Source: Bacillus sp. Bos-x628
Lineage (GTDB): Bacteria > Bacillota > Bacilli > Bacillales > Bacillaceae
Direction: 5' to 3'
Assembly (NCBI RefSeq): GCF_040500475.1
Contig: NZ_CP159358.1
Coordinates: 2,294,001-2,358,000, forward strand
DNA length: 64,000 nucleotides
This document shows, piece after piece, positions 1 to 64,000 of this stretch. Below the pieces are notes generated by a model that was not told the origin of the DNA, did not search any database, and worked only from the letters and a program-made list of their open reading frames with translations. The position numbers and the translations under genes were made by a program. Each line of letters begins with the position of its first letter. The stretch's first letter is position 1.

Positions 1-1
1 G

Positions 2-1183
2 ATTAAAACGGGATTAGGCAATACCTTATCATTGCTGGCCATTGTCCTTGCACTTGGCACAATGCTTGGGAAAATGATGGCTGAATCAGGGGGAGCTGAG
101 CGGATTGCTCAGACATTACTTAGCCGATTTGGGACAAAGAATGTTCATTGGGCAATGATGTTCGTAGCCTTTATCGTAGGAATTCCTGTCTTTTTCCAAG
201 TAGGCTTCGTTCTTCTCATTCCTTTACTATTTACCATTGCGATTGAAACGGGCATTTCATTGGTTACGATTGGGATATCGTTAATTGCTGGGTTGTCTGT
301 TGTCCATGGCCTTGTGCCACCTCATCCTGCCGCAATGGCAGCGGTGAGCATCTACGACGCAAACGTAGGCAAAACGATTTTCTTTTCAATGATCGTCGGT
401 TTGCCGACAGCCATTATTGCTGGACCTCTTTACGGCAAGTGGATTGGTAAGCGGATATATAAACCGGTTCCGGAGATGTTGAAAAAACAATTCACCGAAC
501 GGAATGAAAATAGAAAGCTTCCTGGCTTTGCAAATACAATGTTTACGATTTTGGTACCGGTAATGTTAATGTTGCTGGCCACATTGGCAGATATCATTCT
601 GCCAGAGAAAAGTACATGGTTTCAGATCTTCAAGTATATAGGAGATCCTATTACAGCCTTGCTACTTGCTACCGTCTATTCTTTCTTTAGTCTTGGCTTC
701 ATGCAAGGCATCAGCCGTGATCGTGTCTTAGCATTTAGTAATGAATGCTTAGGACCGATTGCGTCGATTCTTCTTGTGATTGGAGCGGGGGGTGCTTTTA
801 ATAACGTCCTTATTGATTCGGGTGTTGGTGAGTACATTGCGGACTTAGCAAAACATTCACCTGTTTCACCTATTTTTCTTAGTTGGCTGATTGCTGCGGT
901 GATTCGTGTCGCGACCGGATCTGCTACTGTTTCTATGATGACTGCCGCTGGGATTGTCGCACCAATTGCTGATTCAATGCCAGATGTCAGTAGGGAACTT
1001 CTTGTTTTAGCAACAGGAGCTGGTTCCTTGATCTTGTCTCATGTGAATGATTCAGGTTTTTGGCTGATTAAAGAGTACTTTGGCATGACAATTAAAGAGA
1101 CGTTCCTAACATGGACGGCTATGGAGACGATTATTTCCGTTAGTGCAATTGCATTTATTATGATTATTAATACGTTTATGTAG
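2..1183 (+). CDS. gntP: gluconate permease GntP, 5'-truncated by window edge
   Basis: Proton-coupled gluconate importer of the GntP family, an inner-membrane protein with about a dozen hydrophobic segments. The reading frame is open from base 2, so the start lies outside the window; about 393 residues are seen of a family length near 448. The stretch LGTMLGKMMAESGGAERIA near the visible start is a family hallmark, and the C-terminal part holds ATGSATVSMMTAAG and the motif SHVNDSGFW, both typical of GntP. In Bacillus gntP belongs to the gnt operon; gntZ does not follow here, because a terminator sits directly after the stop. Family assignment is firm; gluconate rather than another sugar acid is inferred from similarity. 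Confidence 0.93.
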   Translation: MKTGLGNTLSLLAIVLALGTMLGKMMAESGGAERIAQTLLSRFGTKNVHWAMMFVAFIVGIPVFFQVGFVLLIPLLFTIAIETGISLVTIGISLIAGLSVVHGLVPPHPAAMAAVSIYDANVGKTIFFSMIVGLPTAIIAGPLYGKWIGKRIYKPVPEMLKKQFTERNENRKLPGFANTMFTILVPVMLMLLATLADIILPEKSTWFQIFKYIGDPITALLLATVYSFFSLGFMQGISRDRVLAFSNECLGPIASILLVIGAGGAFNNVLIDSGVGEYIADLAKHSPVSPIFLSWLIAAVIRVATGSATVSMMTAAGIVAPIADSMPDVSRELLVLATGAGSLILSHVNDSGFWLIKEYFGMTIKETFLTWTAMETIISVSAIAFIMIINTFM

Positions 1184-1190
1184 CTTGTCC

Positions 1191-1226
1191 AAAAGCCCAG
1201 TTCCTGTGGACCTGTGGCTTTTTTTG
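1191..1226 (+). terminator. terminator after gntP
   Basis: An AAAAGCCCAG arm and a CTGTGGCTTTT arm form a hairpin with one mismatch, followed by a run of seven T. It ends transcription from gntP before the yhaZ-like gene. Confidence 0.7.
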
Positions 1227-1263
1227 AGCCTGCGACGATGCTTCTCTGTCCATTTGGGTTAAA

Positions 1264-2379
1264 ATGATGATATGGACATGTGGGAGGGCGGAAACGATCG
1301 AACCATTAAAAAACGTATATCATGAGTCATTTATTCAAAATTTAGCGAAGGAACTATCAAAAGAATCGTCAGTATTTGATGCTGATCGGTTTCAACAGCT
1401 TGTGCTAAAAAAGGATTGGTCACAACTTGAATTAAAAGCACGAATGAGAAGAATCACAGAATCGATGCATGCCTGTTTGCCAGAGGATTATGAGCAGGCG
1501 ATTGAGGTGTTGTGTAAGGTCGCTCCTCATTTTACAGGACTCAGTGCGCTCGTGTTTCCGGACTTTGTAGAGATGTATGGACTCAAGCATTGGGATGTCT
1601 CTATCAAGGCGCTTGAATTCTTTACGCTTTTTTCTACCTCTGAGTTTGCAGTACGACCTTTCCTTATCAAAAATCAAGAAAAAATGCTGGCGCATATGCT
1701 TGTGTGGTCACAGGATAAAAATGAGCATATCCGAAGACTTGCCTGTGAGGGATGCAGACCACGTTTACCATGGGGGTTGACCGTTCCTGCACTCAAAAAA
1801 GACCCTTCGGTCACGTTGCCCATTTTGGAGAACTTGAAGTCTGATCCTGCCCGATATGTGCAAAAAAGCGTATCCAATCACTTAAATGACATATCTGCTA
1901 TACAGCCTGATCTGATGAAGCAAACGGTCAAGAAATGGTATGGAGCCAATGACCGTACGAATTGGATTGTCAAACATGCGTGCCGTACTTTATTGAAAAA
2001 GGGTGATCCAGATATCATGGCCCTGTTTGGTTATGGAGATGATCCGTCCATTCAGGTGACAGATTTGAAGCTGGAACACGATTCCATTCGTTTAGGAGAG
2101 ACCATGACCTTTCATTTCACTCTTCATGCTGAAAGACCATTGAAGTTGCGCGTGGAGTATGCCATTGATTATGTAAAATCTCGTGGTACGCGCAATCAAA
2201 AGGTGTTTAAAATTACTGAACTTGAAACCGATTCGGCCCTACATAGAGAATTTGTTAGGTCGCAGTCCTTTCAGAATATGACGACGAGAAAGCATTATGC
2301 AGGCATACATACGCTAACGATCATCATCAATGGTATCCGAAAAGCGTCAATTGATTTTGAAGTAGTTGAAGCTAATTAA
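1264..2379 (+). CDS. yhaZ: YhaZ-like DNA alkylation repair protein (HEAT-repeat, AlkD-related)
   Basis: A 371-residue soluble protein built from helical HEAT-like repeats (residues about 60-250, for example HIRRLACEGCRPRLPW and DPARYVQKSVSNHLND), followed by a beta-rich C-terminal segment (about 255-371). This matches YhaZ of B. subtilis, assigned to the AlkC/AlkD superfamily of DNA glycosylases that remove bulky or cationic alkylated purines. The start is doubtful: no ribosome binding site precedes the ATG at 1264, while a GGGAGG lies inside the frame at about 1283 with no ATG, GTG or TTG at the right distance. The gene stands alone between two terminators. Family call good; enzymatic activity is inferred. 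Confidence 0.8.
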   Translation: MMIWTCGRAETIEPLKNVYHESFIQNLAKELSKESSVFDADRFQQLVLKKDWSQLELKARMRRITESMHACLPEDYEQAIEVLCKVAPHFTGLSALVFPDFVEMYGLKHWDVSIKALEFFTLFSTSEFAVRPFLIKNQEKMLAHMLVWSQDKNEHIRRLACEGCRPRLPWGLTVPALKKDPSVTLPILENLKSDPARYVQKSVSNHLNDISAIQPDLMKQTVKKWYGANDRTNWIVKHACRTLLKKGDPDIMALFGYGDDPSIQVTDLKLEHDSIRLGETMTFHFTLHAERPLKLRVEYAIDYVKSRGTRNQKVFKITELETDSALHREFVRSQSFQNMTTRKHYAGIHTLTIIINGIRKASIDFEVVEAN

Positions 2380-2380
2380 A

Positions 2381-2406
2381 AAACCCGCTAATCATGCGGG
2401 CTTTTT
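2381..2406 (+). terminator. terminator after yhaZ, between convergent genes
   Basis: AAACCCGC and GCGGGCTTTTT pair around a 7-base loop. It lies just before the end of the convergent permease gene and can serve both directions. Confidence 0.8.
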
Positions 2407-2410
2407 CTAT

Positions 2411-3748
2411 TTAAGCCTTCTTCTTCATTAAGAAAGAAGCGATTATTGCGGCGACTAAGAAGCCAATGCTAATGATCGAACTAGGCAGGTTTTCTTGTCT
2501 GAATAGGAACAAAATAAAACTCACACTTAGCACAAGACCTGCAAATAAAGTCAAATATGGGAACAGCCAAACCTTGAAGTATGGCTCTTTTGGATATCTT
2601 GGACGCAGTCTCAAATGAGCGAGACAAATACTAATCCAAATAAGAGAGACCGCAAAGCCCGGAATGGCAAGCATATAGCTGAAAATTTGCTCTGGATACA
2701 AATAAGCAAAGAATGTTCCAACTAAAAGGAATAGGACTGTCACCCACAAACTCAAAATCGGCACGCCTTTTTTATTGACTTGTGCCAGCTTTTTCGGACC
2801 GCCGTCTGATTTTGATAAGGAATGAATCATCCTCGTTGTTCCGTAAATGCCTGAATTGGCAGCAGAAAGGACAGCTGTAATTAATACGAAATTAATGAAG
2901 TGAGATGCGCCTTGCATACCAGCAGCTGAAAACACTTGAACAAAAGGACTGTTATTTGGATCAATTTGATTCCATGGTATCAGTCCGCAAATAATTAAAA
3001 TCGGCAGTGTGTAAAATAAGATAATACGCCACATCATACTTTTCACAACACCAGGTAAAACCTTCTCAGCATCCTTTGTTTCTGTAATCGTCATCCCTAT
3101 CAATTCAGATCCCCCGTAAGAGAATATGACGACTAGTAGTGATGCAAACACGGCTCCCCATCCGTTTGGAATGAAGTTTTGATAGTTGGTGAGAGCTGGC
3201 GTGTTTTGTTCGTTAGGAATGATCCCAAATAATAATGCCGCACCGAGTATAATAAAGGCAATAATAACAAAAACCTTCATTCCAGCGAACCAAAACTCAA
3301 TTTCCCCAAAATACTTTACATGATTTAAATTAATTCCGATGACTAACAGCGAGCAAAGTAAACAGAGTGACCATAGCGGCACATGCGGCATCCAGTATTG
3401 TAGTAAGCTTCCTGCTGCAATGATTTCGATGACACACACAGTTAGCCACATAAAACAGTAGACCCAACCGACCACAAATGAAAAACGTTGACCAAGCGCA
3501 ATTTGGATAAGGTCGCGAAGATTGTTCCCCGGATAAACGATGGCCATTTCAGCTAATGAAGCCATAACAATGAGAAGTAATAATCCGGCAAATACATATG
3601 AAAAGATCACTCCAGGGCCCGCTAAACCGATTGTATCGGCACTTCCTTTAAAAATTCCTGTACCAATGACCCCGCCCATCGCAATCATGCGAATGTGACG
3701 TGGCGATAAAAGCTTTTTTAACTCTTGTTGTTCCTGATTCGCGCTCAT
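2411..3748 (-). CDS. amino acid permease (APC superfamily)
   Basis: Amino acid/proton symporter of about 445 residues with 12 predicted membrane segments. The N-terminus carries the APC consensus RHIRMIAMGGVIGTGIFKGS, with the unwound helix motif GGVIGTGIF, and SYGGSELIGMTITET is the usual TM6 region of this family. B. subtilis relatives include YtnA and YbxG; substrate cannot be read from the sequence. The ATG at 3748 is chosen because AAGGAG lies 5 bases upstream; an in-frame ATG 27 bases earlier has no such signal. Single gene; the 250 bases upstream hold AT-rich sequence and the terminator of the next gene. Confidence 0.88.
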   Translation of the reverse strand: MSANQEQQELKKLLSPRHIRMIAMGGVIGTGIFKGSADTIGLAGPGVIFSYVFAGLLLLIVMASLAEMAIVYPGNNLRDLIQIALGQRFSFVVGWVYCFMWLTVCVIEIIAAGSLLQYWMPHVPLWSLCLLCSLLVIGINLNHVKYFGEIEFWFAGMKVFVIIAFIILGAALLFGIIPNEQNTPALTNYQNFIPNGWGAVFASLLVVIFSYGGSELIGMTITETKDAEKVLPGVVKSMMWRIILFYTLPILIICGLIPWNQIDPNNSPFVQVFSAAGMQGASHFINFVLITAVLSAANSGIYGTTRMIHSLSKSDGGPKKLAQVNKKGVPILSLWVTVLFLLVGTFFAYLYPEQIFSYMLAIPGFAVSLIWISICLAHLRLRPRYPKEPYFKVWLFPYLTLFAGLVLSVSFILFLFRQENLPSSIISIGFLVAAIIASFLMKKKA

Positions 3749-3963
3749 GACGTTCTCCTTTTTCTTCTTTAACAAAATGCTTAAGTTCCATTTTCTTTTT
3801 TCATGACGTAAGTGTCAATATAAAAAAAGAGATTTTTCAGACAAAATGTCAGTTGTATTTATCAATTAAAACATGTATTACCTTTTCTTCCATTTGGATT
3901 CTAAAATACAAAAATATTTATCGTCTCTCACCATATCATTTATGAAAAATGCGTATCTGACAT

Positions 3964-3998
3964 CAAAAACCGCCTTCCGATCAGAAGACGGTTTTTTG
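3964..3998 (-). terminator. terminator of the Gfo/Idh/MocA gene
   Basis: On the minus strand an ACCGTCTTC arm pairs with GAAGGCGGT around TGATC-type loop bases and is followed by TTTTTG. It starts one base after the stop codon of the oxidoreductase gene. Confidence 0.75.
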
Positions 3999-4991
3999 TT
4001 ATGAGGATGGCTGTTGATCAACTGGGAATAGAATGCCTGCATCTTTTCTTGCTGATTCGAGAACTTTCATGACTGAAAGACTCTCGTCTAACCATGCATA
4101 ACACTGTTCTTGATTCTTTGTTTCGATGATGTGCTGGAATGCTTCTGCTTCATAAAATAGACGATTTGCATTCGTTTGTGCATTCAGTGAAATCACTTGG
4201 TCATTGACATGCAGCAGTACTTCTTCACAGCCATTTGCTCCATTTTTTACGTGCATGAACCCTTTTTCTCCTTGAATCAATGCGAAGTTCATGCTGTTAG
4301 TATCCTTACTGCCGACACTTGTAGCAATGAAATCATTGTAAGTGAAGGTCAGAATACCGGATGTGTCAATGCCATTTGGGTGGCGATTGGCTTGGTAGCG
4401 AACTTGTTCCGGTGTGCCAAAGAGATTCATGATGAAATGTACGTTATATATATTAATGTCCATCAGAGCGCCGCCAGAGAATTCTGGGTTAAAAACATTC
4501 GGCGTTTCACCTGCTAGAAGACGATTATATTTACTTGAGTATTGACTATAGTTGCATTGCACTAGTTTAATCCTGCCTAATTCATGAAGGTGCTTTTTAA
4601 TTAAATGATAGTTTGGCATATGAACGGTTGTAATGGCTTCAAATAACAACAACTGTTTTTCTTTTGCGAGTGCGATTAAGGCTTCCAGCTCTTTGACAGT
4701 AGAGGTGAAAGGCTTTTCACAAATCACATGTTTTCCGCTTTTCAATGCAGCCATGGCGTGCTCGCTATGTAGACAATTAGGTGATGCGATATAGACCACA
4801 TCAATGTCAGGGTCTTGCAGCATAGCGGACAAATCTGTATAGGTGGTTTGAACCCCAAATTGATCAGCGAGCTGTTTTGCAGTCGCTTCTTTTCTTGAAT
4901 AGACAGCGTGACATGAGACGCCTTCAAGCTGTTCAATGGCCTGTAGGAACTCTTCCACAATCACACCCGTACCGATTGTTGCGATTCTCAT
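3999..4991 (-). CDS. Gfo/Idh/MocA family oxidoreductase
   Basis: NAD(P)-dependent sugar or inositol-type dehydrogenase of 330 residues. The N-terminal Rossmann fold begins RIATIGTGVIVEEF (GxGxxx dinucleotide loop), and the family motif HVICEKPF with the conserved Glu-Lys-Pro is at about residues 90-97. The C-terminal alpha/beta domain contains GGALMDINIYNVHF, matching the usual G(G)ALxDxGxYxxH segment with Asn in place of Gly. B. subtilis YulF is the sort of protein it resembles, but the substrate is unknown. The ATG at 4991 is preferred over the in-frame TTG at 5000 because GAAAGGGG lies 10 bases before the ATG and nearly touches the TTG. Monocistronic. Confidence 0.86.
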   Translation of the reverse strand: MRIATIGTGVIVEEFLQAIEQLEGVSCHAVYSRKEATAKQLADQFGVQTTYTDLSAMLQDPDIDVVYIASPNCLHSEHAMAALKSGKHVICEKPFTSTVKELEALIALAKEKQLLLFEAITTVHMPNYHLIKKHLHELGRIKLVQCNYSQYSSKYNRLLAGETPNVFNPEFSGGALMDINIYNVHFIMNLFGTPEQVRYQANRHPNGIDTSGILTFTYNDFIATSVGSKDTNSMNFALIQGEKGFMHVKNGANGCEEVLLHVNDQVISLNAQTNANRLFYEAEAFQHIIETKNQEQCYAWLDESLSVMKVLESARKDAGILFPVDQQPSS

Positions 4992-5141
4992 TCTATTCAA
5001 ACCCCTTTCATTCTTTTGATGTCAGGTGAATCTGCCTCTAGTATACCTGATGTTGGAATAGAAAGTGTTAAAGAGTGTCTTCTTTGCCTGCGAGATGAAG
5101 TGTACCAGTCATCAAATCACTGGCACATTCTTTGATAGCCC

Positions 5142-5497
5142 TTACAATTTGCTAATGTTGACTAATGTTTGTTTCATTAACAACTGAATGGCAGCCTTCC
5201 TCTTCTTCAACTCTTGAATGGTTCTTTGAATATCTTCTACTTTTTGTTCAAGTAGCTGTTCAGCTTCTGTTTTTCAAACAGTAAAATGAGAATTTCTCGA
5301 ATTTCTTTTAATGAGAAATCTAGCTTTCTCGCTTCAGTGATAAAGGATAGCATGAGAACGTATTTTTGATCATATAAACGATAGCCATTATGCGCTTGTT
5401 TTGGCTCGGGAAGGACTCCTTCATTTTCGTAAAAACGAATGGTTTCAATATGTACACCAGACATTTTCGACAACTTCCCTCTAGTAAACGTACTCAT
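5142..5497 (-). pseudogene. MerR family regulator, frameshifted at an A run
   Basis: From the ATG at 5497 (AAAGGAGG 8 bases upstream) the frame encodes a typical MerR N-terminus: helix-turn-helix LSKMSGVHIETIRFYENEGV and wing HNGYRLYDQK, then SFITEARKLDFSLKEIREIL. The frame stops at 5237 after only 86 residues. One extra A in the AAAAA run at about 5271-5275 would join it to a second frame reading TEAEQLLEQKVEDIQ and on to NISKL before a stop at 5142, giving the expected C-terminal dimerisation helix and a normal length near 118. So this is either a single-base deletion in the strain or a sequencing error. The sensor ligand is unknown. Confidence 0.75.
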
Positions 5498-5801
5498 TAC
5501 CTCCACCTCCTTTCTTTGTTATTCATCATACAATTAGATGTAATCGTTTCAAATATTCATAAATGAACATTTGTTCCTTCTTATTCAATTGGAAAGATGA
5601 AGACACTTGATTTAAAGTGAGAACAAAGAATGCATTATAATGGAGTAGAGATCAATGAATTTTGTTACAGGTGAGAACAAGTAGACAGCGAGAGAAAAAA
5701 ACGATAGCCTAAAATAGGTAAATTGTATGTGTAAAATGTGAACATTTTTATGATTGCTAAAATAGTGACAGCACGTTTTTGCTGATAAAGGGGAGTAGCC
5801 A

Positions 5802-6614
5802 ATGTATAAATTAATCGCAATTGATATGGATGGCACGTTATTAAATGATCATCAGGTGGTTCCAGATGCTGTATTTGAAGCCATTCAACAGGCGAAGGCA
5901 GAAGGAGTCAAGATTGTTTTATGTACAGGTAGACCAATCGGCGGAGTCAACCGCTATTTAAAAGAGCTTCAGCTCAATCAAGAGGGAGACTATGTGATTG
6001 CATATAATGGTGCACTTGTGCAAAATAGCCATACAAACGAAGTCGTGTCAGAGCTGACTTTATCCTACGCTGATTTGAAATTACTGTATGAGCTGAGTCG
6101 TCAACTGGATACACCTATGCATTATTTCGATTCAGCTCATTTGTATACACCGAATCGTGATATTAGCGAGTACACAGTGCTTGAATCTTATTTAACAAAA
6201 TTACCACTTAAATATTTGCCTGTAGAAGAGGCGAATCAAGCGATGAGACTGCCGAAGATGATGTATATTGATCAGCCGGAACGATTGGAAAAAACGATTC
6301 AAGCCATTCCTTCCGAGGTGAAGGACAAGTATATGATGGTGAAAAGCACTGATTACTTTCTTGAAATTCTGCATCCTGAAGTGAGCAAAGGAAACGCTGT
6401 TCGGCTTCTTGCAGAGGAGCTTGGTATTACTCGTGAAGAAGTGATGGCAATTGGAGACAACGGGAACGATGTGTCGATGCTGGAGTTTGCAGGCTGTGGT
6501 GTGGCAATGGCAAATGCTATTGATGATGTAAAAACAGTCGCTGATGTCGTAACAAAATCCAATAATGATGCTGGAGTCGCCCATGTGCTACATGAGCTTG
6601 TATTAGGAAAATAA
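5802..6614 (+). CDS. yidA: Cof/YidA-type HAD sugar phosphatase
   Basis: Cytosolic haloacid dehalogenase superfamily phosphatase of 270 residues, the Cof subfamily with a large C2 cap. Motif I IDMDGTLL (nucleophile Asp8, acid Asp10) is at the N-terminus, motif II is CTGRP at about residue 46, the motif III lysine is in HPEVSKGNA at about 195, and motif IV is GDNGNDVSMLEFAG at about 220. Known YidA enzymes hydrolyse phosphorylated sugars and related small phosphates. The start is fixed by GGGGAG 6 bases before the ATG. Monocistronic, with a hairpin after the stop. Confidence 0.88.
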   Translation: MYKLIAIDMDGTLLNDHQVVPDAVFEAIQQAKAEGVKIVLCTGRPIGGVNRYLKELQLNQEGDYVIAYNGALVQNSHTNEVVSELTLSYADLKLLYELSRQLDTPMHYFDSAHLYTPNRDISEYTVLESYLTKLPLKYLPVEEANQAMRLPKMMYIDQPERLEKTIQAIPSEVKDKYMMVKSTDYFLEILHPEVSKGNAVRLLAEELGITREEVMAIGDNGNDVSMLEFAGCGVAMANAIDDVKTVADVVTKSNNDAGVAHVLHELVLGK

Positions 6615-6655
6615 AGAGAGGGCGGTCTATCTTTTAATGAATGAAAGCGAAAAAC

Positions 6656-6690
6656 CCCTTTTTCTTCGATATGTTTCTTTAGAAAAAGGG
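6656..6690 (+). other. inverted repeat after yidA, possible terminator
   Basis: CCCTTTTTCT (6656-6665) and AGAAAAAGGG (6681-6690) form a 10-bp perfect stem with a 15-base loop. No T run follows, so it may stabilise the 3' end rather than act as an intrinsic terminator. Confidence 0.45.
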
Positions 6691-6854
6691 TATGACGAAG
6701 GTCTGAAAGTAGTCGAATGACTACTTTTTTTGTTCAATCAACATCTGCCCTCATTTAGCTGTTATGAATAGAGAAGATTTCATCATTTGCAATAGCTAGC
6801 TGATAGTTAAGTTAACATCTAAGAGAAGTTTCTTATAGAATGCATACAACCGGT

Positions 6855-6887
6855 AAAGACTAGGGTGAAAATCCCCCAGTCTTTTTT
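6855..6887 (-). terminator. terminator of the acyltransferase gene
   Basis: AAAGACT-AGGG and CCCC-AGTCTTTTTT pair around a short loop, overlapping the end of the minus-strand acyltransferase gene. The T run is stronger on the plus strand, so it may also stop readthrough from yidA. Confidence 0.55.
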
Positions 6888-8706
6888 ATGATGAAGACAC
6901 GTCCCCTTTTTGCTTGATGCTAGTTGTAATGAGCTGTGTCAAAGTATCGGATCCACTTGTTGAGAGGTGGACACCATCTGACTGAAAATACGCTGGCTTC
7001 CCTGTAGCAGCTGAGTGCCAATCAATCAACGTAATGTTACTGTCTTGTTCAGCCACTCGCTGCATGACTGCATTGACATCATCTTCCCACGTTCTGGGAA
7101 CTCTCGTGTTCACAAGGAATATGTGTGCTTTCGCAAAGTGTTGAATAAAGGATTTCAATGTCTCCTCTGTGAAAAAACCATTAGTGCCAAGCTCAATAAT
7201 TACGGCTGCATCAGCTCGGTTAAACGAGGCGTATTGTGGTGCGATACGAATGGCTTCTTTTATTTGTCTTCCAACCCTTGCATCAATGGTAATTTGTTGA
7301 TAAGTCTTTTCAAGGTTTGGGGCAATATCTAACATGACAGAATCGCCAATGGCGAGAATTTGATGAAATTGTTTTTGATTGGTCGCTTTTTTCTGCTGTT
7401 TTTCTTTCTTTTGCTTCGCTTTTGTTTCTTTGTGATCTACTGCTTTTTTTGGTTCGGTCTTCATTTTCGTCACTTCTTTGGCTTGCGGGGATGTGTGAGA
7501 CGAGCTTGACATGCCAATTGTAAACAAAATCAAAAGAGCCGCTGCAACCCCAAGGAAGACTTTATTGGAGACGGACCATTGTTTGACGTCCTTTTTCCAA
7601 ATAGACCAAGAGGAAAAAAATGGTTTGAAGCCAAGCTGACGAATCGGCTGTTCAATGTAACGATAGGAAGCTTCTGCTATAAGTAAAATAGCGATGAGTT
7701 GCAATGTGACACGCCACATAGAAGGATTACCAATTTCAATGACAGGTGTGGTCAATACGATTACTGGATAATGCCACAAATAGATACCATAGGACCGCTT
7801 TCCGAGCCAGACGAGCGGTTTCCAGGACAACCATTTCCCAACGAGACATGCAGGGTGGCAAACGCATGCAATTAAGATAGCGGCATTGAAGCAGAACAAA
7901 AGCATACCGCCTTGATACAGAAAGGGATCAAATTCGTCTGCTGCATAAACACAGATTAAGAAAATCACTAGCGAACCAAATCCGGCTATATGTAATATAC
8001 GTCTGCCGACAGGAAGTAATTTTCTGCTTGAAAGTCTTTGCATTGGCCATACAAATGCAAGACTGCACCCAATCAAAAGCGCAAATGCACGTGTATCTGT
8101 TCCGTAATAAATCCTGCTTGGATCAGAGTCAGGTGAATAGAGAATCGCCATCCATAAGGCGGAGACTAGCGCCAGTCCAAACGTGATCATTGGGAGATGA
8201 GTGCGAGTTTTAATCCACTTAAGTCCAGTAATCAATAGCACCGGCCATATCATATAAAATTGTTCTTCAATCGCCAAAGACCACAAATTTTTTAGTGGAG
8301 AAACGGCATTGAAGCTATCGAAGTAAGACAACTGATGAAAAATATACCACCAGTTACTGACATAAAAAAAGGACGAAAAAGCATCGCCTCGGATGGACAA
8401 TAATGCGTTTGTACCTGCGATGGCACAAAAGCTGACAGTTAAAAAGATCATCACATAGGCAGCTGGAAGAAGCCTTCTGATTCGGCCCATCCAAAATGGC
8501 AAAAGCTCTTGAAAGCCTAAATCTTGTTTATTTAACAAGATCGTCGTAATTAAATAACCAGAAATCACAAAAAACAAATCAACCCCAAGAAACCCTCCGC
8601 TTGCAGAACCAATATGTAAGTGATAGGCAATGACCGCCAATACGGCGATTGCTCTCAACCCATCTAATCCTAATATATAACGTAAACGATTTTCCTTGCT
8701 GTTCAT
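6886..8706 (-). CDS. OatA/YrhL-like O-acetyltransferase (AT3 membrane domain plus SGNH domain)
   Basis: Membrane protein of 606 residues thought to O-acetylate cell-wall polymers. Residues about 10-380 form an acyltransferase-3 domain with 10-11 membrane helices, opening with YILGLDGLRAIAVLAVIAYH (the catalytic-type His) and LFFVISGYLIT. A Lys/Gln/Glu-rich linker (about 405-440) leads to an extracytoplasmic SGNH esterase domain: AIGDSVM (block I Ser), GTNG (block III) and DGVHLS (catalytic Asp/His). This layout is that of peptidoglycan O-acetyltransferase OatA, B. subtilis YrhL. Acetylation of muramic acid would raise lysozyme resistance; the target is inferred. GGAGG precedes the ATG. Monocistronic. 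Confidence 0.85.
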   Translation of the reverse strand: MNSKENRLRYILGLDGLRAIAVLAVIAYHLHIGSASGGFLGVDLFFVISGYLITTILLNKQDLGFQELLPFWMGRIRRLLPAAYVMIFLTVSFCAIAGTNALLSIRGDAFSSFFYVSNWWYIFHQLSYFDSFNAVSPLKNLWSLAIEEQFYMIWPVLLITGLKWIKTRTHLPMITFGLALVSALWMAILYSPDSDPSRIYYGTDTRAFALLIGCSLAFVWPMQRLSSRKLLPVGRRILHIAGFGSLVIFLICVYAADEFDPFLYQGGMLLFCFNAAILIACVCHPACLVGKWLSWKPLVWLGKRSYGIYLWHYPVIVLTTPVIEIGNPSMWRVTLQLIAILLIAEASYRYIEQPIRQLGFKPFFSSWSIWKKDVKQWSVSNKVFLGVAAALLILFTIGMSSSSHTSPQAKEVTKMKTEPKKAVDHKETKAKQKKEKQQKKATNQKQFHQILAIGDSVMLDIAPNLEKTYQQITIDARVGRQIKEAIRIAPQYASFNRADAAVIIELGTNGFFTEETLKSFIQHFAKAHIFLVNTRVPRTWEDDVNAVMQRVAEQDSNITLIDWHSAATGKPAYFQSDGVHLSTSGSDTLTQLITTSIKQKGDVSSS

Positions 8707-9033
8707 CAGAATGAATCCTCCATCAATTTCAAACGCCTCTTTTTAGTTGTCACTTCTAGTGATCAATGATTCTTTTATTTTATATAAGTTTAGACGAATG
8801 AGCATCATATTTTGTTGGAGATATTCTGCTTTTTTTTAATTTTTTTATGAAAAAAGAAAATGGTATGTACAGGGGGCTGGCTTCTTTTTTATACTCAAAT
8901 TCAAAATTCTTGTCATAATAGAAGAAGGAATTAGGGGACTTAAGGTTAGCCTACACGATTTTCTTCAATTGAACATTTGTGCATCATTAGGTGAACAATT
9001 TGTTATGATAGAAGAAAAAAAGGGGGCGTACAA
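8707..9033. other. divergent intergenic region, oatA-like / deoR
   Basis: AT-rich region between two divergent genes. Close to deoR there are two copies of a TGAACA motif (about 8974 and 8992), the first in CAATTGAACATTTG and the second in GGTGAACAATTTG. The same TGAACAA core recurs before deoC, so DeoR may act here on itself. A TATGAT hexamer at about 9004-9009 could be the deoR -10. No other gene is seen. Confidence 0.4.
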
Positions 9034-9978
9034 ATGGATCGGGAGAAACAGCAGTTAAGTATTGAAGCAGCAAGGCTTTATTATTTATCTGATTACAGCC
9101 AGCAGGAAATTGCCAAACAACTCGACCTGTCGAGACCTACAGTGTCACGACTGCTTCGATATGCAAAGGAAAAAGGTTACGTCCAAATTACGGTGATGGA
9201 CCCGTTTGAGGATTTGAACGAGCTATCCTCGCTGCTCAAAGAAAAATACGATCTGTTAGAAGCACATGTTGTGTTCTCGCCAAAGGACGACGATCCAACC
9301 ATTACGGATTATCTCAGCCAATTTGGTGCGGACTATCTGCAACAGACAGTCAAAGATGGTGATATCGTTGGAGTGAGTTGGGGAACTACAATGTATCAAA
9401 TGGCACAAAAGATGCAACCTAAACAGGTAAAAGGTGTAGAGGTTGTGCAGCTTAAGGGAGGAGTCAGCCACTCACATGTGAATACATATTCTGCTGAAAC
9501 CATTCAGCTGTTTGCAAAAGCCTTTCAAACAACACCTCGTTATTTGCCGCTCCCCGTTATTTTTGATAGTGCAGTCGTCAAGGAAATGGTCGAAAAGGAC
9601 AGACATATCCAACGCATCATTGAAATGGGCAAACAGGCGAATATCGCTGTTTTTACTGTTGGTACAGTAAGAGACGAGGCGCTTTTGTTTAGGCTTGGTT
9701 ATTTTCGTGAAGAAGAGAAAGCATTGCTCAAACAATCAAGCGTAGGCGATATATGCTCGCGATTTTATGATCAAGACGGACACATTTGCAGTGATGCCAT
9801 TAACAATCGCACGATCGGTGTAGAGCTTCATGATTTAAGAACAAAAGAACGCTCCATTCTTGTAGCTGGCGGACATCGAAAGGTCGCCTCCATCCATGGT
9901 GCTCTTAGAGGAAAGTATGCAAACATATTGATCATTGATCAGCATACCGCAAGAGCTCTTTTACATGTCACAAAATAG
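9034..9978 (+). CDS. deoR: deoxyribonucleoside regulator DeoR (SorC family)
   Basis: Transcriptional repressor of 314 residues that controls deoC-nupC-pdp. The N-terminal helix-turn-helix is YSQQEIAKQLDLSRPTVSRLLRYA (two adjacent parts at about residues 21-44), followed by a SorC-type sugar-binding effector domain with GDIVGVSWGTTMYQMA and a C-terminal GGHRKVASIHGALRGK phosphate-binding segment. In B. subtilis DeoR is released by deoxyribose-5-phosphate, the substrate of DeoC. The start follows GGGGGCG by 5 bases. It lies directly upstream of and in line with deoC, separated by 84 bases that hold the operator and promoter. Confidence 0.93.
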   Translation: MDREKQQLSIEAARLYYLSDYSQQEIAKQLDLSRPTVSRLLRYAKEKGYVQITVMDPFEDLNELSSLLKEKYDLLEAHVVFSPKDDDPTITDYLSQFGADYLQQTVKDGDIVGVSWGTTMYQMAQKMQPKQVKGVEVVQLKGGVSHSHVNTYSAETIQLFAKAFQTTPRYLPLPVIFDSAVVKEMVEKDRHIQRIIEMGKQANIAVFTVGTVRDEALLFRLGYFREEEKALLKQSSVGDICSRFYDQDGHICSDAINNRTIGVELHDLRTKERSILVAGGHRKVASIHGALRGKYANILIIDQHTARALLHVTK

Positions 9979-9979
9979 A

Positions 9980-10030
9980 TGAACAAAATTTCACAACTGT
10001 ATTTACAATTGTTCAGTCATCATATAAGAT
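9980..10030 (+). promoter_or_regulatory. deoC promoter with DeoR-type operator
   Basis: A TGAACAAAATTTCA dyad (9980-9993) lies upstream of a -35 TTTACA (10002-10007) and a -10 TAAGAT (10025-10030) with 17-bp spacing. A half-site like GTTCAG lies between -35 and -10. A palindrome upstream plus a half repeat between the promoter hexamers is the layout described for B. subtilis DeoR. Assignment to DeoR is by position and layout. Confidence 0.6.
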
Positions 10031-10062
10031 GAAAGTATCTTAACTAAAAGGAAGTGTGAAGC

Positions 10063-10734
10063 ATGACGATAGCAAAGCTCATTGATCATACGGCACTAAA
10101 ACCAGATACATCTAAAGCTGTAATTCAGCAGTTACTTGAAGAAGCAAAGACTTATCAGTTTGCCTCCGTTTGTGTAAATCCAACGTGGGTTTCACTTGCA
10201 GCGAAAGAACTCGCTGGGACAGGCGTTGATGTATGTACAGTTATCGGTTTTCCACTAGGAGCAAATACAACAGCAGTCAAAGCATTTGAAACAAAAGATG
10301 CGATTGAAAATGGGGCTACAGAAGTTGATATGGTGATCAACATTGCGGCACTAAAAGATGGCGACAATGAACTTGTTGAAAATGATATTCGTGCAGTTGT
10401 AGAAGCTGCAAAGGGAAAAGCACTTGTGAAAGTCATTATTGAAACATGTTTACTAACAGACGAAGAGAAAGTAAGAGCATCTAAGCTCGCTGTGAAAGCC
10501 GGTGCCGATTTTGTCAAAACCTCGACTGGATTCAGTACAGGTGGTGCAACTGTTGAAGATGTCGCACTCATGCGTAAAACAGTAGGTCCTGAGATTGGAG
10601 TTAAAGCATCAGGTGGCGTCAGAACGAAAGAAGACGTAGAGGCAATGACAGCTGCAGGAGCTACCCGTATCGGAGCCAGTGCAGGCGTTTCTATTATCAA
10701 AGGGGAGCAATCAGCTCCTTCTAAAGACTATTAA
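10063..10734 (+). CDS. deoC: deoxyribose-phosphate aldolase DeoC
   Basis: Cleaves 2-deoxyribose-5-phosphate to glyceraldehyde-3-phosphate and acetaldehyde in deoxynucleoside catabolism. A class I aldolase TIM barrel of 223 residues: [11 protein letters not shown] at the start, [18 protein letters not shown], the Schiff-base lysine in [14 protein letters not shown] / [16 protein letters not shown], and the phosphate-binding [22 protein letters not shown] precedes the ATG. First gene of the deoC-nupC-pdp operon, adjacent to its regulator. B. subtilis calls this gene dra or deoC. Confidence 0.96.
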
Positions 10735-10783
10735 TTTATACGATCCTATGGTAGGATAACACTCATGAATCATTATAAATCAT

Positions 10784-10817
10784 GCGGAAGTATCTCATTT
10801 ATGGGAATATCTTCCGC
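10784..10817 (+). other. intercistronic hairpin between deoC and nupC
   Basis: GCGGAAG (10784-10790) and CTTCCGC (10811-10817) form a stem with some extra A-T pairs and a loop of about 16 bases. No T run follows directly. It may partly terminate transcription or protect the deoC message, giving more deoC than nupC-pdp. Confidence 0.45.
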
Positions 10818-10859
10818 CATTTGTTTACGTTATCGCCTTTATCTGTTACAAGCGCATTA

Positions 10860-10874
10860 ATGTAAACGAATTCA
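10860..10874 (+). promoter_or_regulatory. CcpA cre box before nupC
   Basis: ATGTAAACGAATTCA matches the cre consensus WTGNAARCGNWWWCA at every position. It ends 5 bases before the AAGGAGG of nupC, so bound CcpA would act as a roadblock inside the operon, and would repress nupC-pdp more than deoC. CcpA control of this operon is known in B. subtilis. Confidence 0.75.
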
Positions 10875-10890
10875 TTTAAGGAGGAAAAAC

Positions 10891-12072
10891 ATGAAATATG
10901 TAATTGGCATTATCGGTTTGCTGGTGATTCTGGCTATTGCATGGCTGGCGAGTAATGGGAGAAAGAAAGTCAAGTTCCGTCCAGTGATTGTAATGATTGT
11001 ATTGCAATTCATTTTTGGTTATATCCTGCTTAATACAGGTGTTGGGAACTACCTAATCGGTGGCTTTGCTAGAGGTTTTAACATGCTTTTAGGCTATGCT
11101 GGTGAAGGAATTAACTTCGTATTTGGCGGTTTGATGAATGATAAAGCTTCAACTTTCTTCCTCAACGTATTGCTGCCGATTGTCTTTATCTCTGCATTGA
11201 TCGGTATCCTGCAACACTGGCGTATCCTTCCGCTCATCGTACGCGGAATTGGTTATTTACTTAGTAAAGTAAATGGTATGGGGAAACTTGAATCTTACAA
11301 CGCTGTAGCATCTGCTATTTTGGGTCAGTCAGAAGTGTTTATTTCCATTAAGAAACAGTTAGGATTATTACCTAAGCAACGTCTTTATACATTATGTGCA
11401 TCAGCTATGTCTACAGTATCAATGTCGATTGTCGGTGCTTATATGCAAATGATTAAACCAGAGTACGTCGTAACGGCACTTGTGCTGAACTTATTTGGTG
11501 GATTTATTATTGCTTCTATCATAAACCCATATGAGGTTTCTAAAGAAGAGGATATGTTAGTGATTGTAGAAGAAGAAAGACAGTCCTTCTTTGAAATGCT
11601 TGGTGAATATATTATGGATGGATTCAAAGTAGCAATTGTTGTTGCAGCGATGCTCATTGGATTCGTAGCATTGATTGCCATGATTAATGGCATCTTCACA
11701 GCTGTCATTGGCATTTCATTCCAAGATTTACTTGGATATGTATTTGCACCATTTGCCTTCCTTGTAGGTGTGCCTTGGAACGAAGCGGTACAAGCAGGAA
11801 GTATTATGGCAACGAAAACGGTGTCTAACGAATTTGTTGCGATGCTTGCCCTATCTGGTGACGGTCTTCATTTTACAGCTCGCACAGAAGCAATCATTTC
11901 TGTATTTCTTGTGTCGTTTGCGAACTTTTCATCTATCGGTATTATTGCTGGAGCAGTCAAAGGCTTAAACGAAAAACAAGGGAATGTCGTGGCTCGCTTC
12001 GGATTAAAGTTGCTATTTGGTGCAACACTCGTCAGCTTCTTAACTGCAGGCGTTGTCGGCTTGATTTACTAA
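10891..12072 (+). CDS. nupC: pyrimidine nucleoside transporter NupC
   Basis: Concentrative nucleoside transporter (CNT family) of 393 residues that imports pyrimidine nucleosides with protons or sodium. About eight membrane helices; the family motifs are [13 protein letters not shown] at about residue 148, [22 protein letters not shown] at about 300 and [18 protein letters not shown] at about 345, the last two lining the substrate site. AAGGAGG lies 7 bases before the ATG. Second gene of the deo operon. Confidence 0.94.
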
Positions 12073-12096
12073 TTTAAAAAAGGAATGGTGAAAACA

Positions 12097-13398
12097 ATGA
12101 GAATGGTAGATATCATTGCGAAAAAACGTGACGGTAAAGAACTATCTTCAGAGGAAATTTCTTTCTTTGTCAAAGGTTATACGGACGGAACAATTCCTGA
12201 CTACCAAGCAAGTGCCTTGGCGATGGCGATTTTCTTCCAAGATATGACGGATCAAGAGCGTGCAGATTTAACACTGGCCATGGCGAACTCGGGTGATACC
12301 ATTGACCTTTCTGCCATTGAGGGTATTAAAGTCGACAAGCACTCTACAGGTGGTGTAGGCGATACAACAACACTTGTTCTTGCTCCACTTGTGGCTGCTC
12401 TTGACGTTCCTGTTGCAAAAATGTCTGGACGTGGCCTTGGTCATACTGGTGGAACAGTGGACAAGCTTGAAGCGGTGAAAGGCTTCCACGTAGAAATTAC
12501 CAAAGATGAGTTCATTGAGCTGGTCAATCGTCATAAAGTAGCGGTTATTGGACAATCAGGCAACTTAACGCCTGCTGACAAAAAGCTATATGCACTTCGC
12601 GATGTTACTGGCACTGTTAATTCCATTCCGCTAATTGCAAGCTCTATTATGAGTAAGAAAATTGCAGCAGGTGCAGATGCCATTGTACTTGATGTGAAAA
12701 CAGGTGCAGGTGCATTTATGAAAACACCGGAAGATTCTGAAAAGCTTGCAAAAGCAATGGTTCGTATCGGAAATAACGTCGGCAGACAAACAATGGCTGT
12801 TATTTCTGACATGTCACAGCCGCTAGGTTTAGCGATTGGAAATGCATTAGAAGTGAAAGAAGCCATTGATACACTGCGCGGCGAAGGTCCGGAAGACTTA
12901 AACGAGCTTGTGCTTACTTTAGGAAGTCAAATGGTCGTTCTTGCAAAAAAAGCCGACACACTAGATGAAGCGAGAGAGAAGCTGATTGAAGTGATGAAGA
13001 ACGGCAAAGCACTTGAGAAATTCAAAGAATTCCTAGAGAACCAAGGTGGAGACAGCTCAATTGTTGACCATCCTGAGAAATTACCTCAGGCACCATATCA
13101 AATTGAAGTTCCTGCAAAAGAATCTGGTGTTGTCGCTGAGATTGTTGCAGATGAGATCGGCGTTGCAGCGATGATTCTAGGAGCAGGTCGTGCAACAAAA
13201 GAGGACGATATCGACTTATCTGTCGGCATCATGTTGAACAAAAAAGTGGGAGATCGTGTAGAAAAAGGCGAATCGCTCGTGACACTACATGCGAATCGTG
13301 AAGACGTTGCAAATGTCATGGAGAAAATTTATGACAACATTCGCATCGCTGATAAAGCAGTTGCACCAACATTGATACACACAGTCATTACAGAATAA
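12097..13398 (+). CDS. pdp: pyrimidine-nucleoside phosphorylase Pdp
   Basis: Phosphorolyses uridine, thymidine and deoxyuridine to the base and (deoxy)ribose-1-phosphate. The 433 residues carry the thymidine phosphorylase signature [16 protein letters not shown], the phosphate loop [36 protein letters not shown] and the C-terminal PYNP domain near [17 protein letters not shown]. The ATG at 12097 gives the conserved start [14 protein letters not shown]; an in-frame ATG 12 bases earlier is less likely. Last gene of deoC-nupC-pdp; a terminator follows. Confidence 0.94.
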
Positions 13399-13403
13399 AG
13401 GAA

Positions 13404-13440
13404 AAGGACAAAAGTGATTCGTCGCTTTTGTCTTTTTTCA
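13404..13440 (+). terminator. terminator of the deo operon
   Basis: GACAAAAGTG and CGCTTTTGTC pair around a short loop, followed by TTTTTT. Confidence 0.8.
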
Positions 13441-13565
13441 TGTGTTAAATCTATGGTCAGTGGAAAGGCGAGAGGGGAACATAATGATTCAAACATGGAA
13501 ATGAGGCGTGCGTGTAGCTCATCTTTTTTTGAACATAAAAAATTTCACCTTATGAAATAAACCTC

Positions 13566-13623
13566 TTGCAAACATTATTCAAAGGGTGTATATTAGTTGA
13601 TAAGTCAATGATTGATATATCAA
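13566..13623 (+). promoter_or_regulatory. promoter and palindromic operator of the marR-type gene
   Basis: A -35 TTGCAA (13566-13571) and a -10 TATATT (13589-13594) are 17 bp apart. Transcription should start near 13601. Eleven bases on lies the perfect 12-bp palindrome TTGATATATCAA (13612-13623), a likely autoregulatory MarR operator. The in-frame TTG at 13612 falls inside it, so it is unlikely to be the start codon. Confidence 0.6.
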
Positions 13624-13656
13624 GCAATTGATCTGAATAGAAATGAGGGGATGGCA

Positions 13657-14094
13657 TTGACTGCATTTTGCTCTGAAGAAGCAGAGATATTATATCGTTT
13701 GCAGTGTGTAAACCGTATGATGGGCGTGAAGTTCGAAGCATGCACGGGCGTCAGCCAATCAAGACTGGAGTTGCTATCGCTGTTATTTCAAGCAGATGAA
13801 ATCAGCCAATCAGATTTGCAGAAAAAAGTAAATATTGATAGTGCGGCTGTGACTCGTCATTTGAAACAGCTTGAAACAAAAGGAATGGTTACACGCAGAA
13901 GAAAACCGGAGGATAACCGCGTAACGCTTGTTCGTCTTACAGAAGAAGGAAGAGCGAGAATCGCATCCTCTAAAAAAGAAAAAGAACGATTTATCTCAGA
14001 AATGCTTGAAAATGTAAGTGTTGAAGAACGAAAGCTTCTCACTAATGTGCTCACCCGTATACAGCAAAATATAGATAAGATTCAAACCACCTAA
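13657..14094 (+). CDS. MarR family transcriptional regulator
   Basis: A regulator of about 145 residues with a MarR winged helix: ISQSDLQKKVNIDSAAVTRHL is the recognition region and GMVTRRRKPEDNRVTLVRLT the wing. GAGGGG touches the ATG at 13651 but is 6 bases from the TTG at 13657, so TTG is chosen (two residues shorter). Cysteines at positions 5, 17 and 29 of this start are in the region where OhrR and related proteins carry redox-sensing thiols. It lies 13 bases upstream of a nitroreductase gene, which suggests control of quinone or nitroaromatic detoxification; the inducer is not known. Confidence 0.85.
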   Translation: MTAFCSEEAEILYRLQCVNRMMGVKFEACTGVSQSRLELLSLLFQADEISQSDLQKKVNIDSAAVTRHLKQLETKGMVTRRRKPEDNRVTLVRLTEEGRARIASSKKEKERFISEMLENVSVEERKLLTNVLTRIQQNIDKIQTT

Positions 14095-14107
14095 AGGAGT
14101 GTTACAC

Positions 14108-14746
14108 ATGGCTACAACTTTAAAAACAAATGATTTTATGGATATTATGAAAGGGCGTCGTTCAATCCGTAACTACGACCCATCTGTGAAAATTAGCAAA
14201 GAAGAAATGACGGAGATCTTAGAAGAGGCAACAACTGCTCCATCATCAGTAAATGCACAACCATGGCGTTTCATGGTCATTGACAGCCCAGAAGGAAAAG
14301 AAAAGCTTGCACCACTTGCAAAATTCAACCAAACACAAGTAACAACTTCATCAGCAGTCATTGCTGTATTTGTAGACATGAAAAACAACGAATACTTAGA
14401 AGAAATTTATTCAAAAGCAGTAGAACATGGCTATATGCCGCAAGAAGTGAAAGAAAGACAAATTGCCGCATTAACTGCACATTTTGACAATCTTCCAGAG
14501 CAAGTGAATCGTGAAACCATTTTGATTGACGGTGGTATTGTGTCAATGCAGCTTATGCTTGTTGCTCGTGCTCATGGCTACGATACAAATCCAATTGGCG
14601 GTTATGACAAAGAAGTCATCGCTGAAACATTTGGCTGGGATAAAGAACGTTATATACCAGTGATGCTGATATCAATTGGTAAAGCAGCTGACGAAGGTTA
14701 TGCGTCTTATCGGTTACCAATCGATCGTATTGCAGAGTGGAAATAA
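14108..14746 (+). CDS. nitroreductase family protein
   Basis: FMN-dependent NAD(P)H oxidoreductase of 212 residues. RRSIRNYD near the N-terminus binds the FMN phosphate, TTAPSSVNAQPWRFMVI is the classic nitroreductase motif, and DGGIVSMQLMLVARAHGYDTNPIGGY is the C-terminal FMN/dimer region. Similar in size and motifs to B. subtilis YodC and MhqN, which take part in quinone and diamide responses. AAAGGAG lies 8 bases before this ATG, which excludes the GTG nine bases earlier. It sits in an apparent operon with the MarR gene and the monooxygenase below. Confidence 0.9.
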   Translation: MATTLKTNDFMDIMKGRRSIRNYDPSVKISKEEMTEILEEATTAPSSVNAQPWRFMVIDSPEGKEKLAPLAKFNQTQVTTSSAVIAVFVDMKNNEYLEEIYSKAVEHGYMPQEVKERQIAALTAHFDNLPEQVNRETILIDGGIVSMQLMLVARAHGYDTNPIGGYDKEVIAETFGWDKERYIPVMLISIGKAADEGYASYRLPIDRIAEWK

Positions 14747-14770
14747 TAATGGTTTAAAGGAGACGATCAA

Positions 14771-15064
14771 ATGATAATTATTCATGCAGGGATGACCATT
14801 CATCCAGAAAAAGAAAACGTATTTTTAGAAGAAATCAATGCGCTCATTAAAGCCTCACAAGCCGAAGAAGGCAACGTATCCTACAAACTGTTCAAGGATA
14901 CGGAAAAAGAAAATGCCTTTTTAATGGTGGAAGTGTGGAAAGATGAAGCAGCGGTTCAGAGCCATAATGCAAGTGCACATTTCCAAGGCTTTGTGGCAAA
15001 AGCAAAAGAATTTTTAGCAGCCCCACTTGATGTCGTCTCATTCAAAGGAGAGCAGCTTTCATAA
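14771..15064 (+). CDS. antibiotic-biosynthesis-type monooxygenase (ABM domain), YgiN-like
   Basis: A 97-residue dimeric alpha+beta barrel protein of the ABM family. IHAGMTIHPEKENVFLEEI, EEGNVSYKLFKD and SAHFQGFVAKAKEFL match the family pattern, in which YgiN oxidises menadiol and related quinols without a cofactor. RBS AAAGGAG stands 7 bases upstream. Third gene of the marR-nitroreductase-monooxygenase unit and followed by a strong terminator. A role in quinone handling is inferred from family and neighbours. Confidence 0.85.
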   Translation: MIIIHAGMTIHPEKENVFLEEINALIKASQAEEGNVSYKLFKDTEKENAFLMVEVWKDEAAVQSHNASAHFQGFVAKAKEFLAAPLDVVSFKGEQLS

Positions 15065-15076
15065 AAGTACACAAAC

Positions 15077-15110
15077 ACCCTAGACGGTTATCGTCTAGGG
15101 TTCTTCTATT
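15077..15110 (+). terminator. terminator of the marR/nitroreductase/monooxygenase unit
   Basis: ACCCTAGACG and CGTCTAGGGT form a perfect 10-bp stem with a 5-base loop, followed by TCTTCTATT. Confidence 0.85.
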
Positions 15111-15250
15111 CTAGAGCATTTTCACTCAATGATATTCATGTATTGTGCATATTCCACAAAATTCCTAAAAATAAAATATTTTTCGACTTAAGTATATTGG
15201 AATATGCTAGAATTAGATATTATTTATTACCAAATTAGGGAGGAACCCAT

Positions 15251-17632
15251 ATGAAAAAAGGGAAATGGACGAGCATAGCACTAACAGCTGTCCTCAGTTT
15301 AGGTACATTGACAGCTTTCAGCACCCCTCTATCTGCCCACACATCAGAAAAGTCAACATCCTCAGATGGCGGTCATTATTCAGGCTTTCCATTCGACGCA
15401 AGTGTAGTGAATGAAGACCGCCTCATCAAAGCCTTAAAAAAACAAGGGAAAATCAAAAAGAATGCAAATGAGGTTGAAACCCAACAGGCATTAAAAAAAT
15501 ATCTAAAGAAAAAAGAAGAAGCTGCCATGAAACAACATGCAAGTAACTTAACAGAAGAGCCTGAGTTCCTGAAAGAATACAAACAAGAAGTACATAATAA
15601 ATTAGCAAAAAAGAAAAAACTGAAGAAGCATAAAGGAAAAGAGAGCAATGAGCTCAAACCAGTCCAAAAGGAAAAGTATAAAGGCGAAGTTCGCAATGAT
15701 AAAGTGTTGGTTTTATTAGTAGATTTTAAAGATTATAAGCATAATAGCATCAAAAAAGAAGAAACAGATATGTTTTATGAAAATTATGATCAACAACACT
15801 ATCAAAATATGCTTTTTGGAAAAAATGGCTACATTGGTCCAGACGGTAAACGCAAAGTTTCTATGAAGCAATATTATGAAAAACAATCTGGCGGCAGTTA
15901 CACGTTGAGTGGAACAGTTGCTGGATGGTACACAGCCAAGCATGAAGCAGCCTATTACGGTGGAAACACGCCTGAAGAAGGAGGCAGTGATGAAAGACCG
16001 CGTGAATTGGTGAAAGAAGCCCTTGAAGTTGCTGCAAAAGATCCGAATATTGATCTAAGTGATTATGACCAATGGGATCGCTATGATATTGATGGAGATG
16101 GCGTCTATAATGAGCCAGACGGCATCATTGATCATCTCATGGTTGTTCACGCTGGTGTAGGTGAGGAAGCAGGTGGCGGGCAGCTCGGTGATGACGCAAT
16201 TTGGTCGCATCGCTGGTCACTTGGTGATGTTTTTGAGATTCCAGACACTGAATCTGAAGTCGGTCAAGGCGGCAAATTAGGCGGTTTAGATTATACAATT
16301 GAGCCTGAAGATGGCGCTGCAGGTGTCTTCGCACATGAATTTGGGCATGATCTTGGTCTACCTGACGAGTATGATACACAATACACAGGCAGAGGAGAAC
16401 CCGTTTCCTACTGGTCGATTATGTCGAGTGGTAGCTGGGCAGGCAAAGTGCCTGGTACGGAACCAACAGGCTTTAGTCCATATGCGAAAGAAATGCTCCA
16501 AAGCTTGCATGGTGGAAACTGGCTTTCTGGTCGAACAATTGATGGCAAAACATTAAAGAAAAGCAAAACAGTGTTGATTGATGAAGCAGCAACAAAAGGC
16601 ACTAATCATGATATTGTTCGAGTAGATTTACCAGATAAAGAGATTGTCGTCACAAAGCCCGCCCAAGGAGAATACTCCTATTATAGCGGTACGGGTGACA
16701 ATCTGAATGCGACAATGACGACAACAAGCATTGACTTGACGAAGGGCAACAAAGCAGAGCTTACGTTTAAAGCTTGGTACGATATTGAAGAAGATTATGA
16801 TTACGCCTATGTAGAGGTACGTGAAGCTGGAACAGATCAATGGAAAACCATTGCTGGAAATATTACAAATGATCAAAATAAAGCAGGTGCAAATGAAGGC
16901 AATGGCATAGATGGCAAATCGAATGGCTGGGTAGACGCGACCTTTGACTTATCCGCCTATGCAGGGAAAAAGATTGATTTGCAATTCCGCTACACAACCG
17001 ATGCGGGTTATTCGCTACCAGGTTTACTAGTGGATGATCTCAAAGTAACAGCAGATGGAACTGAAGTATGGTCAGATGATGCCGAGGGAAAATCTACTTT
17101 TTCATTTAATGGATTCTCTCAGTCTAACGGAAAGCAATATACAAAACAATATTATTTACTAGAGTGGCGTTCCTATGCCGATGTAGATAAAGGATTGAAG
17201 CATATCAAACGTGGAGCAAGCCTTATGAGCTATAATAATGGTTTGCTCGTGTGGTACGTAGACCAATCTTATAGCGATAACTGGGTGGGGAAACATCCAG
17301 GAAACGGTTTCCTTGGTGTGGTAGATGCTGATCAGCAGGTATTGAAATGGAGTGACGGCTCAATCGGAGCCACAGGCTTCCAAGTACATGATGCAGCATT
17401 TTCTCTTAATCCAAGTACAAAGCTGAATATTGATTATACAGCGACAACGGGACTGACGTTGGAAGATCGCTATATTCGTCCAACTCGTACATTTAGCGAT
17501 AAAAAGAATTACGTCAATTCAAATAATCCAGATGCTGGACGTGATGTACCGACATTTGGTGTCTCCTTTAAAGTCATTGGACAAAGTAAAGATCGCTCCG
17601 TTGGGAAGGTATTAATTTCTAAAAATAATTAA
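15251..17632 (+). CDS. inhA: immune inhibitor A, secreted M6 metalloprotease
   Basis: Secreted zinc protease of 793 residues. A signal peptide (MKKGKWTSIALTAVLSLGTL, cleavage likely after PLSA near residue 29) precedes a Lys-rich propeptide (to about 145). The M6 catalytic domain has the extended zinc motif HEFGHDLGLPDEYD at about residues 361-374 (two His, catalytic Glu, third ligand Asp or His) and a downstream SIMSSGSW Met-turn-like segment. The C-terminal half is a beta-rich VEG/MAM-like region. InhA of the B. cereus group cleaves host antimicrobial peptides and matrix proteins; in soil bacilli it is a general extracellular protease. Monocistronic, GGGAGG 6 bases upstream, strong terminator after. 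Confidence 0.92.
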   Translation: MKKGKWTSIALTAVLSLGTLTAFSTPLSAHTSEKSTSSDGGHYSGFPFDASVVNEDRLIKALKKQGKIKKNANEVETQQALKKYLKKKEEAAMKQHASNLTEEPEFLKEYKQEVHNKLAKKKKLKKHKGKESNELKPVQKEKYKGEVRNDKVLVLLVDFKDYKHNSIKKEETDMFYENYDQQHYQNMLFGKNGYIGPDGKRKVSMKQYYEKQSGGSYTLSGTVAGWYTAKHEAAYYGGNTPEEGGSDERPRELVKEALEVAAKDPNIDLSDYDQWDRYDIDGDGVYNEPDGIIDHLMVVHAGVGEEAGGGQLGDDAIWSHRWSLGDVFEIPDTESEVGQGGKLGGLDYTIEPEDGAAGVFAHEFGHDLGLPDEYDTQYTGRGEPVSYWSIMSSGSWAGKVPGTEPTGFSPYAKEMLQSLHGGNWLSGRTIDGKTLKKSKTVLIDEAATKGTNHDIVRVDLPDKEIVVTKPAQGEYSYYSGTGDNLNATMTTTSIDLTKGNKAELTFKAWYDIEEDYDYAYVEVREAGTDQWKTIAGNITNDQNKAGANEGNGIDGKSNGWVDATFDLSAYAGKKIDLQFRYTTDAGYSLPGLLVDDLKVTADGTEVWSDDAEGKSTFSFNGFSQSNGKQYTKQYYLLEWRSYADVDKGLKHIKRGASLMSYNNGLLVWYVDQSYSDNWVGKHPGNGFLGVVDADQQVLKWSDGSIGATGFQVHDAAFSLNPSTKLNIDYTATTGLTLEDRYIRPTRTFSDKKNYVNSNNPDAGRDVPTFGVSFKVIGQSKDRSVGKVLISKNN

Positions 17633-17636
17633 ATAG

Positions 17637-17669
17637 AAAGCCGGATTCTACAATGAATCGGGCTTTTTT
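17637..17669 (+). terminator. terminator of inhA
   Basis: AAAGCCGGATTC and GAATCGGGCTTTTTT pair with one mismatch, followed by a T run. Confidence 0.8.
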
Positions 17670-17735
17670 ATATAGCATCAAAAGGAATTTCTGCTTGTAT
17701 GATTTGTTTTTATCGAATATATGTTCTGATTTGTT

Positions 17736-17764
17736 TTGATATCCGAATGAAATCATTATATAAT
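17736..17764 (+). promoter_or_regulatory. strong sigma-A-type promoter
   Basis: TTGATA (17736-17741) and TATAAT (17759-17764) with exactly 17 bp between them. It drives the 84-residue protein and the DUF1304 gene. Confidence 0.7.
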
Positions 17765-17837
17765 AGAGACTGGAAGGTTTTTCTTTCAATTAGGACTCTT
17801 TTAGCTGTTAAAAAACAGGAAAGGATGAGCGTTACCA

Positions 17838-18092
17838 ATGAGTTGTGTCACTGACAAGCAATTAAAAGTGATTCGAGGGACGATGCAGACTTTTTGCAGC
17901 CATTTGGAGTATGATGGGCATGGTAAGCTTCATATAAATACCATCATGGCTTTTCTTAAAAAGGAATTCGGTGTGAGGAAAATGAAAGATATTCCACAAA
18001 GTCGTTTTAGTGAGGCTTTAGATTTGATACAAGACTTTGATTTATACACCGATAAAATAAAAATTCATGATCGTCTACCAGAAAGGAGTTAA
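17838..18092 (+). CDS. small protein, weakly like the ORF6C domain of phage antirepressors
   Basis: An 84-residue soluble protein that I do not recognise with certainty. The centre, KLHINTIMAFLKKEFGVRKM followed by KDIPQSRFSEALDLIQ, resembles the C-terminal ORF6C domain of phage antirepressors (hydrophobic-x-lykxlkrrFGVksyrdIPrsrfdeAlefi). No DNA-binding Bro-N or KilA domain is fused. GGAAAGGAT precedes the ATG, a near-consensus promoter stands upstream, and the DUF1304 gene starts 4 bases after its stop, so it is expressed with that gene. It could be a domesticated phage fragment. Confidence 0.65.
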   Translation: MSCVTDKQLKVIRGTMQTFCSHLEYDGHGKLHINTIMAFLKKEFGVRKMKDIPQSRFSEALDLIQDFDLYTDKIKIHDRLPERS

Positions 18093-18096
18093 CTAA

Positions 18097-18468
18097 TTGA
18101 ATGTTTTGGCCATGATTTTAGTGGGTATTGTAGCTTTTGAACATATTGTCATCATGTTATTGGAAATGTTTTTTATGCAATCAAATATGGCAAAGAGGTC
18201 TTTTCGGTTACCTGAACATTTACAAGGAGACCCAAATGTGAAAGTGATGTTTGCCAATCAAGGCCTGTATAATGGTTTTCTTGCTGCAGGACTCATTTGG
18301 GGGCTTATTCTCGGATCAAATCCAGTCGGATATATGATTCAGTTATTCTTCGTCATTTGTGTAGTAATAGCTTCTTTGTTTGGTGGCTTTACATCCAATA
18401 AATTGATTATTGTGAAACAAGGATTACCAGCTATATTGGCATTAGCAACGCTCTTATATGTCATGTAA
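18097..18468 (+). CDS. DUF1304 family membrane protein
   Basis: A 123-residue integral membrane protein with four predicted helices (about 1-24, 54-72, 77-96, 104-121). Hallmarks of DUF1304 are FEHIVIMLLEMFFMQ and the sequence MFANQGLYNGFLAAGLIWG. Function of the family is unknown. It starts with TTG at 18097, 8 bases after GAAAGGAG, and follows the small ORF6C-like gene in an operon. A terminator shared with the convergent small gene follows. Confidence 0.82.
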   Translation: MNVLAMILVGIVAFEHIVIMLLEMFFMQSNMAKRSFRLPEHLQGDPNVKVMFANQGLYNGFLAAGLIWGLILGSNPVGYMIQLFFVICVVIASLFGGFTSNKLIIVKQGLPAILALATLLYVM

Positions 18469-18479
18469 TCTCGATCATA

Positions 18480-18510
18480 AAAAAATGCCGCCACATTGGG
18501 CGGCATTTAC
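18480..18510. terminator. bidirectional terminator between convergent genes
   Basis: AAATGCCGCC and GGGCGGCATTT pair around ACATT with A and T runs outside. It overlaps the stop of the small minus-strand gene. Confidence 0.75.
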
Positions 18511-18668
18511 TTTCGAAGGCTAATTAATCGAACAACTGATGTCAGACAGATAGCAAGGGCAACAGCCAAAATCACTTTTCCGAACAGGACTGTTGTTAAT
18601 TTCATTAAAAATACGGCCAATATGATACAGAGTGTGATGATGATCATCACAATCGAATAGGTTTTCAT
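18507..18668 (-). CDS. small two-helix membrane protein
   Basis: A 53-residue protein, MKTYSIVMIIITLCIILAVF then a short polar stretch and a second hydrophobic segment KVILAVALAICLTSVV. The ATG at 18668 follows AAAGGAG by 11 bases; an upstream in-frame ATG would add a polar 18-residue tail with no ribosome binding site of its own. No family recognised. It ends inside the bidirectional terminator. Confidence 0.55.
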   Translation of the reverse strand: MKTYSIVMIIITLCIILAVFLMKLTTVLFGKVILAVALAICLTSVVRLISLRK

Positions 18669-18923
18669 CTCGTTTTCCACTCCTTTGAAAGTCTCTTCTA
18701 GGGTAAGAGGTTCTTCATGCATTTTTCATAATCATATGAATCAATGACAATTTTACATGAAATTCCCTTTCAATAGAATATGATCTATTAATTAGATATC
18801 ATTTTATGTAAAATATTTTAGAAAATCGGGTATATTTAAAGACTTTATCCTAAATCTAATTGTTTGATATTTAATTGTACAAAATATAAAATGGTCACAT
18901 GATGAATGGAAAGGATGATTAAA

Positions 18924-19577
18924 TTGAGTAAGAAAGTTTTATTAGTATCGACAAGCAGCAAGGAAATGAACGGACATCCAACTGGTTTATGGTTAGAAGA
19001 ATTAGCTGAACCATTTCATATTTTTAAAGAAAATGAGCTAGATGTACAAATTGTCTCCATTCAAGGCGGCACTGTACCGATTGATAAAAACTCAATCCCA
19101 GAAGGTGTTCCAGCAAAATATCAAGATGTGTATGAATTACTTCAAGACACAACAGCTTTAACAGATGTCAACCCAGCTGATTATGATGGCATCTTTTTTG
19201 CAGGAGGACATGGACCGATGATCGACTTCGCTTCCAATTCACTAGTAGCCGATGCGATCTTGGCTATTTCAGAGAAAAATGGTGTAGTCGGTGCCGTTTG
19301 CCACGGAGTTTCTGCCTTCGTTGATGTAAAAGGTCAAGATGGTCAACCATTTATTGCTGGTAAGAGAATAACAGGCTTTACGAACGAAGAAGAAGATGCC
19401 GTTCAGCTCACTTCAAAGGTTCCATTCTTATTGGAAACGAAGCTTCGTGAGCAAGGTGCAAAGTTTGAAAAAGGTGAAGCATTTGCGCCGTTTGCGATTG
19501 TAGACGGACAAATCATTACGGGACAAAATCCAGGATCAAGTGAAGAAACAGCACGTCTTTTTGTCAAAACCATCTAA
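18924..19577 (+). CDS. DJ-1/PfpI family class I glutamine amidotransferase-like protein
   Basis: A 217-residue cytosolic protein. The nucleophile elbow is GAVCHGVSAF (Cys at about residue 128), with the acidic partner in FFAGGHGPMIDF (about 96) and the early Glu in LWLEELAEPF. The sequence pattern NGHPTGLWLEELAEP is typical of the Hsp31-like, glyoxalase III or chaperone-type branch. These act on methylglyoxal or glycated molecules; which applies here is not clear. AAAGGA lies 8 bases before the TTG at 18924; the ATG at 18906 overlaps that ribosome binding site, so TTG is preferred. Monocistronic. Confidence 0.86.
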   Translation: MSKKVLLVSTSSKEMNGHPTGLWLEELAEPFHIFKENELDVQIVSIQGGTVPIDKNSIPEGVPAKYQDVYELLQDTTALTDVNPADYDGIFFAGGHGPMIDFASNSLVADAILAISEKNGVVGAVCHGVSAFVDVKGQDGQPFIAGKRITGFTNEEEDAVQLTSKVPFLLETKLREQGAKFEKGEAFAPFAIVDGQIITGQNPGSSEETARLFVKTI

Positions 19578-19660
19578 TATACAGATCAAAACATTGAATT
19601 AAGAAAGGCGGTTGACAGCCATTCGCCACATGTGTAGAGTAAAGATAATTAAATGACAAA

Positions 19661-19751
19661 AGTCCACTAGGGGAGTCATGTATGACTGAGACAAGAGAAA
19701 TCTTGGACCCTTTGAACCTGATCTAGTTCATACTAGCGGAGGGAAGTGGAG
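19661..19751 (+). ncRNA. TPP riboswitch (THI box)
   Basis: Thiamine pyrophosphate aptamer in the leader of tenA-ykoEDC. The hallmarks are present: AGGGGAG near the 5' end, CTGAGA, then ACCCTTTGAACCTGATCTAG and TAGCGGAGGGAAGTGG, with the P1 stem formed by TCCACT and AGTGGA. It turns the operon off when TPP is plentiful, through the terminator downstream. Confidence 0.95.
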
Positions 19752-19784
19752 CTGGACCTTGTCTTATTCATGATTGAATCGATA

Positions 19785-19816
19785 AGAAGGCCGCTCCATT
19801 TGGGGTGGCTTTTTCA
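19785..19816 (+). terminator. riboswitch-controlled terminator before tenA
   Basis: AAGGCCGCTCC and GGGGTGGCTTTTT pair around ATTT, followed by a T run. It lies between the TPP aptamer and tenA and is the expected expression platform. Confidence 0.8.
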
Positions 19817-19847
19817 TTTATTCAACTGAAGAAGAGGAGGCTTTTTT

Positions 19848-20534
19848 ATGACATTTTCAACGCAATTAAGGAAAGAAGCAGAGCCATTATTTGAAGCCAT
19901 TTATCAGCATCCGTTTGTCAGGGGACTGGCAGCAGGAAAGCTTGAAAAGGAACAGATCATTCATTACGTCAAACAAGATGCAGAATACTTAAATGCATTT
20001 ATTAAAATTTATGCGGCAGCGATCAGCAGGTGTACAGACAGAGAGGACATTGCCTTTTTCCATCAGCAGATAGCTTTTGTACTAGATAGTGAGACACATC
20101 CTCATCAAAACCTATGCCGAGTGGCAGGTGTGGAATATGATGATTTGCAAGGTTCTCCTTTGGCGCCAAGTGCTCATCACTATATCCACCACATGCTGCA
20201 AGTTGCTCAAGAAGGTACACTTGGAGAAATAATCGCCGTCCTGCTTCCATGTCCTTGGACATATTGGGAAATAGGTAAGCGGCTGATCTCAGACGTTCAA
20301 CCTAATCCAACTCATCCATTTTATGAATGGATCACGTTCTATGGAGGGCTAACCGATTCAGTAACAGTCGAGCTCTGCAAACGGCTTGATCAATGGGCAG
20401 AAGAAGCAAGTAAAAAAGAGAAAGAAAAAATGAAACAGCATTTTTTCTTAAGCTGTCAGCTTGAGTATAAATTCTGGGAAATGGCGTTCACTGTGGAAGA
20501 GTGGCCAGTCCAACTGGAGGTGCATTCATCATGA
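19848..20534 (+). CDS. tenA: thiaminase II / aminopyrimidine aminohydrolase TenA
   Basis: Salvage enzyme of 228 residues that hydrolyses aminomethyl-aminopyrimidine from degraded thiamine to the HMP precursor. The TenA fold is recognisable from HYVKQDAEYLNAFIKIYA (early Asp) and LPCPWTYWEIG, in which Cys is the catalytic nucleophile, with a late acidic residue in the SCQLEYKFWEMA helix. GGAGG precedes the ATG. First gene behind the TPP riboswitch; its stop overlaps the ATG of ykoE (ATGA). In B. subtilis ykoF rather than tenA heads the ykoEDC genes, so here enzyme and uptake system are directly coupled. Confidence 0.94.
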   Translation: MTFSTQLRKEAEPLFEAIYQHPFVRGLAAGKLEKEQIIHYVKQDAEYLNAFIKIYAAAISRCTDREDIAFFHQQIAFVLDSETHPHQNLCRVAGVEYDDLQGSPLAPSAHHYIHHMLQVAQEGTLGEIIAVLLPCPWTYWEIGKRLISDVQPNPTHPFYEWITFYGGLTDSVTVELCKRLDQWAEEASKKEKEKMKQHFFLSCQLEYKFWEMAFTVEEWPVQLEVHSS

Positions 20535-21130
20535 CGTGGAAGATGAAAGAAGTCGTCCTTGCTGTGATTCTATCTGTTGTGTGCGGTGTGATCTACTTAG
20601 GATGGTCCACTCTTTATTTACCGATTACAGCACTTGTTGGTCCAGCAGGAGGCAATATCATGTTTGGTATTTGGGTGATCGCTAGCCCAATCGTTGCTTA
20701 TATTATACAAAAGCCAGGCGCTGCTTTCATTGCAGAAACTGCAGCTGCTGCAGTGGAATTACTAACAGGCAGTCATTTCGGATTGTCTGCGCTATTGATA
20801 GGTGTATGCCAAGGACTTGGGGCAGAAATCGCTTTTGCTCTTTTTGGCTACAAACGATATCACATGTGGATTCTCATGCTGTCTGGTGCCTTTGCGGCTG
20901 TGGGAGCCATGGCTTACAGTCTTATCGCCAATGGATTTGGTTATTACACGCCTCAAGTTTTACTCATGACACTTGTGACTCAAATCATCAGTGGCATGAT
21001 ACTCGGTGGATGCTTAGCAAAAGTTGTAGTGGATGCATTATCCAAGACCGGTGTACTGAATCAATATGCGATCATGAAGGAAAAACGAAACAAGGGTGAA
21101 CAGCATGGATTCATTTCTCGCGTGCAGTAA
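20531..21130 (+). CDS. ykoE: YkoE, substrate-binding membrane component of an ECF thiamine-precursor transporter
   Basis: A 199-residue membrane protein with about six helices (first MKEVVLAVILSVVCGVIYLG). It corresponds to YkoE/ThiW-type S components, which give the ECF transporter its specificity, here for hydroxymethylpyrimidine or a thiamine breakdown product. GIWVIASPIVAYIIQKPGAAF and GLGAEIAFALFGYK are the family segments. TGGAGG lies 9 bases before the ATG, which overlaps the tenA stop. Specificity is inferred from the riboswitch and the neighbours. Confidence 0.92.
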   Translation: MTWKMKEVVLAVILSVVCGVIYLGWSTLYLPITALVGPAGGNIMFGIWVIASPIVAYIIQKPGAAFIAETAAAAVELLTGSHFGLSALLIGVCQGLGAEIAFALFGYKRYHMWILMLSGAFAAVGAMAYSLIANGFGYYTPQVLLMTLVTQIISGMILGGCLAKVVVDALSKTGVLNQYAIMKEKRNKGEQHGFISRVQ

Positions 21131-22703
21131 ACTCACTGTCCGTTTTTATGAGCAGTCAAAGCCCGTCCTCCAGCAGGTTTCCCTTTCTATTCAGAAGGGG
21201 GAAAAGGTGCTTATTTTAGGACCGAGCGGCTGCGGGAAATCCACACTGATTTCTGTACTTGCTGGGATCATACCAGAACATATGGAAGCAGATGTTCAGG
21301 GAGAAGTTGTTTTAAGAAAGCATACAGGTGTCATGTTTCAAGACCCTGATACTCAGTTTTGTATGCACCGGGTCAATGAAGAAATTGCATTTAGCTTAGA
21401 GAACCGTTCCGTACCTCGTGAAGAGATGGATGACATCATTCAGCATCTCATGCAAAAAGTACAACTAAATGTCGATCCGCATACAGACATTCAAACATTG
21501 TCTGGCGGCATGAAACAGCGTTTGGCTCTTGCTTGCTTACTAGCTTTAGAGCCGGAGGTACTGTTCTTTGATGAACCAACTGCACAGCTCGATCCAGCAG
21601 GGCGAATGGAGGTATTTCAACTGCTTCAGCACCTTGCAACTGATCAAGATCAGACCATGATTTTTGTTGAACATGTGTTAGATGGTGTCATCGAATGGAT
21701 GGATCGAGTTATCTTATTAGATCATCAAGGTCATATTTTAGCAGATGGACATCCAAAAGACGTGATCACAACATATGAGGAAGAGATGAAAGCAGCAGGT
21801 ATTTGGCGACCAAAAATATTTCCCGAGAAATGGTCAACTATCATTCAAGACCCATTTCATCCAATCAGTCAAACCCTCATTCAAACTTTTGAAGCAAGAA
21901 AACAGCAGTGTGAAGAGAAAGAATCAACAGATTACGAGACGTTTATTCGAACAGAGAAACTGCAATTAGGATACGGAAAAAAGTCGATCATGAGTGATCT
22001 TCATGTTGAAATGAAAGCTGGGAATTGGATTTCTGTGATTGGGGAGAATGGAAGCGGCAAAAGCACATTTCTCAAACATTTGATTCGTTTAGAACCAGTG
22101 AAAAAGGGTCACATTTTCTTGAAGGAAAAACATCTGAAAAAATGGTCTGACCGGTTATTATATGAAAAGGTAGGCTTTGTGTTTCAGAATCCAGAGCTTC
22201 AGTTTGTACAGGATACAGTGTTTGATGAAATCGCATTTGGTGGGAGACAGCGGAATTGGCCAGAATCAGATGTGCGAGAAAAAACGTATCAACTTTTGGA
22301 AGAATTCGGTCTAGCCAAACATGAAAAGGCACACCCATTTACTTTAAGTCTAGGGCAAAAGAGAAGATTAAGTGTCGCCACGATGTTGCTCTTCGATCAA
22401 GATGTATTAATCTTAGATGAACCGACATTTGGACAGGACGAAAAAACAGCGAAGGAATTAATCAGACGTTTGAAAGAGCGTCAACGTCAAGGGACAACCA
22501 TTATCATGGTCACACATGATATGGAGCTTGTCGATGAGTGCGCTGATCAGGTACTTCTTTTTCATCAAGGGGAGCATGTGTATGATGGCACTCCTTATGA
22601 TTTATTTTCGAATCGTGAACTTGTTGATTCTTATCAATTGAGAGTGCCATTGCATTATCAATATATGTTTGAAAGAAAGGAAGTGCTGACCATTGCAGAG
22701 TAA
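21105..22703 (+). CDS. ykoD: YkoD, double ABC ATPase of the ECF thiamine-precursor transporter
   Basis: Two fused ATP-binding cassettes in 532 residues. First domain: Walker A GPSGCGKST, Q-loop region VMFQDPDTQ, signature LSGGMKQR, Walker B VLFFDEPTA. Second domain: GENGSGKST, VFQNPELQ, LSLGQKRR (a variant signature, as usual for ECF cassettes) and LILDEPT. It powers uptake through YkoC and YkoE. The ATG at 21105 has AAGGGTGA 5 bases upstream and overlaps the end of ykoE. Confidence 0.94.
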   Translation: MDSFLACSKLTVRFYEQSKPVLQQVSLSIQKGEKVLILGPSGCGKSTLISVLAGIIPEHMEADVQGEVVLRKHTGVMFQDPDTQFCMHRVNEEIAFSLENRSVPREEMDDIIQHLMQKVQLNVDPHTDIQTLSGGMKQRLALACLLALEPEVLFFDEPTAQLDPAGRMEVFQLLQHLATDQDQTMIFVEHVLDGVIEWMDRVILLDHQGHILADGHPKDVITTYEEEMKAAGIWRPKIFPEKWSTIIQDPFHPISQTLIQTFEARKQQCEEKESTDYETFIRTEKLQLGYGKKSIMSDLHVEMKAGNWISVIGENGSGKSTFLKHLIRLEPVKKGHIFLKEKHLKKWSDRLLYEKVGFVFQNPELQFVQDTVFDEIAFGGRQRNWPESDVREKTYQLLEEFGLAKHEKAHPFTLSLGQKRRLSVATMLLFDQDVLILDEPTFGQDEKTAKELIRRLKERQRQGTTIIMVTHDMELVDECADQVLLFHQGEHVYDGTPYDLFSNRELVDSYQLRVPLHYQYMFERKEVLTIAE

Positions 22704-23427
22704 CCACTCCTTTCTATCCACGGTAAATCCAGTATTGAAATTACTTGCTCATCTTCTTGCTATGTGTTGTTTGATGGCCATTTCAGATCCAAAAACAACT
22801 TTCATCATTTGGTTATTTGCTCTTGGGATCGGGCTTGTCTTAGGTGGATGGAATATCAGGTATCTCACAACAAGACTGGTTCCTTATCTACTCTTTTTCA
22901 TTCTAGTGTTTTGGATGATGGCGGCTTTTGGCAAGGGGGATCATACTGTCTGGAAGTGGGCATGGTTTCATATGACAGAGGAGAGTCTAAGAAATGGACT
23001 GACCATATCTTTCAGAATGCTTGGCTTTGTTACATTTGGTCTCCTTTTTACGTCAACGACCGATTTGACTGCTTTTATGATGAGTTTGATCCATCAATGT
23101 CGACTTTCACCAAAATGGGCGTATGGTATGCTCGCTGGTTTTCGCTTTATCCCTTTGTTTCAAAGTGAATTGAAACAAATGAAGGCTGCACATAAAATTA
23201 GAGGATACAAGCAAAAAAGCGGCTGGAAGGCCTTTATTCGCTATGCAGTGCCCCTTTTTACACAAGGTGTACGAAAGTCAGAACGTATTGCCATTGCGAT
23301 GGAAGCAAGAGGCTTCACGGGGACGAGAGAGCGAACGTATTACCATGTCATCAGCACATCCTGGATCGACTATATGTATCTTTTATTCATAGTGGTCAGT
23401 GTCCTATTATGTATGCTCTTTTTTTAA
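22693..23427 (+). CDS. ykoC: YkoC, energy-coupling T component of the ECF transporter
   Basis: EcfT-type membrane protein of 244 residues with about five helices. The coupling helix carries the motifs FRFIPLFQSELKQMKAAHKIRG and IAIAMEARGFTG (the A-R-G motifs that contact the ATPases). It starts with TTG at 22693 inside the end of ykoD, 9 bases after AAAGGAAG. Last gene of tenA-ykoE-ykoD-ykoC. Confidence 0.92.
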   Translation: MQSNHSFLSTVNPVLKLLAHLLAMCCLMAISDPKTTFIIWLFALGIGLVLGGWNIRYLTTRLVPYLLFFILVFWMMAAFGKGDHTVWKWAWFHMTEESLRNGLTISFRMLGFVTFGLLFTSTTDLTAFMMSLIHQCRLSPKWAYGMLAGFRFIPLFQSELKQMKAAHKIRGYKQKSGWKAFIRYAVPLFTQGVRKSERIAIAMEARGFTGTRERTYYHVISTSWIDYMYLLFIVVSVLLCMLFF

Positions 23428-23431
23428 AAAC

Positions 23432-23467
23432 ACACCCACAATCTTTTAATAGAATGTGGGCTTTTTA
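23432..23467 (+). terminator. terminator of tenA-ykoEDC
   Basis: CCCACA and TGTGGG with flanking A-T pairs, followed by CTTTTTAT. Confidence 0.75.
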
Positions 23468-23676
23468 TATGTCTTAGGTCATTTGGTTGATATTGGATAC
23501 ATTACAGATTGTAATCGTTCATATAATGAACTGACGGTATTAGAGTGAGAGTTAATATTTTTAAACTTAATTGATGTCGCCTTTCGTTTTGGATAAATGG
23601 GTAAACATTTATATTTTCACTTTACCTCAAATGATATGTCGAAGAAATATAATCAAACAACTTTATCAAAGAAAAG
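23468..23676. other. intergenic, no gene seen
   Basis: About 200 AT-rich bases between the convergent ykoC and the methyltransferase gene. I see no gene, repeat or regulatory motif here. Confidence 0.4.
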
Positions 23677-23702
23677 AAAGAACCGTAAGCGGTTCTTTTC
23701 TT
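23677..23702. terminator. bidirectional terminator of the MetE-like gene
   Basis: AAAGAACCG and CGGTTCTTT form a perfect stem around TAAG with T runs on both strands, 28 bases beyond the end of the minus-strand gene. Confidence 0.75.
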
Positions 23703-23730
23703 GGTTGTATCAGGCTTTAAGTAGATCGAC

Positions 23731-24852
23731 CTATTCCCACACTTGGTCAGCAATCTCGATTACATGGCGCAACTTTTCCCATTGCTGTTCTTCTGTCAAC
23801 AGATTTCCTTCTTCAGTGGAAGCGAATCCGCATTGTGGACTCAGACAAATTTGGTTGATGTTCACATATTGAGTCGCTTCTTCGATTCGCTTTTTGATTT
23901 GTTCAGCAGGCTCAAGCTCACCGTACTTTGATGTCACAAGTCCAAGAACGATTTGAAGGTTTGGATTTTTGACATATCGAAGGGGCTCGAACCCACCTGA
24001 ACGCTCATCGTCGAACTCGAGGAAAAGACCATCCAAGTCTAAACCATCAAAGATCGTTTCTGCCGCCGCCTCATAACCACCTTCAGCCGCCCAAGTTGAT
24101 TTGAAATTACCACGGCAAATGTGCATAGTGACGACTAAATCGTCTGGACGATCAGCAACGGCCTCATTGATTGTTTTAGCAAACGACTCACGGAGCTCAT
24201 CTGCCTCACGACCAAAGGCTTTAATTTGTTCATGACCTTTTTCAGAAAAGAACACAGCCCATGCAGTATCGTCTAATTGTAAGTAGCGACAGCCAGCATC
24301 ATAGAAGGCGCAAATTGCTTTTTTATAGGCTTGTGCGACATCATGGTGGAAATCATCTAAATGGTCGTACACACCTTCTTCTAGCTTCCCACGGAAAAAG
24401 AGCATATTTGGGCTTGGGATGGTCATTTTGGCTGTATGATCTCCAGCGATACGATGAAGGAAACGATAGTCCTCAATCATCGGATGATCTGTAAAGTCAA
24501 TTTTGTCCGTCACTTTAATGCCTCGTGCTTTTGTTGTTGTGTTGTGGAATTGAATGCCCTGATCTGCTTCAAAGCCTTCGACTCCATCAAGCCCTTCAAG
24601 GAAATCAAAATGCCACCAAGCACGTCTGAACTCTCCATCTGTGACGACCTCTAGCCCAATCTCTTTTTGTTTTTCAACAATACGTGTGATTTCTTCATTT
24701 TCAATTTGCCGAAGCTGATCTGCTGTCAGCGTACCGGCTGTTCTTTGCCGGCGTGCTTCTTTGATGCGGTTAGATCGAAGCAAACTGCCTACTTGATCTG
24801 CGCGAAACGGCGGTTTTTTTGTTTTCTTTCCGATTGCTTGTACTTTAGTCAT
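23731..24852 (-). CDS. yxjG: YxjG/YxjH-like cobalamin-independent methionine synthase family protein
   Basis: A 373-residue TIM-barrel protein corresponding to the catalytic C-terminal half of MetE. FRADQVGSLLR is at the N-terminus, VTDGEFRR marks the substrate site, RYLQLDDTAWA and MHICRGNFK hold barrel residues including the zinc-site His/Cys pair, and INQICLSPQCGFAS supplies the last Cys. It should pass a methyl group to homocysteine or a related thiol. B. subtilis has two such genes, yxjG and yxjH, under S-box control, as is this one. Confidence 0.88.
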   Translation of the reverse strand: MTKVQAIGKKTKKPPFRADQVGSLLRSNRIKEARRQRTAGTLTADQLRQIENEEITRIVEKQKEIGLEVVTDGEFRRAWWHFDFLEGLDGVEGFEADQGIQFHNTTTKARGIKVTDKIDFTDHPMIEDYRFLHRIAGDHTAKMTIPSPNMLFFRGKLEEGVYDHLDDFHHDVAQAYKKAICAFYDAGCRYLQLDDTAWAVFFSEKGHEQIKAFGREADELRESFAKTINEAVADRPDDLVVTMHICRGNFKSTWAAEGGYEAAAETIFDGLDLDGLFLEFDDERSGGFEPLRYVKNPNLQIVLGLVTSKYGELEPAEQIKKRIEEATQYVNINQICLSPQCGFASTEEGNLLTEEQQWEKLRHVIEIADQVWE

Positions 24853-24878
24853 AGTGAATCCCTTCTTTCCTTGAGTTC

Positions 24879-24913
24879 AAAATAAAAAAGCCCTTCCTTT
24901 GATAAGGAAGAGC
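24879..24913 (-). terminator. SAM-controlled terminator before the MetE-like gene
   Basis: On the minus strand, GCTCTTCCTTATC and AAAGGAAGGGC pair and are followed by TTTTTTATTTT. It sits between the SAM aptamer and the coding region. Confidence 0.8.
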
Positions 24914-24934
24914 ATCATATACTGTAAGATCTCT

Positions 24935-25048
24935 GCCTTATCTTCAAACAAGCACACATGCTTGTTTAAGGAATTAGCACCATTCTGTTACAAGGAACAG
25001 CGGTTGCCGGGTTTCGCAGGGCCAGTCCCTCCACCACTCTTAATAAGG
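24935..25048 (-). ncRNA. SAM riboswitch (S box)
   Basis: On the minus strand the leader begins CTTATTAAGAGTGG, continues GGAGGGACTGGCCC and CGAAACCCGGCAACC, and closes the P1 stem with GATAAGG. These are the conserved S-box blocks. High SAM should cause termination at 24879-24913. Confidence 0.95.
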
Positions 25049-25081
25049 TTACTTTTTGATTCAATTTTCTTAATAAACACA

Positions 25082-25110
25082 ATTATTCAACCTTTTTGAG
25101 GAAAAGTCAA
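25082..25110 (-). promoter_or_regulatory. promoter of the SAM-riboswitch transcript
   Basis: On the minus strand TTGACT (25110-25105) and AATAAT (25087-25082) are 17 bp apart, about 35 bases before the aptamer. Confidence 0.6.
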
Positions 25111-25155
25111 TGATTTTTCAATTTATTTTTCTACATGAATCAATCAGCAATGAGG

Positions 25156-25245
25156 ACACCGGCTAGTCCGACACAGAAACCGTGAGATCGTGATACTGCC
25201 GGCACCTGTAGCGATCATCCAGACTTCAGGTTTTCAGGTCACGAT
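25156..25245. other. structured intergenic sequence, possible RNA
   Basis: Locally GC-rich compared with its flanks and full of complementary blocks. ATCGTG (25187-25192) plus ACCTG (25204-25208) pair with CAGGT (25235-25239) plus CACGAT (25240-25245), giving a bulged 11-bp helix. CCGGC (25159-25163) can pair with GCCGG (25198-25202) in the bulge, a pseudoknot-like contact. No open frame of note. No known riboswitch family recognised. Confidence 0.35.
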
Positions 25246-25255
25246 AAAAAGAAAA

Positions 25256-25289
25256 CAAAGGGCTAAAATGATACTTATTTAGCCCTTTG
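25256..25289 (-). terminator. terminator of the small membrane protein gene
   Basis: CAAAGGGCTAAA and TTTAGCCCTTTG form a perfect 12-bp stem with a 10-base loop, and on the minus strand TTTTCTTTTT follows. A weaker AAAGAG/CTCTTT hairpin lies at about 25300-25325. Confidence 0.7.
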
Positions 25290-25332
25290 TCCATTATCTG
25301 AAAAGAGCCACATGGGAGACTCTTTCTTTACT

Positions 25333-25512
25333 CTATACTTGTTTGGGTGCATTGTTTAAGGGGTGTTGGCGTTTGCCATTGTAATGGCGGCGTATACGAA
25401 AGATTTCAAACTCCGAGAGATCTGCATTTTTTCGTTTTTGGGTGCGGTTATCTTTTTTGAAAGAGAAAAGTAAGTAGCAACAAAGTGAAGCGATAATGAA
25501 CAAAATGACCAT
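25333..25512 (-). CDS. small membrane-anchored protein
   Basis: A 59-residue protein with one N-terminal membrane helix, MVILFIIASLCCYLLFSF, then a basic tail (KKDNRTQKRK) and RIRRHYNGKRQH. TGGAGG lies 9 bases before the ATG at 25512, which favours this start over an ATG five codons upstream. No family recognised. Monocistronic, with two hairpins after it. Confidence 0.6.
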   Translation of the reverse strand: MVILFIIASLCCYLLFSFKKDNRTQKRKNADLSEFEIFRIRRHYNGKRQHPLNNAPKQV

Positions 25513-25760
25513 ATGACATTCCTCCAATTCATCCTATTCTTTAAGTATAGACAGGGTGAGTGATGTTTATAACTGAAAATAAAAAGCAGAAGTGACTTAG
25601 TTCTTTTGGTTTAGTACATCTGCTAATTTAGGTATAAAATACTGGTTGTTTTTAACTATTATATTTCCAATTATTTCATTCGTCAAGAAGAATTTTTCTG
25701 GGGTTGTCTTTATTAGTACGATTCAGTGTCATAAAAGTTTCAGAAAATTGTAAACTTTTA

Positions 25761-25790
25761 TTAAAAAACCGTTCCCGAACAGGAACGGTT
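25761..25790 (-). terminator. terminator of pepT
   Basis: AACCGTTCC and GGAACGGTT pair around 6 bases; on the minus strand TTTTTT follows. It lies 11 bases after the pepT stop. Confidence 0.85.
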
Positions 25791-25801
25791 GTAAACATGT
25801 T

Positions 25802-27034
25802 TTATGCTTTTTCTTCAAATAAACGCGCAATTTCTACGATGACTTCTGTTGCTTTGAGCATATTTTCAACAGAGATAAATTCATATTTGCCATGGAAGTT
25901 CTCTCCGCCTGTAAAGATATTTGGTGTTGGAAGTCCTTTGTATGAAAGCTGAGAGCCGTCAGTTCCGCCGCGAATTGGTTCAATTATAGGTGTCACTGAT
26001 AGGTTTTCCATCGCTTCATAGGCGATATCCACAATATGTTTCACCGGCTCAATTTTTTCTTTCATATTATAATATTGATCCTGAATCTTGAGCGTGATGC
26101 TCTTTTCGCCGTAGACAGCTCTTAAGTCAGTTGCAATCTTTTCAAAGAGTGCCTTGCGATTGTTGAATGTTTCTTTATCAAAATCTCGAATAATATACTG
26201 TAGCTCTGCTTCTTCCACTTCTCCCACAAACTTCGTCAAGTGGAAAAAGCCTTCATACCCCTCTGTATACTCTGGAGATTCATCAGAAGGAAGCTTGTTG
26301 TGAAAAAGCATCCCGATTTTAGCAGCACTGACCATCTTGTTTTTCGCTGTCCCTGGATGGACGTTGTTTCCTTGAATGGACACTTTCGCACCTGCTGCGT
26401 TGAAGCTTTCATATTGAAGCTCTCCAAGCGGTCCGCCATCAATCGTATAAGCATAGGAAGCGCCAAATGCATCGACATCAAACTTGTGCGGACCCCTTCC
26501 GATTTCTTCATCCGGTGTGAAGGCAACTCGAATCTTGCCGTGCTTGATCTCTGGATGCTGAATGAGGTAATGCATGGCGGTCATAATCTCTGCAATGCCC
26601 GCCTTGTTATCTGCACCAAGCAAGGTTGTGCCATCAGTGGTAATGAGCGTATGTCCTTGGTACTTTTGTAAATTAGGAAACTGTTTTGGAGATAAAACGA
26701 TATGTAGCTCTTCATTTAACGTGATGTCGCCGCCCTGATAGTTCTCATGAATCTGTGGTTTCACATTCTTACCGGTGAAGTCCGTCGCTGTGTCGATATG
26801 AGCTAGGAAGCCAATGGTCGGTACTTCTTTATCTGTATTGGATGGTATTGTTCCCATGACATAACCGTTCTCATCCATTGTCACTTCTTGAATCCCGATT
26901 GCTTTCATTTCATCGACAAGCTGTCTAGCTAAGTTCAATTGTCCTTCAGTGGATGGGCAGCTTTCTTGATTTGCATCAGACTGGGTATCAACTTTCACAT
27001 AGTTTGTGAAACGTTCAATCATTTCCTCTCTCAT
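25802..27034 (-). CDS. pepT: peptidase T (tripeptide aminopeptidase)
   Basis: Cytosolic M20B zinc aminopeptidase of 410 residues that removes N-terminal residues from tripeptides. Metal-site motifs: [12 protein letters not shown] (His and Asp), [13 protein letters not shown] (bridging Asp), [10 protein letters not shown] (catalytic Glu pair), YTIDGG and, near the end, [17 protein letters not shown]. Length matches B. subtilis PepT. AAAGGAG is 11 bases before the ATG. Monocistronic. Confidence 0.95.
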
Positions 27035-27257
27035 CTATACGTCACTCCTTTTGTAGAATACCACCATTTTATCATGTCTTGAATGCGCTTCATAACAAGA
27101 AAGGTTTTCACTGGAAAATAGAGAGGAAAAAGGCCTGCTTTGATTAGGTGATGTGCTGAATGGTTTTTTAGAGTGATTTTTTTGGTGTCTTTTTATTTAT
27201 AATGAGAACATATAAAATCATCCATTTGTACGTTAAATTGGGAAAGGGGTGCGAAAG

Positions 27258-27571
27258 TTGGATTCAAGTCAAACGCTTGCGCTCACTCAAAAGTTTCAGG
27301 AAGCGGCTGAAGAGATTCGGCAGTGGAAGCGGAAATTCGAAAATGGGAAGGGCTTGAGCGAAAAAGACGAGAGGAAAAGAGAAAAGAATTGAGAAGGAAT
27401 ATAAAGACTATGGCATGTAACATTGCGGTGTTTTGAAAGGACCCGGATTCATGCTGTAGTGGATTATGGGAAAAAAGCATTTGAGCTAGCGGGTAAGGTG
27501 TGAAAGCAGTCAATGACACCATTGATCAAGCAAATCAGGTGATACATAAAGGGATAGAACAACTGATATAA
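27258..27571 (+). pseudogene. decayed gene of unknown family
   Basis: A ribosome binding site (GGAAAGGGG) precedes a TTG at 27258 and a frame reading DSSQTLALTQKFQEAAEEI then QWKRKFENGKGLSEKDERKR. A shift leads to KRIEKEYKDYGM and a stop; a third piece reads VVDYGKKAFELAGKV, and a fourth VKAVNDTIDQANQVIHKGIE before a stop at 27571. Together they look like one all-helical protein of about 100 residues broken by several frameshifts or stops. A hairpin terminator follows. I cannot name the family; the helical style is like proteins tied to LXG toxins. Confidence 0.5.
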
Positions 27572-27578
27572 TAAGCAT

Positions 27579-27620
27579 AAAAGAGAGGACCATGTGAAGG
27601 GTTCCTCTCTTTTATTTTAT
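27579..27620. terminator. bidirectional terminator between the decayed gene and ansR
   Basis: AAAGAGAGGA and TCCTCTCTTTT pair around about 13 bases, with TTTTATTTT on the plus strand and A-rich sequence on the other side. Confidence 0.7.
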
Positions 27621-27964
27621 ACTTTCAGAGTGTTTTTCGCCCGAATAAAGGCAACAAGCTGTTTGATTTCTTCATCGGTTAGTGGAACGCCATCTACGAG
27701 GACGGTTCCTTCTTTTGCTTCCGTTAGCTCAATTTTGATATCAGAGATGTTACGTTGGAACTCTGGCTCGTCCGTTCTACCAAGTAAAAAATCAATGGAC
27801 GTATCATACAAATCAGCGAGCAGTTTCACTGCTTCAAGCGAAGGTCGTCGGTATCCAGATTCGTAACCGGCATAGGTGCTTTTAGCGATACCTAGGCGAT
27901 CTGCCGTATGCTGGAGAGACCATTTTTTCTTTTTTCTAAGGGTGGTTAAACGATCGAGTATCAT
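27617..27964 (-). CDS. ansR: AnsR, repressor of the asparagine catabolic operon
   Basis: Xre-family repressor of 115 residues. The N-terminal helix-turn-helix is LQHTADRLGIAKSTYAGYESG (two adjacent helices, residues about 17-37), followed by PSLEAVKLLADLYDTSIDFLL and a short C-terminal dimer or effector part. Divergent from ansAB, as in B. subtilis, where AnsR represses ansAB until asparagine or aspartate is available. The ATG at 27964 has AGGAG 9 bases upstream; a longer in-frame start lacks one. Confidence 0.92.
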   Translation of the reverse strand: MILDRLTTLRKKKKWSLQHTADRLGIAKSTYAGYESGYRRPSLEAVKLLADLYDTSIDFLLGRTDEPEFQRNISDIKIELTEAKEGTVLVDGVPLTDEEIKQLVAFIRAKNTLKV

Positions 27965-28016
27965 ACATGAACGCTCCTTTATATACAAACAGTATATCAT
28001 ATTCTTATTAAAAGTG

Positions 28017-28094
28017 TACGCGTAATGCGTAACAGTTTCTTGATTAATTCGCGTTATGTGACTATAATGGCAATGACGGTACGCGTAAAGCGTA
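28017..28094 (+). promoter_or_regulatory. ansAB promoter flanked by two AnsR-type operators
   Basis: TACGCGTAATGCGTA (28017-28031) and TACGCGTAAAGCGTA (28080-28094) are near-identical inverted repeats. Between them are a -35 TTGATT (28040-28045) and a -10 TATAAT (28063-28068) spaced 17 bp, with a third partial copy TTCGCGTTATG at about 28048-28058. One operator is upstream and one just downstream of the start of transcription, so the repressor could both block and loop. Confidence 0.75.
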
Positions 28095-28168
28095 TATTAT
28101 AGAATAGCACAAGGGAACTTATCATATGTGTGACAAACGAAGTCATTTTACTGAAAGAGGTGGACCTG

Positions 28169-29158
28169 TTGAAGAAACTATTACTTTTAACCACTGGTGG
28201 AACGATTGCATCTGTAGAAAGTGAAAATGGTTTAGCTCCTGGTGTCAAAGCTGAAGACCTTTTAAAATATTTAAACGAAATTAATGCTGAGTACACAATG
28301 GACACGAAGTCCCTTATGAGTATAGATAGTACAAATATGCAGCCTGAATATTGGGTGGATATCGCAACAGCCATTTATGAAAATTACGATCAATATGATG
28401 GCTTTGTCGTCACCCATGGAACAGATACAATGGCCTACACATCAGCAGCTCTTTCCTATATGCTGCAAAATCCTGATAAGCCAATCGTGATTACAGGCTC
28501 ACAAATCCCTATCACGTTTAAGAAAACAGATGCAAAGAAAAACATCACAGATGCGATTCGCTTTGCATGTGACGGCGTAGGCGGAGTGTATGTCGTGTTT
28601 GATGGTCGGGTGATTCAAGGAACTCGTGCAATTAAACTAAGAACGAAAAGTTATGATGCATTTGAAAGTATTAACTACCCATATATTGCATCTATTGAAA
28701 ATCATCAAATTGAATACAATAACAAAGTAAAAAGAACATCCATGAAACCGTTTAAATTAGATGCGTCTTTGAATACAGATGTATGCCTATTGAAACTGCA
28801 CCCGGGTCTTAAGCCAGAGTTTTTAGATGCCATCAAAGGTGTGTACAAAGGTCTAGTGATCGAAAGCTATGGCAGCGGCGGAATTCCTTTTGAAGGAAGA
28901 AACCTTTTAGAAAAGATCAACGAACTGTTAGATGAAGGCATTTCTATTGTTATCACGACTCAATGTCTGGAGGAAGGGGAAGACATGAGTGTGTATGAAG
29001 TAGGGCGTAAGATCAATCAAGAACTTGTAGCACGTTCAAGAAATATGAATACTGAAGCCATTGTGCCAAAACTCATGTGGGCACTTGGTAAAACAACAGA
29101 TCCAAGAGAAGTGAAAAAGATTATGGAAACACCAATCGCTGAAGATTTAGTGATTTAA
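28169..29158 (+). CDS. ansA: L-asparaginase AnsA (type I, cytosolic)
   Basis: Hydrolyses asparagine to aspartate and ammonia. The 329 residues carry both asparaginase active-site motifs: LTTGGTIAS near the N-terminus (first catalytic Thr) and [15 protein letters not shown] at about residues 85-99 (second Thr with Asp and Lys partners downstream in [18 protein letters not shown]). No signal peptide. The TTG at 28169 gives the conserved start [11 protein letters not shown], with AGAGGTGG 5 bases upstream; the GTG at 28130 would add 13 residues. First gene of ansAB. Confidence 0.94.
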
Positions 29159-29187
29159 CCTATTTTATAGAAAGCAGGTCATATGAA

Positions 29188-30612
29188 ATGGTTCACGCAA
29201 CTTATCGCTACGAGAAAGATTTCCTTGGAGAAAAAGAAATTCCAGCAGATGTGTACTACGGTGTCCAAACCTTACGTGCAAAAGAGAATTTCCCGATTAC
29301 TGGCTATCGCATGCACGAGGAACTGATTAGAGCCTTTGCCATCGTCAAAAAAGCAGCAGCTCTAGCCAATATGGAAGTTGGACGCTTATATGAAGGAATC
29401 GGCAATGCGATCGTCAAAGCCTCTGAAGAAGTCATTGAAGGAAAACTGCACGAGTACTTTATCGTTGATCCGATTCAAGGCGGCGCAGGAACTTCAATGA
29501 ATATGAACGCTAATGAGGTCATTGGCAACAGAGCCTTAGAGATAATGGGACATCAAAAAGGTGAATACATTCATCTAAGTCCCAATACGCATGTCAACAT
29601 GTCACAATCGACAAACGACTCATTTCCAACCGCTATTCATATTGCGGTGCTCAAGCAGTTAGACATTCTACTTGAGACGATGCAAGCAATGCAGGATGTG
29701 TTTCAAAAGAAAGCAAACGAATTCGATCATGTGATCAAAATGGGGCGAACGCATTTACAGGATGCTGTTCCAATTCGTTTAGGACAAGAATTTGAAGCAT
29801 ATAGCCGCGTAATAGGGCGTGATATCAAGCGTATTCATCAATCAAAGCAGCATTTATACGAAGTGAATATGGGTGCTACAGCCGTTGGAACTGGTTTAAA
29901 CGCAGACCCTCGCTATATTGAGATTGTGGTGAAGAAACTCGCTGATATTTCTGGATTACCTCTTGTTGGGGCAGATCACCTTGTTGATGCGACTCAAAAT
30001 ACAGATGCTTATACAGAAGTATCCGCAGCTTTAAAAGTATGTATGATGAACCTGTCTAAGATTGCCAACGATCTTCGTTTAATGGCATCTGGTCCCCGTG
30101 CAGGTCTTGCTGAAATTGCACTGCCTGCCCGTCAGCCTGGATCATCTATTATGCCGGGGAAAGTGAATCCAGTCATGGCTGAACTCATTAACCAAATCGC
30201 TTTCCAAGTCATTGGGAATGATCATACCATCTGCCTCGCTTCTGAAGCAGGTCAGCTTGAGTTAAATGTGATGGAACCTGTTTTAGTCTTTAACTTGCTG
30301 CAATCTATTAGTATCATGAATAACGGATTCCGTTCATTTACTGATCATTGCCTGACTGGTATTGAAGCAAATGAAAAACGTTTGAAAGAATATGTAGAAA
30401 AGAGTGCAGGTGTGATCACTGCAGTAAACCCTCATTTAGGTTATGAAGTAGCTGCAAGAATTGCTAGAGAAGCGATTTTAAAAGGTCAATCCATCAGAGA
30501 TCTCTGCTTGCAGTATGATGTACTAACGGAAGAAGAACTTGATATTATTTTAAATCCTTACGAGATGACAAAGCCTGGTATTGCGGGTCAAGAGCTGCTT
30601 GAGCGGCAATAA
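29188..30612 (+). CDS. ansB: aspartate ammonia-lyase AnsB
   Basis: Converts aspartate to fumarate and ammonia; a tetramer of the fumarase/aspartase superfamily, 474 residues. QGGAGTSMNMNANEVIGNRA, SQSTNDSFPTA and the signature loop GSSIMPGKVNP (catalytic Ser) are present, along with EKDFLGEKEIPADVYYGVQT at the N-terminus. It follows ansA by 29 bases. The usual AGGAGG is replaced by a weaker AGCAGG about 10 bases before the ATG. Together AnsA and AnsB feed asparagine into the TCA cycle. Confidence 0.95.
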   Translation: MVHATYRYEKDFLGEKEIPADVYYGVQTLRAKENFPITGYRMHEELIRAFAIVKKAAALANMEVGRLYEGIGNAIVKASEEVIEGKLHEYFIVDPIQGGAGTSMNMNANEVIGNRALEIMGHQKGEYIHLSPNTHVNMSQSTNDSFPTAIHIAVLKQLDILLETMQAMQDVFQKKANEFDHVIKMGRTHLQDAVPIRLGQEFEAYSRVIGRDIKRIHQSKQHLYEVNMGATAVGTGLNADPRYIEIVVKKLADISGLPLVGADHLVDATQNTDAYTEVSAALKVCMMNLSKIANDLRLMASGPRAGLAEIALPARQPGSSIMPGKVNPVMAELINQIAFQVIGNDHTICLASEAGQLELNVMEPVLVFNLLQSISIMNNGFRSFTDHCLTGIEANEKRLKEYVEKSAGVITAVNPHLGYEVAARIAREAILKGQSIRDLCLQYDVLTEEELDIILNPYEMTKPGIAGQELLERQ

Positions 30613-30639
30613 TATCAAAAATTTAATTTTTCTAAATGA

Positions 30640-30684
30640 CGAATTGCCTGTGAAAAAGAGAGAAGCAGGCAATTCGATTTCGTT
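30640..30684 (+). terminator. terminator of ansAB
   Basis: CGAATTGCCTG and CAGGCAATTCG form a perfect 11-bp stem with a 15-base loop, followed by ATTTCGTT. Confidence 0.75.
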
Positions 30685-30748
30685 CAATGGACGCACTCTT
30701 TCACAATAATTTGAAAACGCTTAACAGACGAACAAAGGAAGGAAAAAA

Positions 30749-31006
30749 ATGAAATCACCACGTCTACTGTCTTTGATAGAAGTCGTGTCTGTGCTTGGTT
30801 TGTTTTTCGCAAACGTTTTATCATTTACTCATTATTCACCGTAATATTTTCTTATTAGCTACACTTGTGATATGTGCCATTATGTCTATTGCAACAGGGG
30901 CTTCTTGAGGCGTGTCCACATTCGAGGTTAAGCTTTGTTACAATGGGTCTTGCGATTATTTACGGGTACACAGGTCAATTCATTTGGATCAACAAATAGA
31001 GAAGAA
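30749..31006 (+). pseudogene. decayed small membrane protein gene
   Basis: AAGGAAGG precedes an ATG at 30749 and the frame MKSPRLLSLIEVVSVLGLFF up to a stop at 30842. The next frame continues NIFLLATLVICAIMSIATGA to a stop, and a third gives RLSFVTMGLAIIYGYTGQFI before a last stop just past 31000. Joined, these make a three- or four-helix membrane protein of about 80 residues. Two frame changes mean it is not functional in this strain. A T-tailed hairpin follows at 31037-31064. Family not recognised. Confidence 0.5.
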
Positions 31007-31036
31007 TCGGCCCCGTATAAGCCGTTTGAAAAAGTA

Positions 31037-31065
31037 AGTCACTCCTGATCGAGTGGCTTTTTATT
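31037..31065 (+). terminator. terminator after the decayed membrane gene
   Basis: AGTCACTC and GAGTGGCT pair with one wobble around CTGATC, followed by TTTTATT. Confidence 0.7.
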
Positions 31066-31323
31066 GTCCTAGGACTTGATAACTATTCGTTATACATAGA
31101 AGGGGAATGTGATTTTAGACCCCCTATAAATAAGGGCTAAAGGTGTAGCGTATGGCAGATTAAAAGCATATTTATGACAGAATAAGAGTATAAATACCTA
31201 TTTAAACATGAGTCTTTGAACCTTATAATAACAATATTGGAAAAAGTGCTATTCACCATTGCGCTCGTTTAGATCTATCTCTAAGCAGCGTTTTTATTTT
31301 TTAGACAGGAGGGAGGAACCCTT

Positions 31324-31749
31324 ATGAGCTTATCGGACATGCTTTCTGCCCTTAACGGTGGTATCTCAAGTAAACAAACAGAAATAGAAGAGAAAATAGC
31401 TCGACTAAAAAAAGCGAAAAGCAATGTGGAGAAAGAACAAGATGCGGCAGAAACAGACTTAAAGCAAATCAAGCAGCCAAAGCTTGGGACCTCTTGGAAA
31501 GGTGAGAGAAGCCAAGATTTCAATTCAGAGCGAAATGAAGCACACAATGCGCTACAAACGATCGTAAATGAACAATATCCTCGTTATGTAAGCCGTATCG
31601 AGTTTAAGATCAGTACATTAGAAGCCGAACTAGCAACGTTATCCTTTGCCAGTTCCTTAGCTGGAGATGCGGCACGTCTTGCTGAAAAAGGGGAAGACGC
31701 AGTGGAAGATGCAAAACGTTTGATCTCAAAAGCATGGAGTAGCTTGTAG
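31324..31749 (+). CDS. YwqH-like DUF5082 protein, LXG-toxin accessory type
   Basis: A 141-residue all-helical protein resembling B. subtilis YwqH (DUF5082). Two long coiled helices, SKQTEIEEKIARLKKAKSNV and NEAHNALQTIVNEQYPRYVS, flank a central turn containing SWKG, a WXG-like motif. Such proteins are encoded just before LXG polymorphic toxins and, by analogy with LXG-associated proteins, pair with the toxin for export by the type VII secretion system. GGAGGGAGG precedes the ATG. It is followed by a DUF5344-type gene but no toxin gene in this window. Confidence 0.8.
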   Translation: MSLSDMLSALNGGISSKQTEIEEKIARLKKAKSNVEKEQDAAETDLKQIKQPKLGTSWKGERSQDFNSERNEAHNALQTIVNEQYPRYVSRIEFKISTLEAELATLSFASSLAGDAARLAEKGEDAVEDAKRLISKAWSSL

Positions 31750-31796
31750 AGCTACTTTACTAGCGGTTACATGAACAAATTTGGAGGATATCATAA

Positions 31797-32060
31797 ATGG
31801 GACAAATTAAGTTAAACAATCAATTAGTCATGGGAAAACTAGATGAAGTCACGCAAGCAGTAGAAGCCTTAATGATGAAAAAAGCATCAGATAAAGTTGG
31901 TGAAAACAGTTTGGAGTTTGTGTCAAAGTGGACAGTGCGTGAAGCTAAGATCAATGAAACGGTCTCTGCTTTTAAGAAGGCCCTCATCAAAAATGTCCAA
32001 GATACACGCTCCAATGTGAAGACCTTAAAAGAACAAGACGAAGCGATTGCTGCAAAATAA
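31797..32060 (+). CDS. YwqI-like DUF5344 protein, LXG-toxin accessory type
   Basis: An 87-residue helical protein resembling B. subtilis YwqI/YxiC. It is predicted as a helical hairpin, KLDEVTQAVEALMMKKASDK and NETVSAFKKALIKNVQDTRS, the size and shape of a WXG100-like partner. GGAGG lies 8 bases before the ATG. In B. subtilis the order is ywqH-ywqI-ywqJ (LXG toxin)-ywqK (immunity). Here the third gene is missing and another ywqH-type gene follows after 278 bases. Confidence 0.78.
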   Translation: MGQIKLNNQLVMGKLDEVTQAVEALMMKKASDKVGENSLEFVSKWTVREAKINETVSAFKKALIKNVQDTRSNVKTLKEQDEAIAAK

Positions 32061-32338
32061 AGCAGGACACATTCATTCATTTTTGACATGAAGTGAAATG
32101 ATAAATATAGACCTAAAGACTTATATAAGATTCGTGTTTTATGGCTTTGATTTATTCCTTTTCCCTTCCAAAAATCTCGTTAAAAGGAAACCTTTTTCCT
32201 ATTTGAGACTAAGGCTTTTCGCCTTATACTATAACAGGAAGCGAACGATAGAAATCAATAGAAAAAGTAGGTGCGCTTGCTAGATTCAATTGTTTCTTAC
32301 GGAGTGCTTTCGTAAGATGTCCAATAGAGGTGGATGAC
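32061..32338 (+). other. spacer between the ywqI-like gene and the second ywqH-like gene
   Basis: About 280 bases where an LXG toxin would be expected. No long frame is open. An AAAAGG/CCTTTTT hairpin (about 32178-32194) and a TCTTACG/CGTAAGA hairpin (32295-32317, just before the next ribosome binding site) are visible. Confidence 0.4.
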
Positions 32339-32764
32339 ATGAATTTATCCGAGATGCTTCATCATTTGCATATGGGGATTGAAAACAAACGTGCGGAATT
32401 TGACGAAATGATCTCTCGGCTAAAGACAGCAAAAAGCAATATTCGTACAGAACAAGGTCTTGCGCAGTCAGACATAACGGAAATTGAGAAGCCTGCTCTT
32501 GATTCGTCATGGAAGGGTAAAAGGGGAGCAGACTTTCATTGCCTTCGGAAAGAGGCCTACAGTGCCATGCATCACATTGTGAACAATGAGTATGAACAAT
32601 ACATCACTGAAATTGACCAAAAAATCATGCACTTTGAATTGAAGAAAATGGAGCTTGCTGTCGCAAGTAACTTTGCGGGTAGAGCCCAGGATGTCATGGA
32701 AAAGGGCGAAGATTTTGCAATGGATGTAAAACAATTGATTGAACGGGGCTGGAAAGCTCTTTAA
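32339..32764 (+). CDS. second YwqH-like DUF5082 protein
   Basis: A 141-residue paralogue of the gene at 31324, the same length and laid out the same way: MNLSEMLHHLHMGIENKRAE against MSLSDMLSALNGGISSKQTE, SSWKGKRGADF against TSWKGERSQDF, and AMDVKQLIERGWKAL against VEDAKRLISKAWSSL. AGAGGTGG lies 5 bases before the ATG at 32339; the GTG at 32330 would overlap it. It points to a tandem duplication of an LXG module followed by loss of the toxins. A terminator follows. Confidence 0.78.
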   Translation: MNLSEMLHHLHMGIENKRAEFDEMISRLKTAKSNIRTEQGLAQSDITEIEKPALDSSWKGKRGADFHCLRKEAYSAMHHIVNNEYEQYITEIDQKIMHFELKKMELAVASNFAGRAQDVMEKGEDFAMDVKQLIERGWKAL

Positions 32765-32773
32765 TGAAATAAA

Positions 32774-32806
32774 TGGGCAGCCGTCTATAGTGGACGGTTG
32801 TTTTTT
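32774..32806 (+). terminator. terminator after the second ywqH-like gene
   Basis: CCGTC and GACGG with extra flanking pairs around TATAGTG, followed by TTGTTTTTTC. Confidence 0.7.
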
Positions 32807-32854
32807 CATGTTTCTCATCTTTTGTCACATCTACCGCCGCCAATACTATCTCCA

Positions 32855-33013
32855 TTACATGAAGCGTCGTGTGCAAGATGGTGCATTGTTTGGTCTGTAC
32901 ATAATGAAAATGATTCTGATCAGATAAGGAAATTCTTCATTTGGTCTTAAGAATGATCTGATTAAAAGGATGAACAACAAGAGAATACAGCCGATAAAAA
33001 AGATAGTAAACAT
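32855..33013 (-). CDS. small single-helix membrane protein
   Basis: A 52-residue frame, MFTIFFIGCILLLFILLIRS followed by a polar, Arg-rich tail ending CTRRFM. GGAGAG lies 5 bases before the ATG at 33013. It is convergent with the ywqH-like gene. No family recognised; it could be an immunity-like or merely fortuitous small gene. Confidence 0.4.
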   Translation of the reverse strand: MFTIFFIGCILLLFILLIRSFLRPNEEFPYLIRIIFIMYRPNNAPSCTRRFM

Positions 33014-33507
33014 GTGATCTCTCCGCATAATTGCTTCTATACATGTGATACGATTAAAAAGAATAGAAGTTCCGATCACTTCTTCATAAAAGTATGGTTG
33101 AGTCTGTTATCATCACACATACAGAAAGAGAAGGATAATTTATAAATGATAAGGAAAAATATTTTTTTATTGTCGGCATTACACCGAGTCTTTCACCAGA
33201 AAGCTTTGGCAGGCTGGTGAGGGGAATTCTTAGATTTTAGATCATAAATGTTCCACATGAAACATTTTACGACAAGTTTCACTATAACGAATCAATCGTT
33301 CAAATCAACTCCCCTTTTACATCAAATACGTTTTTACTAAATCAGAAACAGAAAATAATTAATCCCTTTAATCGACAATTTTTTTCACCTCAAAAATAAG
33401 TTTTTTATGATCAAGATAAATTGTAGTGATCCCCTATAAATTGTTTCCTTGCAATAGGATTTTTTATTTCAAGTGACTATTGCTAGGTTTTTCACCATTT
33501 AAATAAA
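33014..33507. other. long AT-rich intergenic region with a parS-like site
   Basis: About 490 bases without a convincing gene. A short frame after AGAAGGA at about 33145 stops after 24 codons, and an alternate frame there reads VGITPSLSPESFGRLVRGIL, perhaps a gene remnant. The parS-like site at 33249-33264 is the only strong motif. Confidence 0.4.
33249..33264. other. parS-like ParB/Spo0J binding site
   Basis: TGTTCCACATGAAACA differs from the B. subtilis parS consensus TGTTCCACGTGAAACA at one base, in the central CG. It lies in non-coding DNA of a region that in B. subtilis is close to oriC, where parS sites cluster. Whether ParB tolerates the change is unknown. Confidence 0.5.
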
Positions 33508-33540
33508 AGAGCTTGTAGACAAAATCTACAAGCTTTTGTT
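33508..33540 (-). terminator. terminator of the dioxygenase-ribA-ribD operon
   Basis: AGCTTGTAGA and TCTACAAGCT form a perfect 10-bp stem around CAAAA; on the minus strand CTTTTATTT follows. It starts 3 bases after the ribD stop. Confidence 0.8.
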
Positions 33541-33542
33541 GT

Positions 33543-34634
33543 TCATTGATAAACGGGATAACCTGTTATTTTGATATCTTTCCCCAATTGTTCAATGGTG
33601 AGCTGATCAAGTTCAATCGCATCACTCATCAGGCTTATGCCTTCGCCTCCGAAAAAGGAAGGGGATTGTTGTCCGCCGATGAGTTTAGGTGCCATGTAGA
33701 TGACAAGTTTATCAACGAGCTGCTGCTCTAAAAATGAAGCATTGACTTGTCCGCCGCCCTCAATCATCAGTGAGGAGATGTTCTTTTCTCCAAGCACCTG
33801 CAGTACGTCCTGTAAAAGCACTCGATGCTCTCCACCTGTCATAAAGACCTTTACGCCAGTTGCTTCTAGTGCTGCTCGTTTCTTCTCATCAGCTCGCTTC
33901 GTTGTAAAAATCCATGTAGGGGCAAGCTGATCGGTAACGACCTTTGCCGTTGGCGGTGTGGAGAGTGTAGAGTCTAAAATGACCCGTATCGGATGATGCC
34001 CATTTGGAATCCGAGCGGTTAAAGATGGATCATCATGAATAACGGTATTGGCACCAACCAAAATCGCATCATTGATACTGCGTATGTGGTGAGCGTCATA
34101 ACGTGAAGCCTCTGATGTAATCCATTTGCTGTCAGAAGTAGCCGATGCAATTTTCCCATCTAGTGTGATGCCCGCTTTTAACGTCACGAAAGGTGTTTTC
34201 TTCGTTATAAAATGATTAAACACTTCATTCATATGGATGGATTCCTGCTCACATACACCTGTGATGACTTGAATGCCTGCCTCTTGTAAAATAGCGATTC
34301 CGCGACCAGCTACAAGTGGATTAGGGTCGAGTGCCGCAACCACAACAGTTTTGACACCGGCTTTTACAAGTGCTTCAGCACAAGGACCTGTGCGCCCATG
34401 GTGTGAACAAGGCTCTAGTGTCACATAAATCGTTGCCCCTTTTGCTTTTTCTCCAGCCATTCTAAGTGCATGAATTTCAGCGTGGGGTTCGCCGGCTTTC
34501 ATATGAGCACCGACGCCCACAATCTCATTATTTCGCACAATCACAGCCCCAACAAGCGGATTCGGTGATGTCTGTCCTCTCATCGCCTGTGCATTTTCAA
34601 GGGCCAGCTTCATATATCGCTCATGATGTGGCAA
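33543..34634 (-). CDS. ribD: bifunctional riboflavin biosynthesis deaminase/reductase RibD
   Basis: Second and third steps of riboflavin synthesis: deamination then side-chain reduction of the pyrimidine made by GTP cyclohydrolase II. Residues 1-145 are a cytidine-deaminase fold with zinc motif PHAEIHAL and PCSHHGRTGPCAEAL (His, two Cys, Glu); residues 146-363 are a DHFR-like reductase with TLKAGITLDGKIA and LMIEGGGQVNASFL. All key residues are present. It starts with TTG at 34634, behind AGAGGTG, overlapping the end of ribA. The main rib operon is not in this window, and ribE and ribH are absent here, so this looks like a paralogous copy. Confidence 0.92.
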   Translation of the reverse strand: MPHHERYMKLALENAQAMRGQTSPNPLVGAVIVRNNEIVGVGAHMKAGEPHAEIHALRMAGEKAKGATIYVTLEPCSHHGRTGPCAEALVKAGVKTVVVAALDPNPLVAGRGIAILQEAGIQVITGVCEQESIHMNEVFNHFITKKTPFVTLKAGITLDGKIASATSDSKWITSEASRYDAHHIRSINDAILVGANTVIHDDPSLTARIPNGHHPIRVILDSTLSTPPTAKVVTDQLAPTWIFTTKRADEKKRAALEATGVKVFMTGGEHRVLLQDVLQVLGEKNISSLMIEGGGQVNASFLEQQLVDKLVIYMAPKLIGGQQSPSFFGGEGISLMSDAIELDQLTIEQLGKDIKITGYPVYQ

Positions 34635-35382
34635 TTGTACGCACCTCTTGATCCGCTTTTATGTGACCTGAGCGGTTAATTTTTGTTTGCAAGTATTTTT
34701 CATTGAATTCTGAAACATCCCCCCAAAGCGGAATACGTCCAGAAAGTGAGAGGCCTGCATGACTGATGGCATCTGTTTTTTTCGGATTATTTGTAATGAG
34801 TCTCACTGGTTTTGTGCGCAAAGTTTGAAGGACGGCGATCGCTTCTTCATATTGACGTGTATCATCCTCAAAGCCCAGCGCTTCATTTGCTTCCACTGTG
34901 TCATAACCATTTTCTTGAAGAATATAAGCCATGGCTTTGCTGAAAAGACCAATGCCGCGACCTTCATGGTTGGCTAAATAAAATAATGCACCAGCGCCAT
35001 TTTCCTCAATCATGCGCATTGATTGTTTCAATTGGAATCCACAATCGCAACGTTTGCTCCCGAAAATATCGCCAGTATGGCAGATGGAGTGCATGCGAAT
35101 GAATGCTTCGTCGGCATTTTCGAAATCTCCATATACAAGGACGCTAGATTGCTGGTGATCTGCCAGCTGTCGAGAAGAGAGGCTTTCAATGAGAGCTTCA
35201 TCTGACAAAGCTTCTTTTCCCTCGTCCTTTAACCAAGAATACCATTTGAACATAACTGTTCTGCCGTCCAAGTTGATTGGCAGTTGAATAGGTCCAGTGA
35301 TATATATATAACCATCATCTTGTTGTACTCGTTTGATTTTATCTTTTAAAATGGCTGTTTTCAGATCTGTCTGTTTGTCCAT
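34621..35382 (-). CDS. ribA: GTP cyclohydrolase II (RibA)
   Basis: Opens the imidazole ring of GTP, releasing formate and pyrophosphate. The 253 residues have the zinc-binding CDCGFQL preceded by GDIFGSKR, NHEGRGIGL, VEANEALGFEDDTRQY and RLITNNPKK, so it is likely active. Residues 1-55 differ from a normal RibA, and there is no DHBP synthase domain such as the RibBA of Bacillus rib operons has. The ATG at 35382 has GAAGGTG 7 bases upstream and lies inside the dioxygenase gene. Middle gene of an overlapping three-gene operon. Confidence 0.9.
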   Translation of the reverse strand: MDKQTDLKTAILKDKIKRVQQDDGYIYITGPIQLPINLDGRTVMFKWYSWLKDEGKEALSDEALIESLSSRQLADHQQSSVLVYGDFENADEAFIRMHSICHTGDIFGSKRCDCGFQLKQSMRMIEENGAGALFYLANHEGRGIGLFSKAMAYILQENGYDTVEANEALGFEDDTRQYEEAIAVLQTLRTKPVRLITNNPKKTDAISHAGLSLSGRIPLWGDVSEFNEKYLQTKINRSGHIKADQEVRTIATS

Positions 35383-36253
35383 GTTCTGCACCTTCTTTTT
35401 TGTCTATTTCTTCAATCTGTAAACGAACGCGAATGCCAAATGGATCAACAAATTCGTTACTTTTTTCTATCGTTTCTACGTGAATGCCTGCTTCTGTCAG
35501 ACGCTCTACGACGGATTGTCTGTCTGTTTCTTGTGGAAAAATGAGCGTATAGCTTCTAATCCCTGAAAAACTTGGATCAATGGCTCCTTTTCTTCCGCCT
35601 CCCCATGCATTAAAGGCAAGGTGGTGATGATACACACCATATGCGATAAATAGACTCGCTGGCGGAGCCATTCGGATATGAAAACCGAGCGTGTCCACAT
35701 AAAATGTATTGGCTTCCTCTGGATTGAGATGGAAGTGCAAATGTCCCATGACTGTGCCAGCGGGGAGTCCTTCCCATGTGGAATCGGCTGCTTCTTGCAT
35801 GAGACCATCTCCATCAAGCGGTGCATTTCCGCCACCTTTCAGTTCTCCATTTTCGCCTAACCAAATGTCCTTAGGGCGGTCAGCATATATTTCAACACCA
35901 ATGCCGTCAGGGTCACTTAAATAAATGGCTTCACTGAAATAGTGATCGCTTGCTCCAATTAAAGGATAGCCTTTTTTGATCACATGTGCCAGCCATGTGC
36001 CTAGGTTTTTTCTGGCAGGTAATAAAATAGCTAAATGATAAAGCCCTGGCTCATGATCAGGCTTCTTCTTCAAATGCACGTCTTCTTTAAGGAGGAGAAT
36101 AGGTTCCTTTGCATTGTTTCCAAGTGTGATAGTTGAATCTGTTTGTTCTAATAACGTGAATCCTAAAATCTCTGTATAAAAAGGCAAGGAACGCTCAAAG
36201 TTGGAAACATGTAATTCTGTTAAACCTAATGTTAACTCCTCAATCATATTCAA
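35339..36253 (-). CDS. CatE-like two-domain VOC family dioxygenase
   Basis: A 304-residue protein with two tandem vicinal-oxygen-chelate domains, like catechol-2,3-dioxygenase CatE. Domain 1 starts LGLTELHVSNFERSLPFYTE and has GLYHLAILLP; domain 2 has the metal-site His in GHLHFHLN and YHHHLAFNAWGG and ends near the Glu region ETIEKSNEF. Ring cleavage of a catechol or hydroquinone is expected; substrate is unknown. The C-terminal 45 residues after QIEEIDKKEG are polar and overlap ribA. TTG at 36253 follows GGGAG by 10 bases. First gene of the operon, divergent from an HxlR repressor. Confidence 0.86.
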   Translation of the reverse strand: MNMIEELTLGLTELHVSNFERSLPFYTEILGFTLLEQTDSTITLGNNAKEPILLLKEDVHLKKKPDHEPGLYHLAILLPARKNLGTWLAHVIKKGYPLIGASDHYFSEAIYLSDPDGIGVEIYADRPKDIWLGENGELKGGGNAPLDGDGLMQEAADSTWEGLPAGTVMGHLHFHLNPEEANTFYVDTLGFHIRMAPPASLFIAYGVYHHHLAFNAWGGGRKGAIDPSFSGIRSYTLIFPQETDRQSVVERLTEAGIHVETIEKSNEFVDPFGIRVRLQIEEIDKKEGAEHGQTDRSENSHFKR

Positions 36254-36340
36254 GCCCGGTCATCTCCCTCATGTGATATGCATTGGCATGTTTAAATGTT
36301 TTTAAATAGCTATTGTAAATGTATACCTTGTTACTTTTAG

Positions 36341-36362
36341 TAACTAAACTATATAATAGTTA
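36341..36362. promoter_or_regulatory. inverted repeat in the divergent catE-like / HxlR region
   Basis: TAACTA and TAGTTA are separated by 10 bases, and a second overlapping repeat GTTAC/GTAAC lies at its left side (36330-36345). AACTATATAATAG inside it could hold a -10. It is the likely operator of the HxlR regulator for both genes. Confidence 0.5.
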
Positions 36363-36431
36363 GTGACTTATTTCAAGTAATTAATTATGTTATAATGAAA
36401 AAAAGTGGAGAAAAGCAGGAGGGAGCAAGAA

Positions 36432-36764
36432 ATGCCTCAAGTAGACAGATGTCCAATTACAGATGCTATGGAGATTCTAGGGAAGAAATGGGTGATTCTG
36501 ATCATCAATCAGCTTCTGACAGGACCCAAACGGTTCTGCCAGTTGGAAAACGAAATGAAAATTAGCGGACGACTATTATCCGAAAGGCTGAAGGATTTAG
36601 AAGCTGAAGGACTCGTTGAGAAAAAAGTATACCCAGACATTCCGGTGCGGATTGAGTATGAATTAACGGAGCAAGGAAAGAAAGTTGAACCTGTCATCCA
36701 AGAAATGTATTCATGGTCTGTGGAGAGGCAAAAAAGCAGAAAAGGCGAACACTTGCCTTCTTAA
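36432..36764 (+). CDS. HxlR family regulator, CatR/YodB-like
   Basis: A 110-residue winged-helix repressor: DAMEILGKKWVILIINQLLT, GPKRFCQLENEMKISGRLLSE and the wing KVYPDIPVRIEYELTEQGK are the HxlR signature. Cys7 in DRCPITDAM is at the position of the redox-sensing cysteine of YodB (Cys6) and CatR (Cys7), which respond to diamide and quinones. It is divergent from the catE-like operon, so it probably represses it until an electrophile modifies the thiol. The ATG at 36432 has AGGAGGGAG upstream. Confidence 0.88.
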   Translation: MPQVDRCPITDAMEILGKKWVILIINQLLTGPKRFCQLENEMKISGRLLSERLKDLEAEGLVEKKVYPDIPVRIEYELTEQGKKVEPVIQEMYSWSVERQKSRKGEHLPS

Positions 36765-36766
36765 TC

Positions 36767-36800
36767 AATTTCGATCAGTCATACTGATCGAAATTTTTTT
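36767..36800 (+). terminator. terminator of the HxlR gene
   Basis: AATTTCGATCAG and CTGATCGAAATT form a 12-bp stem around TCATA, followed by TTTTT. Confidence 0.85.
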
Positions 36801-37293
36801 GTGCGATGTTCCAGAATTCTAAGTCAATTTTTCCATGAATTATGATTGGACAGATTGCTTAAAAACAATGTGTGTATCAAATCATCAGCGAAATACAGAC
36901 ATCTTTGCCGCTTTGGATGCAAAGGTTTATTTTTCAGCGTGTAGACAAACTTTCAAGAAAAACGAAATGAATCAAGCCGTTGTAGACAGAACATCGCACT
37001 GCTTTTTGCGGTTCATTCCATTCTGTCACATATTTTTGACAAAGTAGTCAAATAACTGACACAATACCATCCAATTTTTAGGTAAAATTTACTTTATTTT
37101 TGAATCGTATGGGTGTAAAGTACAGGTATAAATAACTAACCGAATGAAAAGAAAGAGTAAAATTTCACTAGTAACGCCATTTCAGATGTACTCTTATTTG
37201 TGAAATATTGAACAAACAGTGCGTTTTTTGTGAAATGGTGAACATAGTGATTCCGAATCATTCGGCATATGAAAGTAAGGGAGATGTAAAGCT
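36801..37293 (+). promoter_or_regulatory. cydABCD leader with two Rex-like dyads
   Basis: About 490 bases without a convincing gene. TTGTGAAATATTGAACAA (37198-37215) and TTGTGAAATGGTGAACAT (37228-37245) are two copies of one motif exactly 30 bp apart, related to the Rex site TTGTGAAnnnnTTCACAA with two or three mismatches each. A TTTCAC half-site is at 37163-37168. In B. subtilis cydABCD is repressed by Rex (YdiH) through several sites, released when NADH/NAD is high. The exact promoter is not clear. Confidence 0.55.
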
Positions 37294-38706
37294 GTGAGTG
37301 AGTTGTTTTTAGCAAGATTTCAATTTGCCTCAACGACATTATTTCATTTTATTTTTGTTCCTATGTCTATAGGGTTGGTCTTTATCGTCGCATTGATGCA
37401 GACCCTCTATGTTGTAAAGAAAAAAGACATTTATAAAAAAATGGCGAAATTCTGGGGACACCTTTTCTTGATCAACTTTGCAGTAGGTGTGGTCACAGGG
37501 ATACTGCAAGAATTTCAATTTGGGATGAACTGGTCTGATTACTCACGGTTTGTCGGTGATGTATTTGGTGCACCGCTTGCTATTGAGGCACTACTAGCCT
37601 TCTTTCTAGAGTCTACATTTATTGGGCTTTGGATTTTTGGTTGGGATCGTTTGCCGAAGAAAATTCATTTATTGTGCATTTGGCTTGTTTCCCTTGGTAC
37701 GATCTTTTCGGCGTTTTGGATTTTATTAGCTAACTCATTTATGCAGGAGCCGGTCGGATTTGTCATTAAAAATGGCCGTGCAGAAATGAATGACTTTGGG
37801 GCACTTGTCACCAATCCGCAGCTCTGGGTAGAATTTCCGCACGTACTGTTCGGTGCACTTGCTACAGGCTCCTTCTTTATTGCGGGTGTTAGTGCGTATA
37901 AAATGATCAAAAAACAAGAAGTAGCCTTTTTCAAAAAATCATTCCAGCTTGCAATGGTTCTTGCTTTAATTTCTGGCTTAGGTGTTGCGTTCTCTGGACA
38001 TGATCAAGCAAAGCATTTGATGAAATCACAGCCGATGAAGATGGCAGCAAGTGAAGCCCTTTGGAAGGATAGCGGGGATCCAGCTGCATGGACACTATTT
38101 GCCAATATTGACACAGATAAGAAAGAAAACTCTGGTGAAATCAATATTCCTTTTGCTTTAAGTTATCTGGCTTATCAGAAATTCAGTGGAGATGTTCCAG
38201 GAATGCTGTCACTTCAAAAGGAATATGAAGCAAAGTATGGTCCAGGAGATTATATCCCACCAGTGAAAACGACGTTTTGGAGCTTTAGAATCATGGTAGG
38301 TTCAGGTATGCTCATGATTTTTGCCAGTATGTTTGGATTGTACTTGAGTTTTAGAAAGAAACTTGAATCAAACAAATGGTATTTACGTTTCATGGTTTGG
38401 ATGATAGCTTTCCCATTTATTGCGAATTCAGCAGGGTGGATTATGACGGAAATTGGGCGTCAGCCGTGGACTGTTTTCGGCATGATGACAACGGCACAAT
38501 CAATCTCGCCAAACGTTTCATATGGCATGCTTCTCTTCTCAGTTATTAGCTTTACGACTATTTATCTGATTCTTGCAATTGTGCTGGTGTACTTGTTTGT
38601 TCGTGAAATTAAAAAAGGTGCACATTCTGAAGACAAATATCTAAAGAATGAAACGGACCTATCTACAGATCCATTTGATGGAGGCGCATATCATGGCATA
38701 TCTTAA
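37294..38706 (+). CDS. cydA: cytochrome bd ubiquinol/menaquinol oxidase subunit I
   Basis: Haem-bearing subunit of the high-affinity terminal oxidase, 470 residues and nine membrane helices. His18 in ARFQFASTTLFHF (haem ligand), the second ligand His in the QVEFPHVLFG-like segment VEFPHVLFGALA, the quinol-site GRQPWTVFG and a short Q loop (VPGMLSLQKEYEAKYG) typical of Gram-positive bacteria are visible. It starts with GTG behind GGGAG. First gene of cydABCD. Confidence 0.95.
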   Translation: MSELFLARFQFASTTLFHFIFVPMSIGLVFIVALMQTLYVVKKKDIYKKMAKFWGHLFLINFAVGVVTGILQEFQFGMNWSDYSRFVGDVFGAPLAIEALLAFFLESTFIGLWIFGWDRLPKKIHLLCIWLVSLGTIFSAFWILLANSFMQEPVGFVIKNGRAEMNDFGALVTNPQLWVEFPHVLFGALATGSFFIAGVSAYKMIKKQEVAFFKKSFQLAMVLALISGLGVAFSGHDQAKHLMKSQPMKMAASEALWKDSGDPAAWTLFANIDTDKKENSGEINIPFALSYLAYQKFSGDVPGMLSLQKEYEAKYGPGDYIPPVKTTFWSFRIMVGSGMLMIFASMFGLYLSFRKKLESNKWYLRFMVWMIAFPFIANSAGWIMTEIGRQPWTVFGMMTTAQSISPNVSYGMLLFSVISFTTIYLILAIVLVYLFVREIKKGAHSEDKYLKNETDLSTDPFDGGAYHGIS

Positions 38707-39709
38707 TGAGATTTGGTTTATGCTTGTCGCAGTTTTGTTTGTTGGGTTTTTCTTTTTAGAAGGGTTTGATTTCGGTGTAGGTATGTCCATGCAGCTACTT
38801 GGTCAAAACGCACATGAGCGCCGTATTTTAATAAATACCATCGGACCATTTTGGGATGCAAATGAGGTCTGGCTCATTACAGCAGGCGGGGCAATTTTCG
38901 CTGCATTTCCTCACTGGTATGCCACGATGTTTAGCGGGTACTATATTCCGTTTACCGTTCTTTTGTTAGCACTCATAGGGCGAGGGGTCGCCTTTGAGTT
39001 TCGAGGAAAGGTTGAGAAAGCCTCTTGGACCAAAACTTGGGACTGGGTGATCTTCTTTGGTAGCCTGCTTCCGCCGTTTTTACTAGGTGTTTTATTTACA
39101 AGCATTTTACGCGGAATGCCGATTGATCAAAGCATGAATATGTACGCTGGTTTCACAGACTTTGTGAATCTCTATTCGTTGATTGGCGGCGTGACGGTCA
39201 CAGTCCTATGCCTCCTGCACGGATTGATTTTCGTTACGCTTCGAACAGAAGGGGATTTAAAACAGCGTGCAAGAAAGCTCGGTCAGCGTGTATTGCTGAT
39301 TGCACTGCCACTCCTCGTCCTATTTGTCGGTGTGTCGATCAAGGAAACCGATATTTATACAGTGCGCCCGATCATCACCATTCCTTTAACTGTGCTGATT
39401 GTCGTCTGTTATGTAGCCGCATTTGCGTTCATGAAAAAAGAGCGTGATGGTTGGACATTCTTGTTCACAGGATCAGGCATCATGGTCACAGTAACGATGC
39501 TCTTTGCCGCATTGTTCCCGCGGGTGATGATCAGTTCAATCGATCATGCGTTTGACCTAACGATTCAAAACGCTGCATCAGGTTCTTATTCACTGACGGT
39601 GATGACGATTGTGACCATTTCTTTGCTGCCTTTTGTGCTTGGGTATCAAATATGGAGCTATTATGTCTTCCGTAAGCGTGTAAGCGGTAAGGAGCCAATG
39701 ACGTACTAA
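38693..39709 (+). CDS. cydB: cytochrome bd oxidase subunit II
   Basis: Partner subunit of CydA, 338 residues with eight or nine membrane helices. FFLEGFDFGVGM, IGPFWDANEVWLI and RGVAFEFRGK are CydB hallmarks. The ATG at 38693 (GGAGG 7 bases upstream) overlaps the cydA end by 14 bases, showing translational coupling. Confidence 0.95.
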   Translation: MAYLNEIWFMLVAVLFVGFFFLEGFDFGVGMSMQLLGQNAHERRILINTIGPFWDANEVWLITAGGAIFAAFPHWYATMFSGYYIPFTVLLLALIGRGVAFEFRGKVEKASWTKTWDWVIFFGSLLPPFLLGVLFTSILRGMPIDQSMNMYAGFTDFVNLYSLIGGVTVTVLCLLHGLIFVTLRTEGDLKQRARKLGQRVLLIALPLLVLFVGVSIKETDIYTVRPIITIPLTVLIVVCYVAAFAFMKKERDGWTFLFTGSGIMVTVTMLFAALFPRVMISSIDHAFDLTIQNAASGSYSLTVMTIVTISLLPFVLGYQIWSYYVFRKRVSGKEPMTY

Positions 39710-41436
39710 TGGATAAACGTTTGCTTCAATTAAAAGGAATGAGAGGGCTACTTGCCCTCTTAGGTATTGTGTCGCTCATCCAAGGAGCAAGCATCATCTT
39801 TCAAGCACAGTGGCTGGCACATGCTATTACAACGCTGTTTGACGGAAAAAGCCTCACGCAGGCTACTCCCTATGTTTTGCTGTTCCTTGCTGCCTTTGCG
39901 GTGCGACATTGCTTAACCTTGATTCGAGAAAAAGTCATGTTTGTCTATTCCTCTCGAATTGGTGCAGACGTGCGGAAACAGCTTCTGGACCAACTATTCC
40001 GTTTAGGTCCGGGCTTCGCAAAGAAAAAAGGAACAGGAAAGCTTGTGACATTAGCAATGGAGGGGATCGCTCAATATCGTCAGTACTTACAACTGTTTTT
40101 GCCTAAAATGGTGAATATGGCAGTCATTCCGATCATGGTGCTCATCTATATATGGATATTAGATGAGACATCTGCCGTTATTTTGATCGTGACGTTGCCG
40201 ATTTTAATAGTTTTTATGATTTTGCTTGGACTTGTAGCCCAGCGAAAAGCGGTCAAACAGTGGAGTTCGTATGAGAAATTATCCAATCATTTTACTGATT
40301 CACTCCGTGGTCTGGAAACGCTTCGTTACTTAGGTATCAGCAAAAAACATTCCCGCAATATTGCGGAGGTGTCGAAGCGATATCGAAAGGCGACCATGAG
40401 CACGTTGAAAGTGGCATTTCTTTCATCATTTGCACTTGATTTCTTTTCAATGTTATCCATTGCTACCGTCGCTGTGTTCCTTGGCTTACGGTTAGTTGAA
40501 GGTGATCTTCTGTTATTGCCGGCTTTGACAACGTTAATGCTTGCACCTGAATATTTCTTACCAGTACGAGAGGTTGGGAATGACTATCATGCGACCTTAA
40601 ATGGAAAAGAAGCGAATGAAGCCATCCAGGTCATTTTAGATGAGAAGGGCTTTCGGACGCAGGATACACAATCAATACAGCTCAATCGGTGGACAGACCA
40701 AGACGTGCTGTCACTACAAAATATTTGTGTCTTGCATGAAAAAAATGCTCCTTATTCGATTCAAGATGTAGACCTTACTGTTAAAGGAAAGAAAAAGATT
40801 GGCATCATTGGTGCAAGTGGTGCGGGTAAATCGACGTTAACAGATGTTCTTGGTGGCTTTGTAGAGCCGTCTGCTGGTCAAATGATGATAAACGGTCAGC
40901 TACTTTATCATCTGCAGATGAATTCGTGGCAAAAGGAAGTCGTCTATATGCCGCAGCATCCTTATTTGTTTCACACTACTTTAAAGGAAAACATCCGTTT
41001 TTATGAACAGAATGCAACAGATGAAGAGGTGGAAAGAGCTGCTGAAGAGGCAGGTTTATCACAGTTAGTGGCCCAGCTTCCAAACGGTTTTGATGAGGTG
41101 ATTGGAGAACAGGGGAGAGGGCTAAGTGGAGGGCAGGCGCAACGGATTGCACTCGCTCGAACCGTTCTATGTCAGCGTTCAATTATGCTTTTAGATGAAC
41201 CAACTGCTCACCTCGACATTGAGACAGAGTATGAGTTGAAGAAAACCATGCTTCCGTTATTTGAAGATAAGCTGGTGTTTCTTGCGACACATCGGCTTCA
41301 TTGGATGACAGATATGGATGAGATCATTGTCATGGATCAAGGAACAATTGCGGAGATGGGAACGCATGAGTCATTAATGAAAAGAAAAGGTGTGTACTAT
41401 CAATTGGTACAGGAGCAAATGGGGGCGGTTACGTGA
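39709..41436 (+). CDS. cydC: CydC, half of the cytochrome bd assembly ABC exporter
   Basis: Fused membrane/ATPase ABC half-transporter of 575 residues. Six helices (about 15-300) precede an ATPase with Walker A GASGAGKST, signature LSGGQAQR and Walker B IMLLDEPTA. CydCD exports thiols (cysteine or glutathione-like) and is needed to assemble bd oxidase. The ATG shares a base with the cydB stop (TAATG). Confidence 0.93.
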   Translation: MDKRLLQLKGMRGLLALLGIVSLIQGASIIFQAQWLAHAITTLFDGKSLTQATPYVLLFLAAFAVRHCLTLIREKVMFVYSSRIGADVRKQLLDQLFRLGPGFAKKKGTGKLVTLAMEGIAQYRQYLQLFLPKMVNMAVIPIMVLIYIWILDETSAVILIVTLPILIVFMILLGLVAQRKAVKQWSSYEKLSNHFTDSLRGLETLRYLGISKKHSRNIAEVSKRYRKATMSTLKVAFLSSFALDFFSMLSIATVAVFLGLRLVEGDLLLLPALTTLMLAPEYFLPVREVGNDYHATLNGKEANEAIQVILDEKGFRTQDTQSIQLNRWTDQDVLSLQNICVLHEKNAPYSIQDVDLTVKGKKKIGIIGASGAGKSTLTDVLGGFVEPSAGQMMINGQLLYHLQMNSWQKEVVYMPQHPYLFHTTLKENIRFYEQNATDEEVERAAEEAGLSQLVAQLPNGFDEVIGEQGRGLSGGQAQRIALARTVLCQRSIMLLDEPTAHLDIETEYELKKTMLPLFEDKLVFLATHRLHWMTDMDEIIVMDQGTIAEMGTHESLMKRKGVYYQLVQEQMGAVT

Positions 41437-43166
41437 TCAGTAAAGGTTGGTTTATACCGTATATCAAGGAGAATCAAAAGTTGTTTGCCTTGGTGATTTT
41501 TTTAGGAGCTGTTGCTGTGTTCTCCGCTTCCATGCTGATGTTTACCTCGGGGTTTCTCATATCAAAAGCGGCGACAAGACCTGAGAATATTTTAATGGTA
41601 TACGTGCCGATTGTGGCAGTGCGGACATTTGGAATCTCGCGTTCCGCAGCTCGTTATGCGGAGAGGCTTGCGAGCCATCAATTGATTTTAACCATGATTG
41701 AAAAAATGCGAGTACGCTTGTATGATATGGCTGAACGAAGTGCCAAACAGAAAAGGCTTGGAACAGGTGAAATGCTTGGGCTTTTGTCAGAAGATGTAGA
41801 GCGATTGCAGGATGCTTATTTAAAAACAATCTTTCCGTCAATTGGCGCATTGCTTTTATATGCTGCATCAATCGGTGCACTTGGACGATTTTCATGGTCA
41901 TTTGCTGGTTTGATGCTGCTCTATATGGCACTTTTGGTGTTTGTCTTCCCATACATCACAGTACTTGTCAATCGGGCAAGGCAAATCCAAATGAAAAAAG
42001 GCAGAAATGAACTGTACAGTCATTTAACGGATGCTGTTATGGGTGTTAGTGATTGGTTGTTTAGCGGCAGACAAAAAGATTTTGTTGAAGGCTATGAACA
42101 AAAAGAGGCACTACTGTTAAAACTTGAAGCAGCAAAGCATCGGTTTATCCGTTTGCGTCAATTTCTTGTGCAGCTTGTCGTTGGAGGAGCTGTCGTGATG
42201 GTGGTTTATTGGAGCGGCTCGGTCGTACAGTCAGGATCTATGTCGCACACACTGATTGCAGCCTTTGTGCTTGTGCTGTTTCCGTTAACGGAAGCATTTA
42301 TGCCCCTATCCGATGCAGCAGGTGAAATTCCTGTTTATCAGCAATCTGTGAGCCGATTAACTCATTACGAGAAGCAGTCGTATGAAGGGTCTTTTGACAA
42401 GGTTGCACTGAATCAGTCAACTGTTCCAGATGATCAAATGGTCTGTTTTGATCAAGTGTTCTTTGGCTATGAGGAGCAGAACCAAGTGCTTCAGGGGTTG
42501 TCATTTTCGCTCAAGCAAGGTGAATCACTCGCCCTCTTAGGAAAAAGCGGTGCAGGAAAGTCAACGGTATTAAAATTATTAGAAGGTGCTGTCCTTCCAA
42601 ATCAAGGATTTGTGAGTATTCAGGGAATGCCGGTGCAGCGTATTCAAGAACATATATCAGATTATGTGTCTGTTCTCAATCAACAGCCATATTTATTTGA
42701 TACTTCTGTTTTGAATAATATTCGACTAGGCTCACCAGAAGCGACAGAGGAGCAGGTGAAAGAAGCGGCTAGACAGGTGCAACTTCACGATAAAATTGAG
42801 TCGCTTCCTGAAGGTTATCAAACAGGTGTACAAGAGACAGGGGTTCGTTTCTCAGGTGGGGAAAGGCAGCGTATTGCGCTGGCTCGTATCTTGTTGAAAA
42901 ATACGCCGATTGTCGTATTGGATGAACCAACTGTTGGACTTGATCCTCGTACGGAACGTGATTTGCTTAAAACGATATTTCATGTCTTAAAAGGGAAAAC
43001 GGTGATTTGGATCACTCATCACCTGACAGGCTGTGAAGCATGTGATCAGATCATGTTTATTGAGAATGGACAAATCGAAATGAAGGGCCATCACCAAGAA
43101 TTACTCAAGGAAAGCCTGCGTTATCAAAGGTTGTATCAAATGGATCGTCCATTTTCTACCATCTAA
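41433..43166 (+). CDS. cydD: CydD, second half of the bd assembly ABC exporter
   Basis: A 577-residue ABC half-transporter, partner of CydC: membrane domain (about 15-300) followed by ATPase with GKSGAGKST, FSGGERQR and VLDEPTVGLD. GTG start at 41433 overlaps the cydC stop by four bases. Last gene of cydABCD. Confidence 0.93.
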   Translation: MISKGWFIPYIKENQKLFALVIFLGAVAVFSASMLMFTSGFLISKAATRPENILMVYVPIVAVRTFGISRSAARYAERLASHQLILTMIEKMRVRLYDMAERSAKQKRLGTGEMLGLLSEDVERLQDAYLKTIFPSIGALLLYAASIGALGRFSWSFAGLMLLYMALLVFVFPYITVLVNRARQIQMKKGRNELYSHLTDAVMGVSDWLFSGRQKDFVEGYEQKEALLLKLEAAKHRFIRLRQFLVQLVVGGAVVMVVYWSGSVVQSGSMSHTLIAAFVLVLFPLTEAFMPLSDAAGEIPVYQQSVSRLTHYEKQSYEGSFDKVALNQSTVPDDQMVCFDQVFFGYEEQNQVLQGLSFSLKQGESLALLGKSGAGKSTVLKLLEGAVLPNQGFVSIQGMPVQRIQEHISDYVSVLNQQPYLFDTSVLNNIRLGSPEATEEQVKEAARQVQLHDKIESLPEGYQTGVQETGVRFSGGERQRIALARILLKNTPIVVLDEPTVGLDPRTERDLLKTIFHVLKGKTVIWITHHLTGCEACDQIMFIENGQIEMKGHHQELLKESLRYQRLYQMDRPFSTI

Positions 43167-43173
43167 ATAAATG

Positions 43174-43213
43174 AAAAGAGCGTTCGGACAGGTGATCTGC
43201 CCGAACGTTTTGT
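43174..43213. terminator. bidirectional terminator between cydD and pel
   Basis: GCGTTCGG-CAG and CTG-CCGAACG pair around GTGAT, with AAAAGA on one side and TTTTGT on the other. Confidence 0.8.
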
Positions 43214-43218
43214 ATGGT

Positions 43219-44253
43219 TTATGGGTTTACTTTTCCAACACCAGTATTTGATAAAACTTCTGATTTGACATTGTTCACGTTAAGCAAAGAGTAGCTATAA
43301 GGAGGGTTGTACGTACCTGTTGAAGATGTTGGTAGACTGCCTGTGCTGTTAATATAGGAGTTGTTGATGACATGCCATGTTCCAACTTGACGGCTGTCCC
43401 AGCTACCAATGGCATTATTCGTATTTTCAAATACGTTGTGCTCAATTCTCATCTTTGCGCCCATACGAGAGTTAATGGCTGTTGTTTGGATGCCTTTATA
43501 ATAGTTGTTATACAAATGACCTTCTCCGTAACGCATGGATGGTACACGAGAGTTCAAGTTTTCAAAGCGATTGTTGTGGAAGGTGATTTTACGGTTGTAG
43601 TTGTCGTTATCAGAGCTACCCATGAGCATTGTTTTCCAGCTATCATGTACATAGTTCCAAGAAAAAGTAATGTAATCAGAGTCATTTTTGACGTCAAATA
43701 AGCCGTCGTAGTCATCCTTACCAGAGTTTAAGGTGTTATACAGTTCATTATGATCTACCCACACGTTTTTAGAAGCGCCTTCGATTCCGATAGCATCCTT
43801 ATCGCCAATTTTGCTGTGATGGATTTTGAGGTTACGGATGATCACATTATTCGCTCGCCATACTTTAATGCCAATCCCGTTAAACTCACCGTTCGTCCCT
43901 TTACCAACGATAGATACGTTGTTTGTATCCTTGACATCAATTTTATTAGCAGACGTATTTGATGGTGTAATCGTCCCGTCTACTATGATTTTTAACTGTT
44001 CATTTGTTCCTTTACTTTTGAGGGCAGCTAGCAATTCATTTCCAGTTTTAACTGTCACAGTTTTACCGCCTTCGCCGCCTGTTGTACCTCCATTTAATGT
44101 AGAGAATCCTTGCTGATTAAAATTGGCCATAATTGAAGGGCTTTGTGGATATTTCGTTTCCGCTTCCGCCTTTGCCTCCCCATTTGGTGCAAGTAATGAA
44201 GCCACGAGACCAACTGTTATGACACCGGCTAACATTGGAACCTTTTTCTTCAA
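43219..44253 (-). CDS. secreted pectate lyase (polysaccharide lyase family 1)
   Basis: Cleaves polygalacturonate by beta-elimination outside the cell. The 344 residues begin with a signal peptide ([20 protein letters not shown], cleavage after GEAKA near residue 29). The parallel beta-helix shows [30 protein letters not shown] and [20 protein letters not shown] (the last with the catalytic Arg), the PL1 motifs. The TTG at 44253 is chosen because GGAGAGG lies 6 bases upstream; an ATG at 44268, directly after the stop of a short leader frame, is the alternative. A cre box lies in the leader. Confidence 0.9.
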
Positions 44254-44268
44254 AATAATCCTCTCCAT

Positions 44269-44325
44269 TCAGTTTATTTTTAAACCGCTGTAATGTAAAC
44301 GTTTCCAAAATAAGCTGCGATTCAA
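44269..44325 (-). CDS. possible 18-residue leader peptide before pectate lyase
   Basis: A very strong ribosome binding site AAGGAGG stands 6 bases before a TTG at 44325, opening 18 codons (MNRSLFWKRLHYSGLKIN) that stop directly before the pel region (TGA then ATG). The cre box lies within it. It may be a translated leader or a stabilising ribosome stop; translation is not shown. Confidence 0.35.
   Translation of the reverse strand: MNRSLFWKRLHYSGLKIN
44294..44308 (-). promoter_or_regulatory. CcpA cre box of pectate lyase
   Basis: On the minus strand TTGGAAACGTTTACA matches the cre consensus WTGNAARCGNWWWCA throughout. It is 41 bases before the TTG start, so CcpA could repress by blocking the promoter or elongation when glucose is present. 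Confidence 0.75.
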
Positions 44326-44399
44326 ATTCTCCTCCTTTTTTCGCTGGCATCGCCCCTTTTGGAATGTAGGAAGAGCATAGCACGCAAAAAGTAATCATC

Positions 44400-46532
<2,133 letters not shown>

Positions 46533-46616
46533 CTCCTGCTCCCTCTGCATCTGTTTATTTCATGACAAGCTTGGGAATAGTCTTGTATGAATGACAATAA
46601 GGAGGCACAGGAGATC

Positions 46617-46730
46617 ATGAAAAAATGGCTGAAACAAATTGTCAAATGGGCACCAGTTCTTTATCCATTGTTGAGGAAAATATATAAAGAACGGAAAACA
46701 TCAAAAAGTCGAAACGTCACAGCCGGATAA
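46617..46730 (+). CDS. small basic protein, 37 residues
   Basis: AAGGAGG about 13 bases and a second CAGGAG about 5 bases before the ATG open a 37-codon frame beginning MKKWLKQIVKWAPVLYPLLR and ending in a Lys/Arg/Ser-rich tail. The stop codon lies inside the terminator hairpin. It looks like an amphipathic, membrane-associated peptide. No family recognised, but the signals on both sides argue that it is expressed. Confidence 0.5.
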   Translation: MKKWLKQIVKWAPVLYPLLRKIYKERKTSKSRNVTAG

Positions 46731-46744
46731 TCCGGCTTTTTTTA
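46719..46744 (+). terminator. terminator after the 37-residue frame
   Basis: AGCCGGA and TCCGGCT pair around TAA, followed by TTTTTTT. Confidence 0.85.
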
Positions 46745-47126
46745 TGGAGTTCAGTGTTTGATACGAAAGAGAGTTTTTTCGTATGTTCATTTACAGGCAA
46801 TCTCAATTTAATCACATGCACTTGAGCATTCCAGGTACACATAAAAAAAGCGCGTCATGTATACTTTGCTGATCACTTCATAAATAAGGGCGAATACACT
46901 AAGGGTATCGTCTTTTTTTTTTATGACTTACATTGTACGACGTAAGAGGGAGATTAATAGATCATTGGTTACGTTTATTAGTATAAATAGAGCCTTTTGT
47001 CATATGAATAAGTTGGTCATTTTTATTTCTTTTCAGTAGAATATGGATAATGAAGAGAACCTGCAAGCGCATACAACTTAACCAGTCAAGGCAGATTCTC
47101 TATCCTCAAATAAGGAGGTCGATCCT
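46745..47126. other. intergenic region before licR
   Basis: About 380 bases without a gene. An imperfect hairpin GGCGAATAC/GGTATCGTC followed by ten T (about 46888-46922) may be a terminator. The licR promoter is not obvious; GGAGG is 8 bases before its ATG. Confidence 0.4.
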
Positions 47127-49070
47127 ATGTTGAGTAAAAGGCTGGCTCACATATTAAGTCAGCTCATAGCAGCTGAAACCCCTCTGTCAAGCTCTGCCCT
47201 TTCTGTCAGCCTGCAAGTGACAAGCCGCACCATTCGAACCGACATCAAGGAATTAAATGAACGTCTAGCCCCTTATCATGCTGCTGTATTAGCTGTTAAA
47301 GGAGCTGGGTATGAGCTGTTAATCAAAGATGAGAATGCTTTTCGCCGTTTTATGAAGGAGGAGGTCGAGCAGGAAGAGCCTCTAGCCGTCCTGCCGGAAG
47401 AGCGTGTTCTGTTTATTTTAAAAAAACTTCTCTTAGCTGAGCAATATGTGAAGCTAGAAGATTTACAGGAGCATCTGTTTATTAGTAAATCGACGATGAG
47501 TAACGATATGAAGTCGGTCAAACGTAAACTTGAGCCCTTTGAGCTAACGCTCGAAGCAAAACCGAATAAAGGCTACCGGATTCAAGGTTCAGAGATGAAA
47601 ATCCGCTATTGTATGTCAGAATATTTATTCAATGAGCGCCGTACCTACCAAACTATAATGAGCACAGCTGTGACTATTTTGCCAAAACACGAGTTAGAGT
47701 TGATTCAGAAAACGGTGATTGATTATATAAACGAGGAGAGAATGAATCTATCGGATATATGCATGAATAATTTGATTGTCCACGTGGCCATTGCCTGTAA
47801 ACGAATTAGACACGGAAATTATGTATCTGTTCTTCCAGAGGAAATTAAAGAGATTCCCCGTGCAAAGGAATACGAGGTAGCAAAGAAAATGGTGGAGCGT
47901 CTTGAAGGTTTGCAAGATGTCTTATTTCCACAAGAGGAGATTGTATATATCACCATTCATTTGCTTGGAACGGCAAAAATGGTGCAATCTTTTTCAACGA
48001 GTGGGCAAAAGCAAATTGTGGATGATGACACAAGCCGCCTTGTCCAGAAAATGCTGGCGGCTATTGATCAAAAGCTGCAACTTGATTTAGCGGATGATGC
48101 GGAATTAATGATCGGATTAAGCCTACACTTAAAACCGGCGATGAACCGTTGTAAATACAGAATGAACTTAAGAAATCCTATGCTGGATGAGATTAAAGCA
48201 GGGTTTCCAATAGCTTTTGAAGCAGGAATTGTCGCAAGCAAAATCATTGAAGAACAGACAGGCCTGCCAATTCATGAGAATGAGATTGGATATATGGCGT
48301 TACATTTTGGTGCTGCCTTAGAGCGGAGAAAGATGGAGATTCCGCCAAAGCGTTGTCTCATTGTATGTGCATCGGGTGCAGGTAGTACGCGGCTCTTGCA
48401 AGACCGTTTACGGTCACAATTTGGGTCAAAACTGACCATCTTAGGAACGGCAGAGCTTTATTCACTTCCTCATGTCTCTTTACATGCGCTGGATTTGATG
48501 ATTAGCACCGTTCCTATTCAGATGGAGTTACCTATTCCGGTGATCCAAGTGAATACCATATTGGGAGGCAGTGACTTTCAGAAAATTGAAGAAGCCCTTA
48601 CGAGTGAAACAAGGATGACATTGGCATCACAATATATAAAAAAGGAATTAGTCTTTACAAAACGTGCATTTCAAACAAAGGAAGAAGTCATCATCTTTCT
48701 CACGAAAAAAGTAATTGATATGGGTTTGGCGCCAGTCGATCTGACACAATCCGTCTTGGAAAGAGAGCAGGCGGCGCCTACCTCTTTTGGTCATGATACA
48801 GCAATCCCACACCCCATGACACCAATGACAAAAGAGACATGTTGGGCAATATGTACATTAGAAAAACCAATCGCTTGGGGTGACAAAAAAGTCCAATTTG
48901 TCTGCCTACTTTGTGTAGAAAAAGAGAACGCCAACGATTTAAAGGGAATGTACCGACTGTTAGGAGAGCTTGTGCATAATGTGAAATTAATTCATCACCT
49001 AATCGCCTGTGATACGTTTGAAGACATACTAGATGTAATGTTTAAAAAGATTCCTTCGTACAAGAACTAA
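47127..49070 (+). CDS. licR: LicR, PRD-containing activator of the lichenan operon
   Basis: A 647-residue BglG/MtlR-type activator. Order of domains: helix-turn-helix (VTSRTIRTDIKELNERLAPY, about 30-50) and a second HTH, two PTS regulation domains (about 185-290 and 300-405, with paired His residues in the regions NNLIVHVAIACKRI and IGLSLHLKP), an EIIB-like domain (IVCASGAGSTRLLQDRL, Cys at about 413), and an EIIA-like domain at the C-terminus with TSFGHDTAIPHP. Phosphorylation by HPr activates and by the lic EIIs inhibits. It lies 121 bases upstream of licB, same strand. Confidence 0.93.
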   Translation: MLSKRLAHILSQLIAAETPLSSSALSVSLQVTSRTIRTDIKELNERLAPYHAAVLAVKGAGYELLIKDENAFRRFMKEEVEQEEPLAVLPEERVLFILKKLLLAEQYVKLEDLQEHLFISKSTMSNDMKSVKRKLEPFELTLEAKPNKGYRIQGSEMKIRYCMSEYLFNERRTYQTIMSTAVTILPKHELELIQKTVIDYINEERMNLSDICMNNLIVHVAIACKRIRHGNYVSVLPEEIKEIPRAKEYEVAKKMVERLEGLQDVLFPQEEIVYITIHLLGTAKMVQSFSTSGQKQIVDDDTSRLVQKMLAAIDQKLQLDLADDAELMIGLSLHLKPAMNRCKYRMNLRNPMLDEIKAGFPIAFEAGIVASKIIEEQTGLPIHENEIGYMALHFGAALERRKMEIPPKRCLIVCASGAGSTRLLQDRLRSQFGSKLTILGTAELYSLPHVSLHALDLMISTVPIQMELPIPVIQVNTILGGSDFQKIEEALTSETRMTLASQYIKKELVFTKRAFQTKEEVIIFLTKKVIDMGLAPVDLTQSVLEREQAAPTSFGHDTAIPHPMTPMTKETCWAICTLEKPIAWGDKKVQFVCLLCVEKENANDLKGMYRLLGELVHNVKLIHHLIACDTFEDILDVMFKKIPSYKN

Positions 49071-49084
49071 CGTTGTGATATTAA

Positions 49085-49110
49085 CTTTTTCCGCTTCCTA
49101 TAGGAAAAAG
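49085..49110 (+). promoter_or_regulatory. inverted repeat upstream of licB, likely LicR operator
   Basis: CTTTTTCC (49085-49092) and GGAAAAAG (49103-49110) form an 8-bp dyad with 10 bases between. It lies after the licR stop and upstream of the cre box. No T run follows, so an operator is more likely than a terminator. Confidence 0.55.
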
Positions 49111-49121
49111 TATAGGTGTTT

Positions 49122-49136
49122 ATGAAAGCGATTTCA
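49122..49136 (+). promoter_or_regulatory. CcpA cre box of licBCAH
   Basis: ATGAAAGCGATTTCA fits WTGNAARCGNWWWCA at every position, 55 bases before the licB start. CcpA repression of licBCAH is known in B. subtilis. Confidence 0.8.
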
Positions 49137-49191
49137 CAATATGATGAATGTAAAGAAAAACTTCAAATTTCTAAAAGGGAGGCGTTTACTC

Positions 49192-49497
49192 ATGAACATC
49201 TTATTGGTTTGCGCAGCAGGTATGTCCACAAGTTTACTGGTCACAAAAATGGAGAAAAGCGCACAAGAACAAGGAAAAGACTATCGGATATGGGCGGTAT
49301 CTGGAGATGCTGCAAAAAGTCATATTGATCAAGCAGATGTGCTTTTATTGGGACCTCAGGTTCGATATTTGTTACCACAAATGAAAAAGCTTGGAGAGGA
49401 AAAAGGCATTCCGGTGGATGTCATTAATACAGTGCATTATGGCGTATGTAATGGCGCTGAGGTTTTGAAATCTGCTGAGCAGTTAGTGAACGGATAA
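49192..49497 (+). CDS. licB: lichenan/cellobiose PTS component IIB
   Basis: A 101-residue phosphocarrier. The phospho-cysteine is in [16 protein letters not shown] (Cys8), typical of the lactose/cellobiose family. The ATG at 49192 has AAAGGGAGG 9 bases upstream; the longer frame from 49141 is not needed. First gene of licBCAH, which takes up oligosaccharides from lichenan. Confidence 0.94.
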
Positions 49498-49511
49498 AGG
49501 GGGCGAAAGGG

Positions 49512-50861
49512 ATGAATGGGTTCAACCGATTTTTAGAAGAGAAGGTCATGCCGTTTGCAGGGAAGATTGCCGCTCAAAGACATTTACAAGCATTGCGTGA
49601 CGGAATTGTTTTAACCATGCCTCTCATTATTGTCGGTTCACTGTTTCTCATTTTAGCCAACCTTCCAATCCCAGGATATAGCGATTTTATGGCAAGTATC
49701 TTTGGAGCCGAATGGGCCACGAAACTATCCTATCCTGTCAATGCTACCTTTGATATTATGGCACTTGTTGCGACCTTTGGGATTGCCTACAGGCTTGCTG
49801 AAAAGTATGGTGTTGATGCGCTATCTTCTGGTGCTATCGCAGTCGCCGCCTTTTTATTGGCAACACCATTTCAAGTGCCTTTTACACCTGAAGGATCGAC
49901 AGAAGCGATTTTAGTGAATGGCGGGATTCCTGTTACATTAATGGGCAGTAAAGGGTTGTTCGTCGCCATGATTATTGCCATGCTTTCAACAGAGGTCTAC
50001 CGCTTTATTGTCCAGCGGAACATTGTCATTAAAATGCCTGATGGTGTACCGCCAGCAGTGAGTAAATCGTTTATCGCACTTATTCCGGGTTTTGTGGTTA
50101 TCACCTTGATCTGGGTCGCAAGACTTGTAATTGAGATGTCACCTTTTGAGAGTATTCATCACATCATCACCGTTTTAATTGGTACGCCGCTTTCCATTCT
50201 CGGTGGAAGCTTAGGCGGCAGTATCGTGGCCATGGGTGTGCAAATGCTTCTCTGGGCTTGTGGGATCCATGGGGCAACGATTGTCGGCGGCGTCATGGGA
50301 CCCATTTGGCTTGGTGCAATGGATGAGAACCGCCTTGCGTTTCAAGCAGGAGAAATGATGCCGAATATTTTCACAGCACAGTTCTTTGAAATTTTCATCA
50401 ACGTCGGCGGAAGCGGAGCAACACTTGCCTTAGTACTTACCATGATTATACGTGCAAGAAGTAAGCAAATGAAACAACTTGGTAGGCTAGCGATTGGACC
50501 AGCGATCTTTAACATCAACGAACCGATCATTTTTGGAATGCCGATTGTCATGAACCCAATGCTCTTGATTCCGTTTATTCTTACGCCAGTTATGATGATC
50601 ATCACGACATATATCGGGATGAGCACAGGACTTGTGGCGAAGCCGGCTGGAATCGCCGTTCCGTGGACTATGCCGCCAATTATTTCAGGCTATCTCGCAA
50701 CGGGCGGAAAAGTCTCCGGTGCTGTCATGCAGTTGATCAATTTGGCGTTGTCATTTGCACTATACTACCCGTTCTTTAGAATGTGGGATAAGCAAAAATT
50801 GAAAGAAGAAAATGAACTAGAAACAAAAGCTTCGACTGATGAACATATAGTCAGTCTGTAA
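49512..50861 (+). CDS. licC: lichenan/cellobiose PTS permease IIC
   Basis: A 449-residue membrane protein of the EIIC lactose/cellobiose family with about ten helices. [24 protein letters not shown] at the start, [18 protein letters not shown] (conserved substrate-site His) and [16 protein letters not shown] are family markers. GGGGGCG precedes the ATG; it starts 14 bases after licB. Confidence 0.94.
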
Positions 50862-50887
50862 TGGAGGGAACAAGGAGGATGCGGCCG

Positions 50888-51214
50888 ATGGAAATGGAAC
50901 AAATTGTGTTTCAACTCATCTTGCACGGTGGAAATGGCAGAAGCTTGGCAATGGAGGCCATGACATGTGCAAAAAAAGGGTGCTTCGATGAAGCAAAACA
51001 AAAGTTGCAGGAGGCACAAGAAGCGTTAAATGAGGCGCATCACGCACAAACAGAGCTGATCCAAGGAGAAATCAGAGGAGAAAAGACCGACATCAGTCTC
51101 TTAATGATTCATGCCCAAGACCATCTCATGAACGCAATGACTGTCAAGGAGCTTGCAGCAGAAATCATAGAGCTCTATGAGAAAATAAAGCAATTCGGAG
51201 GTGTCAATTCATGA
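50888..51214 (+). CDS. licA: lichenan/cellobiose PTS component IIA
   Basis: A 108-residue all-helical IIA protein. The phosphorylated His is in [14 protein letters not shown], and [13 protein letters not shown] is the typical late helix with the metal-site Asp. AAGGAGG lies 10 bases before the ATG at 50888; the ATG at 50861 precedes that signal and is not used. It overlaps licH by 4 bases. Confidence 0.92.
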
Positions 51215-52539
51215 AAGACGGTATTAAAATTGTTACGATCGGTGGCGGATCAAGCTATACGCCGGAGCTGGTAGAAGGGTTTATCAAACGATATCATGAA
51301 TTGCCTGTGAAGGAATTATGGCTTGTTGACATTCAAGCAGGTGAAGAAAAATTAAACATCGTGGGTGCACTCGCCAAGCGTATGGTTGAAAAAGCTGGAC
51401 TGCCAATTGATGTCCATCTCACCTTCGATCGCCGTGCAGCCTTAAAGGATGCGGATTTTGTCACAACACAATTGCGTGTGGGTCTGCTGGAAGCCCGTGC
51501 GAAAGATGAGAGAATTCCACTCAAATACGGCGTAATTGGTCAGGAGACAAATGGACCAGGAGGTTTATTGAAAGGCTTGCGGACAATACCAGTCATTTTA
51601 GATATCGTGAAAGATATGGAAGAGCTTTGTCCAGATGCATGGCTTGTGAATTTTACAAATCCAGCGGGTATGGTCACAGAAGCTGTTTTACGCTATACCC
51701 ATTTGAAAAAAGTGGTCGGATTATGTAATGTACCGATTGGGATGAAAATGGGGATTGCAAAGGCGCTTGATGTAGATGTGGAACGCATTGAAGTGCAGTT
51801 TGCCGGTCTCAATCACATGGTTTATGGATTAGATGTGTATTTAGATGGTGTCAGTATTATGGATCAGGTGCTAGATGAATTAGGAAACCCAAATAGCCAG
51901 TGGTCGATGAAAAACATTGAAGCGAAAAACTGGGAGCCTTCTTTTGTCAAAGGGCTAGGAGTCATTCCTTGTCCGTATCACCGCTATTACTATAAAACGA
52001 AAGATATGCTGGAAGAAGAACAGAGGGCGGCACAAGAAAAAGGAACAAGGGCAGAGGTTGTGCAGCAAGTCGAGCAAGAGTTATTTGAACTGTATAAAGA
52101 TCCGGATTTAACCATTAAACCACCACAACTTGAAAAAAGAGGCGGGGCTTATTACAGCGATGCTGCATGTAACTTAATCAGCTCCATCTATAACGATAAG
52201 CATGACATTCAGCCAGTCAATACAGTGAACAGAGGGGCGATTGCAAGCATCCCAGCTGAATCAGCGGTTGAAGTCAACTGTATCATTACAAAGGATGGAC
52301 CAAAACCGATTGCTACAGGGGATTTACCCGTTGCTGTAAGAGGCCTCGTTCAGCAAATTAAGTCATTTGAACGTGTGGCAGCGGAAGCAGCAGTGACGGG
52401 AGATTATGAGACGGCTCTTGTCGCCATGACGATTAATCCACTCGTACCTTCCGATGAGGTTGCAAAGCAAATATTAGATGAAATGCTTGAAGCACATCGT
52501 GAATATTTGCCCCAATTTTTTACATCTGTTGATGCATAA
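51211..52539 (+). CDS. licH: 6-phospho-beta-glucosidase LicH (GH4)
   Basis: Hydrolyses the phosphorylated disaccharides brought in by LicBCA. GH4 enzymes use NAD and a divalent metal: the dinucleotide loop [57 protein letters not shown] (metal Cys) and GLNHMVYG (metal His) are all present in 442 residues. Last gene of licBCAH. Confidence 0.95.
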
Positions 52540-52542
52540 AAG

Positions 52543-52569
52543 TAAACGACTCCATCAAGGGGTCGTTTC
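52543..52569 (+). terminator. terminator of licBCAH
   Basis: AAACGACTCC and GGGGTCGTTT pair around ATCAA with one wobble. The T tail is weak. Confidence 0.65.
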
Positions 52570-52742
52570 AGCTTGTAGAGAGTTTATTTATAAATGCTTA
52601 CCTTTTCATTTTCAGCGGTTTGAAAATCATTGAGTAGATGGTAAACACATTAAATCAGTGTTACGATAGTTGAAATGATACATCATTATCCATTAGGAAG
52701 ATTTAATTATCTGTTATCATTTTTTGAAAGGGGAAAAGAAAA

Positions 52743-53009
52743 ATGTCTTTTTGGCTAATGACAGCTATTCTTGCAGTTATCATACTAGGCGGTTCTTTAA
52801 TCTTTAAAAAGAAGAAGTCGCCTATTCAGTATGGATTTCCAGCGATTTTCATAATGGTTAGTATCATCTTATTTATGATCAGTTTTTTTGTAGGAGAATG
52901 GGAAGGTACGGGATTAAGTGCAATTAGCGTATCTTTGCTGATTGCATCAGTTATCGCTTTAATGATGACCAGCATTTTGAGTTATTTTAGTGGTGAATCA
53001 CAAAAATGA
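52743..53009 (+). CDS. small membrane protein, YesK-like
   Basis: An 88-residue protein with three hydrophobic segments (3-20, 31-50, 60-79) separated by KKKKSP and GEWEGTGLS. Layout recalls the YesK-like family of Bacillus. GAAAGGGG lies 11 bases before the ATG. Function unknown. First gene of a variable patch between licH and ilvK. Confidence 0.6.
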   Translation: MSFWLMTAILAVIILGGSLIFKKKKSPIQYGFPAIFIMVSIILFMISFFVGEWEGTGLSAISVSLLIASVIALMMTSILSYFSGESQK

Positions 53010-53196
53010 CAAGTGATTAACAGCTAGACAACGGGCTTAGGGCACGTTTTAGATGGGCAAGAGAATCTGACAGAGGAACAATATGATATTTTTACTATAT
53101 AGGCAAAAAGGAACAAGAAAGGGGTCGTCCCCCAAGTCGTTTTGAGTGCTTTAATTAAAACAGGTAAAAACACCTGTAATGGTGTTTAAAAGGTGA
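53010..53196. other. short region with a possible gene remnant
   Basis: A frame reading LGHVLDGQENLTEEQYDIFT (about 53036-53100) looks protein-like but has no start. A hairpin AAACACC/GGTGTTT lies at 53167-53188, just after the minus-strand gene end, and may be its terminator. Confidence 0.3.
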
Positions 53197-53712
53197 TTAA
53201 TCATCTAAACGCTCCTTAGGGTGATCAAGAGAGATAAATTCTAATAAGAGACATGCTACGGTTAGACCAATAGACATTATTATATTATCTGCAATACCAA
53301 TTGAGCATATAACACCAACAGAAAAGACACATAAGAACCTAAAAAGTGAAGCAAACACAGTATTCAAGATATTGTCTCCTAATATGTGTTTGCCTACTGC
53401 AATAAATATATGATCGAGGGTAAATAAATAGCAAACTAACGCTAAACTTAGAATAATAATTTGGGTAAAATCTACATCTAAACTTAATGATTTCACGATT
53501 ACACTTGTTGATCCTGTAATAATCAACACTATAATCATGATCACCACTGTAGGAATTAAAGATAATAAAAGCGCACCTATAAATGTCGAGAACAAATATT
53601 TTTCATTTGTTTTGCTTTCCTCAGCTTCCTTTTTTTCTCCTTTATACATAAAAAAGAAAAAGACTCCGAAGAAAATCAAATAAATGAATCCTGTGATGAC
53701 AAGGAAATTCAA
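53197..53712 (-). CDS. hypothetical polytopic membrane protein
   Basis: A 171-residue protein with five or six membrane helices (first NFLVITGFIYLIFFGVFFFF), a polar loop KGEKKEAEESKTNEK and a C-terminal HPKERLDD tail. The TTG at 53712 has AAGGAG 7 bases upstream; the longer frame to 53781 lacks a signal. AT-rich like the small gene upstream of it. I do not recognise the family. Confidence 0.6.
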   Translation of the reverse strand: MNFLVITGFIYLIFFGVFFFFMYKGEKKEAEESKTNEKYLFSTFIGALLLSLIPTVVIMIIVLIITGSTSVIVKSLSLDVDFTQIIILSLALVCYLFTLDHIFIAVGKHILGDNILNTVFASLFRFLCVFSVGVICSIGIADNIIMSIGLTVACLLLEFISLDHPKERLDD

Positions 53713-53795
53713 TTCTATTCTCCTTAAATAATTAATTTTAGTCGTGGTAATAATGCGTTTGAGGGTATGACACATTGGCATGTAGATTAAAAAGT

Positions 53796-53828
53796 ATAAA
53801 TAAAAAGCAGACTAGGAAGCCTGCTTTT
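53796..53828 (-). terminator. terminator of the 59-residue membrane protein
   Basis: On the minus strand AAAGCAG and CTGCTTT pair around the stop-codon region and are followed by TTATTTAT. Confidence 0.65.
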
Positions 53829-53991
53829 TTGGAAATACTTTATCAATGATAACCATGGAAAGTGTAAATAACATGGAAAGGAACACCATGTCTAGTATTG
53901 TGACATCTGAGGTCTTTTTAATAGCTAGGAACCATAGAAGCTGTAATACTAAAGAAATTACAAAATAAGATATGTACTTAACAGTATTCAT
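53812..53991 (-). CDS. small two-helix membrane protein, 59 residues
   Basis: Opens at an ATG at 53991 with GGGGGTG 8 bases upstream, and reads MNTVKYISYFVISLVLQLLW through a first helix, KKTSDVTILD, then a second helix MVFLSMLFTLSMVIIDKVF and ends KKQAS. Its stop lies in a T-tailed hairpin. Good signals at both ends argue for a real gene. No family recognised; could be toxin- or immunity-like. Confidence 0.6.
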   Translation of the reverse strand: MNTVKYISYFVISLVLQLLWFLAIKKTSDVTILDMVFLSMLFTLSMVIIDKVFPKKQAS

Positions 53992-54385
53992 CTATCATTC
54001 ACCCCCTTTACTTTTGGCTTATGGCAACAAACGCTGAACCAAGCAAGGCTGACTGATCATCCAAAATCTAATCGTGTTCTTTCTAATGATTTTTATGATC
54101 TCAACAGCTAATTTATTCTATAGATTTTTCTCGATCTATTTTTGCGTTTCACCTGTGATCCATTTCATTGGATAGGGAGCTTTTTTAACCTTTTTCTCCC
54201 TCTATTATCAGTTTAACAAAAACAACGGTTAATGCAACGTTCTCTTGTCCGAATTTATTCAACAACTAATGGCTCATTTAAAATAAAATACACCTAAAAA
54301 AGATTGCTCCTGCTTCCGTATGTAATGGTTATAATACCATCTATTCAGGCAAGGCTCAATAAATAATGTTCTCATATAAAATGCC
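53992..54385. other. AT-rich region without a gene
   Basis: About 390 bases between the 59-residue gene and the fragment next to ilvK. I see no frame with a start signal, and no clear repeat. Confidence 0.35.
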
Positions 54386-54622
54386 TCATCCCTGTTCATT
54401 TGTTAGCTTTCGATTCCAAAACTCGTCAATGTATTTTGATGTCAGAGTATTTCCTGCTTTATGATCAATCTTGCTGTCATAATTGATCATTCCGTAGCAT
54501 TTAACCGCAAGCCTCTTTAGGACATTGAATACTTCATCTTGAGCATCATGACTTGATAAGGAGATTTTGACAAAATTATATATGTAAAGGCGGAAATAAT
54601 TCCGAGAAAAAGAACCCTTCAT
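54386..54622 (-). pseudogene. open frame downstream of ilvK, probable gene fragment
   Basis: A 78-codon frame whose ATG lies inside the ilvK terminator hairpin, with no ribosome binding site. The product (RNYFRLYIYNFVKISLSSHD, then DEVFNVLKRLAVKCYGMINY and KYIDEFWNRKL) looks protein-like, so it may be the 3' end of a lost gene. No family recognised. Confidence 0.35.
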
Positions 54623-54642
54623 CTTAAATGAAAGGTTCTTTG
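54607..54642 (-). terminator. terminator of ilvK
   Basis: On the minus strand AAAGAACCTTTCAT and ATGAAGGGTTCTTT pair around TTAAG and are followed by TTCTC. Confidence 0.8.
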
Positions 54643-54648
54643 GAATGA

Positions 54649-55740
54649 TTATGCTTGTTTGACGACAGAGTCGACTTCTACTGTCCAGCCGAAGATATCT
54701 GGCTGTTTGCCTTTTTGAATACCGGTAATGGCGTCGTATAATTTTTTAGATACTTCACCTGTTTGACCATCTTGAATGACATATTGTTGATCATGATAGA
54801 TTAATTCACCAACAGGAGAAATGACAGCGGCCGTTCCAGTACCAAAAATCTCTTCAAGCTCTCCTGTTTTGTGTGCTTCAATGATTTCATCAATTGAAAT
54901 TTTGCGTTCTGTCACTGGAATCTCCCAGTGCTTTAACAGTTCAATGACAGAGTGACGTGTAATCCCCTCTAAAATACTGCCGTTCAATTCAGGCGTGACG
55001 ATCTCCCCATTGATTTTAAAGAAAATATTCATGCTGCCCACTTCTTCAATGTACTTTTTCTCAACCCCATCAAGCCAAAGAACTTGTGAAAATCCTTTGT
55101 TCTCTGCTAATTGCTGTGCTTTCAGGCTAGATGCGTAGTTTCCTGCTGTTTTTGCATTTCCAGTTCCGCCTTTTACGGCACGGACAAATTCGTTTTCAAC
55201 AGCAATTTTTATAGGATGAATGCCTTCTTTATAGTACGATCCCACCGGAGACAAAATAATGAATAACTTATAGGTGCTAGACGGTGCAACACCTAAATAA
55301 GGCTCAGTCGAAATAATGAATGGACGGATATACAAGGAAGTTCCCTCTGCATCAGGTACCCAATCCTTATCAATGCGAATGAGTTCAATTAATCCCTCTA
55401 AAACCGTTTCTGTGTCAATTTGCGGGATACATAGGCGGTCATTGGATCTGTTCAGGCGTTCCATATTCTTTTCCGGACGGAATAAGAGAATTTTTTGATC
55501 TTCAGAAACATAAGCCTTTAAGCCTTCAAAAACAGATTGGCCGTAATGGTAGACCATAGACGCCGGATCCATTGGAATGGCCTGATAAGGGATAATTCTT
55601 GGATCGTACCAGCCTTTATCAATTGAATAATCCATCACAAACATGTGATCTGTGAAGATCTTTCCGAATTCAAGCTGATCAGATTGAGGTTTTGGTTTTT
55701 TTGTTGAACTAAGTTCAACGCGGATGGGTTGTTTTGACAT
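54649..55740 (-). CDS. ilvK: branched-chain amino acid aminotransferase
   Basis: PLP enzyme of 363 residues, fold type IV, that interconverts leucine, isoleucine and valine with their keto acids. FGKIFTDHMFVMDY, PYQAIPMDPASMVYHYGQSV, LFRPEKNMERLN, the PLP-lysine region GGTGNAKTAGNYASSL and ITRHSVIELL are class IV markers. B. subtilis has two such enzymes, YbgE (IlvE) and YwaA (IlvK); the location next to licH and ywaC points to IlvK. AAGGAG precedes the ATG. Confidence 0.9.
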   Translation of the reverse strand: MSKQPIRVELSSTKKPKPQSDQLEFGKIFTDHMFVMDYSIDKGWYDPRIIPYQAIPMDPASMVYHYGQSVFEGLKAYVSEDQKILLFRPEKNMERLNRSNDRLCIPQIDTETVLEGLIELIRIDKDWVPDAEGTSLYIRPFIISTEPYLGVAPSSTYKLFIILSPVGSYYKEGIHPIKIAVENEFVRAVKGGTGNAKTAGNYASSLKAQQLAENKGFSQVLWLDGVEKKYIEEVGSMNIFFKINGEIVTPELNGSILEGITRHSVIELLKHWEIPVTERKISIDEIIEAHKTGELEEIFGTGTAAVISPVGELIYHDQQYVIQDGQTGEVSKKLYDAITGIQKGKQPDIFGWTVEVDSVVKQA

Positions 55741-55760
55741 TGTAAATCTCCTTGCTGTTT

Positions 55761-55775
55761 GATTATTTGAAAATT
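55761..55775 (-). promoter_or_regulatory. CodY-box-like sequence upstream of ilvK
   Basis: On the minus strand AATTTTCAAATAATC matches the CodY box AATTTTCNGAAAATT at 11 of 14 fixed positions. It lies 21 bases before the ilvK start, in the leader. CodY control fits a branched-chain amino acid gene. Confidence 0.45.
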
Positions 55776-56108
55776 CTAATAATATGAAATAATTATGATT
55801 CTATTCTATACCTTCACAAAATATTAGCAATAGGTTTTCAGGAATTCAAATAAGAAAAATCTGTTAAAGCGCTTTCCTACTCCTTGCCGAATGTTTTTTA
55901 ATTTCACCTCTCTTCAAAACAAGATATAAAACCTAAACGCATTATTAACTGATTAATCTGACAATTTAAAATAAGTTGTTTTCCTGTAAGATATTCTTTC
56001 AACCATACACCTTCTGACTAGGACATTGCAAGGGGCAAAACATCATATGTTAAAGCCTCTTTTTAATTGATACGGAAAGAAGAGATGTGAAAGGAGCGAT
56101 CAAACTCT

Positions 56109-56189
56109 GGGAAAGCTGTCATTTATGCTTCAAGTGAGCAGTCAGAAATTGCAGGTATAGCAGACCGAATGATGTTATGGATATTGTAA
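56109..56189 (+). pseudogene. remnant of a sugar ABC ATPase (RbsA-type)
   Basis: A 26-codon stretch GKAVIYASSEQSEIAGIADR ending MMLWIL and a stop. It matches the late part of RbsA-type ATPases, whose H-loop region reads GKxVIxISSELPEIxGxxDRIxVM. The rest of the gene is gone. It stands in the 600-base gap between ilvK and ywaC. Confidence 0.5.
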
Positions 56190-56341
56190 AAGGATCTGTT
56201 CTTAAGCGAGCTTTGACATGGACCTATTACAACAGCGAAGCTAACGACGTATCATTTTTTAAAACCAATCACGTCCTCTCTTCGTCTAATAAACGGAAAG
56301 CGGTGTAAAAGCCGTTTGCTTAAAGGAGATGACAAATAGAA
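56190..56341 (+). other. leader of ywaC
   Basis: Contains the repeat AAACGG/CCGTTT (about 56291-56317) just before the ywaC ribosome binding site AAAGGAG. No clear promoter recognised. The region 55776-56108 upstream also shows no gene. Confidence 0.35.
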
Positions 56342-56974
56342 ATGAATATGTCAGCAACTCATGTAGAAGATTTGAAAAGTGTCATGGAAGATTGGAAAAA
56401 TGAATTGTTAGTATATAAATTTGCGTTAGATGAGATAGATACAAAGTTTTCAATTATTAGCCAAGAATATAATTTAATCCATGGACACAACCCGATTGAG
56501 CATACAAAATCACGTATTAAATCCTTTGAAAGCATCGTGAATAAATTAGCGAGAAAGGGATGCGACATCACTACACAATGTGCTAAGGAGCATATTCATG
56601 ATATCGCAGGTGTCCGCATCATTTGCTCATTTATTCAAGATATCTATAACATTATTGATGTACTGAGGCAAAGAGAAGATTTAAAGATTCTTGAGGTAAA
56701 GGATTATATTCAGCATCCAAAGTCAAACGGCTACCGAAGTCTTCATTTAATTGTTGAGATTCCGGTCTATTTAACCAATCGTGTGGAGCATGTGAAGGTC
56801 GAGATTCAGGTGCGGACCATTGCGATGGATTTTTGGGCAAGTCTTGAACATAAAATATATTATAAATTGAACAACGATGTTCCTGCTCAGTTGACTGATG
56901 AATTGAAGGAAGCGGCAGATATCGCCCATTACCTAGATGAAAAGATGCAAAATATTAAACGAGAAATTGATTAA
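56342..56974 (+). CDS. ywaC: small alarmone synthetase YwaC (RelP-type)
   Basis: Synthesises (p)ppGpp from ATP and GDP/GTP; a 210-residue RelA/SpoT synthetase domain without hydrolase or regulatory parts. HDIAGVRIICSFIQDIYNI, DYIQHPKSNGYRSLHLIVE (G-loop and nucleotide-stacking Tyr) and VEIQVRTIAMDFWASLEHKI (catalytic Glu-Gln) are diagnostic. Close to B. subtilis YwaC, which is induced by cell-envelope stress. AAAGGAG lies upstream of the ATG at a rather long 13 bases. Confidence 0.93.
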   Translation: MNMSATHVEDLKSVMEDWKNELLVYKFALDEIDTKFSIISQEYNLIHGHNPIEHTKSRIKSFESIVNKLARKGCDITTQCAKEHIHDIAGVRIICSFIQDIYNIIDVLRQREDLKILEVKDYIQHPKSNGYRSLHLIVEIPVYLTNRVEHVKVEIQVRTIAMDFWASLEHKIYYKLNNDVPAQLTDELKEAADIAHYLDEKMQNIKREID

Positions 56975-57047
56975 AAACCATCTCCATTCATCGGTTTCAA
57001 ATCGTCATGAAAAGTGTAGAATGCTCATGATTCTTTGGCAGATATGA

Positions 57048-57089
57048 AAAACAGAGTAGCTGTAATAAACAATAGCTACTCTGTTTTGT
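57048..57089. terminator. bidirectional terminator between ywaC and phr
   Basis: AACAGAGTAGCT and AGCTACTCTGTT form a perfect 12-bp stem, with AAAA before and TTTTG after. Confidence 0.8.
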
Positions 57090-57123
57090 CATTGGCAGTA
57101 CCTAAAGGCTGAAGGTGTCCATG

Positions 57124-57270
57124 TTAAGGGTTAGTTCCACGATCTCTCTGAATAATGGTTCCCGTATCTTGTGGTTGTGCGGTTTGGCTGTCTTTTTGGG
57201 TGGAACATCCTATGAAAACACCTGTGATCACGAGAGCAAAAATCCCACTTGTTATGAGCCATTTCTTCAT
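57124..57270 (-). CDS. Phr signalling peptide precursor
   Basis: A 48-residue frame that starts 26 bases after the rap stop. MKKWLITSGIFALVITGVFI is an export signal, followed by a hydrophilic part rich in Gln, Thr and Asp and a C-terminus QRDRGTNP. Size, location after a rap gene, signal peptide and an Arg-containing end are those of Phr precursors, whose C-terminal pentapeptide is cut out, re-imported by Opp and inhibits the Rap partner; DRGTN or a neighbouring five residues would be the signal. AAGGAG lies 10 bases before the ATG. GVFIGC also resembles a lipobox, so a small lipoprotein is the alternative. Confidence 0.75.
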   Translation of the reverse strand: MKKWLITSGIFALVITGVFIGCSTQKDSQTAQPQDTGTIIQRDRGTNP

Positions 57271-57295
57271 TACTCATCAACTCCTTAAATTTAAA

Positions 57296-58381
57296 TTAAC
57301 ATGTCTTTAATGATAACGCCTTGTTCCAAAAATAAGTTGATTCTTCATAAAGACCATTCTCTGTTAAATATTCTGCCACATCTGTACAGATGGCCTCAAG
57401 GTCTACGAGAAAATTCATTGATTCTAATTGATCACAATACGACGTGATTTGTTCAATCATGTTGGATTGCTGTAACATGAGCGCTTCCAAGATGGATAAC
57501 TTAAGCGAAATGTTTCGTTGTTTTAAATTTTCTGCTTTTTGAAGTGAAAGCTGTACATAATAATGGAACAATCCAGGCTTTTTCAGCTTAAATAACGCTT
57601 TTGTATAGGTATACATGGCAAGCAAATAGCCGCCTGGAGAAGACGTTTCAAATGTCTCGATCAATAAAGCCTTCTCAAGAAGCGGCACAGCTTCACTGTA
57701 TTCGTTTCTCAGACTTTTAATAAAGGCAGCATTACAATACGCATGGCCGAGTAAATCTGGATCTTTCATATGTTCTAGTGAATGAATCACCTGCTGAAAT
57801 AAAGTCTCTGCCTCATCATATTTTGCTTGGTCAGCATAATTCAACGCGAGCATCATCTGACAGCTAATTGATTTTTTCACATAACATGGGTCTGCGTCAT
57901 AAATAGATGAAGCAATCTTCAAGTGATGTATAGAGAGAAGCGTAGACCTGATATTGTAGTATAGGCACCCTGTTTTATAATGAAACTCTGCTTTTTCAAT
58001 GTCGTCGTGCACGAGATCCAACTTATTTTCAGCCAATTTTAAATGGTGAAATGCTGTATTGTGATTCCCTCTGCGCATCTCATACATTCCTTTAAAGAAG
58101 TAGAAATAGTAGCTGAGCATATCATCAGTACGGATCGCATCTTCATCGACAAAAAGACTATGATCTAGCGATGAAGTATCTTCAACGAGGTCTTTGAAAC
58201 GGTATTCTAGTAATTGATAATAAAGTAAGACGTCTTGATTCTCTTCCATTCGATCAAACGCTTTAAGAATGTCTTCTTTCAATTGAATGGCATCTTGTAT
58301 CTCTCTTTTTTTCATCATGATATACCAGTCATTTAGCATGTTTGCTACGTCAACAGATGACAACACCTTTGTTTCTTCCAA
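57296..58381 (-). CDS. Rap family response-regulator aspartate phosphatase/inhibitor
   Basis: A 361-residue cytosolic protein with an N-terminal three-helix bundle (about 1-70, VANMLNDWYIMMKKREIQDA) and TPR-like repeats (for example YNIRSTLLSIHHLKIASSIY and GHAYCNAAFIKSLRNEYSEA). Rap proteins dephosphorylate Spo0F or block ComA/DegU; the target cannot be read from this sequence. It forms a cassette with the phr gene downstream, the usual order. No ComA box recognised upstream. GGAGG precedes the ATG. Confidence 0.9.
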   Translation of the reverse strand: MEETKVLSSVDVANMLNDWYIMMKKREIQDAIQLKEDILKAFDRMEENQDVLLYYQLLEYRFKDLVEDTSSLDHSLFVDEDAIRTDDMLSYYFYFFKGMYEMRRGNHNTAFHHLKLAENKLDLVHDDIEKAEFHYKTGCLYYNIRSTLLSIHHLKIASSIYDADPCYVKKSISCQMMLALNYADQAKYDEAETLFQQVIHSLEHMKDPDLLGHAYCNAAFIKSLRNEYSEAVPLLEKALLIETFETSSPGGYLLAMYTYTKALFKLKKPGLFHYYVQLSLQKAENLKQRNISLKLSILEALMLQQSNMIEQITSYCDQLESMNFLVDLEAICTDVAEYLTENGLYEESTYFWNKALSLKTC

Positions 58382-58923
58382 TTAGTATCCTCCTTTCTTC
58401 ATTATTAAAGCTGGTAAGTCCAGAACATGATATTATTTTACAATTAAACATTGGTTAGAATTTAAATATTTTCTTATATTTTAAGCTGTCTCTCACAATT
58501 TGTAAAACGTGTTTTTTGATGTAAATTCAACCAGTAGTGAAAAATTTAGGGAGTGTAAAACCTTTTTGTATGCGCTTGCATTCCTTTAGGTAAAAAGAGG
58601 GTCATCGGAAAAATATATCACAATATCAATGGGGACATTGGAGCCGTCTTTGTACGCTTAATCCATAGATTAGGAAGAAAGCACTGATTTCAAGAAAACT
58701 CCTCATTTTTTGTGAGATTATATCACATGAATATTGTGACTCACTTCCCTTTCAGAATAAAATGAGTTATTCGCAAAAAAGTAAAATTTAAAGAGACTAT
58801 TGGTCTAGTATTGTATGGATCTTTAGTATCGATAAAAAATATCACACACCATAGCTTTAGCGTGGTATAGTAATATTGTTGTAGCGAATATTGAGACAAA
58901 ACTGACAATAGGGGGTCTTTTTA
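58382..58923. other. divergent intergenic region, rap / amino acid transporter
   Basis: About 540 bases without a clear gene. A frame fragment NGDIGAVFVRLIHRLGRKH (about 58628-58686) has no start and may be a remnant. TATAGTAAT near 58866 could be the -10 of the transporter operon. No known riboswitch seen. Confidence 0.35.
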
Positions 58924-59688
58924 ATGAAGAAATCGATTTTACTGATGATGGGACTTGTTGTTGTGCTCGTCATGGCAGCCTGTGGATCAAAATCGGACAG
59001 CGGTTCGGGTGAAGGCAAGGGCACATATAAAATAGGGATAGATACAACATATCCGCCATTTGAGTTTGAAAAAGGCGATAAATACGAAGGAATAGACGTT
59101 GATTTAATTAATGCAATTGCAAAAGACCAGGGCTTCAAAGTTAAACTTGAGGCAATGGACTTCTCAGGTATTATTCCAGCCATGCAAGCTGGTCAGCTTG
59201 ATGTTGGAATGGGCGGTATGAGCATTACTGATGAGCGTAAAAAGAAAGTGGATTTCTCAGAGCCATACTTCGATGCCGGTCTAACGGTTGTTGTAAAAAA
59301 AGACAGCAGCATCAAATCGATTGAAGATTTAAAAGGGAAGAAGCTAGCTGTTAAAAATGGAACAACAGGTGCAAAATTTGCAACTGATAACGCAGATAAA
59401 TATGGGTATGATATTGTTCAATTTAATGACAGCCCATCTATGTTCCAAGAAGTATCTAACGGGAATGCAGATGCACTGATCGAAGACTATCCAGTCATTA
59501 CCTATGCAATTGCTCAGCAAGATTTAAATTTGAAAACAGTCGGAGACCGCTTGAATGGAGATCAATATGGTATCTCTGTCATGAAAGGCAAAAACCAAGA
59601 CTTATTGAAGAAAATCAATAAGGGTCTAGAGAATCTAAAGAAAAACGGTGAATATGAGAAAATTATGAATAAATATTTGAAGTCATAA
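58924..59688 (+). CDS. polar amino acid ABC transporter, substrate-binding lipoprotein
   Basis: A 254-residue lipoprotein: signal [20 protein letters not shown] with lipobox MAAC, so Cys20 is lipidated and the protein is anchored outside the membrane. The type-2 solute-binding fold shows [60 protein letters not shown] and GTTGAKFA. It resembles GlnH-type glutamine or polar amino acid receptors; ligand unproven. GGGGG(TC) before the ATG is weak. First gene of a three-gene operon. Confidence 0.9.
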
Positions 59689-59696
59689 CACAAGCG

Positions 59697-59726
59697 AAGC
59701 GCGCTCGAGTGCGCGCGCTTTCTTTA
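59697..59726 (+). terminator. intercistronic hairpin after the substrate-binding gene
   Basis: AAGCGCGC and GCGCGCTT form an 8-bp GC-rich stem followed by TCTTTATG. As a partial terminator it would give more receptor than membrane components, a usual arrangement in such operons. Confidence 0.65.
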
Positions 59727-59761
59727 TGTGTAACTCGTATGTGAATGATGGAGGGAGAAAC

Positions 59762-60406
59762 ATGGATACGATTATCAACGCATTTCCGTATTTAATGGAT
59801 GGTTTGCAAACCACTTTATATATCTTTGTTGTTGCTATCATTTTAGGATTTATTATTGGTTTAATTGTGGCATTATTTCGCCTGTCACCATTTAAAATTT
59901 TGAATTTCATCGCACTCGTATTTGTGAATGCGATTCGAGGTACGCCATTTATCGTACAGCTATTTTTCATTTATTTTGGCTTGAATACGCTTGAATTCAT
60001 TTCGCTTGATCGAGTGCCGGCAGGGATTATTACTGTAGCAATTAATGCAGGGGCCTATTTCTCAGAGATTATACGAGCAGGGATTCAATCAATTGATAAA
60101 GGACAAACAGAAGCTGCGCGGTCTTTAGGGTTTACAGGGGGCCAAAACATGCGCTTTATTATTCTGCCACAGGCATTCCGCCGTATGTTGCCAGCCATTA
60201 CAAACCAAGCAATAATCAGCTTGAAGGATACATCGCTCTTATCCATTATTGGCATCGCCGATATTATGCAAAGAGGACAAGTCCAAGCATCTGCTACGTT
60301 TGATCCTTTAAATGTATGGCTCATTGTGGGTGTCATTTATTTCGTGATTATTTATTTACTTTCTCTACTGGCTAGCTATGCAGAAAGGAGATTCGATATC
60401 AAATGA
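59762..60406 (+). CDS. polar amino acid ABC transporter permease
   Basis: A 214-residue HisM/GlnP-type permease with five membrane helices. The coupling motif [22 protein letters not shown] (EAA loop) is at about residues 118-139, and [20 protein letters not shown] is the family N-terminal signature. The ATG at 59762 has GGAGGG 6 bases upstream. A single permease gene suggests a homodimer. Confidence 0.92.
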
Positions 60407-61131
60407 GTATGATTAAGGTGAAAAATCTAAAGAAATCCTTTGGTGATCACGAAGTGTTAAAGGATATTAATGTAGTCATCGAGGAAAAAGAAGTTGTTTG
60501 TGTCATTGGTCCATCTGGATCAGGGAAAAGTACATTTTTACGATGCCTCAATAAATTAGAAGATATTACGGCTGGAGAAGTCGTTGTCCATGGACATACG
60601 ATTACAGATCCAAAGGTCAATATCAATAAAGTGCGCCAAGAGGTCGGAATGGTGTTCCAGCACTTTAATTTATTTCCTCATAAAACGGTTTTAGAAAACA
60701 TCACGATTGCGCCGATCAAGGTAAAAGGCGTAGACAAGAAGGCGGCAGTCGATAAAGCCCTTGATTTGCTAGAAAAGGTCGGCTTAAAAGAGAAAGCAAA
60801 AAGCTACCCTAACCAACTATCTGGTGGGCAAAAACAGCGTGTTGCTATCGCAAGAGCCTTAGCGATGGACCCGAAAGTGCTATTATTTGATGAGCCAACA
60901 TCTGCTCTTGATCCAGAGGTCGTCGGGGATGTATTAGCCGTCATGAAACAATTAGCCGTCGAAGGAATGACGATGATTGTTGTAACACATGAAATGGGCT
61001 TTGCAAGAGAGGTAGGAGACCGCGTAATCTTTATGGATGGCGGATATATTGTCGAAGAAGACAAGCCAGAGGCGCTATTTGGAAATCCGCAGCACGAGCG
61101 TACAAAATTATTTCTTAGTAAAGTGTTATAA
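60403..61131 (+). CDS. polar amino acid ABC transporter ATPase (GlnQ-type)
   Basis: A 242-residue ATPase: Walker [11 protein letters not shown]-loop [17 protein letters not shown] (the HFNLFPH motif is typical of polar amino acid systems), signature LSGGQKQR, Walker [15 protein letters not shown] and switch His in VVTHEMGFA. It overlaps the permease stop by four bases. GAAAGGAG lies 12 bases upstream. Last gene of the operon. Confidence 0.93.
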
Positions 61132-61132
61132 A

Positions 61133-61188
61133 CAGAGTAAAAGCAGGTATGTGTGCTGTACCTGCTTTTACTCTGTTTTTTTTCGTGA
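61133..61188 (+). terminator. strong terminator of the amino acid transporter operon
   Basis: AACAGAGTAAAAGCAGGTA pairs perfectly with its complement over 19 bp around a 9-base loop, followed by TTTTTTT. Confidence 0.9.
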
Positions 61189-61212
61189 AAAAAATAGAGC
61201 CACATCTCTTAA

Positions 61213-61305
61213 TCAGGTGCTCACATTGCCCACTAAGAGGCGATGCCCAACAAATTTAGTTAAAAGCCCAATGATGGCTAGGCAGATTGCCCCGATAAAA
61301 AGTTT
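61213..61305 (-). pseudogene. possible remnant of a membrane protein gene
   Basis: A minus-strand frame KLFIGAICLAIIGLLTKFVG and on to HRLLVGNVST before a stop reads like the end of a membrane protein, but a stop lies directly before it and there is no start. Probably a remnant. Confidence 0.3.
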
Positions 61306-61368
61306 TCATTGATTGTATTGGCCTATCAAGAAATCAACGATAAATCACCAAGCATTTCCTAGGAAATA

Positions 61369-61752
61369 TTAACGCTGGAAGAATTCAATCCATTCTTGGT
61401 CTGGTCCTCTGAAGAAGAAGTAGCAGTAGCCATTTGGAAGTGTTGTAATTTCCTCATCAATCAATTCAATTTGAAGCTTTTGAATGCGACTGAACTCTGC
61501 GTGAATATTGTCTGTCGTGAAGGCGAGATGATGCACTTTTCCTTCAGCAGGCAACTCACTGTTGTAGCCTTGAATTAACTCAATTTCCGTTTCTTCCTCA
61601 TCCTTAAAACCGAGAAATGCAAGCTCAATGACTCCGTTTGAATGGGTGATCCGATCTTTTAATTTCATGCCCACAACCTTTTCATAAAAATCAATGGACT
61701 GATCAATATCTTTTACCATCAAACCTGTATGATCTAAGCGTAATGTTGTCAA
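61369..61752 (-). CDS. ywbC: VOC family protein YwbC (glyoxalase/bleomycin-resistance fold)
   Basis: A 127-residue single-chain VOC protein: LRLDHTGLMVKDIDQSIDFY at the start, HHLAFTTDNIHAEF in the middle and FFFRGPDQEWIEFFQR at the end, with His6, His75 and the late Glu as possible metal ligands. Size and sequence fit YwbC, annotated as a glyoxalase-like protein; substrate unproven. Divergent from ywbD as in B. subtilis. Confidence 0.85.
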   Translation of the reverse strand: MTTLRLDHTGLMVKDIDQSIDFYEKVVGMKLKDRITHSNGVIELAFLGFKDEEETEIELIQGYNSELPAEGKVHHLAFTTDNIHAEFSRIQKLQIELIDEEITTLPNGYCYFFFRGPDQEWIEFFQR

Positions 61753-61868
61753 AAGAAGTACCTCCTCTATGTGACTATGATATTTTTTCTCATCTTATCA
61801 TAATAGAATTAACACATACATTCATATGGTAGGATAGAGAGAGTCAATTTAGGATAAGGATGACACAT

Positions 61869-63050
61869 ATGAAAAAAATCATTTTAAAACAAACATTTGC
61901 AGAACAAGTGAAAAAGGGATATCCGCTTATTTCAAAAGATGCTGTGTTGCATGTGAACGGTATACAAGAAGGAGATCTCATTGAATGGGTGGATGAAAGA
62001 GGTTCTTTTTTAGGCAAAGGTTATTATGGTGTGCAGAATAAAGGAATCGGCTGGGTGCTTTCTTTTGATGCGAAAGAAAAAATAGACCAAACCTTTTTTG
62101 CTTCTAAGTTAGAGCAGGCAGCTAAAAGCAGAACGCATTTATTTCGAGATGCACAGACGACAGCTTTCCGTGTATTGAATGGAGAGGGTGATGGAATTGG
62201 TGGTATCACTATCGATTATTATGATGGATTCTATCTCATCCAATGGTATAGCCAAGGAATCTTTACGTTGAAATCTGACATTTTAGCTGCGATTGAGCAG
62301 GTATATCCAGATTATAAAGGGATTTATGAAAAGAAACGATTTGATACGTCAGGACAATATATTGAGGATGATGATTTTGTCAAAGGAGAGAAAGGCGAAT
62401 TTCCTCTTATCGTCAAAGAAAACGGAATGAGTGTGGCGGTTTACTTAAATGATGGTGCAATGACTGGTATCTTTCTTGATCAACGTCATGTGAGAAAAGC
62501 GATTCGAGACCGCTATGCGAAAGGAAAGACGGTTCTCAACACCTTTTCATATACGGGTGCTTTCTCAGTTGCAGCAGCGCTTGGTGGAGCGAGCCGTACG
62601 ACAAGCGTTGATGTGGCAAACCGTAGTTTGAAAAAGACGTCCGAGCAGTTCGAGATCAATGAAATTGATGTGTCTGGACACGACATAAAAGTGATGGACG
62701 TATTTCAATACTTCCCATTTGCAGCAAAGAAGGGATGGACATATGATTTGGTGATCTTAGACCCTCCTTCCTTTGCACGCACAAAAAAACACACATTCAG
62801 TGCTGCTAAGGACTATAAAAAACTGTTAAAAGAAGCAATCCAAATCACGGCTGAGAACGGCGTCATTGTGGCATCAACCAATAGCAGTGCATTTGGAATG
62901 AGGAAATTTAAAGGATTTATTGACCAGGCCTTTAAGGAATCTGGACAAACGTATCGTATCCTTGAAGAATACACACTTCCTGAGGATTTCCGTACAACAA
63001 AGAACTACCCTGAAGGAAACTATCTGAAGGTCTTATTCATCCAAACATAA
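61869..63050 (+). CDS. ywbD: RlmI-like 23S rRNA cytosine methyltransferase YwbD
   Basis: Class I SAM-dependent rRNA methyltransferase of 393 residues. An N-terminal PUA domain (about 1-75) is followed by an EEHEE-type domain and a Rossmann methyltransferase with NTFSYTGAFSVAAALGGA (SAM loop), DVANRSLKK and the catalytic LDPPSFARTKK. Related to E. coli RlmI, which makes m5C1962. The ATG at 61869 has AAGG 9 bases before it and gives the conserved start MKKIILK; an ATG 9 bases earlier overlaps that signal. Confidence 0.9.
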   Translation: MKKIILKQTFAEQVKKGYPLISKDAVLHVNGIQEGDLIEWVDERGSFLGKGYYGVQNKGIGWVLSFDAKEKIDQTFFASKLEQAAKSRTHLFRDAQTTAFRVLNGEGDGIGGITIDYYDGFYLIQWYSQGIFTLKSDILAAIEQVYPDYKGIYEKKRFDTSGQYIEDDDFVKGEKGEFPLIVKENGMSVAVYLNDGAMTGIFLDQRHVRKAIRDRYAKGKTVLNTFSYTGAFSVAAALGGASRTTSVDVANRSLKKTSEQFEINEIDVSGHDIKVMDVFQYFPFAAKKGWTYDLVILDPPSFARTKKHTFSAAKDYKKLLKEAIQITAENGVIVASTNSSAFGMRKFKGFIDQAFKESGQTYRILEEYTLPEDFRTTKNYPEGNYLKVLFIQT

Positions 63051-63051
63051 T

Positions 63052-63158
63052 GAAAAAGCCATTTTCCAGCCATAAAAAAACTCCCCTAAGGCAAACAGAT
63101 TTGTTCATTCATCTGTCTACCTTTAGGGGAGCATATCATAAGAGGAAATGGCTTTTTC
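63052..63158. terminator. nested terminators between ywbD and ywbG
   Basis: Outer arms GAAAAAGCCATTTTCC (63052-63067) and GGAAATGGCTTTTTC (63144-63158) enclose an inner hairpin CTCCCCTAA/TTAGGGGAG (63081-63089 and 63123-63131) with a further CAGAT/ATCTG pair. On the minus strand the inner hairpin is followed by TTTTTTT, and on the plus strand the outer one by TTTTTC. The outer arm ends at the ywbG stop. Confidence 0.7.
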
Positions 63159-63838
63159 TATAAGGCAAACGACATGAGGAGGGGGGCCGCACATAATGTA
63201 ATAATGGCTGAAATAATCATCGATACACTTGAGATCGTACCCGAGACGGAGCTTAACTCAAAGGCCTTTGATGTGCCTGCGCCGTGTGCACCTGTACCGA
63301 GCAAGACGCCTTTTGCGATGTCATTGTCAATTCGGAAGTAACGGATGACCATTGGGCCAATGATGGAGCCGAATAGTGCAGTTAAGATGACGAATACAGC
63401 CGTAACGGACGGCATGCCGCCAATCATTTCTGAGACACTCATGGCAATTGGTGTTGTCACTGATCTTGGGACAAGACTTTCAATAAGCCCTGTATCCAAA
63501 TGAAACAATTTGGCGATAAACGCTGTTGATAAAATCGCAATGACAGAACCGCAAGCAACATTCAATACAATTTCAACTGCATGCTTCTTTAGAACGTGAA
63601 AATACTTATATAAAGGAATTGCAAAGGCAACAGTCGCAGGCTGAAGCATATTCGTTAGCCATTTCCCGCCTTGATTGTATGCATCGTAAGGTATGTTCAC
63701 AAACAACAGAAGGATCACAAGTACAAGAGGGGTCACAAGTAAAGGTGAAGCATAGACCTTCGGGTGACGTTTGTAAACCGCTTTTGATCCGAGGTATATA
63801 AGAACAGTTAAAATCAGAAATAATCCGCCAACTAGCAA
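63158..63838 (-). CDS. ywbG: LrgB/CidB family membrane protein YwbG
   Basis: A 226-residue membrane protein with about seven helices. QPATVAFAIPLYKYF, RSVTTPIAMSVSEMIGG and GTGAHGAGTSKAFELSSVSG are LrgB family markers. LrgAB/CidAB proteins were proposed to act like holin/antiholin pairs and are now known in some species to move pyruvate or murein-related small molecules. It starts with TTG at 63838 (AAAGGAG 10 bases upstream) and overlaps the ywbH stop by 7 bases. Confidence 0.9.
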   Translation of the reverse strand: MLVGGLFLILTVLIYLGSKAVYKRHPKVYASPLLVTPLVLVILLLFVNIPYDAYNQGGKWLTNMLQPATVAFAIPLYKYFHVLKKHAVEIVLNVACGSVIAILSTAFIAKLFHLDTGLIESLVPRSVTTPIAMSVSEMIGGMPSVTAVFVILTALFGSIIGPMVIRYFRIDNDIAKGVLLGTGAHGAGTSKAFELSSVSGTISSVSMIISAIITLCAAPLLMSFAL

Positions 63839-64000
63839 AGCTTTTTCCGCTCCTTTCTTTTCGCAATTAGTTGCGTCATCATGCCAGTAGAAAGCATGAC
63901 AACAAAGGTACTAAGTAATACAACGAGCACAATACTGACGCCATATTGGGAAAGCAGTTTTCCATAATCAATGACACCAACGGCCGACGGGATAAAGAAG
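63832..64000 (-). CDS. ywbH: LrgA/CidA family protein YwbH, C-terminal part, truncated by window edge
   Basis: The last 55 codons of a CidA/LrgA-like membrane protein, open to the window end. FFIPSAVGVIDYGKLLSQYG matches the family motif LFVPAxVGvi, followed by a final membrane helix and a basic tail ending RKERKKLC. It is the upstream partner of ywbG and overlaps it, the usual lrgAB order. Confidence 0.88.
   Translation of the reverse strand, partial: FFIPSAVGVIDYGKLLSQYGVSIVLVVLLSTFVVMLSTGMMTQLIAKRKERKKLC

Follow-up and report, generated by a model that had tools for sequence, protein, structure and literature searches.

Control by FMN is the rule for most riboflavin genes of Firmicutes, and for ribU, according to one survey (PMC3766115). 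In B. subtilis, CatR, YodB and Fur are described as repressors of the catDE operon, which guards against bacillibactin-derived catechols (PMC6212828). In B. pumilus SAFR-032 (BPUM_2060, BPUM_0700 and BPUM_3531) and in other species, a split of RibBA was reported in 2016 (PMC4924849), in the only paper of the literature searched that names BPUM_3531. The same split is present in the genome studied here. An operon combining VOC, ribA, ribD and HxlR genes was not the subject of any paper among the matches listed, as judged by title and start of the abstract. The sequence-only reading had suggested that the locus may be an undescribed unit; the RibBA split is already published, and the text of PMC4924849 does not mention ribD, ribG, HxlR, dioxygenase or toxoflavin.

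The window (the whole stretch of 64,000 nucleotides that was analysed) comes from a member of the B. pumilus group. As had been read from the sequence alone, a VOC-family gene, a stand-alone ribA and ribD overlap one another (by 44 bp between VOC and RibA, and 14 bp between RibA and RibD) and are divergent from an HxlR gene encoding a protein with Cys7; all four genes lie where they had been placed (Table 1).

Table 1. Features of the VOC-ribA-ribD operon and of the divergent hxlR gene (window positions).
Feature	Position	Strand	Details
Intrinsic terminator directly 3' of ribD	33510-33534	-	z -4.08; 0/200 shuffles as stable
ribD, bifunctional diaminohydroxyphosphoribosylaminopyrimidine deaminase / 5-amino-6-(5-phosphoribosylamino)uracil reductase	33543-34634	-	363 aa, TTG start
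ribA, stand-alone GTP cyclohydrolase II	34621-35382	-	253 aa, ATG start, ~70-residue N-terminal extension
VOC-family gene, CatE-like, probable ring-cleaving dioxygenase	35339-36253	-	304 aa, TTG start
Promoter-like site of hxlR	36328-36357	+	TTGTTA-18-TATAAT, overlaps palindrome
Probable HxlR operator	36330-36344	+ strand sequence	GTTACT-TTT-AGTAAC, conserved palindrome
TAACTA-N10-TAGTTA repeat	36341-36362	.	overlies both divergent -10-like elements; conserved in clade loci
Promoter-like site of VOC-ribA-ribD	36348-36376	-	TTGAAA-17-TATAGT, 10/12 matches
HxlR/DUF24 family regulator	36432-36764	+	110 aa from ATG; mechanical ORF from GTG 36405

RibD scored 416.4 bits with TIGR00326 (cut-off 156.35), contains both domains and gave a near end-to-end alignment with structure 2b3z (E 1e-123), its catalytic motifs being kept. 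RibA matched PF00925, NF001591 (197.8 bits, cut-off 148) and structure 2bz0, with the zinc and catalytic motifs present and the Cys of HS.C.TGD...RCDCG kept; its TIGR00505 score, 186.7 bits, is below the cut-off of that profile (205.85). Profile comparison confirmed that this RibA is not a bifunctional RibBA. The VOC protein scored 20.8 bits with NCBIfam catechol_2_3 (cut-off 320.2), and its TTG start is also present in the other clade loci compared, where "clade" denotes the genomes without RibBA that bear a window-type operon and is defined by gene content. Residues H73, E121 and H173, a candidate 2-His-1-Glu metal site, do not vary among the 50 sequences that were aligned out of 568 found, and the last-module Glu of some VOC relatives is absent in the clade. 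The AlphaFold2 model of the VOC protein (pLDDT 88.5) was accompanied by a fold search; the relatives listed are CatE-like, and 1zsw was the sole solved structure matched by sequence. In 25 of the 27 other genomes of the genus, its best match shows 37-43% identity and, from its gene position, is taken to be CatE.

The absence of RibE, RibB and RibH from the window was verified by tblastn with the genome's own proteins (0 matches, E <= 1e-4), and a single DHBP synthase is encoded in the genome, at C1:374004. No FMN riboswitch was detected near the operon (window positions 31000-39000 scanned), where the RNA element search gave two matches only, both under gathering score; the two FMN riboswitches of the genome are at C1:372966 and C1:392196. 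The check proposed at first, for a separate complete rib operon with an FMN riboswitch, gave a separate riboswitch operon of ribE-ribB-ribH without ribD and the cyclohydrolase. PF00925 and PF01872 were each found at two places in the genome, the window and a toxoflavin-type cluster. In the initial reading, a genome with no other ribA or ribD would simply have a split riboflavin pathway; other copies are present, but only in the toxoflavin-type cluster, and the locus is largely such a split pathway. The gene set of toxoflavin clusters includes toxC-like (WD40) and toxD-like (FGE) genes, both of which are present at C1:1520043-1526012, and tblastn gave no toxA-, toxC- or toxD-type genes in the window.

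RibBA is absent from 17 of the 44 genomes of the genus. All 17 carry the window-type RibA-RibD pair, and in each an FMN riboswitch lies 896-934 bp from a stand-alone RibB. In two of them (G018 and G041) the pair is the sole RibA and the sole full RibD, and ribE-ribB-ribH are kept, which indicates that the pair is needed for riboflavin. A further 14 of the 17 also have toxB- and toxE-type paralogs (assigned by score and spacing in the other genomes, and by reading of the cluster in our own), which could in principle back up the window pair. We conclude that ribA-ribD provides the early half of normal riboflavin synthesis and does not serve a second product.

The position of full RibD was also determined in 35 wider genomes, hand-chosen from the best 80 of 182 loci, with 13 riboswitch operons picked by hand for reading; the count rests on 38 matches scoring over 150 bits, with weaker RibD_C hits, for the most part short RibD_C-like proteins, set aside. 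RibD was found only at the riboswitch in 6 genomes, beside a stand-alone RibA in 28 and at both in 1, so that, toxE-type extras set aside, 34 of the 35 have it at one kind of place. When an HxlR locus contains RibD, the genome has no other housekeeping RibD (14/14, setting aside the toxE-type extras of L011 and L013); when it does not, RibD is present elsewhere (10/10). This association gave a Fisher p of 5e-7 with related genomes treated as independent.

The HxlR protein scored 99.7 bits with PF01638 (cut-off 20.8). Read from the ATG at 36432, it has Cys at position 7, which aligns with the Cys of its closest solved relative, YodB (5hs7), the identity being 45% over 92 residues only. The redox-active N-terminal Cys of YodB is Cys6. 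An N-terminal Cys is present in 33 of 33 RibA-linked HxlR proteins (best 80 of 182 loci). HxlR proteins respond to differing signals.

The TTACT-N3-AGTAA palindrome is located just after the -10 of the operon and is unchanged in the 9 other clade loci with HxlR. Of the 33 HxlR-linked RibA loci (best 80 of 182), 27 have a comparable palindrome, 9 of these 27 being near-identical clade members, as compared to 2 of 214 other intergenic stretches; in 6 of the 33 the pattern was not matched. The promoter-like site of VOC-ribA-ribD ends 3 bases ahead of the palindrome, a layout conserved in clade loci. The region contains 6 such sites with respect to 7.9 in shuffles, and a promoter match by itself, here or at hxlR, is therefore no evidence. 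The pattern TTACTNNNAGTAA was found at 5 places in the genome, and only the window copy is between divergent genes; since the reversed control gave 22 places, the pattern being the rarer, the genome count says nothing for the motif. A regulon based on this pattern was discarded, as three of the five places are terminator-like repeats and one is coding sequence. The TAACTA-N10-TAGTTA repeat noticed at first is indeed present between the divergent genes, but not as an element common to other genera; it was rejected as a shared operator because it coincides with the -10 elements and a different element is the one found outside the clade.

The conservation of the neighbourhood beyond the clade, on which the initial reading depended, was borne out. 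Thirty-three loci from several genera (best 80 of 182) have HxlR near RibA, with a shared palindrome; outside the clade, it lies within three genes of RibA in 24 of 70 loci. The other 46 stand-alone RibA loci have no HxlR within three genes, with the limit that 6 of them span less than 2.5 kb upstream, where the presence of HxlR cannot be judged. In the same set of 80 of 182, VOC is near RibA in 8/24 HxlR-linked and 0/46 unlinked outside loci, and a flavin monooxygenase in 14/24 and 0/46, respectively. In the RibA tree, clade RibA groups with that of Priestia, which has no HxlR nearby (support 86), and a single closed group of all HxlR-linked RibA was rejected (p-AU 0.00013). This result indicates repeated gain or loss of the HxlR-RibA linkage. 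The idea that the clade and the Neobacillus/Mesobacillus linkages arose separately was set aside, as their joint grouping in the RibD tree was not rejected (p-AU 0.124); that tree flags long branches meeting, and the HxlR tree, with 106 columns, has too few to decide.

On the basis of family membership, RibA would convert GTP to the diaminopyrimidine, which RibD would then deaminate and reduce, while an unlinked phosphatase (assumed) together with RibE, RibB and RibH behind the FMN riboswitch would complete riboflavin. The window pair would be the housekeeping source in the B. pumilus clade, because the riboswitch operon there has neither ribD nor the cyclohydrolase part of ribBA. An HxlR protein of the YodB/CatR type, bound to the palindrome over the transcription start, may keep the operon, and probably hxlR itself, basal; tight repression of an essential step would require leaky expression. 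Modification of Cys7 by a thiol-reactive compound (a quinone, a catechol product or diamide) might then free the operon, raising the CatE-like dioxygenase for catechol ring opening and also the committed flavin step, which would provide FMN and FAD for quinone-reducing flavoenzymes. We regard as probable a riboflavin first-half operon that is under an HxlR chemical-stress repressor and is the housekeeping source in the clade, and advance HxlR control of flavin supply as a hypothesis. The suggestion that flavin precursor is supplied under thiol or quinone control agrees with the presence of HxlR and its conserved Cys, with the palindrome and with the linkage seen in other genera, but in this clade the pair would be the main route and not an extra one. 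To a broader proposal we give slightly less than an even chance: in several Bacillales lineages the committed riboflavin step may have moved, more than once, from the FMN riboswitch to an electrophile repressor, beside aromatic-detoxifying enzymes, with RibA as an inducible extra in some genomes and, in those whose riboswitch operon has neither ribD nor the cyclohydrolase part, as the only source, flavin then being driven by stress.

The pair might instead be a relocated riboflavin step in which VOC and HxlR are passengers, or in which HxlR answers a signal that is not thiol-reactive and flavin control is incidental. The 16.8 kb locus of B. stratosphericus L018 contains no HxlR gene and its VOC is broken, with RibA and RibD intact, and this, together with the Priestia grouping, implies that the linkage is not strictly needed; the 46 of 70 outside loci without HxlR within three genes (best 80 of 182) agree with this. 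This explanation is countered by the proximity of HxlR to RibA in 33 of 80 loci from several genera, with a palindrome in common, by the repeated gain or loss of the linkage, and by VOC and monooxygenase genes being confined to HxlR-linked loci (best 80 of 182), and we hold it to be unlikely, at about one chance in four. Catechol siderophores or iron might also be the signal, the operon degrading siderophore catechols and flavins being raised for ferric reduction, as the control and protective role of catDE would suggest (PMC6212828). This appears rather improbable, given that 16 of the 24 outside HxlR-linked loci have no VOC (best 80 of 182). That a toxoflavin-like pyrimidine-derived compound other than riboflavin is the product of the operon, and the substrate cleaved by VOC, is hardly credible: TflA is a VOC enzyme degrading toxoflavin, and the window RibA and RibD resemble the toxB- and toxE-type paralogs (45% over 215 residues and 54% over 351, respectively), but those paralogs belong to a separate cluster, two clade genomes keep ribE-ribB-ribH with the window pair alone, 34/35 genomes have their full RibD at a single kind of place (toxE-type extras set aside) and the VOC relatives listed are CatE-like, with 1zsw the only solved structure matched by sequence. 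A second, dedicated product pathway was accordingly rejected, and the non-riboflavin product first suggested is not supported.

FMN riboswitch feedback is the usual riboflavin control in Firmicutes; here, throughout the clade, the committed enzyme and RibD are outside it and adjoin a regulator of another class. Were the committed step under an electrophile-sensing HxlR repressor, chemical stress, and not the level of FMN, would set flavin supply. If HxlR answers electrophiles, a vitamin pathway would be linked to chemical stress, which would be a ready test case for an essential pathway changing regulator and relevant to antibiotics acting through the FMN riboswitch, such as roseoflavin.

As compared to other systems, a close arrangement is HxlR-(VOC)-(FAD monooxygenase)-ribA-(ribD)-(HAD phosphatase) of Mesobacillus, Neobacillus and relatives, where HxlR is likewise divergent from a stand-alone-RibA operon and a similar palindrome lies at the -10. 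A PF01494-type monooxygenase and an NT5C-type phosphatase (families taken from L037) are present in 14/24 and 11/24 of the outside HxlR loci (best 80 of 182), whereas the window operon has neither. In catDE, a catechol-dioxygenase-type VOC gene is likewise combined with HxlR/DUF24 repressors (PMC6212828); in the window, the repressor is adjacent and divergent, no catD was seen and two riboflavin genes are included. With respect to the ribDEAH operon of B. subtilis and its FMN riboswitch, RibA and RibD of the window would catalyse its first steps, and the riboswitch with ribE-ribB-ribH is retained elsewhere in the genome, whereas ribA and ribD are off that operon, on another branch of the RibA and RibD trees and beside an HxlR gene.

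The overlap of the VOC, ribA and ribD genes on the minus strand, described by the sequence-only reading, was borne out (44 and 14 bp); a strong intrinsic terminator closes the operon past ribD, and the HxlR gene is transcribed in the opposite direction. Profile searches and solved relatives identified RibA, RibD and HxlR as clear, intact family members, and the VOC protein is the least certain identity among the four. Upstream of the operon region, two ORFs (141 and 144 aa) look alike by eye, as a duplicated small-protein gene would.

Coordinates of the features (C1, contig NZ_CP159358.1; L, loci collected for comparison)
Feature	Coordinates	Strand
Window	C1:2294001-2358000	+
Small ORFs	window 31324-31749; 32330-32764	
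ribD	window 33543-34634	-
ribA	window 34621-35382	-
VOC	window 35339-36253	-
Palindrome, candidate HxlR operator	window 36330-36344	
hxlR	window 36432-36764	+
Riboswitch before ribE-ribB-ribH	C1:372966	
Riboswitch before ribU-like gene	C1:392196	
Toxoflavin-type gene set	C1:1520043-1526012 (L003:4044-10013)	
Second place of cyclohydrolase II and RibD	C1:1520118-1524549	
B. stratosphericus, broken VOC beside intact RibA and RibD	L018:7372-8762	
Short RibD-like ORFs	L106:1402; L107:1670	
Cobalamin riboswitch, Neobacillus sp. SuZ13	L108:3676-3861	
HxlR/VOC/monooxygenase/RibA locus	L037:5221-9371	

A Glyoxalase/dioxygenase domain was found in the VOC protein by profile search, and the NCBIfam catechol dioxygenase models matched it weakly. 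In 25/27 other genomes of the genus its best match is 37-43% identical and, by gene position, is presumably CatE. An alignment of 50 of the 568 sequences found shows no variation at H73, E121 or H173. In a fold search, the predicted model (pLDDT 88.5, pTM 0.87) gave TM values of 0.63 with 1zsw, 0.60 with 3oaj (a putative B. subtilis dioxygenase) and 0.55 with the hydroquinone dioxygenase 4huz, as compared to about 0.3 with classical extradiol dioxygenases. For this reason, the pairing of its modules seems to follow the first three structures rather than the classical extradiol type. The putative metal site would be built by modules 2 and 3.

When the whole genome (3.33 Mb, 3 contigs) was searched, cyclohydrolase II and RibD were found in two places each, one of which is the window. 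The separate, complete rib operon with an FMN riboswitch that had been looked for exists in part: one of the two FMN riboswitches is followed by ribE, a stand-alone ribB and ribH, and ribD is absent there. Downstream of the other lies a gene that, by reading the sequence only, resembles the riboflavin transporter ribU. The second cyclohydrolase II and RibD belong to a region encoding, in reading order, a methyltransferase (best solved match, methyltransferase 5ufm), a RibA paralog, an FGE-like protein, a WD40 protein and a RibD paralog, a gene set that we take to be that of toxoflavin clusters (toxA to toxE). Among the matches listed, PMC12542870 is the sole paper that names toxoflavin, within a list of predicted traits.

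RibBA is present in 27 of 44 genomes of the genus and absent in 17. In all 17, which form the B. pumilus clade, the window-type RibA adjoins RibD, and a stand-alone RibB lies 896-934 bp from an FMN riboswitch. Judged by score and spacing, a toxB-type RibA occurs in 15/17 and a full toxE-type RibD in 14/17; neither was found in G018 and G041 among these 17 genomes, and G034 has the toxB-type RibA only. The VOC frame is open for at least 306 codons in 16/17 and is in pieces in G034, which shares coordinates with the B. stratosphericus locus. In the latter, RibA and RibD are intact despite the broken VOC, and HxlR was not found in the 16.8 kb of the locus, so that the operon has lost its stress half naturally in this species. 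The invariable RibA-RibD pair, the stand-alone RibB with its riboswitch, the two genomes devoid of paralogs and the intact B. stratosphericus pair indicate that the window RibA-RibD pair is a housekeeping part of riboflavin synthesis in the clade.

The window RibA was scanned against one genome per species (84,980 species), which gave 182 relatives; the best 80 loci were kept (10 from the clade, 70 others). Almost all carry Bacillales names, the exceptions being one labelled Arthrobacter and one Bacillota MAG. The former is titled Arthrobacter beigongshangensis, but its RibA and RibD cluster with those of Sporosarcina and Bhargavaea, and its label or assembly looks wrong. A neighbourhood conserved past the clade was confirmed within these best 80 of 182, since HxlR lies at most three genes from RibA in 24 of the 70 other loci; the same holds for 9/10 clade loci. 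To call monooxygenase and phosphatase, the L037 proteins (matching PF01494 and PF06941) were used in BLAST comparisons. Outside the clade, the 24 linked loci contain a flavin monooxygenase in 14 cases, VOC in 8, RibD in 13 and phosphatase in 11, as compared to 0, 0, 39 and 34 in the 46 loci without HxlR, six of which hold less than 2.5 kb upstream. Therefore, the aromatic-type enzymes accompany HxlR, and the RibA-RibD-phosphatase trio exists also without it. L037, and similarly L041, L051 and L084, show five to six genes: HxlR, VOC, FAD monooxygenase, RibA, (RibD) and an NT5C-type phosphatase, which is a candidate enzyme for the dephosphorylation needed to make riboflavin.

Whole-genome counts were made for 35 of the 80 loci. 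RibBA occurs in 20/35 genomes and is never farther than about 3 kb from an FMN riboswitch. As for full RibD, 6 genomes have it solely at the riboswitch, 28 next to stand-alone RibA (two of them with an extra toxE-type RibD) and 1 at both. The 14 genomes with RibD-holding HxlR loci have no other housekeeping RibD, and where the HxlR locus lacks RibD (10 genomes) it is elsewhere in 10/10. The 13 riboswitch operons read were ribD-E-BA-H (4), ribE-BA-H (3), ribE-B-H (3), ribE-B without adjacent ribH (1) and, in the remaining 2, a stretch of about 150 residues resembling RibD ahead of ribE-B. These short ORFs, right behind the riboswitches of genomes with a full RibD elsewhere, are either remnants or stand-alone deaminase domains. 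In Neobacillus sp. SuZ13, a cobalamin riboswitch lies about 0.6 kb behind riboswitch-ribE-ribB, with ribH not adjacent. In L037, L038, L040, L075 and L088 (two riboswitch operons read, three placed by coordinates) the HxlR locus has no RibD and adds a spare, separately controlled cyclohydrolase, because RibD and RibBA stay at the riboswitch; elsewhere the only RibD sits in the HxlR locus.

In the trees, of which that of RibD carries a long-branch warning, window RibA and RibD belong to the stand-alone type and are separated from RibBA and riboswitch RibD. Clade RibA groups with Priestia RibA lacking a nearby HxlR (support 86), and holding clade RibD together with Neobacillus/Mesobacillus RibD was not rejected (p 0.124). 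To account for HxlR linkage, the RibA tree needs 7 changes (gains or losses) and the RibD tree 5. Placing the 34 linked rows and the B. stratosphericus locus (35 in all) in a single closed group was rejected on the RibA tree (p-AU 0.00013).

As for control, GTTACT-AAA-AGTAAC (minus strand) lies 3 bases past the promoter-like site of the operon and is unchanged in the 9 other clade loci having HxlR. In loci of Mesobacillus and Neobacillus, TTACTTACATAAAGTAA overlaps the TATAAT end. Of the 33 linked loci, which include 9 near-identical clade members, 17 have it exactly, and a looser palindrome occurs in 27/33 linked stretches vs. 2/214 other intergenic stretches (at least 100 bp, more than four genes from RibA). 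In L066, L076, L077 and L082, RibA alone is divergent from HxlR with the same palindrome, and we propose that the cyclohydrolase by itself is the target there. Since the promoter-like site of hxlR overlaps the same palindrome, HxlR self-repression is likely.

The arrangement is real, conserved and partly known: the B. pumilus clade has a split riboflavin pathway, and a CatE-HxlR operon houses the first half of it. A 2016 paper (PMC4924849) described the RibBA split in B. pumilus SAFR-032 and in a series of further species; a word search of its text gave no hit for ribD, ribG, HxlR, dioxygenase or toxoflavin. The enzymes are ordinary and the control is unusual, and the regulatory claim is the part of interest. 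Cys7 of HxlR aligns to the YodB Cys, and the window HxlR may sense the same compounds as CatR/YodB; in B. subtilis, according to PMC6212828, CatR is the main catechol sensor of catDE, with YodB and Fur.
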